From an uncultured bacterium (GTDB taxonomy: Bacteria; Verrucomicrobiota; Kiritimatiellia; PWTM01), in contig CAACVY010000018.1 in the NCBI GenBank assembly GCA_900661335.1, positions 1 through 42,888 on the forward strand: DNA of 42,888 bases. The letters are read 5' to 3'. Each line of letters opens with the position of its first letter. Within the stretch, counting starts at the first letter, position 1. A program made the position numbers and the translations under genes. The notes beneath the pieces were generated by a model that made no database searches, was not told the origin of the DNA, and saw only the letters and a program-made list of their open reading frames with translations. This document shows, one piece after another, positions 1 through 42,888 of this stretch.

Positions 1-273
1 ACTGGTCCGTGTGAGAACGAGCGAACGCGGTCCCCAGCGCGTACCGATTTCCTTGGCGCGATTTGTTACACGGGTTCTCTCCTCACGCGCGGCTTGGTTG
101 TGTTTCGTGCAATGGCGCCGCGGTTCGGCCCGCGTGGCATGAAGCGAAGTGCGGGGTCTGGCCCGCGGGGATCTCAGTTTTGAGAAGCACTCAGACGCGA
201 GAGAACCCTGCGGAAGAAGATAACACCGTACCTCGGGCGTGCACCATCGTCAGGGCGATATGCGCGCGCCCAA

Positions 274-1779
274 TCAGCGGGTTCCACTGCTGGAGCCATC
301 CAATCGAAAAAGCGGAAATTCGGTGGAAGGCGTGTGTTCCCGCGCCATGATGCTTTCTAGCTCGGCCACAATTTCCGGGTGCTGTGGAGCCACGTCGTTG
401 GATTCGGTGGGATCTGCCACGAGGTTGTAGAGTTCCGTTCGGAGTGGCGCGGGATCTTTTCGCTGAAGATTCGCTCGCACCGCCTTCCAGGGTCCCTTCC
501 ATACCGCTTGCCAACCCCCATAGCCTGCGAATTCCCGGTAGAGAAATTGGCGCGCAGGCGGCGTTCCGCCGGACAGGAGCGGCCACAAGTCCACGCCATC
601 GCACGCGGGGAGCGGCAGGCCGGCCAGGCCGGTCAACGTCGGGACCCAATCTTCGAATCCGCTGAGAAAGTCGGTGGTCACTCCGGCTGGAATCTGCCCG
701 GGCCACCACGCGATGGCGGGCACGCGAATACCGCCTTCGTACAACGAGCCCTTGCGCCCTCGCAATCCGCCGGTCGAATTAAAGAACTCTGTGTCCACCC
801 CGCCGACGTCGTGGGTGGGCCCGTTGTCCGAACTGAAAACCACCAGGGTGCGTTGAGCCAATCCAAGTTCCCGCAGCAGCCGAATGACTTCGCCCACGTC
901 TTCGTCGAGAACACTGATGTACGCCGCATAGGCGGCTCGGGGAGTGCGATGGGGCGTGTAGCCGCGTTCGCCCAAATATGGCTTCGGGTCCCATTCCGAT
1001 GGATATCGTCGCACGTACTCGTCCGGCACCATGAGGGCTAGATGCGGCGCTACGTTGGCGTAGTACAGGAAAAATGGCCGGTCCCGATTTTTTCGAATGA
1101 ACTCCAACACCGCCTGCCGAATCCGATGCGGGGCATACTCTCGGCCTTTGAACGGCTCGTAGGCTCGAACATCCTGCGGGTCCAAGTCTTTGGGAAACCG
1201 TGCGTGCCCCGGCACAGGTGGGTCGTTGGCGAGAGGGACGATTTGGCCGTTTTCCCGCAACCACGCAGGGTACAGCGAATGGGCGTGTCGTTGGCACAGA
1301 TATCCAAACCAATGATCAAAGCCCTGGCGCGAGGGATTGCCCGGACCCTCCAAGGTGCCCAGGCCCCACTTGCCAAACAACCCGGTTACATATCCCGCCT
1401 GCTTCAGACGCTCGGCCAGGGTGATGGTTGCTTCGGGGACGTCCAACTGGCCTTCCACGCCTCCCGGAGCTTCACGATTGTCCCGAATGAATGCATGCCC
1501 CGGATGTAGGCCGGTCAACAGAACATACCGCGATGGTGCGCACACCGGACTGCCGCTATAGTGGCGCGTGAAGCGCATTCCTTCGGAGGCCAAGCGATTC
1601 AGGTGGGGCGTGCGAATCTTAGTTTGCCCATAACAGCCAATTTCTCCGTAGCCAAGGTCATCCGCCAGAATCCACACGATGTTGGGGCGAAGTGCGGCCA
1701 TCGCGGCCGTCGAAGCGGCCAAACTCAGCGCCACGCAGAGTCGGACCGTATGGGCGCCGGGAGCCCAGGCGCGTTTCAT
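274..1779 (-). CDS. secreted sulfatase (formylglycine-dependent, S1 family)
   Basis: This protein of about 501 residues is an alkaline-phosphatase-fold sulfatase that would hydrolyse sulfate esters, probably on a polysaccharide, outside the cytoplasm. I chose the ATG at 1779 because it is followed directly by a signal peptide (basic MKR start, hydrophobic VALSLAAS core, Ala-rich cleavage region); the open frame continues upstream to 1869 but gives a less typical N-terminus. The metal-binding DDLGYGE lies near residue 40. The formylglycine motif C-A-P-S-R is at about residue 80, followed by the usual LLTG. FGKWGLG and SSDNGP supply further active-site residues, and the C-terminus has the family's ELYNLVADPTE region. 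The M42 peptidase gene ends 47 bases upstream on the same strand, so the two may be co-transcribed. Activity needs a formylglycine-generating enzyme, not seen in this window. The substrate cannot be told from sequence. Confidence 0.93.
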   Translation of the reverse strand: MKRAWAPGAHTVRLCVALSLAASTAAMAALRPNIVWILADDLGYGEIGCYGQTKIRTPHLNRLASEGMRFTRHYSGSPVCAPSRYVLLTGLHPGHAFIRDNREAPGGVEGQLDVPEATITLAERLKQAGYVTGLFGKWGLGTLEGPGNPSRQGFDHWFGYLCQRHAHSLYPAWLRENGQIVPLANDPPVPGHARFPKDLDPQDVRAYEPFKGREYAPHRIRQAVLEFIRKNRDRPFFLYYANVAPHLALMVPDEYVRRYPSEWDPKPYLGERGYTPHRTPRAAYAAYISVLDEDVGEVIRLLRELGLAQRTLVVFSSDNGPTHDVGGVDTEFFNSTGGLRGRKGSLYEGGIRVPAIAWWPGQIPAGVTTDFLSGFEDWVPTLTGLAGLPLPACDGVDLWPLLSGGTPPARQFLYREFAGYGGWQAVWKGPWKAVRANLQRKDPAPLRTELYNLVADPTESNDVAPQHPEIVAELESIMAREHTPSTEFPLFRLDGSSSGTR

Positions 1780-1826
1780 CGTCCATGCCCTACCCGCTTG
1801 CATGAACCCATGGGCCTTGGCAACTG

Positions 1827-2894
1827 CTACAAGAGCGAGAAGTCGGTTTCGGGCGTGATGGCCTGGCACACACTGGCCAGTAGTTCCACGGCCGATTCGA
1901 CGTCATCCCAGTGAATCAGTTCACAGGAACTGTGCATGTAGCGGTTGGGGATGCTGACCAAGCCGGTGACCACGCCGGCTCGGTTGATCTGGAGCACGTT
2001 GGCGTCGGTGGGTGTGGGGCCGGCGTGTGCTTCAATCTGGTACGGGATGTCTTCCTTGTCAGCCACGCGCACCATTAAGTCGAAGAGTCGCGGGTGAACG
2101 TTGGGGCCCCGACTGAGGACCGCGCCTTTGCCCAGTTCGATGCGGCCGAACCGCCGCACAGCTTCCTCCATACCCGGGTGGTCCGTTGCGAAGGTCACGT
2201 CCACGGCGATGCCCACCTGGGGATCCACGCCGAACGCGGCTGTACGAGCCCCGCGTAACCCGATTTCTTCCTGCACGGTGGCCACCGCGTGGACCTCAGC
2301 ACGAATCTTTCGCTTGGCCAATGCACGCGCCGCCTCGAGTACGACGAACGCGCCGATCCGGTTGTCGAAGCCGCGACCGACCAAAATATCGCCATGAAGC
2401 TCGGCCATGCGATGGTCGAGCACCAGGGGATCGCCAACCGTCACACGTTTCTCCGCGTCTTTGCGGTTGCGCGCCCCGATATCCACCCAAACCCGATCCA
2501 ACCGAGTGACCTTGTCACGCTCTTCGGGCTTGATCAGGTGGATGGGCATTTTGCCGATGACGCCGGGCACGCGACCGCGCCGAGTTCGAATCACCACGCG
2601 CTGACCCTGGGGAATCTGTGGATCCCAGCCGCCCACTGGTTGAACCCATAGGTAGCCTTGATCGTCAATGTGCGTGATCACAAAGCCGATCTCGTCGCAG
2701 TGACCCGCCAGGAGGATGCGCGGGCTTCCGCCGGGGTGGACGACGGCGTGGCTGTTGCCATGCACGTCGTGCCATACGCGCGCCGCGAATTTCTTAGCCT
2801 CGGCTTGCCACACGCGCGCGGCTTCCTCCTCGTAGCCCGAGGGGCTGATGGCATCCATCAACGCGTTGAGAAACTGACGGGATGGTGTTGTCAC
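1827..2894 (-). CDS. M42 family glutamyl aminopeptidase / endoglucanase-like metallopeptidase
   Basis: This is a cytoplasmic dinuclear-metal aminopeptidase of family M42 (the TET peptidase and old 'CelM' group), which trims peptides. Visible metal ligands are the His and Asp of GHCDEIGF, the Asp of GRGFDNRIGAF, the Glu pair of VQEEIGLRGA, the Asp of AVDVTFA and the C-terminal His in RYMHSSCELI. I prefer the GTG at 2894: the protein then begins VTTPSRQFLNALMDAISPSG, matching the family N-terminus at about 355 residues, and a GGGA lies just upstream. A longer frame starts at 3083, but its extra residues look like translated non-coding sequence. The internal ATG at 2858 is an alternative. It is divergent from the dehydrogenase gene beginning near 3173 and stands upstream of a sulfatase on the same strand, with no obvious functional link. 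Confidence 0.93.
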   Translation of the reverse strand: MTTPSRQFLNALMDAISPSGYEEEAARVWQAEAKKFAARVWHDVHGNSHAVVHPGGSPRILLAGHCDEIGFVITHIDDQGYLWVQPVGGWDPQIPQGQRVVIRTRRGRVPGVIGKMPIHLIKPEERDKVTRLDRVWVDIGARNRKDAEKRVTVGDPLVLDHRMAELHGDILVGRGFDNRIGAFVVLEAARALAKRKIRAEVHAVATVQEEIGLRGARTAAFGVDPQVGIAVDVTFATDHPGMEEAVRRFGRIELGKGAVLSRGPNVHPRLFDLMVRVADKEDIPYQIEAHAGPTPTDANVLQINRAGVVTGLVSIPNRYMHSSCELIHWDDVESAVELLASVCQAITPETDFSLL

Positions 2895-3172
2895 GGTTGG
2901 TCCCAATCGCTGGCAATCTACGCACGGGCGACTTGGAACGCAAGCGCCTGCGCCCCCAACACGCCTGGAGGGAGGGGAACACCCTCGGCCGTGGGAGGCG
3001 CGGCCATGGTGGCGGGTTCGTGAGCGATTCCGCCCGTTGGGGTTGCAGTCCGCGCGGTGTGAGGAGTCCCAAATTTGGCTCATCGTCGGCTCTGGTGGAC
3101 GCCCTTGAGTTACGCGCCTGGCGCAGTTCCAGAGCCTCCGACACTTGAAAACGCGCTGCGGGGCCGGACATT

Positions 3173-4243
3173 ATGGACATGGTTCGAGAACCACCTATTC
3201 CCGTAGCCGTCTTTGATGCGCAGAACTATGATGAAGAGTTCCTCGCCCCCGCCTTCCGCGCCGTTGGGCTCGAGCCGCATTTTCACTCTGCGAGGCTGAG
3301 TCCAGCCACCGTCAAGCTTGCCGACGGCGCTCGCGCCGTGTGCGTGTTTGTGAACGACGATTTGGGACGAGCCGTGATCGACGCGCTGGTCGGCATGAAC
3401 GTGGGCCTGATCGCGCTGCGCTGCGCGGGCTTCAACAACGTGGACTTCGAAGCCTGTCACGGCCGCATTCGGGTCGTTCGCGTGCCCGCGTATTCGCCCC
3501 ATGCGGTGGCCGAACATGCCGTCGCGCTCCTGTTGGCGCTCAACCGCAAGATCCACCGGGCCTGGTTACGTACGCGCGACAACAACTTCTCGATCCATGG
3601 ATTGCTGGGGTTCGATCTCTTCGGCAAAACGGCGGGCATCGTGGGAACCGGCAAAATCGGTCGGGTCGTTGCGGAGATCTTCCAAGGGTTCGGCCTGCGT
3701 AGACTTGCGTACGATCCATTCCCCGACACCGCCTGGGCGGCCCGCACCGGCGTCGAGTACGTACCGCTGGAGAAGCTGTGGGCAGAGTCCGACATCATCA
3801 CGTTGCATTGCCCGTTGACGCCCGAGACGGTCGGCATCATCAATGCAAAGACCATTGCGCAGATGAAGCGCGGGGTGGTGGTGATCAACACCGGCCGCGG
3901 TCGTCTCATTGACACGCGTGCACTGCTCCACGGGCTCAAAAGTGGGCGCATCGGGGCCGCCGGGCTGGATGTGTACGAGGAAGAGGAACGCTACTTCTTC
4001 CGCGACCTTTCATTGACGGGCATCGATGACGATGTCCTGGCCCGGTTGACCACGTTTCCCAACGTCATCATCACGGCGCACCAAGCGTTTTTCACCCAGG
4101 AAGCCATGACGGCCATTGCGCGGACTACGGCCAAAAACATCCGCGCTTGGTCGCACGGTGAACCTCTGGTCCACGAGGTGTGCTTGCACTGTGCGCGGAC
4201 CGGCCAACCTCACGAGGCGCACGCGGTCTCCGGAGCCTCCTAG
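3173..4243 (+). CDS. ldhA: D-2-hydroxyacid dehydrogenase, D-lactate dehydrogenase type
   Basis: This NAD-dependent D-2-hydroxyacid dehydrogenase most resembles fermentative D-lactate dehydrogenase, which interconverts pyruvate and D-lactate. The early CAGFNNVD motif (residues 84-91) is typical of LdhA. The Rossmann motif GTGKIG is at 158-163. The catalytic triad can be placed as Arg242 in NTGRGRLID, a Glu in the DVYEEEE stretch near 270, and His303 in TAHQAF. The length of 356 residues is slightly above the usual 330, because of a Cys/His-containing tail after residue 335. The start may be the ATG at 3173 or the one at 3179; the ribosome-binding site is weak for both. It is divergent from the M42 gene and 113 bases upstream of sppA on the same strand. 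Another 2-hydroxyacid substrate cannot be excluded. Confidence 0.92.
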   Translation: MDMVREPPIPVAVFDAQNYDEEFLAPAFRAVGLEPHFHSARLSPATVKLADGARAVCVFVNDDLGRAVIDALVGMNVGLIALRCAGFNNVDFEACHGRIRVVRVPAYSPHAVAEHAVALLLALNRKIHRAWLRTRDNNFSIHGLLGFDLFGKTAGIVGTGKIGRVVAEIFQGFGLRRLAYDPFPDTAWAARTGVEYVPLEKLWAESDIITLHCPLTPETVGIINAKTIAQMKRGVVVINTGRGRLIDTRALLHGLKSGRIGAAGLDVYEEEERYFFRDLSLTGIDDDVLARLTTFPNVIITAHQAFFTQEAMTAIARTTAKNIRAWSHGEPLVHEVCLHCARTGQPHEAHAVSGAS

Positions 4244-4356
4244 GCGCGCAGTGGCCAGAGCTAGAGGCCGATCAGAGCCCCGTCCAAAGGGTTCGCGCAC
4301 CCGCTCGAAGCGCGATACCATGACCTCTACGTGACAGAACACGAGGAGATCGCGCT

Positions 4357-5403
4357 ATGAACGAGCAGGGTGGCACTCCGATCGTTCCGCCGGTCCCGCC
4401 GATGGCGCCCATGCCGCCACCGGTGCCGCGGCGGCGTATTCCGTGGCGTTCGTACGTGCTCGTAGCGATCGCCGCGTTTGTGCTCGGCATCCTGTGGGCG
4501 AATCGGCCTCATCCAGCGGAATTGCTTCTGCGCGGTTCCGGGCGGGGCGAAGACGAGTACCCGCGGCTCCGAGAACGCTGGTCCATGGGCGGCGGTACCA
4601 CCAAGGTCGTTCGCATCGCCGTGGACGGCGTGCTGTTCCGCGAGCCGAGCGACGGATGGTTTTTGCGCGAGGACCCTGTGGAATCTATTCTCCGCCAGAT
4701 TCGTGCGGCCACGCACGATCCCACGGTGCGTGGGCTCATTCTCGAAATCAGCTCGCCGGGTGGCGCGGTGACCCCGTGCGATGAAATCCACCGCGCCATC
4801 TGCACGTTCCGCGAACGGCAGCCGGGCCGCCAAGTCGTGGCTAGCGTGCGCGAAATGGCGGCGTCCGGCGGCTACTATGTCGCATGCGCGGCGGACTGGA
4901 TCGTCGCGGAACCAACGGCCATTGTCGGATCGATCGGCGTGATTCTGCAGTCCCTCAACTGGCACGAGCTCAGCCGAAAGCTCGGGGTCGACAGCACCAC
5001 CATCAAGGCGGGCGAGAACAAGGACCTGCTCAACCCGTTCCGCCCCGTGGATTCCAACGACGTTCGGATCGTGCAACAGCTGGTGGATGAAATGCACCAG
5101 CGGTTTCGCGATCTGGTCCGCCAAGGCCGTCGTATGAACGAGGAGGAAGTGCAGGCCGTCACCGACGGATCGATTTTCACGGCCGCGGTGGGCAAAGAAA
5201 AGAAACTGGTGGACGAACTGGGCTACTTCGAGGACGCCGTCCAACGGATCGCCGAGCGCCTCGGAGTGTCGGAGGTACGCGTCGTCCGCTATCAAACGAG
5301 CCTGTCACCATTCAGCCAGCTATTCGGGGCAGAGGTGTCGAGCTTGTGGCGCCGTGCCCGCGCTTGGGCCGGTCCGCGCCTGATGATGATTTGGGATCTG
5401 TAA
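4357..5403 (+). CDS. sppA: signal peptide peptidase SppA (S49 serine peptidase)
   Basis: This membrane-anchored S49 peptidase degrades leftover signal peptides in the cell envelope. It has a Pro-rich N-terminal tail, one transmembrane helix at about residues 31-48 (YVLVAIAAFVLGILW) and then the peptidase domain. The catalytic serine is Ser170 in MAASGGYY and the general-base lysine is Lys222 in GENKDLLNPF; their spacing of 52 residues matches short, Bacillus-type SppA. The SSPGG oxyanion loop is at about 132-136. The 348-residue length also fits the short single-domain form rather than the roughly 600-residue E. coli form. A GAGGAG Shine-Dalgarno sequence stands upstream of the ATG. It follows the dehydrogenase on the same strand and is followed by a gene-poor stretch. 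Confidence 0.95.
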   Translation: MNEQGGTPIVPPVPPMAPMPPPVPRRRIPWRSYVLVAIAAFVLGILWANRPHPAELLLRGSGRGEDEYPRLRERWSMGGGTTKVVRIAVDGVLFREPSDGWFLREDPVESILRQIRAATHDPTVRGLILEISSPGGAVTPCDEIHRAICTFRERQPGRQVVASVREMAASGGYYVACAADWIVAEPTAIVGSIGVILQSLNWHELSRKLGVDSTTIKAGENKDLLNPFRPVDSNDVRIVQQLVDEMHQRFRDLVRQGRRMNEEEVQAVTDGSIFTAAVGKEKKLVDELGYFEDAVQRIAERLGVSEVRVVRYQTSLSPFSQLFGAEVSSLWRRARAWAGPRLMMIWDL

Positions 5404-5491
5404 ACCCCTTGGCCGCGAGGTTTCGGATCAGCGCGCGGCTCGAGCCGTGACCGTTTCCAGCGCTCGGTGCGAAGTGGTCCCACCACAAGGT

Positions 5492-5862
5492 TCAGCCTCC
5501 GGCGACTTCCTTCGGGCAAGACTTCGGCTCACGACCGTACGCTGCGGCCTCGATGCAGTGAGCCATCCCCCCGCCGTGTTGCCGCGACCGTACCGCCGCA
5601 CATACCGAGCTTTCTTCCCCCTCACATCGCCCCAGCGGCCTGGGGTGACATCTACGTACGCCAAGTGCTTCCCCGCCTCAAAGCCGAACGAATTGTCATG
5701 GTCGTTGTTATAAGCCATCCGCACGATCTTCGTGAAGTCGGTGTCGTCCGCAGCCTGGACCACGACATCATGGTACACGCGGGTCTGCTGAGGGTAGTGC
5801 CACCATACGATGGCGTATGGTGCGTATCCGCGACAGCATCCGATCGATCTTTTCTCAACCGC
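5492..5862 (-). pseudogene. decayed C-terminal fragment of a secreted protein with a discoidin-like domain
   Basis: Read on the minus strand, one frame gives IVWWHYPQQTRVYHDVVVQ, then NNDHDNSFGF, then KARYVRRYGRGNTAGG. This is close to a C-terminal beta-sandwich pattern I recall from secreted proteins of Verrucomicrobiota, Planctomycetota and Lentisphaerota (WWHY...VYRDVVVQ...NNDHDNS...RYVRLYS.GNT...N.YIEVEVYG). The last part of the pattern, HCIEAAAYGREPK, appears in a different frame, so the reading frame breaks at the run of six C at 5567-5572. After the shift the fragment ends at a TGA (5492-5494). Upstream the frame closes at a stop near 5863, and no N-terminal catalytic part is found. 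It is therefore a truncated, frameshifted remnant unless the run is a sequencing error. The remaining bases 5404-5491 and 5863-6128 hold nothing I can identify. Confidence 0.6.
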
Positions 5863-6128
5863 TCATGTTCCCTACTCCTCCTATGTCGTCGAACCACTTG
5901 CAGTCGGACTATTCCCGCCCAACGTCATGACCCTCTTCAGCTGCGCGCTCGGGAACGCGCGATATGCGCCGACGTGGGTCCTCGGGTAGCGGCTATGATG
6001 GCAGAGACGAGAACGCGGTCCCGATTTCCATCGCCACTGCCCACATGGCGCGCGGACGGCAGTGCACGCACCGCGCGTCATTTCCCCAGCCGCGCACAGT
6101 GGACTCGACGGGATTGGAGGTGCAGGCC

Positions 6129-6197
6129 ATGGAAAATTTGTTGCAGAAGAACGCCGGTGTGCGTAGCATGGCCCGACCTGCGACCATGTGTGCATGA
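6129..6197 (+). CDS. 22-codon leader ORF overlapping argS start
   Basis: A short ORF begins at the ATG at 6129, eight bases after a GGAGG Shine-Dalgarno sequence (6116-6120). It encodes 22 residues (beginning MENLLQKNAGV, ending MARPATMCA). Its TGA stop (6195-6197) overlaps the ATG of argS at 6194 in the ATGA arrangement typical of translational coupling, while argS itself lacks a clear ribosome-binding site. The simplest reading is a translated leader that delivers ribosomes to argS. It contains two arginine codons, not clustered, so attenuation by charged tRNA-Arg is possible but unsupported. An alternative is that it is not expressed as a stable peptide. Confidence 0.5.
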   Translation: MENLLQKNAGVRSMARPATMCA

Positions 6198-7930
6198 CGA
6201 TGACGGCACCACTGCCATTGAGCACAGAACTATCCCGCTGGCTCCGTGAAGCTGCCTGGATGCGCTGGCCAGAACTGAAAGACCGCGACGTGCCCTGGGA
6301 CGTCGTCCCGGCCACCCGGCCCGAGTTCGGCGACTACCAGTGCAACGCAGCGATGTCGGCGGCCAAACTACTCCGCCGCGCGCCGCGGGACCTGGCAGCA
6401 GAACTGCTGGCAGCCGCCGGCAGTCATCCGGCCGTCGGCCACGTGGACATCGCGGGCCCGGGCTTTATCAACCTCACGTTGAACACTGCATGGGTGGAGT
6501 TGGCGCTGGATTCCCTTTCGGCCGACCCGCGTTTGGGCACGCCGCGGCCCGGCGAGGGGCAGACCATCGTCATGGATTACTCCAGTCCGAACGTGGCCAA
6601 GCCCATGCACATCGGGCACATTCGATCTACGGTGATCGGCAACGCGCTGGACCGGATACACCGGTTCCTAGGCTACCGCGTCATCGCCGACAATCACTTG
6701 GGCGACTGGGGCACTCAGTTCGGCCTCTTGTTGCTCGGATTCCGCGAGTTTAGCAACCTGACGGCCTACGAGGCCGAGCCGATCGAAGAACTCGAGCGTG
6801 TGTATGTTCTGAGCTATCAGCGCTCGCAAGAAGACCCGGCGTGGCTCGAGGCCGCCCGCGCAGAGTTGGTAAAACTCCAACAGGGCGATCCGGCGGCGCG
6901 GGCGCTATGGCGATCGTTCGTGGACCATAGCCTGCGGGAGTTCGACAAAATTTACCAACGGCTGGGCGTGCAGTTCGATCTTGTTCGCGGGGAAAGCTGG
7001 TACAACGATCGTTTGCCTGGCGTCATCCAACGGCTGCTCGACCTGGGGCTGGCGCGCGAAAGCGAGGGCGCCCTGATCGTGGATCTCAGCGACGAAGGAT
7101 TGCCACCTTGCATCGTCCGCAAGCGTGACGGTGGCTACAACTACGCCACGACGGATATCGCCACGGTGCTCGCGCGCTGCGAGGAGTTCGCTCCCTCGTC
7201 CATCATCTACGTGACCGACGAGCGACAGCAACTTCACTTCCGCCAAATCTTCGCCATCGCCCGGCGCTTGGGTGTCCAGTGCGAACTGCGGCACGTATGG
7301 TTTGGCCTGATGCGTTTGCCGGAAGGTACGTTCTCGACCCGGCAAGGCAACGTCATCAAACTCGAGCGGTTGTTGGACGAAGCCGAGAAGCGCGCACTGG
7401 AAATCGTGCGGGCCAACAGCCCGGACCTTCCCGAGGAACAGCAACGAGCCATCGCTCGTGCGGTCGGCATTGGCGCGGTCAAGTACGCGGACCTGAGCCA
7501 GAACCCGCAAAGCCTGGTGGTGTTCACCTGGGAAAAAGCGCTGGCCATGGACGGCAACTCGGCGCCCTACTTGCAGTACGCGTGCGCCCGGATCGCGAGC
7601 GTGCTGGACAAGTACGCGGAGCGCTTCCCGGACCGCGACTGGGCCCGCGCCCCCATCCGATTACAGGAGCCGATCGAGCGCGAGCTCGGGGTGCGATTGC
7701 TGCAGTTCGCGGAAGCCGTCCTACAGGCCGCCGCGGCCTGCCGACCCAACCTCTTGACGGACTACTTGTACAACCTATCGCAGGTCTACAGCCGGTTTTA
7801 TCAGACCGTCCCGTTCCTTCGAGCGCCCGACGGTGTGCGCGAAAGCCGCGTAAGGCTGAGTGCGGGGGTCGCCCAGGCTCTTCGCACTGGTCTGTCGCTG
7901 CTGGGCATCGAGACGCCCTCGCGAATCTAA
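6194..7930 (+). CDS. argS: arginine--tRNA ligase
   Basis: This cytoplasmic class I aminoacyl-tRNA synthetase charges tRNA-Arg with arginine. The N-terminal Add1-like domain (WDVVPATRPEFGDYQCNAAM) is followed by the HIGH signature at about residues 139-142 within SSPNVAKPMHIGHIRST. The KMSKS region is the relaxed GTFSTRQGNVIKL, as in many ArgS proteins. The C-terminal DALR anticodon-binding domain ends with YNLSQVYSRFYQTVPF. The 578-residue length is normal. Start choice: the ATG at 6194 overlaps the stop of a small upstream ORF; the ATG at 6200 and the GTG at 6188 are in-frame alternatives. The next gene starts 14 bases after the stop. Confidence 0.97.
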   Translation: MTMTAPLPLSTELSRWLREAAWMRWPELKDRDVPWDVVPATRPEFGDYQCNAAMSAAKLLRRAPRDLAAELLAAAGSHPAVGHVDIAGPGFINLTLNTAWVELALDSLSADPRLGTPRPGEGQTIVMDYSSPNVAKPMHIGHIRSTVIGNALDRIHRFLGYRVIADNHLGDWGTQFGLLLLGFREFSNLTAYEAEPIEELERVYVLSYQRSQEDPAWLEAARAELVKLQQGDPAARALWRSFVDHSLREFDKIYQRLGVQFDLVRGESWYNDRLPGVIQRLLDLGLARESEGALIVDLSDEGLPPCIVRKRDGGYNYATTDIATVLARCEEFAPSSIIYVTDERQQLHFRQIFAIARRLGVQCELRHVWFGLMRLPEGTFSTRQGNVIKLERLLDEAEKRALEIVRANSPDLPEEQQRAIARAVGIGAVKYADLSQNPQSLVVFTWEKALAMDGNSAPYLQYACARIASVLDKYAERFPDRDWARAPIRLQEPIERELGVRLLQFAEAVLQAAAACRPNLLTDYLYNLSQVYSRFYQTVPFLRAPDGVRESRVRLSAGVAQALRTGLSLLGIETPSRI

Positions 7931-7944
7931 TGTGCGGGACGCGC

Positions 7945-8661
7945 ATGACCGATTCACGTCCGCACGGCCGTCGCCCACGCATGACCCGAACGGCGTGGTT
8001 GTTTGTGGGCCTGCTGGCCGTTCCCGTCGTCGTATGGTTTCTGCCTGGGGTCTCCGAGTATTGTGCACCTGATCGCCTTTTGCCCAAACTCCGCGCGCTG
8101 TCCGTTCACCCTTACGGACGCTGGTGGGTCGCGTTCGGCGTCATCGCGCTGTTGATCATCGACCTCGTGTTGCCGGTGCCTTCCAGCGTCGTGGTGGTAT
8201 TTGCCGGCGCGGCGTTGGGCACGTGGTGGGGTTGGATCGCTTCGTGGATCGGCTCCTGCTTGGAGTCAATGCTCGGCTATACGATTTGCCGGCTGGGTGG
8301 TCGTCCAGCGTACGAGTGGTTGGTGGGGGCTGAAGAAGCTTCGCAGTGCCGCGAGTTCTTCGAGCGAATGGGATGGTGGGCCGTCGCGCTGACTCGGCCG
8401 CTGCCGATCGTGAACGAGGCCACGGTGTTTTTAGCCGGGTTGGCCGCCATGCCGATTCGCCCGTTTGTCGCCGCCGTCGTGGCCGGCACAGCCCCCACGA
8501 ATCTCCTTTGGGCCTGGCTGGGCGCCAACCTCGTGGAACCTGGTCGGTTCGAGTGGGCCATCGTCGGGGCGGCCGTCCTGATGGTTGCAGCGTGGGGCAT
8601 GACTCGATATATTCTTTTCGGTAGGATGCAGGATCGAAGCCGATCCGCATTCCCGCGGTGA
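7945..8661 (+). CDS. VTT/DedA-like (TVP38/TMEM64-type) integral membrane protein
   Basis: This 238-residue inner-membrane protein belongs to the VTT-domain (SNARE-associated, DedA/TVP38/TMEM64) superfamily, members of which act as lipid scramblases or transporters. A hydrophobic segment near the N-terminus (WLFVGLLAVPVVVWFLPG) is followed by the conserved re-entrant region LVLPVPSSVVVVFAGAALG, then GSCLESMLGYTICRLGGRPA and RPLPIVNEATVFLAGLAAM, which matches the second conserved block. A final helix runs from about residue 208. The start may be the ATG at 7945 or the one at 7981; the frame is open far upstream inside argS, but that part has no coding character. The protein's function cannot be specified. 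The tRNA-Cys promoter lies inside its 3' end. Confidence 0.85.
   Translation: MTDSRPHGRRPRMTRTAWLFVGLLAVPVVVWFLPGVSEYCAPDRLLPKLRALSVHPYGRWWVAFGVIALLIIDLVLPVPSSVVVVFAGAALGTWWGWIASWIGSCLESMLGYTICRLGGRPAYEWLVGAEEASQCREFFERMGWWAVALTRPLPIVNEATVFLAGLAAMPIRPFVAAVVAGTAPTNLLWAWLGANLVEPGRFEWAIVGAAVLMVAAWGMTRYILFGRMQDRSRSAFPR
8585..8613 (+). promoter_or_regulatory. sigma70-type promoter for tRNA-Cys, inside the preceding gene
   Basis: TTGCAG (8585-8590) and TATATT (8608-8613) are separated by exactly 17 bases. The predicted transcription start near 8620 is about 43 bases before the tRNA-Cys. The site lies within the 3' coding part of the VTT-protein gene. Confidence 0.6.
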
Positions 8662-8662
8662 A

Positions 8663-8737
8663 GGCGCGGTAGCCAAGTGGTAAGGCGGAGGTCTGCAAAA
8701 CCTCTATGCATCGGTTCGATTCCGATCCGCGCCTCCA
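8663..8737 (+). tRNA. tRNA-Cys(GCA)
   Basis: A complete cloverleaf can be drawn. The acceptor GGCGCGG (8663-8669) pairs with CCGCGCC (8727-8733). The anticodon stem GAGGT/ACCTC flanks the loop CTGCAAA with anticodon GCA at 8695-8697. The T-arm carries GGTTCGATTCC. The discriminator base is T and the CCA end is encoded (8735-8737). A cysteine tRNA is expected with this anticodon. Confidence 0.97.
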
Positions 8738-9000
8738 GCATTCCAGCGTGACGTGTACTTCGGGAATTCTCCGTTTCCTGTCTTCCGAACTGCCGCGTTC
8801 TACCTGCGCCCCACACCGAATGACACGGGGCCGTAGGAAGCCATGGCAAGTTGGGCTTCTCCTGGCGACGAATCGCGCTACAATATTTGGACGCTAATCC
8901 CGTTCGATGATCAGGCTCGATTGGAAATACGCGGACCGACGCACCGCTGGGTCCCAGGGAATCTAGGGTTCGTTCGGTCGCAACTTTCGGGAGGCGAACA

Positions 9001-10803
9001 ATGGACGCGCGATGGATTGCAGTGAGTACGGGGCTGGCGGTCGCATTCACCGGTTTGGCCAGCGATGCACCGCGACCGAACTTCATCGTGTTCTTCACGG
9101 ATGACCACGGCTATGCCGACCTCGGCGCGCAGGGAGTCGTCTCGGACGTTCGCACACCGCACCTGGACGGGCTGGCCGCGGACGGGGTGCGGATGCCGCA
9201 AGGATACGTCACTGCGCCCCAATGCGTACCCTCGCGCGCAGGATTGCTCGTGGGCCGTGCTCAGAACCGATTCGGAGTGGAGCACAACCGATCGCCCTTG
9301 GATGGTTTTTCCACGCAAACGACTCTGGCTGAACGCCTCCGTGCAGTCGGCTACGTCACCGCAATGTTTGGCAAGTGGCATCTCGGACCTGCTCAGGAAA
9401 TTCCACAACATGGCTTTCAACATGTGTTCGCCCAGCATGAACAAACTCGTTACTACGCCAACATTGGTTTGGACGGCCGCGATCGCCCCATGGGGCTGGC
9501 CGATCCAGAACTCTACCACGTCGACGCGTGCAGCCGGGCGGCCGCCGCGATCATCGAACGCTATCGCGACCGGCCGTTCTTTCTCTACGTGGCTTACCGC
9601 GCTCCCCACACGCCCCTGGACCCTCCCCCTGACTACTTGGCGCGGTTCCCAGGTCCGATGCCCGAACGACGACGCCGAGCGCTTGCGATGTTGGCCGCCG
9701 TGGACGACGGCGTGGGGCTCATCCGCGAGACTCTGCGCCGCTGTGGCCTCACCGAGCGCACGCTGATTTTCTTCGCGAGCGACAACGGCGCGCCGCTCGC
9801 CATGACCAAGCCTGACACCCCCGTGGACCTTCGGCTTCAGGCGCCGCCGGACGGCGGTTGGGACGGGTCATTGAACGATCCGTTGAGCGGCGAAAAAGGC
9901 ATGCTGGCCGAAGGCGGTATTCGCGTTCCCTTCCTCGTGGCCTGGCCGAGCGTTGTCCCGAGCGGCCGGGTCTTTCCTCATCCGGTTTCCAGCCTGGACA
10001 TCGCCGCCACGATCTGCGCGGCCGCCAACATTGCGGTTGCGAACGGTGAACTGGACGGCGTCAACCTCTTGCCGTTCTTGCGTGGCCAATGCACGGACGC
10101 TCCCCACGAAGTGCTTTGCTGGCGGTGGGTCGCGCAATGCGCGATCCGGGATCAGCGCTGGAAGTACCTGCGCGTGGGCGAGCGCGAGTACCTGTTCGAT
10201 CTGGTGGAGGACCCGTCGGAGCGGCAGAACCGCATCGCCCAGTTTGGTGAGGTCGCCGACCGACTGCGCCAACGGTTGGACGCTTGGCTCCAGCAATTAC
10301 AGCCTCCCGGATGGCAGACCGAGCCGGCCTCGAAATGGGTCTATCGGCTGGCTGACTTCCATCTCGAAGGTCGCAAGGAAGTCGCCGAAGAAGCGGTTCG
10401 AACCTTGACCGGCGGATGGGCCTCGCGGGGTGGTCGGCTCGTAGCGCGCGAAGGTTGCCTGGTGTTGGTTCCCACCAATGGGGCTCGCAGTGCCTACCTC
10501 GTTCGCAGCGGTGTACGCCATCCGGGCCCTCTGACGCTGCGCATCCAACTGCGCACCGATGGCGCCGGCGAGGGTCAAGTGCAATGGCGACACGAAAACG
10601 AAACGGACTTCGTTCCCGCTCATCGTGCGCGCTTTGCTGTGGCATCGAGTGGCGATTGGCAAACTTGCGAAGTTTCCGTTCCCACCACTGGGACTGTGAT
10701 CCATTGGCGCATCGTGCTGCCATTTCCGACGACAGAAGTCCGGCGGATTCAAGTCCAGACCTCCCGCGGCACGACCGAACGGCTTTGGGGAACCTCGCCA
10801 TGA
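9001..10803 (+). CDS. secreted sulfatase with C-terminal beta-rich module
   Basis: This 600-residue exported sulfatase should remove sulfate esters from a glycan. A signal peptide ends around residue 22 (LAVAFTGLASDA). The metal site TDDHGYAD is near 33-40, and the formylglycine motif C-V-P-S-R is at 75-79. FGKWHLG is at 123-129, His203 lies in APHTP, and SDNGAP (260-265) completes the metal ligands. The catalytic domain ends around residue 445. A tail of about 120 residues follows (GPLTLRIQLRTDG, VQWRHENETDF, DWQTCEVSVP) and resembles the tail of the sulfatase two genes downstream. A GGGAGG ribosome-binding site stands six bases before the ATG. It is the first gene of a tight operon; its stop overlaps the next start (ATGA). 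A -10-like TACAAT at 8879-8884 may belong to its promoter, but no well-spaced -35 is visible. Formylglycine maturation is required. Confidence 0.95.
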   Translation: MDARWIAVSTGLAVAFTGLASDAPRPNFIVFFTDDHGYADLGAQGVVSDVRTPHLDGLAADGVRMPQGYVTAPQCVPSRAGLLVGRAQNRFGVEHNRSPLDGFSTQTTLAERLRAVGYVTAMFGKWHLGPAQEIPQHGFQHVFAQHEQTRYYANIGLDGRDRPMGLADPELYHVDACSRAAAAIIERYRDRPFFLYVAYRAPHTPLDPPPDYLARFPGPMPERRRRALAMLAAVDDGVGLIRETLRRCGLTERTLIFFASDNGAPLAMTKPDTPVDLRLQAPPDGGWDGSLNDPLSGEKGMLAEGGIRVPFLVAWPSVVPSGRVFPHPVSSLDIAATICAAANIAVANGELDGVNLLPFLRGQCTDAPHEVLCWRWVAQCAIRDQRWKYLRVGEREYLFDLVEDPSERQNRIAQFGEVADRLRQRLDAWLQQLQPPGWQTEPASKWVYRLADFHLEGRKEVAEEAVRTLTGGWASRGGRLVAREGCLVLVPTNGARSAYLVRSGVRHPGPLTLRIQLRTDGAGEGQVQWRHENETDFVPAHRARFAVASSGDWQTCEVSVPTTGTVIHWRIVLPFPTTEVRRIQVQTSRGTTERLWGTSP

Positions 10804-11954
10804 GAGTTCGCACGCGGAGTCCACTGGCGCGGTGGGCAGATGCGGTAGCTCTGCTGGCCGCGGTTAGCGTCGCCGGCATCGCAGCCGAGTCCGAACGCGT
10901 TCAGGTCGCGGCGTTCTACTTTCCCAACTGGCACCGCCGCACCAACGATGGTGCGATCGTGTTCGGGGAATGGGCCAATCTTCAGCGCGCCGTACCGAGG
11001 TTTCCAGGGCACGCGCAGCCCAAGCGACCGCTCTGGGGAATCGAGGACGAAGCCGATCCGTCGGTCATGGCCAAGAAAATTGCCGCCGCCTCTGCCCACG
11101 GCGTGGACGCCTTCCTCTTCTGCTGGTACTACGTACCGGGAGGGCCGCGGTATCACTTCGCGCTCGACCACGGTTTTTTGCGCGCTACCAACTGCGGAGC
11201 GGTCAAGTTCGCCTTGATGTGGGCGAACCACCGCAGCGTGTCGCGCGAAGTGTTCGACCGAATGACATCTTTGGTCGTCACGCAGTATTTCCGACATCCC
11301 GCCTATTGGCGTCTGGACGGTCGGTGCGTCTTCAGCATCTACGAGGTGCGTCGGTTCGTGAACGACATGGGCTCGGTCGAAGCCGCCCGCGCTGCGCTGG
11401 ACACGTTGCGGGCCGCCGCCGAGCCCGCCGGCGGGCTCCACCTGAACCTCGTTGACTTTCACCTCCTGAAAGAGAAGTCGCCACTCGAGCTCGCCCAAGC
11501 GCTGGGGGCCGATAGCATAACGAGTTACGTCTGGATCCACTGCCCTGCGGTCTGGAAAGTCCTCCAGTTTCCGACGACGACCTATGCCCGCGCACGCACT
11601 GCGTATTTCGATCACTGGAAGGCGACGTGGCTGCACTCGGCGCGCGTGCCGCACTGGCCCAACGTCACGATGGGATGGGATCCTTCGCCTCGCGTGCCGC
11701 CCGATCAACCGTGGGGCGGTGGGCCCTACCCGCGATCGCCGGTGCTGGTGGACAACTCACCGGCGGAATTCGAACTGGCGTTACGTCAAGCGCGCACTCT
11801 AGCACAGACGTGGCCGCCGGGACACCGCATCGTGACCATCTACGCTTGGAACGAGTGGACCGAGGGCGGATACCTCGAACCGGAAGAAGGAACGGGGTAC
11901 GCGTACTTGGAGGCCATTCGACGAGTGTTCGGAGAACGCCATGAAGACCGCTGA
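10800..11954 (+). CDS. WbsX / GH99-like domain secreted protein
   Basis: This 384-residue protein has a signal peptide (AVALLAAVSVAGIAAES) and a TIM-barrel-like domain of the WbsX ('Glyco_tran_WbsX', GH99-like) family. It starts with the characteristic AAFYFPNWH and ends with WNEWTEGGYLEPEEGTGY (Asn351-Glu352 and Glu355), matching the family's WNEWxEGxYLEP signature. WbsX relatives were first named from O-antigen loci, but secreted versions in polysaccharide-utilisation loci are usually regarded as endo-acting glycoside hydrolases. The signal peptide and the flanking sulfatases favour the hydrolase reading. Its ATG overlaps the upstream sulfatase stop, and its 3' end overlaps the next gene by 14 bases, so all three are probably translated from one message. 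Confidence 0.88.
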   Translation: MRVRTRSPLARWADAVALLAAVSVAGIAAESERVQVAAFYFPNWHRRTNDGAIVFGEWANLQRAVPRFPGHAQPKRPLWGIEDEADPSVMAKKIAAASAHGVDAFLFCWYYVPGGPRYHFALDHGFLRATNCGAVKFALMWANHRSVSREVFDRMTSLVVTQYFRHPAYWRLDGRCVFSIYEVRRFVNDMGSVEAARAALDTLRAAAEPAGGLHLNLVDFHLLKEKSPLELAQALGADSITSYVWIHCPAVWKVLQFPTTTYARARTAYFDHWKATWLHSARVPHWPNVTMGWDPSPRVPPDQPWGGGPYPRSPVLVDNSPAEFELALRQARTLAQTWPPGHRIVTIYAWNEWTEGGYLEPEEGTGYAYLEAIRRVFGERHEDR

Positions 11955-13962
11955 CATGCCTTTGTGCGCCCTGGGCCGTCGTCCATGGCGGACATGGACG
12001 CTTGTCGCCTACACTCTTCCAATCTTTGGAAACTTCCTGGCCGTTTCCGTCCAAGCGTTGGACAAACCCAATGTGATCTTGTTCCTGGTGGACGACATGG
12101 GCTGGGCAGACTGTGGCGCATATGGCTCCACGTACTACGAAACGCCCCACATGGATCGGTTCGCGTTGCAGTCCCTGCGCTTCACTCAAGCGTACGCGCA
12201 ACCGCTGTGCTCGCCCACGCGTGCTTCAATTCTCACCGGCGTCTACCCCACGCGACACGGCGTGACGAGCGCGTCGGGTCACATGCCTCCCCAACCCCCC
12301 GACCACCGTTGGCTGCCCGACTCCGCGCCGCCCAACCGCCCCATGATCTATCCGGAAAGTAAGAATTACCTGGACCCGGCCTTCTATACTCTGGCCGAAG
12401 CGCTGAAAGACGCTGGTTATCGCACGGCGCACATCGGCAAGTGGCACTTGGGGCTCACTCGCCCGTACTGGCCCGACCAGCATGGGTTCGAGGTGGTTGT
12501 CCATGCTCAGCCCAGTGCTTCGCCGCCGAGCTATTTCTCGCCCTACGGCGTGGCGCCGGACGGCACGCCGAGCGGACGACACCACGTCGGCACGATCACG
12601 GACGGGCCGCCCGGGGAGTACATCACCGACCGCCTTACGGACGAAGCCATCCGGTTCATCGAACAGAACCGCGACCGCCCATTCTTCCTGAACCTCTGGC
12701 ACTACGCGGTCCACGGTCCATGGGGTCACAAGGAAGAATACACACGGCAGTTCGCTCAGAAAAAAGACCCGCGCGGCCTTCAGGGCAATCCCATCATGGC
12801 CTCCATGCTCAAGAGCGTGGACGAAAGTCTCGGTCGCATCCTGACCAAGCTCGACGAGCTGGGGTTGTCCACGAACACGATCGTGATCTTTTTCTCGGAC
12901 AACGGTGGCAACGTCCACAGCATGACGCCCGAGGACCGCAAGAGCCAGAACGTGCGGCCGGGCCACCCTGCCTGGGAGCGATTCCAAGATTGGCGCAAGT
13001 GGGCCGGCGATTTGCCGCCCACGACCAACGCGCCGCTTCGAAGCGGAAAGGGACGGCTCTATGAGGGAGGCATCCGCGTGCCCTTGATGGTCCGATGGCC
13101 GGGCCATATCCCTGCCGGCGCAGTCAGCGATGCCATCGTGGGTTGCATTGACCTCTATCCGACCATCGTGGACCTCTGCGGGATCCAGCTCCCTCCGAAC
13201 ATGCAGCGCTTCGATGGAAAGTCCTTGGCGCCCATCCTTCTTGGGACGGGCACGTGGTCACGCACAGCGTACTTCATTTGGTTTCCGCACCTTGTGCCGG
13301 GTGTGGCCGTACGGAGCGGCGATTGGAAACTGATCCGTCGCTTCGAGCCTCGACCGGACGAGTACGAAGGCCTATACGAGCTATTCAACTTGCGCGACGA
13401 CATTGGTGAGACCACCAATCTCGCCTCTCGGTTTCCGGAAAAAGTACGCGAACTGGACACCCTGATTGAGCGTTTCATGGACGAAACCGGCGCGATTCGG
13501 CCGAAGCCGAACCCCGCCTACCGGCCGCGGCCTGATGTTGCCCGGCCGCATAACTCCACCGAAGGTCTGGTGCCTCGCGGATGTGAGCTAATCGTGACCA
13601 ACGGTGTGCTACGCATCGTCCGCACCGGGTCTGCTCCCTTTTTAGGCATCGCAGGGTGGAGAGAACCTGGCCCCTACACCCTCGAACTCCGGGCACGCTG
13701 CAGCACGGGCGAAACGGGTACCGTACGTTGGTCGCTTTCCAGCTCGCCGGAATTCGACCGTCCGGGCCACTCGGTCGAGTTTCAGTGGCCTTCAGGACCC
13801 GACTGGCACGAGGTTTCGTTTCAGGTGCCCATCCGCGGTCTACCCCGCGTCGTCCGGGTGTATCTCCCTCCGAGCGCAACGTGGGTCGAACTGACCCATC
13901 TACATTGGCGCAGTGCCCATGGTCCAGTTCGCAGTTGGGACTTCTGCGCTCCTTCGCGCTGA
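11941..13962 (+). CDS. secreted sulfatase with C-terminal beta-rich module
   Basis: This 673-residue exported sulfatase has a signal peptide to about residue 39 (LVAYTLPIFGNFLAVSVQA). The metal site is VDDMGWADCGAYG (about 50-62), and the formylglycine motif C-S-P-T-R is at 90-94 followed by SILTG. HIGKWHLG, HGPWG and FFSDNGGN supply the other active-site blocks. The LYELFNLRDDIGETTNLA block marks the end of the catalytic part near residue 485. The final 120 or so residues repeat the layout of the first sulfatase's tail (GPYTLELRARCSTGETGTVRW, then DWHEVSFQVP). It overlaps the WbsX-like gene by 14 bases and is the last gene of the operon, converging on the deacetylase gene. The different variable residues in the motif and the longer substrate loops suggest a different sulfate position from its partner; this is inference. 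Confidence 0.95.
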   Translation: MKTADMPLCALGRRPWRTWTLVAYTLPIFGNFLAVSVQALDKPNVILFLVDDMGWADCGAYGSTYYETPHMDRFALQSLRFTQAYAQPLCSPTRASILTGVYPTRHGVTSASGHMPPQPPDHRWLPDSAPPNRPMIYPESKNYLDPAFYTLAEALKDAGYRTAHIGKWHLGLTRPYWPDQHGFEVVVHAQPSASPPSYFSPYGVAPDGTPSGRHHVGTITDGPPGEYITDRLTDEAIRFIEQNRDRPFFLNLWHYAVHGPWGHKEEYTRQFAQKKDPRGLQGNPIMASMLKSVDESLGRILTKLDELGLSTNTIVIFFSDNGGNVHSMTPEDRKSQNVRPGHPAWERFQDWRKWAGDLPPTTNAPLRSGKGRLYEGGIRVPLMVRWPGHIPAGAVSDAIVGCIDLYPTIVDLCGIQLPPNMQRFDGKSLAPILLGTGTWSRTAYFIWFPHLVPGVAVRSGDWKLIRRFEPRPDEYEGLYELFNLRDDIGETTNLASRFPEKVRELDTLIERFMDETGAIRPKPNPAYRPRPDVARPHNSTEGLVPRGCELIVTNGVLRIVRTGSAPFLGIAGWREPGPYTLELRARCSTGETGTVRWSLSSSPEFDRPGHSVEFQWPSGPDWHEVSFQVPIRGLPRVVRVYLPPSATWVELTHLHWRSAHGPVRSWDFCAPSR

Positions 13963-13996
13963 ATCGTTCGGCACCGCCCGCAGCTTGAAAGGAGTT

Positions 13997-14803
13997 TTAC
14001 TTGCGCCACGAGCGGCTTCGGCGGAGAACGCGGCACAGGCGCGGGCCGAGTGCCTTCCGCAGGGGGTCAAAGTCTTCAGTGCAAAACCCCACGTGGTGGT
14101 GACGAGTCCACCCTTCCGCGTATTCGAAACATCCGGAGATGAACCCCACCATGCGCGAATGGTTGCGAGCGGTATCTTCGAACTTTTCGTAGTGCTGGGT
14201 GGCGGCCACCCACTCGCGTTGGCTCTGGTGCGCGGCGACCGCTCGCAGCTGTGTCGCCAGAACTGACGACGTGTCCACCACAAGCTCCGGGCGGTGCGGT
14301 TGCCGGCTAACAGGATCGCGCATGCCGACCGGAACCGCATGGTAGACACAGAGGTCCGCATCGAAGGCAGGACGAGGCGGATCAGTTTGGTAGAACGGAG
14401 CCGCCCGCACGAAGGCGGCCGAGACCGCCAAGCGAGCCGATTGAGTGTGGTCCTCCATGTAATCCGGATCCGCGTGCACTAAGACGATGGAGGGCTTGAT
14501 TTCACGGATCAGAGCAGCAAGTCGACGAAGCGACCGCTCTTCGTAGAACACGCCCATGTCCCGCAACCACGGCGGATGATGAACCGCCCCTAGGATCTCC
14601 GCGGCTTCGCGCGCTTCGGCCTCGCGGATCTTTCGGAGCCGCGCCGGCGGGTGCACGCGACTGCCATAACAGCCGTCCGCCACGTTCACGCAGTGAACTT
14701 CCCACCCTCGTTCCCGAAGCAACAGCAACGTGCCACCCATCAAAATTTCTATGTCGTCGGGGTGCGCCCCGACGGCTAGCACGCGCGGGCGTTCCATACT
14801 CAC
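13997..14803 (-). CDS. LmbE/PIG-L family N-acetyl sugar deacetylase
   Basis: This 268-residue zinc-dependent deacetylase is of the PIG-L/LmbE family, which removes acetyl groups from N-acetylglucosamine-type sugars. The zinc and catalytic motif AHPDD is at residues 13-17 and the third zinc ligand is His119 in DYMEDHTQS. The conserved RKIREAEAREAAEILG helix is present. The likely start is the GTG at 14803, which overlaps the TGA of the upstream oxidoreductase (GTGA); an ATG two codons downstream (14797) is the alternative. It is the third gene of a tight operon with a sugar isomerase and a Gfo/Idh/MocA dehydrogenase, consistent with processing of an amino sugar released from a glycan. The exact substrate is unknown. 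Confidence 0.92.
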   Translation of the reverse strand: MSMERPRVLAVGAHPDDIEILMGGTLLLLRERGWEVHCVNVADGCYGSRVHPPARLRKIREAEAREAAEILGAVHHPPWLRDMGVFYEERSLRRLAALIREIKPSIVLVHADPDYMEDHTQSARLAVSAAFVRAAPFYQTDPPRPAFDADLCVYHAVPVGMRDPVSRQPHRPELVVDTSSVLATQLRAVAAHQSQREWVAATQHYEKFEDTARNHSRMVGFISGCFEYAEGWTRHHHVGFCTEDFDPLRKALGPRLCRVLRRSRSWRK

Positions 14804-15831
14804 AATTCCACAACCGAGCCGGTTTGAATGGAGCGCTCTTCGGCTTCGCAGATTTCGACGGCGACCGCGGCTTCTCGCGCTGTGACGCGCTCGGGCCTAC
14901 GGCCACTACGAATACACTCTACCATGTAGGACAGCTCGCTATAATAGCCGTCGGGTCCCTCGCACTTCACCACGCGCGCTGGCTGGCCTTCTTCAAAGAC
15001 CTTCAATGCCTCGGCCCCACGGTTCAAATCGTAGTCCACCGTTGCGCGTTCGAACTGCACCGTGAAACCCATGTGGAAGCCGAACCCGGGGGTCATGGCC
15101 CAACCGCCTTCCGCGGAAACGACAGCGCCACTGGCCACCTTGTAGAGCGCCACCACGTGGTCCACGGCCCCACTGATCCACGAACCACCGACGGCCATCA
15201 CTGCGCGCGGCTTTCCGAAACAAAACTGGACGAAGTCCACATCGTGGATATGCAGATCCAGCAACGCGCCGCCGGACTTGGACCCGTCTAAAAAATCGCG
15301 GCTCCACCCAGGTGGTTCGCTGACGCGCCGAAATCGTGCCGCGCGCACGCGTCCATAGCGTCCCGAGTCAATGGCATCCTTCACCCAGGCATACTCGGGC
15401 CAAAACCGAAGGCACATTGCGGGCAGGAAGAACCCGCGCGCCCGCTCGGCTGCGTCGGCAATACGATGAGCGAGCGCAGCGGTACGGGCCAGAGGCTTCT
15501 CGCACACGACGTGCTTACCCGCCTCAAGGGCCGCGATGGCCATGTCCGCGTGGAGCATTGTCGGCACGCACAGGTCCACTAGCTGGACCTCTGGATCGGC
15601 CAAGAGGTCCTCGAACCGGCGAGTCGCCCGGATCGAATTCCAATCCAGCTTTAGAGGTTCGTTCCCTCCGAGGTTGCCGGCCACCTGCGAAAGGTTCCCA
15701 CTCTCTGGAATCCTCACCGCGTCACAAACGGCCACAATCCGCACGTGAGGAAGCTTCAAGTACTGCCGCAAATGAGTCGTGCCCATGAACCCGAGCCCGA
15801 CAACGCCCACGCCAATCGTTTCGGATGCCAT
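14800..15831 (-). CDS. Gfo/Idh/MocA family NAD(P)-dependent sugar oxidoreductase
   Basis: This 343-residue cytoplasmic dehydrogenase acts on sugars or inositols. The N-terminal Rossmann fold has GLGFMG (12-17), and the family hallmark EKP (111-113) follows HVVC. The C-terminal alpha/beta substrate domain contains LLDLHIHDVDFVQFCFG, which carries the usual catalytic Asp/His pair. A GGAGG ribosome-binding site lies eight bases before the ATG. The isomerase/epimerase gene ends 36 bases upstream, and the deacetylase start overlaps the stop, so the three are an operon. The pair with a TIM-barrel isomerase resembles inositol-like or 3-keto-sugar catabolic modules. The substrate cannot be assigned. 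Confidence 0.95.
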   Translation of the reverse strand: MASETIGVGVVGLGFMGTTHLRQYLKLPHVRIVAVCDAVRIPESGNLSQVAGNLGGNEPLKLDWNSIRATRRFEDLLADPEVQLVDLCVPTMLHADMAIAALEAGKHVVCEKPLARTAALAHRIADAAERARGFFLPAMCLRFWPEYAWVKDAIDSGRYGRVRAARFRRVSEPPGWSRDFLDGSKSGGALLDLHIHDVDFVQFCFGKPRAVMAVGGSWISGAVDHVVALYKVASGAVVSAEGGWAMTPGFGFHMGFTVQFERATVDYDLNRGAEALKVFEEGQPARVVKCEGPDGYYSELSYMVECIRSGRRPERVTAREAAVAVEICEAEERSIQTGSVVEL

Positions 15832-15867
15832 GCTTGTGCCTCCAATGACTCCGCGCCCACGCCGGGG

Positions 15868-16716
15868 TTAGCCGGCCAGCAGCTGTTCGATCCATTCACG
15901 CCCGGTCCGAAGGTCCTCTACGCGGCGATCGCCCGCCTCTCGCTCGAAACACAGCCACCCCTGGAACCCAATTTGGTCCAGCACTTCGAAAAACGCCGGC
16001 CAATCTACCCGGCCCGTGCCCACGCGTACTTCTTCTCCCCACTCTCCGGGTGTGGGGGAAGGAATCGCATCTTTAATGTGAACTCCGCGCACCCAGCGGC
16101 CCACACGTTTCAATGCCTCAATGGGATCGCCCGACCCGTACAGCAACATGTTCGCGGGATCAAAGTTCACGGCTACGTTGGGCTCGTCCAATCGTACAAG
16201 AAACTGCTCGAGCGCCTCCGCGGTTTCCTGACCAGTTTCCAAGCCCAGCACCACCCCCTGTTCCGCGAATACGCGCGCCAGTGTCCGTACGCGCTGGAGG
16301 ATCTTTTTGTACGATGGATCCGACGGCGAGTGGGGCAAAAAGCCCGCGTGGAAGGTCACGAATGGAATACCCAAGCGACGCGCGTTTACGGCGGTAATGC
16401 GCGCGTTAGCCAAATTGCCTTCCCACGTGTGATCCGGGACGATACCGCCAGTTCGGCGAATGGTCTCGATCGTGGTGTAGTCCTCGCCGATGGTTCGAAA
16501 CATGCCAGCCACGGCGCGGAGGCCCGCGCGGATCCACAGATCCGGACCGACGTTCCAGGTCTCGGCGCTTTCCCGGAATGGGTCGAGGTCCAGTTGCATG
16601 AAGCTGAACCCCGCCGACTGTGCCCGTTCGAGCAACGTGGCTGGATCGGCAGGCTGCAGGGACCATGAACACACTGCCAAGCGGGAGCGGAAGAAGGTAC
16701 GACTCGCTTCTCTCAT
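15868..16716 (-). CDS. TIM-barrel sugar phosphate isomerase/epimerase (AP endonuclease 2 / IolE-IolI-like)
   Basis: The protein has about 282 residues and a xylose-isomerase-like TIM barrel, as in IolE, IolI and D-tagatose epimerases. Metal-ligand blocks can be seen: VLGLETGQE, VAVNFDPANML, VRGVHIKDA and GWLCFEREAG. I chose the ATG at 16716 because GAGGTG stands just upstream; in-frame ATGs at 16737 and 16767 would add only a poor N-terminus. It is the promoter-proximal gene of the isomerase, oxidoreductase and deacetylase operon, and it probably interconverts an intermediate of the sugar pathway served by those genes. It could act on a keto-inositol or 3-keto sugar; the sequence does not decide. 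Confidence 0.9.
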   Translation of the reverse strand: MREASRTFFRSRLAVCSWSLQPADPATLLERAQSAGFSFMQLDLDPFRESAETWNVGPDLWIRAGLRAVAGMFRTIGEDYTTIETIRRTGGIVPDHTWEGNLANARITAVNARRLGIPFVTFHAGFLPHSPSDPSYKKILQRVRTLARVFAEQGVVLGLETGQETAEALEQFLVRLDEPNVAVNFDPANMLLYGSGDPIEALKRVGRWVRGVHIKDAIPSPTPGEWGEEVRVGTGRVDWPAFFEVLDQIGFQGWLCFEREAGDRRVEDLRTGREWIEQLLAG

Positions 16717-16977
16717 GAGACACCTCGCGACAGGCATTCTGCAAATTGAACATCGAATTGTCAACAAAAGAGACTTGGCCTCGAGCCGATTGCGCGGTTC
16801 AGGATGAGCGCGTCCGTAGCGGGAGAGGCCCGGATGCCGACAACGGTGTTACCCCCACCCTCCGCTCAAAACCCCCGAGGTTTACAACATCGATCCGCCC
16901 GATTCCGAAAACATGCATTTTTAGACCACCCCCACTTGACACGGGGATGCGTTGCGCCGCGGATCGGACGGCGTGGA

Positions 16978-16999
16978 GGGTCGGGCTCCATCCCGACCC
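16978..16999. repeat. inverted repeat / hairpin
   Basis: GGGTCGGG (16978-16985) and CCCGACCC (16992-16999) are perfectly complementary around a six-base loop. No T tract follows on either strand, so it does not look like a standard intrinsic terminator. It lies just upstream of the 18-bp repeat block. Confidence 0.6.
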
Positions 17000-17005
17000 G
17001 ATCCG

Positions 17006-17077
17006 GATGTGGTGGAACGCGGGGACGCGGTGGAACGGAAGGACGCGGTGCAACGCGGGGACGCGGTGGAACGCGTC
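17006..17077. repeat. four tandem 18-bp repeats with a palindromic end
   Basis: Four consecutive 18-bp units start at 17006, 17024, 17042 and 17060. Their shared core is GACGCGGTGGAACGCGGG with one to several changes per unit. The last unit and its flanks form a self-complementary element (GGGACGCG, six bases, CGCGTCCC at 17058-17079). The block is intergenic. I recall similar RDAVERVP/FHRVP-like spurious translations in verrucomicrobial genomes, suggesting a dispersed family, but that needs a genome search. Confidence 0.75.
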
Positions 17078-17254
17078 CCTCCAAGTTGGAATTGGGCCGG
17101 GCGCCTTTCCTGCCACGCGTTCTCTTGCGTTTGGCGGCTTTGCAGCGCAATCGGCTCCTTGACCGCAGCAGAAGAATGGTGGGGGACCGGGTTGTGCGCA
17201 ATTCCAGTCCAGGAAGTGATCACGTACGCCCCACCGCGCCTGCCTCGTGCCGCC

Positions 17255-18241
17255 TCAAGCCCAGGTGCGCTGCCCGGGGTGAAAACCGGCGTCTTCGAGC
17301 ATAGCTCGATCTCGCTCCCATCCTTGTCCCGGCGTGGTGAGGTACCCCTCCGTGAACATCGAGTTGGCCACCCACAACGCCAGTGGCTGTAGGCTGCGCA
17401 GACAGGCCTCGCGTCCCCCGGCAATACGGATTTCGCGGTCTGGCAAGACGTACCGAAACATCGCCAGAACCTTCAGGCACTCCGTCGGGCGCAAACGAGG
17501 ACGCCCTTCCAGGGGAGTGCCGGGCCGCGGATCCAAGAAGTTCACGGGCACGGAGTCCACGCCGAGCTCCCGAATCGCGAGCGCCAGGTCCACGCGATCC
17601 TCGTCGGATTCCCCCATGCCGACCAATCCACCACAACACAGTTCCAGACCTGCCGCCTTGGCCCGCCGAAGCGTCTCCCAACGTTCTCGCCAGGCGTGCG
17701 TCGAACAGATATTCGCGAAAAACCGTTCCGAGGTTTCCAAATTGTGGTTGTAGCGATTCACGCCGATCTCGGCCAAGCGACGAGCCTGTCGCTCCGTGAG
17801 CATTCCCAGCGAGGTACAGATTTGCAGCGGCGTTTCCTCCCGTATCCGTTTCACCGCGACGGCCAGCAGTTCGATCTGCGAATCCGTGGGCGCGCGACCG
17901 CTGGTGACCAGACACACGCGCCGAGCCCCCACGCGGGTGGCTTCGCGTGCCCGCTCGAGCAATGTGTCCGGCGACTGCAGCCCGTACACCGGGATGTCCG
18001 TCGTCGCCACCTTCGACTGGCTGCAGAACGCACAATCCTCGCTGCAGGCGCCGCTGCGGGCGTTGGCGATCACGTGAAGGTCCACGCTTCGCCCAAAGTA
18101 GTGGGCGCGGATCCGGAACGCGCCCTGCAGAAGCTCCAGAAGGTCGTCCTCGCTGACGCTCAAAATCCCGAGCGCTTCCGTCCGGGTCAACGGCCGGCCA
18201 CTGAGCACCTCGTCGGCCAATCGAATCCACTCGCCATGCAC
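17255..18241 (-). CDS. bioB: biotin synthase
   Basis: This radical SAM enzyme inserts sulfur into dethiobiotin to form biotin. The iron-sulfur CxxxCxxC motif is Cys66, Cys70 and Cys73 within GACSEDCAFCSQS, preceded by ANARSG as in BioB. The 328-residue length is normal, and the C-terminal NSMFTEGYLTTPGQG is diagnostic of BioB. The start is the GTG at 18241, with AAGGAG seven bases upstream; the ATG overlapping it is in another frame. No other biotin genes (bioA, bioD, bioF) are nearby, so the gene stands alone here. It lies between the porin gene and the repeat-bearing region, all on the minus strand. Confidence 0.96.
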   Translation of the reverse strand: MHGEWIRLADEVLSGRPLTRTEALGILSVSEDDLLELLQGAFRIRAHYFGRSVDLHVIANARSGACSEDCAFCSQSKVATTDIPVYGLQSPDTLLERAREATRVGARRVCLVTSGRAPTDSQIELLAVAVKRIREETPLQICTSLGMLTERQARRLAEIGVNRYNHNLETSERFFANICSTHAWRERWETLRRAKAAGLELCCGGLVGMGESDEDRVDLALAIRELGVDSVPVNFLDPRPGTPLEGRPRLRPTECLKVLAMFRYVLPDREIRIAGGREACLRSLQPLALWVANSMFTEGYLTTPGQGWERDRAMLEDAGFHPGQRTWA

Positions 18242-18369
18242 ACTCGCGCTCCTTCTAGGCTAGCTCGAACGAGCCGGCATTACGATCGAAGGAAATTCAG
18301 GCTACGACAACGCACCAGGGCGCGCAAGTGCGGGATGCGCTTTCCACAACAGCGGCGTAGGCGCGACGA

Positions 18370-19455
18370 TCAGAGCAACACTTGAATGCCGAGCAGCCAC
18401 TGATCGGGGCTGTCGCCCCACCGGAACTCAAGGCCGCCGCGAATGTTGTGGTCCTTTCCGAACACGTGCAGCCCCACCGTGTAGTCCTCGATGGTGTGCG
18501 CCCGATCGGGGTCTTGCAAGGAATACTTCACTACGGGCATGAATTTCCCGATCAACAAGCCTGACTCAACGAACGACGTGTGGCCTTTGAATATCGCGTT
18601 GTCCCAGTCGTACCACGCGGCGTTGAGGGTTAGGTTGGCCCCCAGCACGTTCCAACCAGACTGTAGGTCCACCACCCAGTTATCCGAATCGATGATTTCC
18701 GGTGGCGGCGCCGGCGCTGCAGCGTCCTCCGAAAGACTCACACGTCGCGTGGCCTTGCCCTGGCGATCCACGCCGGCACCGATGGACAAGTAGTCGCCCG
18801 CTTTGCCCAGCCGGCACTGGTTGAAGAACCATCCGGATTCAGCTTCGCCGATCAGGTTGATGGCAATGTGGCCCGTCAGGCGCAAGTCCGCGTCGGGGTT
18901 CTTGGACCCGCCTTCCTCGTCGTACCCATCGAACACACCGATGAAATAAGCAATCCGGCGGTTCCAGAAGGTTCCGTGCAATTCCGCACCAATATCGCGC
19001 CAGACATGCGTATTGGGGAGTTTGAGCACTTCCACGTTATAGTCGTTACCCAAGAGAGTCGTCGCGCCGCTACGGCTCTCGAACGAGAAGGGGAGCAGGA
19101 TCAAACCAACTTTCAACCAGTGGTCCTTAAGCTCTGGCAGGCGAAGATCCACAAACAGGTCTTGCATCTTCAGGCGCGCATCGGTGCCATGCTTGCCTGC
19201 GTTGGGAATGTCGGTTTCCGCGAAGAACTGCACGCCGTCCATCACCTGGCCGGACAGAATGATTCTGGCCCGCCGAATGAAGAAGTCCGTTTCCGGGTCG
19301 GCGTCAGGTGTATGGGTTGCATGGATCTGACCCAAGAAACCATAGCTCATCCAACTGTCGGGTCCGAGTTCCACCTTGGGCCCCGCCTGAACTGCCCAGG
19401 CAAGGCCAGCCACCATGACGACAATTATCCAAACTTGAGTAGGTTGCCTCTTCAT
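18370..19455 (-). CDS. OprO/OprP-like outer-membrane porin
   Basis: This 361-residue outer-membrane beta-barrel is similar in layout to phosphate-selective porins O and P. A signal peptide (VWIIVVMVAGLAWAVQA) leads into WMSYGFLGQIHATH and then FFIRRARIILSGQVMDGVQFFAETD, the characteristic RRxRxxxxG porin segment. WLKVGLILLPFSFE follows, and the sequence ends with a terminal aromatic-poor strand, QWLLGIQVLL. I placed the start at the ATG at 19455, which precedes the signal peptide; a longer open frame to 19848 runs through the promoter region. A good promoter lies at 19506-19535. The solute is unknown; phosphate is only the family's namesake. Confidence 0.82.
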   Translation of the reverse strand: MKRQPTQVWIIVVMVAGLAWAVQAGPKVELGPDSWMSYGFLGQIHATHTPDADPETDFFIRRARIILSGQVMDGVQFFAETDIPNAGKHGTDARLKMQDLFVDLRLPELKDHWLKVGLILLPFSFESRSGATTLLGNDYNVEVLKLPNTHVWRDIGAELHGTFWNRRIAYFIGVFDGYDEEGGSKNPDADLRLTGHIAINLIGEAESGWFFNQCRLGKAGDYLSIGAGVDRQGKATRRVSLSEDAAAPAPPPEIIDSDNWVVDLQSGWNVLGANLTLNAAWYDWDNAIFKGHTSFVESGLLIGKFMPVVKYSLQDPDRAHTIEDYTVGLHVFGKDHNIRGGLEFRWGDSPDQWLLGIQVLL

Positions 19456-19505
19456 CCTGTCGCCCCTTTCTTTGCCGTTGTCCCACGACCAAGCACCGTA
19501 GTCGG

Positions 19506-19535
19506 AATATAGCGCACTTCGCCGTTCCGCCTCAA
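19506..19535 (-). promoter_or_regulatory. sigma70-type promoter for the porin gene
   Basis: On the minus strand TTGAGG (19530-19535) and TATATT (19506-19511) are spaced by 18 bases. The predicted start near 19499 leaves a leader of about 44 bases before the porin ATG at 19455. The remainder of the 384-base gap up to cpaB (19456-19839) shows no gene and no clear plus-strand promoter. Confidence 0.6.
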
Positions 19536-19839
19536 GTCTAGTCGCGGGCAACGGCTCGGAAAACCGCTTCCGGCCAACTTCCGCGGCGGAAAGCACCACA
19601 TGCATCCACTCGGTCCGCCATGGGGCCACGCAGGCGGTGTTCTGGAGTAACGCGCCGTGCACCACCGATGCCCACGCGACCTGCACGGGGGGCGGCTCGA
19701 CTGCGGGGTGGGGACGGGAACGCTGCGCGCACGCCCACATCGAGGTCTTCCCCCTGTGGCTCACTCGCCGGCATTGAGCTTGTATGGGGCCGCTAAATCT
19801 GCTAATGGGCAAGCAGAAGTCCATGGGGAACCTAGCGCC

Positions 19840-20643
19840 ATGAAACAAAAGCTGAATCTCATCGTGGCGGTGCTGATCGGCCTACTGGCCTTCGCGTGGA
19901 CGCATCACTATCTGCGGCGCGAGCGCGAAAAGATCTACGCCGGCGCTGAAACTGTCAAGGTTATCGTCGCACTCCAAGATATCCCAGCCGGGACGGTGTT
20001 GACCACGGACGTGTTGGGACAAAAGTCGGTCTTCAAGTCCGCCGTGGGCAACCAAGCGGTGTTACCGGAAGACTTGAACTACATCGTCGGAAAAAAGCTC
20101 CGATATATGGTCCGCCGCAACGATCCCCTTCTGTGGTCCGCGGTGGACGCGCCGGAACGACAGCGGTTCGGGCTGTCCCCGATGATCAAGACCGGCATGC
20201 GCGCATTGTCCTTGCCGATTGCCGGGGAGGCAGCCGTGAGCGGTTTGGTCCAACCCAACGATCGCGTGGACATCCTCGCCACGTTCACCATGCCATCGAA
20301 AACCACACCAGGACAGATGGAAACCGTGACGCTCACGTTGCTTCAGGACGTGCTGGTTCTGGCCACAGGGACTCGCTTGGCCCGCCCTGAAGGTGGGTAC
20401 CAATCCGCGTTTGAGGGACGTCCCACCAGCTACAGTTCCGTGACGCTGGAAGTGACCCCACTGGAGGCGGAGCTGTTGGTGTTCGCGCAGAACATGAAAG
20501 GACAGCTGACGCTCACGCTGCGTAATCCGGAGGATGTGTCGTATGTGAAAGACCCGCCGTCCGTGAACTTCAAATACCTCGAATCCAAGGTTCCAGAATT
20601 CAACCTCTTCCGCCAAAAGAACATCCACCACAAGCCCGATTGA
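19840..20643 (+). CDS. cpaB: Flp/Tad pilus assembly protein CpaB (RcpC)
   Basis: This 267-residue, single-pass inner-membrane/periplasmic protein belongs to Tad (type IVc) machines. The transmembrane helix is at about residues 5-22 (LNLIVAVLIGLLAFAW). The SAF domain follows with ALQDIPAGTVLTTDVL, and then the RcpC-like segment containing GMRALSLPI, GEAAVSGLVQPNDRVDILATF and LLQDVLVLATG, all hallmarks of CpaB. The start is the ATG at 19840; the frame is open upstream to 19657 but that part lacks coding features. The next gene begins three bases after the stop. It opens a four-gene set with an FHA-CpaF fusion, TadB and TadC. Confidence 0.93.
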   Translation: MKQKLNLIVAVLIGLLAFAWTHHYLRREREKIYAGAETVKVIVALQDIPAGTVLTTDVLGQKSVFKSAVGNQAVLPEDLNYIVGKKLRYMVRRNDPLLWSAVDAPERQRFGLSPMIKTGMRALSLPIAGEAAVSGLVQPNDRVDILATFTMPSKTTPGQMETVTLTLLQDVLVLATGTRLARPEGGYQSAFEGRPTSYSSVTLEVTPLEAELLVFAQNMKGQLTLTLRNPEDVSYVKDPPSVNFKYLESKVPEFNLFRQKNIHHKPD

Positions 20644-20646
20644 CGT

Positions 20647-22326
20647 ATGGGAAACTGGCAACTCCAAATCTCGCGTCCGGGGCGGCCGGAACGGACTTTC
20701 CCGGTCGAGCCAGGAGTGTATTCGATCGGGTCGGATCAGGAGAACCTGATCGTCTTACCCGATCCTACAGTGAACTGGCGCCACGCGGTGCTGACCATCG
20801 GCGAGAACGAGCTGTACATCGAAGATCTGATGACCGACCAGGGGACGTACGTAGATGAGATTCGAGTCACCGGGCGCAAACGCGTGTTTCCTGGACAAGC
20901 CATCCGCGTGGGGCCGTATCTCTTGCGCGTGCTTTCGGCCGATTTCGCCCCCGCCGCTCCACCCCTAGTGGCCGCCGCGGCCACGGCCGCTGACGAGCCG
21001 GAGAACGGGCAAGCAGCTCCGCCGCCGTCCACCCGCCGCGAGGAAGAGCTCAAGCGCCGCTCCATCCGACGTCAGATCCACGCGGAACTTCTCAAACGAC
21101 TGGACATTCGCCGCCTCGCGGCGGGGCGGATCGAGGAAAAAGATCTCCGTCGCCGTGCGATGGAGCACATCCGTGCGATTATCCGCGACGTCCAGGATCG
21201 CCTCCCGAAGGACATCGACCCCGAGAAGCTCGCCAAGGAAGTCTACGACGAAGCCATTGGCCTCGGGCCGCTGGAAGACCTGCTGGCTGATCCGGAAATC
21301 ACGGAAATCATGGTCAACGGCTGTGATCAGGTGTACGTCGAGCGAAACGGTAAACTCTACCTGACCGGGCGCACATTCCTCGACGACGACTCCGTTCTCG
21401 CGGTGATCGAACGAATTGTTTCGCCCATTGGGCGCCGAATTGACGAAAGCCAACCGTACGTGGATGCCCGCCTTCCCGATGGCTCGCGCGTGAACGCGAT
21501 CATTCCGCCCCTCTCGTTGGTCGGGCCATGCCTCACTATCCGCAAGTTCTCCCGCACGCCGTTCACAGCCGAGGATCTGATCCGGCTGGGCACATGGACG
21601 CCTCCGATCGTCGCGTTTTTACGGGCGTGTGTACTGGGGCGGAAAAGCATGATCATCTCCGGCGGCACGGGATCCGGTAAAACCACACTGCTCAATGTGG
21701 TCAGTGCATTCATCCCGCCGGGCGAGCGGATCATCACGATCGAAGACGCCGCGGAGTTGCGGCTCAACCAACCCCACGTCGTCCGCCTCGAAGCCCGTCC
21801 GCCGAACATTGAAGGCAAGGGCGCCGTGACGATCCGCGACCTAGTTCGCAACGCGCTGCGCATGCGTCCAGATCGAATCATCGTGGGGGAGGTTCGTGGG
21901 GGTGAAGCGCTGGACATGTTACAGGCGATGAATACCGGGCACGAGGGGTCGCTGACCACGATTCACGCCAACTCGCCGCGCGATGTCATCTCGCGACTGG
22001 AAACGATGGTCCTCATGGCCGGCATGGACTTGCCTTTGCGTGCCATCCGCGAGCAAATCGGGTCGGCCATCCATCTCATTGTTCACGAAGCCCGGTACAG
22101 CGACGGTACGCGCAAAATCAGTCGCGTCGCCGAAGTGGTCGGTCTGGAGGGGGACCAGATCACCATGCAAGACATCTTCGTGTTCGAGCAAACTGGCGTC
22201 GACCGCACGGGCAAAGTGCTGGGCCGGCACATGCCCACCGGCGCCGTTCCGACGTTCCTGGAAGAACTCAAAGTCCGAGGGATCCACTTGGATCCGGCGA
22301 TCTTCGATCCGTCGAGGGTAACATGA
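20647..22326 (+). CDS. cpaF: FHA domain - CpaF/TadA secretion ATPase fusion
   Basis: This 559-residue cytoplasmic AAA-type ATPase would power Tad pilus or Tad-like secretion. Residues 1-100 form an FHA domain (YSIGSDQENLIVLPD, RHAVL, DQGTYVD), normally a phosphothreonine reader. Here the usual Gly-Arg is Gly28-Ser29 and the usual phosphate-contacting Ser is replaced (NWRHA), so phosphopeptide binding is uncertain. A Pro/Ala linker (101-130) leads to the CpaF N-terminal helical domain and the ATPase, with Walker A GGTGSGKTT at 339-347. Further blocks are the Asp box ITIEDAAEL, the Walker B-like RIIVGEVRGGEA and the His box HEGSLTTIHAN. The stop overlaps the tadB start (ATGA). FHA-CpaF fusions exist elsewhere but are a minority of the family. 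Confidence 0.93.
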   Translation: MGNWQLQISRPGRPERTFPVEPGVYSIGSDQENLIVLPDPTVNWRHAVLTIGENELYIEDLMTDQGTYVDEIRVTGRKRVFPGQAIRVGPYLLRVLSADFAPAAPPLVAAAATAADEPENGQAAPPPSTRREEELKRRSIRRQIHAELLKRLDIRRLAAGRIEEKDLRRRAMEHIRAIIRDVQDRLPKDIDPEKLAKEVYDEAIGLGPLEDLLADPEITEIMVNGCDQVYVERNGKLYLTGRTFLDDDSVLAVIERIVSPIGRRIDESQPYVDARLPDGSRVNAIIPPLSLVGPCLTIRKFSRTPFTAEDLIRLGTWTPPIVAFLRACVLGRKSMIISGGTGSGKTTLLNVVSAFIPPGERIITIEDAAELRLNQPHVVRLEARPPNIEGKGAVTIRDLVRNALRMRPDRIIVGEVRGGEALDMLQAMNTGHEGSLTTIHANSPRDVISRLETMVLMAGMDLPLRAIREQIGSAIHLIVHEARYSDGTRKISRVAEVVGLEGDQITMQDIFVFEQTGVDRTGKVLGRHMPTGAVPTFLEELKVRGIHLDPAIFDPSRVT

Positions 22327-23213
22327 ACGCGGTGGCGGTCGAACTGTGGTTGTCTTTGCTCTATGCCATCTGCTTTGGCCTTTTGGGTTACACGGTGGCC
22401 ACTGCGTTGCGGGAGGGAATGGAGCAGTACGCCCAGACCTTCTCGACCGACACGGCGCGGCAGTTCGAGGATCTGTTCCTCTTCATCCCTCCGAAACGCA
22501 TCGCCGACATCGCCCGACTTAGTGCAGCGGGCGTGTTCATCCTGTTCTACCTTCTATTCGGCGACCTCTCCTCTCGGGCGGGCGTGATCCGCGGCCTGGT
22601 GTTTGCCTCCGCCGGGGCAGTGCTCACCCTGTTTTCGCCCCGCATTCTGCTGCACTTCCTCCGGCGCCGCCGAATCGCGCGCTTCAATCAGCAGCTGGTG
22701 GACAGTCTCATCAGCATGAGCAGCGCCTTGAAGGCGGGGTTTAGCATCCTGCAAGCGTTCGAAACCGTGGTAAAGCAAAACCAAAACCCGATTTCTCAGG
22801 AGTTCTCGTTGTTCCTGCAGCAGGTCCGGGTCGGCGTACGGTTTGAAGATGCGTTGCGGAACATGGAGGAACGAGTCGGCAGCGAAGACCTCATTCTCAT
22901 GAATCAAGCGATCGAAATCGCGCGAACGACGGGTGGCAATCTGACGGAAGTGTTTGAGAAAATTGCGGCCACCATCCGCGAACGCATGCGAATTCAGCAG
23001 CGCATCCGTTCACTCACCGCTCAAGGCCGGCTGCAAGGCATCGTCGTGGGCTTGATGCCAGTCGCGCTGCTGTTCCTGATGAGCTTGGTAGACCCGAAAA
23101 TGATGGGCGACTTCATGGCTTCGCGCATTGGGATCGGGTTGATCGTGCTCGCCGGCCTGCTCGTCATCTCCGGCGGCCTGATCATCCGCAGGATCGTGGA
23201 CATTCGAGTATGA
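22323..23213 (+). CDS. tadB: Tad secretion inner-membrane protein TadB
   Basis: This 296-residue polytopic inner-membrane protein carries a GspF/T2SSF domain and forms the platform that works with CpaF and TadC. Hydrophobic helices lie near the N-terminus (LWLSLLYAICFGLLGY), at about 64-82 and in the final third (LQGIVVGLMPVALLFLMSLV and IGLIVLAGLLVISGGLII). The cytoplasmic T2SSF region carries QLVDSLISMSSALKAGFSILQAFE, then ARTTGGNLTEVFEKIAATIRER, which are TadB signatures. Start and stop overlap both neighbours by four bases, so translation is probably coupled through the set. Confidence 0.93.
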   Translation: MNAVAVELWLSLLYAICFGLLGYTVATALREGMEQYAQTFSTDTARQFEDLFLFIPPKRIADIARLSAAGVFILFYLLFGDLSSRAGVIRGLVFASAGAVLTLFSPRILLHFLRRRRIARFNQQLVDSLISMSSALKAGFSILQAFETVVKQNQNPISQEFSLFLQQVRVGVRFEDALRNMEERVGSEDLILMNQAIEIARTTGGNLTEVFEKIAATIRERMRIQQRIRSLTAQGRLQGIVVGLMPVALLFLMSLVDPKMMGDFMASRIGIGLIVLAGLLVISGGLIIRRIVDIRV

Positions 23214-24142
23214 GTGCGTGGACCCTCCATGACATCGTCCTCGGGATTCTGTGGGGCCTGTGCGCGTTCTTGTTGTCTTGGCACATCGCCGGACTGGTCA
23301 CCGAGATCACCTATGTCACGCTAGCCGATGGCCGTCGGCGCGAGCGACGGATTCCTCTGCTATATCGTCTTCTGCTGCCCTTCACTCCCAACCTCGCCGG
23401 GTGGGTCAATCGGCCGATGTTCGCCCGAATCCGGGAAGACCTGGACCGACGCCTCGTCGCAGCGGGGTACGAGGGCCTCCTGAGTGGTCGCGAGCTCCTG
23501 GCTCTTCGCTGGTTGTTGCCCGCAGTGTTCGGACCTCTCACCGTGTTCCTAGTGCACTGGGGACTGGGACGTATCCCCGGCGCGGTGGGTCAGGCTCTTC
23601 TCCAACGTGCGCTGGTGTTCGATATCGTGCTCCTGCTCTATTGGTTCATCCAGCCGTCACTGTGGCTGCAGCGGAGGCTCCGCGAGCGCCACCTGCAGAT
23701 TCAACGGGCGTTGCCGTTCGTGCTGGACCTACTAACGTTGTCCGTCGAGGCCGGGCTGGATTTCATGTCCGCCATCAAACGGATCATTGACCGACGAGAA
23801 ATCGATGCCCTCAACGAAGAGCTGATCCGAATGTTCCGTGAAGTACAGCTCGGAAAAACGCGCCGCGAGGCATTGCGCGACTTGGCCGATCGCGTGCAGC
23901 AGCCGGATGTGCGAGCCGTGACCAACGCATTGGTTCAAGCCGACGAACTCGGCGTGAGCATCGGCGCCATTCTGCGAATCCAAGCCGACCAGATGCGCGT
24001 GCGCCGGTTCCTCAACGCCGAAAAGATGGCCAATGAAGCTCCCGTAAAGCTGTTGTTCCCGTTGATCGGCTTCATTTTCCCTGCGGTGTTTCTCATCCTG
24101 CTGGGCCCGATCGCCGTCCAGGTGATCCAACATGGGTTCTAA
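23210..24142 (+). CDS. tadC: Tad secretion inner-membrane protein TadC
   Basis: This 310-residue second T2SSF-domain membrane protein of the Tad machine is the usual partner of TadB. The conserved block is RALPFVLDLLTLSVEAGLDF, then LADRVQQPDVRAVTNALVQADELG and the C-terminal KLLFPLIGFIFPAVFLILLGPIA, matching TadC. Membrane helices are at about residues 6-28, 110-150 and the C-terminus. It overlaps tadB by four bases and is the last gene of the set. No secretin (CpaC), TadZ/CpaE, TadD, Flp pilin, TadE/F or prepilin peptidase follows within the window. Confidence 0.92.
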   Translation: MSAWTLHDIVLGILWGLCAFLLSWHIAGLVTEITYVTLADGRRRERRIPLLYRLLLPFTPNLAGWVNRPMFARIREDLDRRLVAAGYEGLLSGRELLALRWLLPAVFGPLTVFLVHWGLGRIPGAVGQALLQRALVFDIVLLLYWFIQPSLWLQRRLRERHLQIQRALPFVLDLLTLSVEAGLDFMSAIKRIIDRREIDALNEELIRMFREVQLGKTRREALRDLADRVQQPDVRAVTNALVQADELGVSIGAILRIQADQMRVRRFLNAEKMANEAPVKLLFPLIGFIFPAVFLILLGPIAVQVIQHGF

Positions 24143-24181
24143 CATTGCGGCCCCACGATGGAACATTTTCCGCGTCCGACG

Positions 24182-24209
24182 TTGACGAACACAAAAATCT
24201 CTTTATACA
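24182..24209 (+). promoter_or_regulatory. sigma70-type promoter for a small transcript
   Basis: TTGACG (24182-24187) and TATACA (24204-24209) are spaced by 16 bases in an AT-rich context just after tadC. The predicted start near 24216 leaves a leader of about 175 bases before the 21-codon ORF at 24392, with no other feature in it that I recognise. Together with the terminator at 24503-24537 it defines a transcript of about 320 bases. Confidence 0.6.
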
Positions 24210-24391
24210 TAGTGCCAAGAGCATGTACGCTGCCCGTACAACACGAACGGCCGTGATGAGCGTGAGTGGGCTGCTCACGCACGTACGCCTCTTCCAACGG
24301 GTAGAACGATTTGTGAAGTCGAATCCGGTGGCGCCCCGGACGATGAAACCCAAACCGAGCCGAGTGGCTCGTGTCGAAAGGGGGGATAACC

Positions 24392-24457
24392 ATGCCCGCG
24401 AAGAAGAGCGCAACGACAAAGAAAGCCGCGAAGAAGAAGGCAGCGAAGAAATGCTAA
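24392..24457 (+). CDS. 21-residue Lys/Ala-rich peptide ending in Cys
   Basis: The ATG at 24392 follows an unusually G-rich ribosome-binding site (GGGGGGATAACC). It encodes 21 residues: MPAKKSATTKK, then AAKKK, AAKK and a C-terminal Cys, with ten lysines. The AAKK pattern resembles the tails of histone H1-like and SWIB-associated proteins, here as a free peptide. Immediately after the stop there is a long imperfect hairpin (24461-24496) and then a strong terminator, so the ORF sits in its own small transcription unit. It could be a nucleic-acid-binding micropeptide, or the transcript could act mainly as RNA. Coding is supported by the promoter, the ribosome-binding site and the low-complexity composition only. 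Confidence 0.5.
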   Translation: MPAKKSATTKKAAKKKAAKKC

Positions 24458-24502
24458 GTTGAGCACGATCGCGTCGAGAGACGCAGTCGAGTGCTCACAG
24501 AA

Positions 24503-24537
24503 GGAAGCGGCAGTGTGTGCTGCCGCTTCTCCTTTTT
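24503..24537 (+). terminator. rho-independent terminator
   Basis: The stem GAAGCGGCAG (24504-24513) pairs with CTGCCGCTTC (24520-24529) around a six-base loop and is followed by a T run. A second, imperfect hairpin lies just before it (outer arms GAGCAC 24461-24466 and GTGCTC 24491-24496, inner arms GCGTC and GACGC). Confidence 0.8.
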
Positions 24538-24633
24538 CTGCGCATACGAACCCACACCGTTTCTCGGTAACGGCTTTGCGAAACGACGTCCGCAACTTGA
24601 AAACCCTCCAGAGGCGGGTAACTTAAAACTCGG

Positions 24634-25023
24634 ATGAAGCGCGTCTGTTCCAAGAGCCCTTGCGCCGGTCGCTCTGGCATTCACTCGGGGGGGATCCTGA
24701 AGCTGGTACTCGTCGTTCTTTGCATTTTTTGCATCACGGCCGCACCTTCCTTTGCGCGATTCGATCCTCCGATCCTCCGCACTAGCCACTGCGCCAGCTG
24801 CGCCACTCCCGACGATTCTCGGAGCTGTTCCGCCTGTCCCGACGGCTGTTCCAAACCGTGCGACTGTCCTCAGGGTACCCTGCTCCCTCCTCTCAGCTAT
24901 ATCGCCCCCCCGGTGACGATTGTGTGCGGCGTTCCAGCTATTTGGAGCGCTTTGCGAATTTTCGATCCGCTCGATCCACCCAACCGAAACGAACCTCCCC
25001 AGACACCGCCTCCCATTCGCTGA
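24634..25023 (+). CDS. exported Cys-rich small protein
   Basis: I do not recognise this 129-residue protein. The N-terminus is long and basic for a signal peptide (MKRVCSKSPCAGRSG), then the hydrophobic segment ILKLVLVVLCIFCITAAPSFA suggests export. The mature part carries a cluster of seven cysteines within 26 residues (53, 56, 65, 68, 72, 76, 78) in the order HCASC, SCSACPDGC, SKPCDC. A hydrophobic stretch and a Pro-rich tail (PPNRNEPPQTPPPIR) follow. The CxxC pairs suggest metal or disulfide chemistry in the envelope. It lies between the small-peptide unit and a second, even more Cys-rich exported protein, so the two are probably related in function. The ribosome-binding site before the ATG is weak, so a later start is possible. 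Confidence 0.6.
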   Translation: MKRVCSKSPCAGRSGIHSGGILKLVLVVLCIFCITAAPSFARFDPPILRTSHCASCATPDDSRSCSACPDGCSKPCDCPQGTLLPPLSYIAPPVTIVCGVPAIWSALRIFDPLDPPNRNEPPQTPPPIR

Positions 25024-25041
25024 CAACCGCTCGACGATGGA

Positions 25042-25065
25042 CGGCCGCCCACCCGTGGGCGGCCG
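25042..25065. repeat. GC-rich hairpin between the two Cys-rich genes
   Basis: CGGCCGCCCA (25042-25051) pairs perfectly with TGGGCGGCCG (25056-25065) around a four-base loop. The following bases are not a clear T tract on the plus strand, so it is at best a weak terminator or a message-stability element. Confidence 0.6.
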
Positions 25066-25114
25066 GTAGGGTTCGATTTCGTCCGCAGAGTGTACTCACA
25101 AGGAGAATGAAGCG

Positions 25115-25375
25115 ATGAGTAAACTTCTACATCGCCGGTCGTTCGTGGTTGCGGTGCTTTCACTCGTCCTGACGGCGCCGTGGCTTGTGGCGGCGCAACG
25201 CGGTGGCGGAACTTGCGGAGGCGGAAAGTCCTCCGAGTCTTCCGCGTGCCGGTGCGGTTGCTGCAACTGCCACGACTGCAAATGCGCGACTTGTAAGTGC
25301 TGCAAGTGTGAGACGTGCAAATGCACACCCAAAGCCGGAAGTGCCGCCGCAAAGTCCGGAGAAGCATCCGGTTAA
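25115..25375 (+). CDS. exported metallothionein-like protein with 14 cysteines
   Basis: This 86-residue protein has a clear Sec signal peptide (basic MSKLLHRRS, hydrophobic FVVAVLSLVLTAPWLVA, then AQ). The mature part of about 59 residues has 14 cysteines, at 34, 45, 47, 49, 50, 52, 55, 57, 60, 62, 63, 65, 68 and 70, and a repeated CKCxTCKC unit with alternating lysines. The pattern is like a metallothionein, but bacterial metallothioneins (SmtA, MymT) are cytoplasmic and no homology to them is apparent. The tail is Ala/Gly/Ser/Lys-rich. An AAGGAGA ribosome-binding site lies eight bases before the ATG, and a strong terminator follows. A role in envelope metal binding or cross-linking is inferred from composition. 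Confidence 0.75.
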   Translation: MSKLLHRRSFVVAVLSLVLTAPWLVAAQRGGGTCGGGKSSESSACRCGCCNCHDCKCATCKCCKCETCKCTPKAGSAAAKSGEASG

Positions 25376-25398
25376 CTAAACGTGGATTAGCATTCCGG

Positions 25399-25436
25399 GA
25401 CCGCTCGCCCGTCGTGGGCGAGCGGTCTTTGTTTTT
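25399..25436 (+). terminator. rho-independent terminator after the metallothionein-like gene
   Basis: A perfect 12-bp stem, GACCGCTCGCCC (25399-25410) with GGGCGAGCGGTC (25416-25427), and a five-base loop are followed by TTTGTTTTT. It also separates the unit from the convergent ferrochelatase gene. Confidence 0.9.
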
Positions 25437-25553
25437 GCGTTGCATCCTGTAGCCTCTCCGTGCAAACATCCTAATACCGACATCGAGGCAGAATCGTTCG
25501 GGGCCGGGCAAGGACGTATCATTCGGCGACCCACCAACCTGGAGGCCGCAGGC

Positions 25554-26498
25554 TTACTCGAGGGTAGATCCTTGACCTTGAACCACGTCGGCGAGGGCGC
25601 CAATAAAATCCTCGTCGGCATTCAACGATTTCGTTCGCTCGAATACCAAACCGAGGCGCTCGGCGTCGTGGCGTGCTGCGATGTCGAGGTCGTAGAGAAC
25701 TTCTACATGGTCACAGACGAACCCGATCGGCGCTACCAATAACCCCTCGATGCTCTGCGCACGCGCTTGCCCCATCGTCTCACTCAACGTCGGTCCCATC
25801 CACGGTCCTACTGCCGCCGTTCCCTGGCTCTGGAATGCCACCGTCCAATCGGTCAGCCCGAGGCCATCCGCCAGCTGCTGCGCATGGGAGCGGATTTCCT
25901 TCTCGTAGGGCTCGTCGGCCGCTATGCGACGCAGCGGCAAGCTATGGGCGGTGAAGATCACCCTCACCCGGCGGAGGTGCTTCAACGGGGGAGAGTCCAA
26001 CGCGCACCGGATGCGACGTCCCAGTGCATGCTGCAACGCCGGCGTGTTCCACCACGAGTCCACCCATCGTACCCGGGGTGCTGGAGTCCACCTCTGCAGT
26101 GCTTCCAACAGCCGTTGGCGATACCGCGCCACGCTTACCGTCGAGTAATGGGGGGCCATCACGATGGCGACCATATCCTGAACTCCATCGCGCATCATCG
26201 CTTCCACCGCACCCTGGATCCTTGGCTCCGAATGCCGCATACCCACGTACACCGAGCGTGGATCGCCCCGGCGTTCCAATTCTCGTTCCAGTGCCCTTGC
26301 TTGTTCGAAGGTGATTCGAAGCAATGGCGAGCCACCGACTTTCTCGTAGCGGTATCGCATCTCCGCCACGAGTTCCGGCGACGGTTCCCGCCCCTCCGCG
26401 ACGTCACGGAGGTACTCCGCCATACGGTCGAGCGAGTCCACTGTCCCGTAGGCCATCAGAAGGACTGCTCGTCTCGTCGTACGATTCCCCGGTTCCAT
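25554..26498 (-). CDS. hemH: ferrochelatase (protoporphyrin/coproporphyrin type)
   Basis: This 314-residue enzyme inserts ferrous iron into a porphyrin in the last steps of heme synthesis. The catalytic His185 is in IFTAHSLP and the metal-site Glu266 is in GFVCDHVEVLYDLD. AFQSQG (221-226) and the early YEKVGGSPLL are family blocks. Cys262 lies next to the active-site loop. The start is the ATG at 26498 with AAAGG upstream. Whether it prefers protoporphyrin IX or coproporphyrin III cannot be decided here, since the partner enzymes are not in the window. It is convergent with the Cys-rich gene unit and divergent from tRNA-Gln. Confidence 0.95.
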   Translation of the reverse strand: MEPGNRTTRRAVLLMAYGTVDSLDRMAEYLRDVAEGREPSPELVAEMRYRYEKVGGSPLLRITFEQARALERELERRGDPRSVYVGMRHSEPRIQGAVEAMMRDGVQDMVAIVMAPHYSTVSVARYRQRLLEALQRWTPAPRVRWVDSWWNTPALQHALGRRIRCALDSPPLKHLRRVRVIFTAHSLPLRRIAADEPYEKEIRSHAQQLADGLGLTDWTVAFQSQGTAAVGPWMGPTLSETMGQARAQSIEGLLVAPIGFVCDHVEVLYDLDIAARHDAERLGLVFERTKSLNADEDFIGALADVVQGQGSTLE

Positions 26499-26542
26499 TC
26501 TTGACCTTTCTGGCCAAAGCGCCGATCATATTCCGCTGGCTG

Positions 26543-26616
26543 CCGGATGGTGTAATGGTAGCACCGCAGACTCTGGATCTGCTTGTCCAGGTTCGAATCC
26601 TGGTCCGGCAACCATT
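26543..26616 (+). tRNA. tRNA-Gln(CTG)
   Basis: The acceptor TGCCGGA (26543-26549) pairs with TCCGGCA (26606-26612). The anticodon stem GCAGA/TCTGC encloses the loop CTCTGGA with anticodon CTG at 26575-26577. The T-arm has GGTTCGAATCC, the discriminator base is A, and CCA is encoded (26614-26616). Confidence 0.97.
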
Positions 26617-26621
26617 TTGGT

Positions 26622-28391
26622 TTAGCCACGGAAGTAGAGATAGGCTGCGAGGATCGCCGCGAGCACGCCGGCCGACGCTACCACATCCACCCAGTTCCAG
26701 CTCGCTCGTGATACCCGCCGCTGCTCTTCCGTCACAGTCCCGAGCGTCAAACCTCGGATCTGCTCTTCTGCAGGCGACTCGCTAGTAAGACTCACTCCCA
26801 CCATCACCGCCACCGAGACCAGGAAAATCAGCAGGCTGTAGTACTGGAAGTACATTTTGTTCACGATCCAGAAGAAGCTGCCCCGCGCGTACTCGTACCC
26901 AAACAATTTCACGGGAGTATCCACTGCCAAGCGGAACAAACCTAACGCAAAGCCCACTGCCAGGGCCGTCCAGCACCCGCGCGCATTCACGCGCCGAGAA
27001 AAGACACCAAGGAAAAACACGGTGAAAATCGGCGGAGCAAGATATCCCTGCACGCTCTGCAAGTAATCGTAGAGCCCGCGCGCACCTCGGATGACTGGAA
27101 TCCAGATCAACCCAATGACCACCATCACCGTGGTGGCCACTCGCCCCACCCACACAATTTGGTGCTGACTGGCGGTGGGATGTAACCGTGAGTAGAAATC
27201 CATGGTAAACAATGTGGACGAGGCATTGAACACCCCTGCCAGGGAGCTCATCAGCGCCGCCAAAAGTCCCGCCACGACCACCCCGCGCACCCCGACCGGC
27301 AAGACGTGCTGCAACAACATCGGGAACGCGGCTTGACTTGCGACCGGATCCAGCTGCCCATTCGGTAAAATCCGCGCGGCGATTTCAGGTACCTTGCCGC
27401 TCTTTGCGAGGGCGAAACAAATCATCCCTGGCACGATGAACAAAAACACCGGTGACAACTTCAGCCAGCCAGCGAAAATGCTACCGCGCCGCGCTTGGCG
27501 TTCATCGGGCGCGCCGAGAACTCGCTGCACGATGTACTGATCCGTGCACCAATACCATAGCCCAATGACGGGCGCGCAAAACAGCATGCCGAGCCAAGGG
27601 TAGTTTCCATTGAAGTACCAGGCCTGCCGCACCAATGCGCCATTGGCCGCGTATTCTTCTACGGGAGCCCAGGTCCCTTGAACTCCAGGCGGCACTAATG
27701 GCTTCCACAGGTTGAACATCTCACTGCCGCAAACTTCGCGCAAAACGCTCCAGCCGCCCAGCACTTGAAGGCCGAACACTGTCACCAGCAACGAGCCTAG
27801 GATCAGCACCACCGTCTGCAGCGCCTCTGTATAGGCCACCGCGCGCAGACCTCCCAGGACCGTGTACAGCCCCGTCAGTACCACCACCGCAAACGAACCC
27901 ACCCAAAAGCTATCCAACACCCAAGGCCCAATTCGCACGCTAACCTCTGGAAACAGATAGGCAAACACGATCCCACCCGCGTAGATCCCGACGGCGATCT
28001 TGGTCAACACATACGCCACGAGGGAAATCAAAGAAAGGATCCAACGGCTGCGCGCCGAAAACCGCTTCTCGAGGAACTCCGGCATCGTGAACACCCTGGA
28101 CCGCATGTAGAACGGCACAAACACCCATGCAAGCACCAGCAGGCACCATGCGTGCAGTTCGTAATGGGCCATGGCGACTCCATCCGTGCACCCTGACCCC
28201 GCCAGGCCGACTACATGCTCCGAGCCAATATTGGACGCAAAAATCGACGCCCCAATCGTCCACCACCCAAGATTCCGTCCCGCAAGAAAGTAGTCGTCCG
28301 CTGTATCCTTGCGCCGCGCAATCACCCATGCCGCCACGCCGAACACTAGACCGAAGTACACCAGCACCACTAGCCAGTCGACCATGCTCAT
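26622..28391 (-). CDS. sodium/solute symporter, SSS (SGLT-like) family
   Basis: This 589-residue polytopic inner-membrane transporter couples sodium to solute uptake. The N-terminal DWLVVLVYFGLVFGVAAW is followed by the family segment DDYFLAGRNLGWWTIGASIFASNIGSEHVVGLAGSG. Further hallmarks are GIYAGGIVFAYLF, the GLYTVLGGLRAVAYTEALQT block (the sodium-solute symporter signature region) and NASSTLFTMDFY. About 14 helices are expected. The layout, especially FASNIGSEH, is closest to SGLT-type sugar transporters, so a sugar or inositol is a reasonable guess in this glycan-rich neighbourhood. The start at 28391 has GGAGG nine bases upstream. The end lies five bases from tRNA-Gln on the other strand. 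A strong promoter precedes it. Confidence 0.93.
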   Translation of the reverse strand: MSMVDWLVVLVYFGLVFGVAAWVIARRKDTADDYFLAGRNLGWWTIGASIFASNIGSEHVVGLAGSGCTDGVAMAHYELHAWCLLVLAWVFVPFYMRSRVFTMPEFLEKRFSARSRWILSLISLVAYVLTKIAVGIYAGGIVFAYLFPEVSVRIGPWVLDSFWVGSFAVVVLTGLYTVLGGLRAVAYTEALQTVVLILGSLLVTVFGLQVLGGWSVLREVCGSEMFNLWKPLVPPGVQGTWAPVEEYAANGALVRQAWYFNGNYPWLGMLFCAPVIGLWYWCTDQYIVQRVLGAPDERQARRGSIFAGWLKLSPVFLFIVPGMICFALAKSGKVPEIAARILPNGQLDPVASQAAFPMLLQHVLPVGVRGVVVAGLLAALMSSLAGVFNASSTLFTMDFYSRLHPTASQHQIVWVGRVATTVMVVIGLIWIPVIRGARGLYDYLQSVQGYLAPPIFTVFFLGVFSRRVNARGCWTALAVGFALGLFRLAVDTPVKLFGYEYARGSFFWIVNKMYFQYYSLLIFLVSVAVMVGVSLTSESPAEEQIRGLTLGTVTEEQRRVSRASWNWVDVVASAGVLAAILAAYLYFRG

Positions 28392-28440
28392 CGCCGTGCG
28401 ACCTCCATCGTCGAATCTAAGCCGGATTTAATTCGCGTTG

Positions 28441-28469
28441 CTAATAAAATAAAAGCTTCGCTGTGTCAA
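28441..28469 (-). promoter_or_regulatory. sigma70-type promoter for the symporter gene
   Basis: On the minus strand a consensus TTGACA (28464-28469) and TATTAG (28441-28446) are separated by exactly 17 bases, with an AT-rich spacer. The predicted start near 28434 leaves about 43 bases before the symporter ATG at 28391. The site lies just after the dnaN stop, so the symporter need not depend on dnaN transcription. Confidence 0.75.
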
Positions 28470-28489
28470 GCCTAAGCGGCGGCCAACCG

Positions 28490-29587
28490 TCAAGTAGTAA
28501 TTCGAAGCGGCATGATTACGTAGATGAACGGCTCCTCCGCTCGGAGGACCGCGGGAGTCATCTCATCGGTCATCTCTAGCGTCACCTGGTCCGATGCCAA
28601 CGCTTTGAGCGGCTCCATAAGAAACTCGGCATTGAAATAAAGGCTGACCGGTTTCCCATCGAACTCTACTGACAGCCGTTCCCGCGCTTCCCCAGTCTTG
28701 GGATTCTCGGCGCTGAGCTCCAACGCACCTGGCGAAAACGAAAACTTGACCCCGTAAGTTTTCTCGATTGAAAACAGCGACACGCGTCGCAGCGCACCCA
28801 AGAGGGCCTCTCGCCCGATCCGAGCCCTATAGCTACTCTGGGTTGAAACTACTTGCCGTACGTTCGGGTACTTCCCCTCCAAGAGCTTCGCAATTACCAC
28901 CAAGTCGCCCGCATCGATCACTATCTGCCCTTCCATCGGAATGATGGCCGCCATGCCCTCGCCATCGAGCAAGGGTGGCAAATCCGCCGCAATATCCGCG
29001 GGCACGATCAACTCCGCATCCCCCTTCGCGCCCTCCAACTCCTGCTCCACCATCGCTAGACGCCGCCCGTCTGTCCCCACGACCGTAACGGTACTCCCAT
29101 GAATTTGGAAGCACAGCCCAGTTAGGACCTGCCGGCCTTCTTCTTCCTTCGCCGCAGCATAGACCGTCCGCTGGATCATTTCCCGAATCAGCGCACGCTT
29201 AATCGGAATCCCTTTTTTATCCTCCCACTTGGGCAGGCTCGGAAAATCGTCCGCGCTAATCGCATTGATGCGGAACACTGCATCCCCGCCACGGATAACC
29301 ACACTGGTGCCATCCGACGATTCGATTTCCAGCGGCCCGGGGCAAGTTTCCCGAACAATCGCCAATAGCGTCGACGCATCCACTGTGGTGGCCCCGTCCT
29401 CAGTCCCTTGGACTGGTAATGTAACCTGGACCCAGAACGAGCCATCTGTCGCCGCAACCGTAAAAATCTGACCTTTCAGATCAAGGAGAAAATTTTTGAG
29501 TACCTGCAGTGGGGTTGTGTCCGACACGGCTACGTGCGCCCGTTGAAGCACTGCAAGAAGTTCGTCCCGGGTCGTCGTAAGTTTCAT
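28490..29587 (-). CDS. dnaN: DNA polymerase III sliding clamp (beta subunit)
   Basis: This 365-residue beta clamp encircles DNA and tethers replicative polymerases. Three tandem clamp domains fit the length. It begins MKLTTTRDELLAVLQRAHVAV, has VVGTDGRRLAMVE in the middle domain and YNAEFLMEPLKAL in the third, and ends with the clamp C-terminal signature YVIMPLRI. The start is supported by AGGAGA eight bases upstream. dnaA, recF and gyrB are not beside it; instead the giant exported-protein gene lies upstream and a symporter downstream, so the classical dnaA-dnaN order is absent. Confidence 0.96.
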   Translation of the reverse strand: MKLTTTRDELLAVLQRAHVAVSDTTPLQVLKNFLLDLKGQIFTVAATDGSFWVQVTLPVQGTEDGATTVDASTLLAIVRETCPGPLEIESSDGTSVVIRGGDAVFRINAISADDFPSLPKWEDKKGIPIKRALIREMIQRTVYAAAKEEEGRQVLTGLCFQIHGSTVTVVGTDGRRLAMVEQELEGAKGDAELIVPADIAADLPPLLDGEGMAAIIPMEGQIVIDAGDLVVIAKLLEGKYPNVRQVVSTQSSYRARIGREALLGALRRVSLFSIEKTYGVKFSFSPGALELSAENPKTGEARERLSVEFDGKPVSLYFNAEFLMEPLKALASDQVTLEMTDEMTPAVLRAEEPFIYVIMPLRITT

Positions 29588-29715
29588 CGCTCGTTCTCCT
29601 ACTTGCGTTTCTTATCCAATCCCGTCGTCGTAGTATGTCTGTGAATTCGGCGCGAGGCAAGACAGAACTGTGGCAGGTACTGGGCAATCCTACTAGGCTG
29701 CAGGGGATCGGTAAG

Positions 29716-29794
29716 TTGTGAGTTTTTCTGTGGAAAAGTTCTCGTCGCGTTTGGTACGAGCGTGGTAAAGCGGGGGCGCACACGAAACTCACAA
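29716..29794. promoter_or_regulatory. inverted repeat and DnaA-box-like site upstream of dnaN
   Basis: TTGTGAGTTT (29716-29725) and its exact inverse AAACTCACAA (29785-29794) flank about 59 bases. Next to the first arm lies TGTGGAAAA (29729-29737), the reverse of TTTTCCACA, which differs from the DnaA box TTATCCACA at one base. The 222-base gap (29588-29809) holds no gene and no strong promoter that I can name. Function as an operator for dnaN or part of an origin is only a suggestion. Confidence 0.35.
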
Positions 29795-29809
29795 GGAATT
29801 TACAGAATG

Positions 29810-32800
29810 TTAGCGCTGCGGTGGGACCACCTCGCGGACCGCGGCACCGAGCTCATCGTGAAGGACTAGAACCGCAAATTTTTGAGCCGACGTGAGAGCC
29901 GGATCTTGGATGGACGCGTAGTCGAAGCGGCCACGCAGGTCAGTGTAGCCGTCCTTGTAGAATTTGATCTCTCCGTTGGGCATGCGGGCATATACCTTTA
30001 CGTAGGCGGAGTGGACCGGTCTGCCTGTGGCCGCGTGGTGGACCGCGAGTTGTCCGTAGGCCTCGATAAACTCGGTGACTAAGCTGTTGGCGTAGCGTAG
30101 CACGACCTTCCGGATCCCGGTGCCGCTCGCTTCGATGAGAAGGTTGCGGGCATGAAGCTTCTCAGGGACTTCAACTGCGTAGGTGGTGCGGTCTTGAGGC
30201 AGACGAACGTCTAGAACATGGTGCGGGGCAATGATGGCAAGGTCGGCGGTGGCATCGACCGCGAAGGGGCTTCGGGAGAAGAGGGCTTCGACGTCTACCA
30301 TGTAGAAGCGAAGGGTGCATTCCTTGAGATTACGGTAGTCCAGGCGGATCCGGGTACCTTCGGGTGTCAGCTCCAGCGCAGGGCCCTGCGAGGCGAGAGA
30401 TTCGAGTAGCTGGAGGCGTTGTTCGGGGTCGGCCGGTTGCGTACGGGTTTCGCCTCGGATTTCGGCAAGTTGAGATGCGAGGGTACGGAAACGTGAGCGC
30501 CAGCGGGTAACGGGATGGTCTTGGTAGGCATTCGCCAGTCGTTCGGCGGTGCCAGTGTCGCCTTGGTACATGGCGAGATAGGCATGCAGGTAGTCGTATT
30601 GGACCTTCTCCGTAATACGGTCGGATTTGACGCGAGAGAACCATTGAATCGATTCTGCGACGCGATCCTGGAGGGACATGTAGTAGGCGATCGCCAGCTG
30701 GTCTTCATCGTCGAGTGCAGGTTTGAAGGAAAGGTAGCGGAGGTATGAGCGGTACTGTTCAAGGAAGGGTGGGTTGAAGATTTGATGTCGGCCCTGAAGG
30801 GGATGAGCGCGTGCGTGGATTAAGGGATCGTACTCGAGATGCCGGTAGCGATCTTCGCGGGATGCGTCCACGGATAGGACTCGGGATGCGACGAATAGTC
30901 CACAGCGAGCTCCAAACCCAATCGCGGTGAGGTAAGTACCCACGCGGGCTGGATCGTTGTGGAACAGGGCGTAGGACCAAAGCACCGGGGAAAAGTGCTT
31001 GCGGGCTTCGAGGATCTCAATCGCGGAGCGGTAAAACGCCGGATCTTTCATACGCCAGGCGATCTCGCCGAGGTCGAGTCGGTGCAGGTTCGCCTTGCGC
31101 AGGAACTCAAGCACCTCTTCGGGCTGGCCTTGGTGAGCGATCCAGATCCAAGATTCCGTGTCGGGGCGTGTCGGAGAGTCCACGACTTTGAATGGGCGCG
31201 TGCGGGCTCGGGCTAGACATCGCTCGTTTTCCAACACTGTGGCGGGGTAGTGGGAAAACTCGCCCGGCTGAGGGAAGTAGAAGGAGTATTCTATTTTCCA
31301 AGTGCTGTAGGGTTCGAGCACGATGCGCTGGGTCTTGGTGTACAAGCTGCCGTTCAGTGGGATGGCGCCGGCTGGGAGCTGGTAGAGCACGGCGATGTAC
31401 CGACGCTGGCCGGTCGGGTTCGTTAGGACGATCCGCGCCCCGTACGGAACACCCACCAGAAACTCTTCCGTCACATACTTGTCGACGCGTTCAGCGCCGT
31501 CGAATCGCCAGGGGTCGTCAAGGCGGAAGAAGTTTTCGACGACGAGGATTTGGTCCTGTTGTGGATGAGGCTCGGCGACCTGAATGCGACGAGCGTACAG
31601 GAGAGCAGGAGCGGCAGGTTCGATCCGGACCTGGTGTGCATCGGCCTTAATATTGTGTTTTGGCGGTTCGAATGGAAGATCCAGGGAGGCCAAGGCGAGG
31701 AGTGCTTCGTTGACGCTTTGGGTACAGGCGAGGAAGTACCGGCTTAAGAATGGCCCGCCGGCGTGGTGCGCCAGTTCGGTCCAGAACCGGTTGGTTGTAC
31801 ACAAGCCCCGCGTGACGTACGCAGGTTTTTGTCGAAAGTATTGCTGTTCAGCAAGTTCTTTCGGAGGAGGCGCAGCGCGAAAGAGCGGGCGCGGCGCACC
31901 GGAAGGTTCGGCAGCGAAGAATCCCGATAGTTTGTCCGCTTGGCTCGCCCTTTCGGTTTCCGTTTGAAGCGCGCTCTTGCGCATTTCTCGGTTGGCTGCG
32001 GCATCCTTTGCGTCGGCGACCTCGATCCGGTCGGCTGCAGCTTCCCGGGCGCGCCTCAGTGCCATCTCGGCAGGGGCGGCGGGTGCTACAGCGGCGGTTC
32101 CGGCGCGTCCGGCGCCGCGTTGGGCCTCGTCCGCCAGCGCTGCGGCGACCATCCCGTCGGCGGTGAGCTGGGCGGCCGCCTGTGGGCGAGGCAGTCCTTC
32201 AAATAGGACGGAAGCCGCGGCGAACTCTGAGCCGAGGAGCCCCGCGTCCAGGACACAGTCGAAAAGGAAATCTTCTTGGGTGGGATTGATGGGAAGCAAT
32301 TCTGCCAAGCTCCCGAGTTCGGCGACGATAGCGGCTTTTTCGTCGGGCAGGGAGTTGGCGAGGAGAATTTTCTCGAACAGGTTTAGACGGCGATAGCTCG
32401 GTAGGGGACGGTATGGGGAGAGGTCTCGGCCGAGCAACCAGTCGTCCAAGAAGGTTTTCTCGCGCTTGTTCTGTACATACGGGAGGACGACTTGTTCGAA
32501 GAAGGTGGGGTCTTTTCGGCGCAGAAAGTAGTGCAGCTCGTGGCAGGCGTAGCGGGAGTAGTAATCGAGTTTTTCGTCCCGCGTCAGCCTGGGCCAGCGG
32601 GTAATGAATTCGAAAGGTTCCAGATCGCGAGCGCCGGCGGCCACGAGAATGCGGAAAGCACGGCTGATCGTGTCGAGAAGTTCATACCGGAAGTATGGGG
32701 TGATGGGGAGAGTGACCGGCTGGCCCGGTTGGAGGATCTGGACGACCTTTTCTTCTTTGAAACTTTGGTTCGGATCGAGCGCCTGAGCAAGGCGGCGGTC

Positions 32801-35800
32801 AGTCGTAGGCACAGGGGCGTCGGGCAACGCGACGTGACGGAGCACGGCTTGCGCCGGGTCCGCTGCCCAAATTCGCACCCACGAACACCCTCGCAGTTGG
32901 TCACGGGGAATTCGGACCCAGCCATCTGGGTCGGGCGTCAGGTTCAGGAACACGGGCGATGGTTCTTGGAGGAAATCGAGCGTGGCGTACTGTTCGGCTA
33001 TGGAAACCCCAGTGGCTGCGCCTTTCTCCATGGCCAGGCCCGCGGTGGGGGCGGTCTGTTGACGGTAGGCGGTGCCGGCTTGCAGCACTGGCGCTTGGAC
33101 CTCTGTGGTGCGCAGAGCCCACGGATTCAGGAGCAACGACGGGCGTTCCAACATATTGCCGGGGAACCGTTGTGCCAGACGGCGATCGAGAATGTACCGC
33201 ATTTCGTCGCTCAACACGCGCCCGGACTGGTAGAAGGAAACCGGTTGGGGTAAGGGAACCTGGAATAGGGGAGGCCAGTAGGTGGGCCCCATCAAAGTGA
33301 GCAGGTCGAACGGTGGCAGGAACCGTGTGGCGAAGACATGTACCCGGACCAACGGGTTGGGGTTCAGGACGCGGACGACGACTTCGTTATCGCGGACTTC
33401 CGGAACGCTGAGTTGTAGTGGGGAGGATGGCGACAGTTGGAGGGCACGGTGACGGGAGATCACGTAGCGGTCGCGGCGATCCCCTGCGGCTACGCGGATC
33501 AGCATCTCTTTACCGCCGGGGATCCAAAAAAGGGAGTAGTCACCTGGCTCTAGGCCGCGGAGCTCAAGGAACGGCTCCACTATGGAGAGTGCAGCGGAAC
33601 GATCGGCGGCGAAGGTATCGCCGCGGAGTTCCAGCAGAGAAAACTGGTCTGGGCGTGGCAAGGGCTTCACCACCGGCAGTGGGAGCCGGAGGGGTTCGCC
33701 GGCGACTGCGTGGATCGGCTGGGGCCCCGTCCACGCATCAGAAGGAAGCGGAATCTCGACTTGAGAACCGGGCGGGCAGTGAACGGTCTGGCGCAGTTGC
33801 GCAAGTTCCGGTCGCGAGGTGGCCTCGAACATATCGGTGGGAGGTGTGTAGGTCACCTTAATGGCCTCGATATGCTCAAGTAACCCTAGGAAGACGCGGC
33901 CGTGCTCGTCGGTCTGGAACAAATCGGTGTAATCGCGGGTAACCCCCTTCGGTTGAAGGGCCACAGAGAGCGAGGCGTGCGGAATGGCTTCTCCATTCTT
34001 CCCGCGCAGTTCGAGGACGAAACCATCTGAGGTTCTGCGTACGAGCACTTGCCGCGAAGCGCCAGTTCGGTCGATGCTGTTGACAGCAAAGCGCGCCGAG
34101 GTGGACAGGTCCAGTTTCCCGTGAGTCACACGGCTGGTGATACGACCTTGCAATCGGAGCTCTAGGAGTTGGAGATCTGGTGGCGCACGGAAGAGCAGCA
34201 CAGCCTGCCCATCCGGGTCGAACTGGACCGGATAGTATTCCCGCTCCGTCACAATCCCTTGAAGGTCCATTGCGCGAAGGACTGCACGTGGCTCTTCAAG
34301 TAGCTGGATTTGAAGAGGTTGTTGATGGGCCAGCAGCGTAGCGCGGATCAGCACCGGCACTTCGGCGCCGGGTAAAATGCGTTCCCGTTCGATGTACACG
34401 CCCGCGCGCAGCTCGAACGATTCGCGGAGATGCTGAAACCGGACCAACGTCGCGAAGTCGTCCACGCCGACGACCAAGGGAGCGTCGGTGGGTTCGGTGG
34501 TATAGGGGACGACGATGTCACCGTCTTCGCCAGCCGGAAACTCATGTTGACCCAGCCAAGCGCGTGCGTTCATGACTTTTTGGCCTTGCTCGTCGTAGAC
34601 GGAGAGACGGTGCCCCGCGGCGGACAAGGTCTGGACCACTGCCAAGCGGCCTTTCTGGATTAATGCTCGACAACTTTTCCCACCGCCGACGCATTCCACG
34701 ACCCAGGCTCCTCGCCCTTGGAGTTGTGGAAACTCAAACGTGCGAAGCACGCGGCGTTGTGGGGGATCCTGGTAGGTATGCGTCTCCGAGTGGGTCGGAA
34801 CCAACCCCTCCAAGTTGACGGCGAGATCCAGTGGGCGTCCGGTATGACGGTAGTAATTGACGGTGTGGAGCCGATAGACGTGGACTTGGAGGTTGGTGAT
34901 GTTTTTGACGAAGACTGTGAGCCGTACGGGATCAGCCGGCGCGAACTGGTCTGGATTTTGCGGGGAAAATTCCAGATCCACGCGCTTTTGGATGGCTTCG
35001 AACTCCGAAGCTGGAATCCACCCGGCCCACTTCGCAGGATCCCCAATCCCGTTCACGAGTTTCGCCTCCACGAACAGCCGCCGCAGGACCTCGTCGCGCA
35101 CCCAGGGCCGGAACGCTTCAAAATCTTGGGCGTCGGCCAAGAAGTACAAGAGGTAGTCGCGCACCAGCGGTTCGTCGTTCCCGATGGGAGTTAGGAGCGG
35201 CAGATTAGGATTCGCGTCGAGGCGTGCGAGATGTGCGGCGGGAAGGCGCTCGACTGCGTGGGCGGGCGCGTACGGGACTGCACGTGGGAGTTTCAGATAT
35301 TGGAGGAAGCGTTCCCGGTTGTAGATGCCCATGCGGCGATCGTGTACGAGGCGGTGGTACAGGACCGCGCCTTTGAGGCTGTTGTGGACCGGCGCCAGAG
35401 TGCTCACGAATTGCCAAAGCCGTTCAAGGTAGCGTTCCCGTTGTGCGGGGTCGGTCACGACGTCCTCCTCCGAAGTGGGGACGAGTTTGGCAAGGTACGT
35501 TTGGACAAACGTTTCTTCATTCCGGAGTAAGGGACGTTTTTGAAGGAGTTGGTCCAACTGCTCGCGAGTCAATTTTCGGTGAATCTCCAGGGTCCCGAAT
35601 GGTTCTGCGTTCGGGCGTGCGAGATCGCTGGCAATTAGGTCCACAAGACCGGGGAAGTCGGGCCGCTTTAATCGCCGGAGCAGCTCGCGTTGGCGCGGTT
35701 CGCTCAAGGGCCGGCCTGCGAGCAGGTACAAACCTTCATCATTGAATGCGGACAGGTCTTCCGCACCGCAGCGACTCAAGGCCCACTCGACCAACCGGTC

Positions 35801-36244
35801 CTGGGACACTTGGGCGGGGTCCAAGCGCGATGGATATCGTGGTTGGGTCTCGGGCGAGCGACGGACGTGGTTGAATTGCAGGCGGAGCTTGTTCACGAGC
35901 CCCGCTAGCGCGTTGGGGTCTCCACGGTCGTACTCCAGCACGAGTTGACGGGCCTCGAGTTCTTCGTATCGCGGGTCGCTGCGGTGGGCGCTCTTCCACT
36001 CTTGGAGAAGTTTTCTCGCCTCATCGAGCCGGCCGGTATTTTGTGCGTGCAGTGCGCGGTAAAAGAAGAAATCCGGCGTTCCGGGCAGCAGGTCGCGGAG
36101 CGCTTGTTCGCGATCGAGGGCCAATGCGAATTTTTCGATGAAGCCGATCTCGTGGCTGGGCTGAGCCAGCGCAGCCGTGGCCACTAGTACGGTCCCAACC
36201 AGAAACCGAGAGAGCGGCGGCGTGGAGTTGATAGTTCGGTTCAT
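29810..36244 (-). CDS. giant exported protein with macroglobulin-like and TPR-like regions
   Basis: This single uninterrupted gene encodes about 2,144 residues. I chose the ATG at 36244, which has AGAGGTG upstream and a signal peptide directly after it (FLVGTVLVATAALAQ). Residues of about 35-120 look like TPR helices (ALHAQNTGRLDEARKLLQEW). The region from about 420 to 900 is beta-rich with macroglobulin MG2-like segments, such as YIERERILPGAEVPVLIRATL near 620. An Ala/Glu/Arg-rich low-complexity insert lies at about 1350-1430. TPR-like repeats return at about 1850-1930, and the end carries FYKDGYTDLRGRFDYAS near 2105. I see no CxEQ thioester, so it is not a classical alpha-2-macroglobulin trap. 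I recall the DGYTDLRGRFDY ending in other very large uncharacterised proteins. It lies upstream of dnaN. Function is unknown; a periplasmic or surface role is inferred. Confidence 0.85.
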   Translation of the reverse strand: MNRTINSTPPLSRFLVGTVLVATAALAQPSHEIGFIEKFALALDREQALRDLLPGTPDFFFYRALHAQNTGRLDEARKLLQEWKSAHRSDPRYEELEARQLVLEYDRGDPNALAGLVNKLRLQFNHVRRSPETQPRYPSRLDPAQVSQDRLVEWALSRCGAEDLSAFNDEGLYLLAGRPLSEPRQRELLRRLKRPDFPGLVDLIASDLARPNAEPFGTLEIHRKLTREQLDQLLQKRPLLRNEETFVQTYLAKLVPTSEEDVVTDPAQRERYLERLWQFVSTLAPVHNSLKGAVLYHRLVHDRRMGIYNRERFLQYLKLPRAVPYAPAHAVERLPAAHLARLDANPNLPLLTPIGNDEPLVRDYLLYFLADAQDFEAFRPWVRDEVLRRLFVEAKLVNGIGDPAKWAGWIPASEFEAIQKRVDLEFSPQNPDQFAPADPVRLTVFVKNITNLQVHVYRLHTVNYYRHTGRPLDLAVNLEGLVPTHSETHTYQDPPQRRVLRTFEFPQLQGRGAWVVECVGGGKSCRALIQKGRLAVVQTLSAAGHRLSVYDEQGQKVMNARAWLGQHEFPAGEDGDIVVPYTTEPTDAPLVVGVDDFATLVRFQHLRESFELRAGVYIERERILPGAEVPVLIRATLLAHQQPLQIQLLEEPRAVLRAMDLQGIVTEREYYPVQFDPDGQAVLLFRAPPDLQLLELRLQGRITSRVTHGKLDLSTSARFAVNSIDRTGASRQVLVRRTSDGFVLELRGKNGEAIPHASLSVALQPKGVTRDYTDLFQTDEHGRVFLGLLEHIEAIKVTYTPPTDMFEATSRPELAQLRQTVHCPPGSQVEIPLPSDAWTGPQPIHAVAGEPLRLPLPVVKPLPRPDQFSLLELRGDTFAADRSAALSIVEPFLELRGLEPGDYSLFWIPGGKEMLIRVAAGDRRDRYVISRHRALQLSPSSPLQLSVPEVRDNEVVVRVLNPNPLVRVHVFATRFLPPFDLLTLMGPTYWPPLFQVPLPQPVSFYQSGRVLSDEMRYILDRRLAQRFPGNMLERPSLLLNPWALRTTEVQAPVLQAGTAYRQQTAPTAGLAMEKGAATGVSIAEQYATLDFLQEPSPVFLNLTPDPDGWVRIPRDQLRGCSWVRIWAADPAQAVLRHVALPDAPVPTTDRRLAQALDPNQSFKEEKVVQILQPGQPVTLPITPYFRYELLDTISRAFRILVAAGARDLEPFEFITRWPRLTRDEKLDYYSRYACHELHYFLRRKDPTFFEQVVLPYVQNKREKTFLDDWLLGRDLSPYRPLPSYRRLNLFEKILLANSLPDEKAAIVAELGSLAELLPINPTQEDFLFDCVLDAGLLGSEFAAASVLFEGLPRPQAAAQLTADGMVAAALADEAQRGAGRAGTAAVAPAAPAEMALRRAREAAADRIEVADAKDAAANREMRKSALQTETERASQADKLSGFFAAEPSGAPRPLFRAAPPPKELAEQQYFRQKPAYVTRGLCTTNRFWTELAHHAGGPFLSRYFLACTQSVNEALLALASLDLPFEPPKHNIKADAHQVRIEPAAPALLYARRIQVAEPHPQQDQILVVENFFRLDDPWRFDGAERVDKYVTEEFLVGVPYGARIVLTNPTGQRRYIAVLYQLPAGAIPLNGSLYTKTQRIVLEPYSTWKIEYSFYFPQPGEFSHYPATVLENERCLARARTRPFKVVDSPTRPDTESWIWIAHQGQPEEVLEFLRKANLHRLDLGEIAWRMKDPAFYRSAIEILEARKHFSPVLWSYALFHNDPARVGTYLTAIGFGARCGLFVASRVLSVDASREDRYRHLEYDPLIHARAHPLQGRHQIFNPPFLEQYRSYLRYLSFKPALDDEDQLAIAYYMSLQDRVAESIQWFSRVKSDRITEKVQYDYLHAYLAMYQGDTGTAERLANAYQDHPVTRWRSRFRTLASQLAEIRGETRTQPADPEQRLQLLESLASQGPALELTPEGTRIRLDYRNLKECTLRFYMVDVEALFSRSPFAVDATADLAIIAPHHVLDVRLPQDRTTYAVEVPEKLHARNLLIEASGTGIRKVVLRYANSLVTEFIEAYGQLAVHHAATGRPVHSAYVKVYARMPNGEIKFYKDGYTDLRGRFDYASIQDPALTSAQKFAVLVLHDELGAAVREVVPPQR

Positions 36245-36388
36245 GACGCACCTCTTTGACTTCGCATGGACGATTCGGATCATCCGCTATGGAATACGTC
36301 CCAGGGGGTCTCCTTCTTCAGCTTATGCCCTGGGATTCTTGGAGACAACCGGCCAACTGCGATGACCAGGGCTTGGGTGGACTCCGGC

Positions 36389-37273
36389 TCAAGCGAGGCG
36401 GTGGCAGGCGAGATGAAAGTGCGCAGCGAACTGTCGCGCAACTTGGCGGTAGGGGGTACAGCGCTGAAACCCCAACGCCCGGATTTGATCGGTGGCGAGT
36501 TGGGAATCTCTCGGGCGTTGTGCAGGCCGAGGCTGGACGGTGGGACTGGGACGGACGTGGTCGTACGAAAGGCCCCATTCCTCGGCGGCGGCGACCACCA
36601 TTTGATACCGCGTCATGCCTTCCTGGCCGCTGAAGTGGATCGTGCCCGTGATGTGGTGCTGCAGAAGAAAGCCAATGCATTCCGCCACGTCTCGCGTCCA
36701 GGTAGGGAAGCGTCGAAGGACGTGGTCCAACTGGACAGGTGTGCGTTGGCGTAGATCGCGCCACACCTGGGTGAAAAACTCGGATCGCTCGAGATCGGGA
36801 CCGACGCCAACCAGGAGCGGAATGCGGAGCACCAGGGAATTCGGGCGAGAGCGGACGATATCTTCGGCCTCGGCTTTAGTTTGCCCGTAGACGTTGAGCG
36901 GCCGGCGTGGGCTGTGCTCGTAGTAGGGAGGGTGTTCGCCGTCGAAGACATAGTCGGTGCTGATGAAGATCAGGTAGGTCGCCGTCGGAATTGCCTCCAC
37001 GAGCCGGGCGACACTCTCAGTGTTCAGTCGTCGGGCCGCTTCGGGATGGGTCTCACAGAAGTCCGGATCGCGGTAGGCGGCCATATGCAGGACGACGTCC
37101 GGCAAATACTGATCGAGTAGCTGGTGCCAGGCGTTCGGTTGAGTGAGGTCTGCCGTACACCCACCGGGTGGCTGGTGGCGGCCGCCGACAGGGAAAACCT
37201 CGTGCTGAGCAGCGAGGGCGGGAACTACTTCGCGCCCGAGAAATCCTGTTGCGCCAGTGACCAAAACCTTCAT
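36389..37273 (-). CDS. RmlD-like NAD(P)-dependent sugar reductase (extended SDR)
   Basis: This 294-residue protein is of the RmlD_sub_bind/dTDP-4-dehydrorhamnose reductase family of extended short-chain dehydrogenases. The cofactor motif TGATGFLG is at residues 6-13. The catalytic Tyr129 and Lys133 lie in YGQTKAEAE, with the upstream STDYVFDG block typical of RmlD. The ending is diverged from standard RmlD, and rmlA, rmlB and rmlC are absent nearby, so it may reduce another nucleotide sugar or be related to the MAT2B-like group. The ribosome-binding site before the ATG at 37273 is weak. It lies upstream of the giant gene on the same strand with a 144-base gap. Confidence 0.88.
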   Translation of the reverse strand: MKVLVTGATGFLGREVVPALAAQHEVFPVGGRHQPPGGCTADLTQPNAWHQLLDQYLPDVVLHMAAYRDPDFCETHPEAARRLNTESVARLVEAIPTATYLIFISTDYVFDGEHPPYYEHSPRRPLNVYGQTKAEAEDIVRSRPNSLVLRIPLLVGVGPDLERSEFFTQVWRDLRQRTPVQLDHVLRRFPTWTRDVAECIGFLLQHHITGTIHFSGQEGMTRYQMVVAAAEEWGLSYDHVRPSPTVQPRPAQRPRDSQLATDQIRALGFQRCTPYRQVARQFAAHFHLACHRLA

Positions 37274-37771
37274 CGACAGGCGATCAAGCTACGGAAGAGC
37301 CCCTTGAAAGACAAGTCCTCCCAATTCGCGAAGGTCGTGAACGCCATGCAAGACCGCGGAACTGCGTAGCCGGACGGCACGGGAAAGACCTCGTAGTTCT
37401 TTGGTGCTCGATGCGATCCGGGGATTTCTAAATCGAAGGTTCCAAGGGGTAAGCCGTCCTCTGAACTGGCATCTCTCCCACCCTTGACCCCGACGCTAGT
37501 TCAGTCCAGCCGGCCCCCGGCTGTACAGATGGCTCGTGCGCACGACCAGTGCGCGATGCAAATGTTGGCGTGGGGCCGGCGGTACTCCATTGTTGTACAT
37601 TACGTCCGCTTCCGCGGCCACCGTGAGAGGGCAGGTTTGAAACCAAGGTATCGGGTACACGCCGGGCATCTGGAGGCTACCCAATCTGCTGTGCGGGCAG
37701 ACTTCGCGCGTTCAAAATGCATCGTAACACATTGACTACCCGTGGAGTTGAATGATCTGCGCGAGGGTCCG
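37274..37771. other. 498-base stretch without a clear gene
   Basis: No convincing gene lies here. On the minus strand 37496-37684 is open and its translation (containing VYPIPWFQTC and EADVMYNNGVP) reads more like protein than most random frames, so it may be an eroded coding fragment. I cannot name a family, and no ribosome-binding site supports it. Confidence 0.4.
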
Positions 37772-38527
37772 TCACCAAGGCTGGAAGGTCCAAGTCAGGC
37801 CAGCGGTGCTGAACCAGTCCGGATCATCGCCGGTCAGGCTCGCGCCAACCGCGAAGTCAAGCACCAGGGCATCGTGGAGAGCATATCGAAGACCCACCGC
37901 GGCATGGGCGCTTTGTTCGGCGCCGGGGATGTCGCGATTCCCGAACGTTTCCGCCACGAGTTGGATTTGCTCGGTGATCGTCATGTCCAATGCGATTCCC
38001 CAGTGAAGAACATCAGGTTCGGCATCCGTGACCCATGCTCGGCCCAGGTTGAGATGAACCCCGACTTGATCCGAGAGGTTCCCCGAGAGGATGAACAGGA
38101 TATCCCAAGAAGGTTGGGCCGAGCCGAACCCATGCTCATGCTCTGGGGAAGGCAACGTCCAAGTGGGAACGATACTACCTCGCAGGTTGAGCCAAGGTGC
38201 TTGGAGTACCTGCCACTTGAACTGGAGAAATGGATCTACTAGCCAGGAAAAATGCTTGGGGTCTTCCTCGTCCGGCGAATCGCGGTTTTCGAGATATGTT
38301 GAGCACGCGCCAACTGCAAATTCGAGACGAGGAGCAACGCCCACGGCGAGGGTCCAGGGCAGATGCCAGGCCGAGTCAGCGGCGATGCGTTCCCATATGC
38401 CACCCGCTTCGAGTTCCCAGCACGGTGGTTCAACAGGGTCCGCGTCGTCCGTCACCAGCGGACGCCCCGCCATCGTCACGGTCGCAAGACACATCACGGT
38501 CGTAGTTACAAGTATAGGTCGGTTCAT
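37772..38527 (-). CDS. outer-membrane protein of the MetA-pathway/transporter-like barrel family
   Basis: This 251-residue exported protein has a signal peptide (ILVTTTVMCLATVTMAGRP). It resembles the 'putative MetA-pathway of phenol degradation' outer-membrane barrels: the mature start RPLVTDDADPVEPPCWELEAG is the typical TDDADxxxxGxxELE pattern. Alternating hydrophobic strands follow, ending with AGLTWTFQPW. The start is the ATG at 38527; the frame extends to 38572, but the promoter at 38550-38577 would place transcription start near 38543, excluding the longer form. The solute, if any, is unknown; the family name is historical. Confidence 0.8.
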   Translation of the reverse strand: MNRPILVTTTVMCLATVTMAGRPLVTDDADPVEPPCWELEAGGIWERIAADSAWHLPWTLAVGVAPRLEFAVGACSTYLENRDSPDEEDPKHFSWLVDPFLQFKWQVLQAPWLNLRGSIVPTWTLPSPEHEHGFGSAQPSWDILFILSGNLSDQVGVHLNLGRAWVTDAEPDVLHWGIALDMTITEQIQLVAETFGNRDIPGAEQSAHAAVGLRYALHDALVLDFAVGASLTGDDPDWFSTAGLTWTFQPW

Positions 38528-38549
38528 GGTGGTAATATGTTTTGGCTTT

Positions 38550-38577
38550 AGTGTATTACGAGCAAGGGGCAAGTCAA
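38550..38577 (-). promoter_or_regulatory. sigma70-type promoter for the MetA-like outer-membrane gene
   Basis: On the minus strand TTGACT (38572-38577) and TACACT (38550-38555) are spaced by 16 bases. The predicted start near 38543 leaves about 16 bases before the ATG at 38527, supporting that start. Confidence 0.55.
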
Positions 38578-38616
38578 GTCACAGAAGGCGAACGCGTGGC
38601 CCAGTGCCGATCTAGG

Positions 38617-38640
38617 GTCCGTACGGACTGAGCGTACTCA
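38617..38640. repeat. two adjacent palindromes between menA-like and MetA-like genes
   Basis: A perfect 12-bp palindrome GTCCGTACGGAC (38617-38628) is followed without gap by TGAGCGTACTCA (38629-38640), a four-base-armed hairpin whose end overlaps the prenyltransferase stop codon. It may be an operator or part of a terminator; no T tract is seen. Confidence 0.5.
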
Positions 38641-39567
38641 GAACCAGCGCGACAAGAGTAGCCCGAGCAGAGAAACCGCGCCGAAGGGCAGCATGAGCTG
38701 CGCTGTGTGCGCGTCAAGGTCTAGACGTTGTTCTCGACTCAGATCGGCTTGGCGAATTCGTTGTTGTGCGGCGGGCCAGGTGACAAGGACCAACGCGAGC
38801 GTCCATGGCATGGGGGGGACGCGGCCCGGAATAAGGCGTGGCAGAATGATCATGACGAAGGTCAGTCCGTAGGCGCCCATAACGAGTGCGCGGTAGTATC
38901 GACGAGAACCAGCCTCGCCAAGCCGTTGTGCCAACGTGACGACCCCAGCGGCCCGGTCGTCCTCGATGTCCCGCCAGTTGTTCGCGTGCAACACGGCCAC
39001 GACCAGCGAAGCGAATGGGATCATCCAGACAAACGAAGCCCAGGAAAAGGAGCCGGTTAGGACGCTCGCAGTTCCAGCCGAAATCAACGGTCCAAATGCC
39101 AACCATACTGCGACATCGCCTAACCCAATGGGCTTGAGCCAGGTGTAGCCGACGGCCAACAGGGCGCCTATGGCGGCAATCTGAAGTGGGACGGTGCTGT
39201 AGTTCCAGCTGAGCGTTGCACCAATACCCGCGGCCAGCAAAAGACATAGGATGGCCAGCGCAAGCGTTTGGGCCGAGGAAAGCCAGCCTCGTGCAAGCGC
39301 CCCGCTGACGGGCAATGGAACACGGTCGAGGCCACGGTGATGGTCGGCAACGTCGTTAAGCATGTTGGCCGCCGCGTGGGCTAGCCACGACCCAAGTAGG
39401 GCTAAGCCGACGCGTACCCAGTTCAATTCTGCGCCCTCGCGCCATACGGCGACGGCCGCTCCAAAGAGCACGGGGACCGTGGAGATCGGCGCGCTCCAGG
39501 GGCGCGCCGCGATGAACAGCCGTTTGGGCCAAGATGGCAACTCGAGTGGAAATGCATCCGTGTTCAT
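38638..39567 (-). CDS. menA: UbiA-family prenyltransferase, MenA-like
   Basis: This 309-residue polytopic membrane enzyme is of the UbiA superfamily, best matched to 1,4-dihydroxy-2-naphthoate polyprenyltransferase of menaquinone synthesis. The first Asp-rich motif is NDVADHHRGLD (71-81), which binds prenyl diphosphate through magnesium; the second is NNWRDIEDD (196-204), close to the NNxRDIExD of MenA. The N-terminal FIAARPWSAPISTVPVLFG also fits MenA. Eight or nine helices are expected. GAGG stands just before the ATG at 39567. Other menaquinone genes are not nearby, so the substrate assignment rests on motifs alone. Confidence 0.85.
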   Translation of the reverse strand: MNTDAFPLELPSWPKRLFIAARPWSAPISTVPVLFGAAVAVWREGAELNWVRVGLALLGSWLAHAAANMLNDVADHHRGLDRVPLPVSGALARGWLSSAQTLALAILCLLLAAGIGATLSWNYSTVPLQIAAIGALLAVGYTWLKPIGLGDVAVWLAFGPLISAGTASVLTGSFSWASFVWMIPFASLVVAVLHANNWRDIEDDRAAGVVTLAQRLGEAGSRRYYRALVMGAYGLTFVMIILPRLIPGRVPPMPWTLALVLVTWPAAQQRIRQADLSREQRLDLDAHTAQLMLPFGAVSLLGLLLSRWF

Positions 39568-39623
39568 GGCCTCGTAATGGTAAGAGCGCAGCCAAGCGTG
39601 TCAAATGTGGACCTAGCCGCGCG

Positions 39624-40836
39624 TCAGCTCGCGGACCATTGCATACGAGGGCGTACGATCGACTCTCCCACTTGCTGACTATACCAAGTGATCACTGCAA
39701 CATTCACGCGTGCGACGACCTCCGGACGTCGGGTGGCCAAGATGACTTCTTCACCCGGATCGAACGCGCTGGACGCGCGCCCAATGCCTGCGAGGCGAAG
39801 TAGCGAAGGCGGGACGTCGAGCGTGGACCAGACCCGGTTGGAGTCGGTAGTGGGTCGTCGGCTGGATTCCATTTGCTCGGGTACCCACACAATCAGGGAG
39901 AACGAATGCCCCTTTCGTGCAGGCTCCATTTCGACCTCCGAAAAAGGCCGGGACTCCCTGCGGTCGGCTCCGGCCCGTTATCGGAGAGAACGAACACGAC
40001 CGCATTGGCCCGCAGCGTGGAGTTGGTTTAAGTGAACTCGAACACGGGGCCAAGTTGCTCGCCTGTGGCCTCCCAACCCCCGGCAAAGGTCTTTGCGACT
40101 ACCGTCCCAGTGTCGGCCGCGCAGCGGACAGCATGGGCTGTGAACACTGGCCGGCTAGAGATGGACATAGAACGGGACTCCATCGCGAACGGCCTTGTCC
40201 ATGAAACGCAAAACTGCCTCGGCGTAATGTCTGGTCAATCGGGATCGGTTCGTCCATACGATGGGCGCTCGAGCGAGCCACTCCAACCCAAGGGAATAGG
40301 GGAGCGACGGCCCGGCTTTGCATGCGTCGCATCGCCAGAGTAATCTGAAACCGATTGCTTCGAAATTAGTCAAGAACACGTCGAAGCCGCACTCCACGGA
40401 TGCTCGGTGCGTTGTTTACGTCGCGTTGTCCGCCCAGATGCCATGAAATGTCGGGTTCGGTACCCAATGCGGTGTAGTTCACGGGCCATGGAAGGCGCCG
40501 TGGTCGGCAACCGGCTGGACATTCCACGGCAGGCGTTGGCGTCTCAGGCACAGGGTAGGACATGAGAATCCGGGATAGCGGGTAGCATCCGGGCCCGAGC
40601 GCGCAGCGAGTTGAGGAACAAACGGGCGCGGCCGCACAGAACTGACTGAAGAAAGCGAAAGTCCTCGGAGGCAAGTGGTTCTAGGTTGGACATGGTCTAT
40701 GGCGATGCACGCGAACCCTGGAATGTCCCCCAACCCGAGGTCGTCCATCCACAAGAGCGACGGGGAAATTTGGGCGGCCGGCTGAAAGGTCGACCCGAAC
40801 CCGGCGAAAAATCCTAGCGGCCGAGCCAGGATGCGC
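39624..40836 (-). pseudogene. decayed sulfatase pseudogene
   Basis: Minus-strand translations in three frames, read in order, follow a whole sulfatase. A signal-like start AAQISPSLLWMDDLGLGD is followed by FFSQFCAAAPVCSSTRCALG and GGQRDVNNAPSI. A frame change leads to CGFDVFLTNFEAIG and LTRHYAEAVLRFMDKAVRDG. FYVHL then runs into an in-frame TAG where relatives have Trp, and continues as VHSP and GEQLGPVFEFT with a TAA. NAVVFVLSDNGPEPTAG and SLIVWVPEQ with LDVPPSLLRLAGIG close the catalytic part. The gene thus carries two in-frame stops and at least two frameshifts. The formylglycine motif has become C-S-S-T-R, losing the proline. Internal deletions are likely near the HFGKWHLGG block. It cannot make an active enzyme. 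Confidence 0.85.
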
Positions 40837-40904
40837 GCGGGAACCCCAGCGCTTGAGCCCCCGACGTTTTTGAGGAAGGCATGTCCGCCCTGCGGCCAAA
40901 AACC

Positions 40905-41654
40905 TCAGAAGTTAACACCAAGCCCGATTCGTATGATTGGACCCGAGGAGTCCACGCTGGAGCCAACATCGCGGCCCCCTTCGTCCAAATGTGCTGAGTC
41001 GGCGAAACGGTATCCGCCTGAGGCAAACAGGGAGAGGGCCCGGTTGAGTCGGATGGACACCCCGCCGAGGAGGTCCACGAAACCGTACGAAGCTTCGAAC
41101 GTACGCCAAGTGGTCGCGGCACCCGTTGGGGTATTCACCACATCCAATTCGTACGTGGCCCAACCCGGGCTGACTTCGGTCCAGACGATCCAGGGTGAGG
41201 TTGGGCTAGTGAACCATTGATAATTGAGCCCCAGTGCCATTTGGCCTGCCCGGGCCTCCGCGCGCGTGTAGCCAGCCACCCGCATATCAGCATCTCGAGC
41301 GGCCCAACTGGCGAACCTCAGCCCAAGGCGAGTGCGACGGGAGTCTACGCGCCAAAGGATGCCGAAATCTAGCCCACCCCACTGGTCCAAATCGGGCGAC
41401 GCAGATGCGCCATCTAACATGGAACCGGTGAGAGAATCCGGTTTCGACCACGACAGGCCCACATCCACCGCCATGCGTCGGAAGAAACCGAGCGGAATCG
41501 GCTGCCAGAACTTGGCGTCGAACCGCTGCATGAGTTCTACGGTTTGCTCTGGGGTCATTTTGTCCACCGCACGGATGAGCTCTTCCGGCGTCAGCTCCGC
41601 AGCAAATGAGGTGACGGTCAGCCATCCAAGCAGGCACGCATATCGTCGCTTCAT
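40905..41654 (-). CDS. small outer-membrane beta-barrel protein (hypothetical)
   Basis: This 249-residue exported protein belongs to no family I can name. The ATG at 41654 follows a strong AGGAGGTG and a signal peptide (MKRRYACLLGWLTVTSFAA). A short helical stretch (LTPEELIRAVDKMTPEQTVELMQRFDAKFW) precedes a series of amphipathic strands (LDFGILWRVDSRRTRLGLRF, LFASGGYRFAD) ending in IIRIGLGVNF, a typical C-terminal Phe for barrel insertion. It is probably an outer-membrane barrel of about eight to ten strands. It lies downstream of a small hypothetical gene on the same strand (80-base gap) and just upstream of the sulfatase pseudogene. Confidence 0.72.
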   Translation of the reverse strand: MKRRYACLLGWLTVTSFAAELTPEELIRAVDKMTPEQTVELMQRFDAKFWQPIPLGFFRRMAVDVGLSWSKPDSLTGSMLDGASASPDLDQWGGLDFGILWRVDSRRTRLGLRFASWAARDADMRVAGYTRAEARAGQMALGLNYQWFTSPTSPWIVWTEVSPGWATYELDVVNTPTGAATTWRTFEASYGFVDLLGGVSIRLNRALSLFASGGYRFADSAHLDEGGRDVGSSVDSSGPIIRIGLGVNF

Positions 41655-41733
41655 TGGGCACCTCCTGGGTTCGATCCGATCGTATTTTCCTCGCACCGGG
41701 TGAATCGTGCAACTACTGGAACACTCCCTTTGC

Positions 41734-42228
41734 TCACGCGCAGTGGCCCAATTGGGGCGTTCGCACGGCCTGCAGGGGAACGCGCCGCAGCCATTCCCGG
41801 AGCGACCGGTAGGCGCACCTTGCCGGCCCGTCGAGCTTGGGAGCTGCGACTTGGGAGGCGGCTAGATTCGCTAGAACTTCTTCTAGTTGCGACCGCACCT
41901 CTTCGTCCGACAGATTGCACTCGGCAGGTGGGAAGGGGAACCGATCCGCATAGTACCAGGGCAACGACTCTCCGCTTGCCCAAGACTCGAAGCGTTTCCA
42001 ATCTTCATCGGCGTTACCCTGGGAACCGGGAGGGAACAGGAACCCGTGGCGTTGGAGCGTCAGCCGATTCCTCCAGCGAGCCCAGGCTGTGAGCCACAGC
42101 TGGACGGCTCGAAGTTCGGGGGGTGTTGGAGGATGACCGAGGAGCTCGGCGGCACGGTGGGTCCATGCCGAGGTATCGGCCGGAACATCTCGATCCGGGT
42201 CCGTAGCACTGTATACCGACATGATCAT
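41734..42228 (-). CDS. hypothetical protein, 164 residues
   Basis: I do not recognise this protein. It is soluble, with no signal peptide or membrane segment, rich in Trp, Arg and Leu (VQLWLTAWARWRNRL), and has a Pro-rich stretch and the acidic helix LSDEEVRSQLEEVLANLAA. AAAGG about eight bases before the ATG supports translation; a second ATG lies two codons later. It may share a transcript with the outer-membrane protein gene 80 bases downstream. Codon pattern and ribosome-binding site favour a real gene over the overlapping frames on the other strand. Confidence 0.55.
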   Translation of the reverse strand: MIMSVYSATDPDRDVPADTSAWTHRAAELLGHPPTPPELRAVQLWLTAWARWRNRLTLQRHGFLFPPGSQGNADEDWKRFESWASGESLPWYYADRFPFPPAECNLSDEEVRSQLEEVLANLAASQVAAPKLDGPARCAYRSLREWLRRVPLQAVRTPQLGHCA

Positions 42229-42538
42229 GACGACCGCCTTTCATTTCGTGCTTCACTGCTCACAGTCCTATAAAGAGTCCGATTTGCGTTTTTTCCGCGC
42301 CGTGGTTGTACCGCGAGACCTGCGGGGCTAGGCCAGACACTTCAAGGCCACCGCAGACGCGATGTACTAGGCAGGTTCTCAGCGCCTTTCCAACCTCGAT
42401 GACCTGTGAGCTGTTCGATCCTGAAGTCATCATGCGTGGGGTACTGTCATCGGGTGCCGGGTAAGATCCGCTGGCTATGCCCAACGCGAGTGGGGCAATT
42501 GGGCAAACCTCTGTAATCTGCTCTATAATTCGGTTCCC
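42229..42538. other. divergent intergenic region
   Basis: This 310-base gap separates the 164-residue gene (minus) from the gene entering the right edge (plus). It contains a consensus TATAAT at 42524-42529 for the plus strand and a weaker TATAGG-like -10 for the minus strand near 42270. A minus-strand open frame across 42260-42685 has no coding features that I trust. Confidence 0.45.
42524..42529 (+). promoter_or_regulatory. consensus -10 box for the gene at the right edge
   Basis: TATAAT is a perfect -10 hexamer. The possible -35 sequences are poor (GGGCAA at 17-base spacing, TTGGGC at 19). Transcription would start near 42536, only a few bases before the ATG at 42539, which implies either a leaderless message or a later start codon. 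Confidence 0.45.
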
Positions 42539-42888
42539 ATGAACCGATGGTGGCTCCGACTTGGAATTCATTCGCGTTGGATAGTTCAGCGTAGTTGGGG
42601 ATTCTTGGAATCGCAGTGGGGTGACTGTGGCCCGCGAAGAACAGCGTGGGCGGCGGTGATGGGCGCGATCGCCCTGAGTGCGCAAGATGGACCTGAGCGG
42701 GCGTTGGCAGGAGAGAGCGCGCAGGTCTCAGTGTGCACTGGGTTGGTGGTGGAAATCATCGGTCCAAAATACTCGCCGGATCCGGCGAGGGTGGTCGTCG
42801 CGCAACGCCAGGCGGATGCTGGGGGCAGCACCAGCGTGCGCAACGTGTCGCCGGCGCATCTGGAGTGGAAGCGGGGGGGCTATTTTCA
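42539..42888 (+). CDS. 5' end of a secreted protein gene (partial, runs off the window)
   Basis: The frame is open from the ATG at 42539 to the end of the window (116 complete codons). The first 40 residues are Trp/Arg-rich, then RRTAWAAVMGAIALSA could serve as a signal peptide. The mature part includes VSVCTGLVVEIIGPKYSP and ends at HLEWKRGGYF. The WKRGGYF ending reminds me of verrucomicrobial secreted proteins that continue with an RDLGQ-type motif, but the sequence stops before that can be checked. An ATG at 42659 inside the same frame is an alternative start that would fit better with the -10 box at 42524. Confidence 0.5.
   Translation, partial: MNRWWLRLGIHSRWIVQRSWGFLESQWGDCGPRRTAWAAVMGAIALSAQDGPERALAGESAQVSVCTGLVVEIIGPKYSPDPARVVVAQRQADAGGSTSVRNVSPAHLEWKRGGYF

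Follow-up and report, generated by a model that had tools for sequence, protein, structure and literature searches.

To our knowledge, the accepted location of bacterial metallothioneins is the cytoplasm. SmtA and the copper metallothionein MymT are both placed in the cytosol (in part, PMC7558416), and PmtA has no signal peptide yet reaches the cell surface (PMC11237414). Csp1 is a Cys-rich copper store that is exported by the Tat system and folds as a four-helix bundle (PMC7558416). Two other small proteins, CutF and CruR, act while they are still on the ribosome (PMC8456105, PMC9426467). CutF, from Rhodobacter capsulatus, has a signal peptide, a CxxxC motif, and a C-terminal GPPPRL, and it was first proposed to be a copper-binding assembly factor (PMC8456105). 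The CXXC and RAPP motifs of CruR are separated by 45 residues, a spacing that is conserved and needed for copper control (PMC9426467), and arrest of CruR at its own PP was demonstrated in vitro (PMC12992588).

A published filter for CutF-like proteins uses a length below 150 amino acids, an N-terminal signal peptide, PP in the last 15 residues, and a same-strand gene within 1,000 nucleotides (PMC9973294). The first of the two adjacent genes described here, p1, has all of these features (the signal was judged by eye). It also has a conserved Cys site at a near-constant distance from its PP.

A recurring pair of genes for Cys-rich proteins

The window (the whole stretch of DNA that we analyzed, 42,888 nucleotides) is a single contig of a draft genome, G000 (2.63 Mb, 68% complete). 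The closest named relatives of its tadC gene are in Kiritimatiellae/Lentisphaerae drafts. The original prediction, made from the sequence alone, placed two adjacent Cys-rich, signal-bearing proteins at positions 24634 to 25375. We agree with this: p1 has seven Cys within 26 residues (CASCATPDDSRSCSACPDGCSKPCDC), and p2 has 14 Cys after a signal-like N terminus, with both signals judged by eye (Table 1). The genes 5' of the pair are Tad genes, encoding an RcpC/CpaB-like protein, an FHA-T2SSE ATPase, and two T2SSF proteins. Genes for a ferrochelatase and a sodium:solute symporter lie 3' of it on the opposite strand. Elsewhere on the minus strand of the window, positions 18370 to 19848 encode a protein with a weak likeness to the ExtI porin of selenite/tellurite reduction operons (E 4e-9, under the cut-off), and a very long open reading frame (ORF) of 2157 amino acids occupies positions 29810 to 36283.

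Table 1. Features of the p1-p2 locus and its 5' boundary (window positions)
Feature	Position	Strand	Basis or remark
Lys/Ala/Cys peptide, 21 aa	24392-24457	+	
Terminator-like hairpin between Lys/Ala/Cys peptide and p1	24503..24530	+	Boundary, outside the p1-p2 unit
p1, CutF/CruR-like leader protein, 129 aa, putatively exported	24634..25023	+	ORF; next to p2 in 8 other genomes
p1 Cys cluster, residues 53-78 (CxxC, CxxxC, CxC), putative Cu-sensing site	24790..24867	+	Sequence, alignment
p1 C-terminal RNEPPQTPPPIR (R-x7-PP-I), putative ribosome-arrest motif	24985..25020	+	R and PP invariant
GC hairpin GGCCGCCCAC-CC-GTGGGCGGCC between p1 and p2, perfect	25043..25064	+	
Shine-Dalgarno sequence of p2, AAGGAG	25100..25105	+	Sequence
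p2, metallothionein-like protein, 86 aa, putatively exported	25115..25375	+	ORF; invariant Cys; low dN/dS
p2 signal-like segment with twin-Arg HRRSFVV (Tat-like)	25115..25195	+	Sequence, judged by eye
p2 Cys core CRCGCCNCHDCKCATCKCCKCETCKC	25247..25324	+	Alignment
Intrinsic terminator 3' of p2	25397..25429	+	Similar hairpin after p2 in 8/8 genomes folded

A search of 58 relatives with p2 found distant copies. Each true copy was preceded by a second Cys-rich, signal-bearing ORF corresponding to p1, which was not part of the query. Profile searches added G001, G145, and G077 from the same class and G456 from another class. Nine genomes from five families and two classes of the phylum have the two genes side by side and in one order, with conserved Cys in all those besides the window genome (G001, G002, G023, G046, G145, G032, and G077, and G456 of the other class). 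Wherever p2 has a signal-like segment (nine genomes), p1 is directly 5' of it. The gap between the genes is 40 to 91 nucleotides in the eight full pairs; the G077 contig starts within p1, and the visible end of p1 there is GRSEAPPTPPPIGPLV. Occurrence is patchy (9 of 346 genomes of the class, one of them doubtful), and a p2 search of plasmids and viral contigs found none. Low-E searches also returned L006, L007, L009, L010, and L051 to L054, which we rejected as chance or unrelated frames. We set aside a match in G073, a Cys-rich frame for which neither a signal peptide nor an accompanying p1 could be seen.

Within one genus, p2 has a dN of 0.03 to 0.11 versus a dS of 0.26 to 1.38 (dN/dS about 0.1). 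Because the pair recurs with conserved Cys and p2 has dN below dS, p1 and p2 are not chance frames, and the sequence comparisons indicate that they are real genes. The original prediction had named homologues lacking conserved Cys, or frames that are not translated, as grounds for giving it up; we found conserved Cys and purifying selection. A strong hairpin lies 3' of p2 in all eight genomes that were folded, so the pair ends its transcript.

p1 has a Cys cluster and a C-terminal motif at near-constant spacing

The start codon of p1 is uncertain. Homology begins at position 24697, a CTG after a G-rich stretch, and this is perhaps the true start. The N-terminal segment is hydrophobic and signal-like by eye. 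p1 has no match in Pfam or NCBIfam. We rejected membership in DUF2946 (PF11162), since hmmscan of seven p1 homologues, with E values up to 10 allowed, did not return it.

Among nine aligned homologues, C53, C65, C68, and C76 are invariant, and individual proteins have up to 12 Cys. The nine full-length homologues are 114 to 129 amino acids long, with PP 2 to 5 residues before the end (TPPPIR in the window). Of 100 long ORFs from the same loci, only 3 have PP within their last 8 residues. In all ten p1 sequences the distance from the conserved R to PP is 8, and the spacing from CxC to PP is 44 to 48 residues, with G145 lacking one Cys of the CxC. The residues between CxC and PP are mostly variable. 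Within one genus, p1 has a dN of 0.16 to 0.31 versus a dS of 0.47 to 0.87, and it is far more variable than p2.

Using p1 as the query returned the same genomes as the p2 search plus G088. In G088, a p1-like gene carrying this motif comes first in an operon of another kind, which encodes a lipoprotein and a MacB-type ABC transporter and has no p2. This is expected if p1 is a regulatory leader, and the G088 operon is possibly a further metal-controlled leader operon. The G088 locus is L059:4836-7550 (minus strand); its p1-like leader ends in RTDAPPSRPPI, and the transporter is of the MacB/FtsX type.

p2 is a metallothionein-like protein

The prediction that p2 is metallothionein-like held up. 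It is small and Cys-dense, with conserved CxC, CC, and CxxC motifs and few aromatic residues, and its core follows the pattern CC-x-C-x2-C-x-C-x2-C-x-CC-x-C-x2-C-x-C. Eight Cys are invariant in the eight aligned genomes, and the 11 core Cys are kept in most. The CKCxTCKC repeat noted originally is also there, as CKCATCKC and CKCETCKC. Even so, p2 has no Pfam match (and none to any Pfam metallothionein model up to E 10), no NCBIfam match, and no match among PDB chains.

Twin-Arg motifs occur in the p2 signals of the window genus (three same-genus homologues; HRRSFVV, HRRVVLR, and SRRFAI), and the window genome encodes TatC. Therefore, p2 is possibly exported by the Tat system in this genus, as Csp1 is. 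The p2 signals in other genera are plain Sec-like.

A copper-type regulator and operator in relatives

In G023, the unit has the order csoR, YHS-like gene (product putatively exported), p1, p2. Its CsoR matches PF02583 (E 3e-29), and the nearest solved structures are copper CsoRs. The Cys, His, and Cys ligand positions are kept. In a sister genome, G056, the same csoR-YHS pair heads cusC-cusB-cusA, and that genome has no p2 match. The core of the published CsoR operator is TAC-N9-GTA (PMC3902906), and all three upstream sequences fit it: TATACCGGTTGGGGGTATA in G023, TATACCCTATGGGGGTATA in G056, and ATACCCGATCAGGGTAT in G145. At the p1-p2 unit itself, csoR and the operator occur together in G023, and the operator only in G145. 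The csoR gene and its neighbor for a TCPVM...CCGGC protein look like a portable module, heading cusCBA at L061:3731-11264 (G056) versus p1-p2 at L017:7817-8365 (G023). This protein is YHS-like by eye, with no YHS match in Pfam.

We found no csoR in the window genome (68% complete), G001, G002, G032, or G456, so copper is extrapolated across families. In genomes with no csoR, p1 may be the sole dedicated local sensor. In G046, what would be the CsoR operator site looks decayed (ATATGCCTGTGCGAGGTGTAT, L018:8490-8550), and we found no csoR in this genome; transcriptional control has apparently been lost there while the leader was kept. Upstream of p1 in the window, no TAC-N9-GTA was seen when the sequence was read by eye, and there was no match to a sigma-70-type promoter. 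Rfam gave sub-threshold CsrC matches only, on the terminator.

Predicted unmasking of the p2 Shine-Dalgarno sequence in two genomes

We calculated how much energy it takes to open the p2 Shine-Dalgarno sequence when a ribosome is parked on the p1 PP and when none is, using synonymous recodings of the p1 end as controls. The parked ribosome was predicted to free the sequence by 3.1 kcal/mol in G046 and 7.3 kcal/mol in G145, which is above 91% and 99% of the controls, respectively. G023 and G032 leaned the same way without significance. The calculation showed no such effect in the window, G001, or G002, giving no support in this genus to masking by the 3' end of p1. A ribosome paused at PP would not reach the perfect hairpin between the window genes, and the window intergenic region is no more stable than shuffled sequences (z -0.7). 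Across genomes, the intergenic folds had z values of -1.8 to +0.9, none of them significant. These models make the CutF stem-loop route plausible in one genus only. In the window, control might instead run through mRNA processing or through Rho-dependent attenuation of the kind seen with CruR.

The Lys/Ala/Cys peptide and the Tad genes

It had been proposed that the Lys/Ala/Cys peptide and the Tad genes belong with the pair. In three other genomes of the window genus (G001, G002, and G003), the gene after tadC encodes a MPAKKAAKKPAKKAAKKK-type peptide, MPAKK(K)AAKKPAKKAAKKK, that has no Cys. The p1-p2 pair is on a different contig from tadC in G001 and G002, and G003 has no pair. Because these same-genus genomes have a Cys-free peptide beside tadC and the pair elsewhere or not at all, comparison of the loci indicates that the peptide and the Tad genes are bystanders. 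The suggested search for the trio beside Tad genes in other genomes gave the same answer. Five further tadC loci (L011 to L015) all have a Cys-free Lys/Ala peptide, and no pair was found in the stretches examined around them.

The MPAKK... Lys/Ala peptide (about 18 to 28 amino acids) follows tadC in every tadC locus seen, including L011 to L015 and L063 to L065. It has a strong G-rich ribosome-binding site, and the gene after it is nrdR in L011, L012, and L063. The Cys end is peculiar to the window copy.

Discussion

We consider it likely that p1-p2 is a copper-response unit, in which a CutF/CruR-type leader controls a metallothionein-like, exported p2. Behind this are the conservation of the pair, its motifs, their spacing, and the end of the transcript, together with the copper-type regulator and operator in relatives. 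From these we infer that the ribosome arrests, that the metal is copper, that the proteins are exported, and that p1 controls p2. The p1 Cys cluster, 44 to 48 residues before PP, would sample extracytoplasmic copper during synthesis and export, with PP still inside the ribosome. Metal binding by nascent p1 would alter the length of a ribosome pause near the stop codon, and this in turn would set p2 expression. The near-constant distance from the Cys site to PP in ten divergent sequences would then be a ruler for the position of the sensing site at the pause. p2 would trap Cu(I), and perhaps other soft metals, in the envelope. A broader proposal, to which we hold more tentatively, is that these p2 proteins form a family of copper metallothioneins that is exported and has not been described before, with synthesis set by a nascent-chain copper sensor encoded just 5'. 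In the window genus, they might be exported by Tat after folding around metal, with copper as the cargo.

Metallothioneins also bind zinc and cadmium. The main role of p2, as an exported thiol protein, could be to bind zinc or cadmium or to act as a redox buffer; p1 would then respond to that metal or to the redox state and not to copper. Otherwise this explanation overlaps with the copper-response unit. The p1 Cys sites are not copper specific, and most carriers have no csoR. However, in the genus that has a transcriptional regulator, we see csoR, CsoR-type operators, and a sister csoR-cusCBA operon, and we regard a metal other than copper as rather unlikely. Alternatively, p1 and p2 might be cooperating exported metal-binding proteins, such as a chaperone/storage pair, with p1 stable in the periplasm and PP a docking or folding element. 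Both proteins are Cys-rich with signals and are always adjacent, p1 can have up to 12 Cys, and CutF itself was first taken for a copper-binding assembly factor (PMC8456105). Against this, the most constant features of p1 are 2 to 5 residues from the stop codon at a fixed distance from the Cys site, p1 varies far more than p2, and it also heads the unrelated G088 operon with no p2. We think a cooperating pair unlikely, and p1 is probably not a structural partner of p2.

The original prediction went further, to an undescribed envelope metal-binding or cross-linked surface system that takes in the pair, the peptide, and the Tad genes. Metal handling is the part of it that is probable, and nothing that we found suggested cross-linked surface material. 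Physical closeness on one contig favors the larger grouping, but a terminator-like hairpin lies between the peptide and p1, and genomes inside and outside the genus have Tad genes with a Cys-free Lys/Ala peptide and no pair beside them. We give this proposal almost no credence.

If the copper-response unit is real, then the envelope would hold a conserved, signal-bearing family for metal-thiolate buffering as well as Csp1-type stores. Extracytoplasmic copper sensing by a ribosome-bound chain, as in CutF and CruR, would gain both a lineage and a kind of target gene that are new to it. We did not find this combination of a CutF/CruR-type sensor and an exported metallothionein-like protein in the open-licence full texts that we searched.

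By its likeness to them, p1 probably works like the CutF and CruR leaders and is a candidate member of their kind. As in CutF, p1 is small, with a Sec-type signal, a CxxxC-like Cys site, and a proline-rich C terminus (GPPPRL versus TPPPIR) (PMC9973294, PMC8456105). It is also directly 5' of a putative copper-handling gene on the same strand, and in G046 and G145 a stalled ribosome is predicted to free the downstream Shine-Dalgarno sequence. However, CutF targets are oxidase, efflux, and chaperone genes, whereas the gene after p1 encodes a metallothionein-like, putatively exported protein. p1 also differs in having many more Cys and an extra invariant R eight residues before PP, in the lack of a masking stem in the window, and in its Verrucomicrobiota-type host. 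Like CruR, a DUF2946 protein of Bordetella pertussis (PMC9426467, PMC12992588), p1 has a signal, a Cys motif, and a C-terminal Arg/Pro-Pro, with about 45 residues from Cys to PP. Unlike CruR, it has no DUF2946 match, its R is eight residues before PP and not part of RAPP, and the next gene does not encode a TonB receptor.

p2 resembles SmtA, BmtA, PmtA, and MymT in being small and dominated by CxC, CxxC, and CC. It differs from them in its N-terminal export signal (judged by eye), its Cys pattern, and its lack of a family match. Like Csp1, it is Cys-rich, putatively exported, and a candidate copper store, but it is a short, Cys-dense chain without the length or pattern of Csp1. Judged from these sequence features, p1-p2 is probably a variant of CutF-type control, and p2 is probably outside the catalogued metallothionein families.
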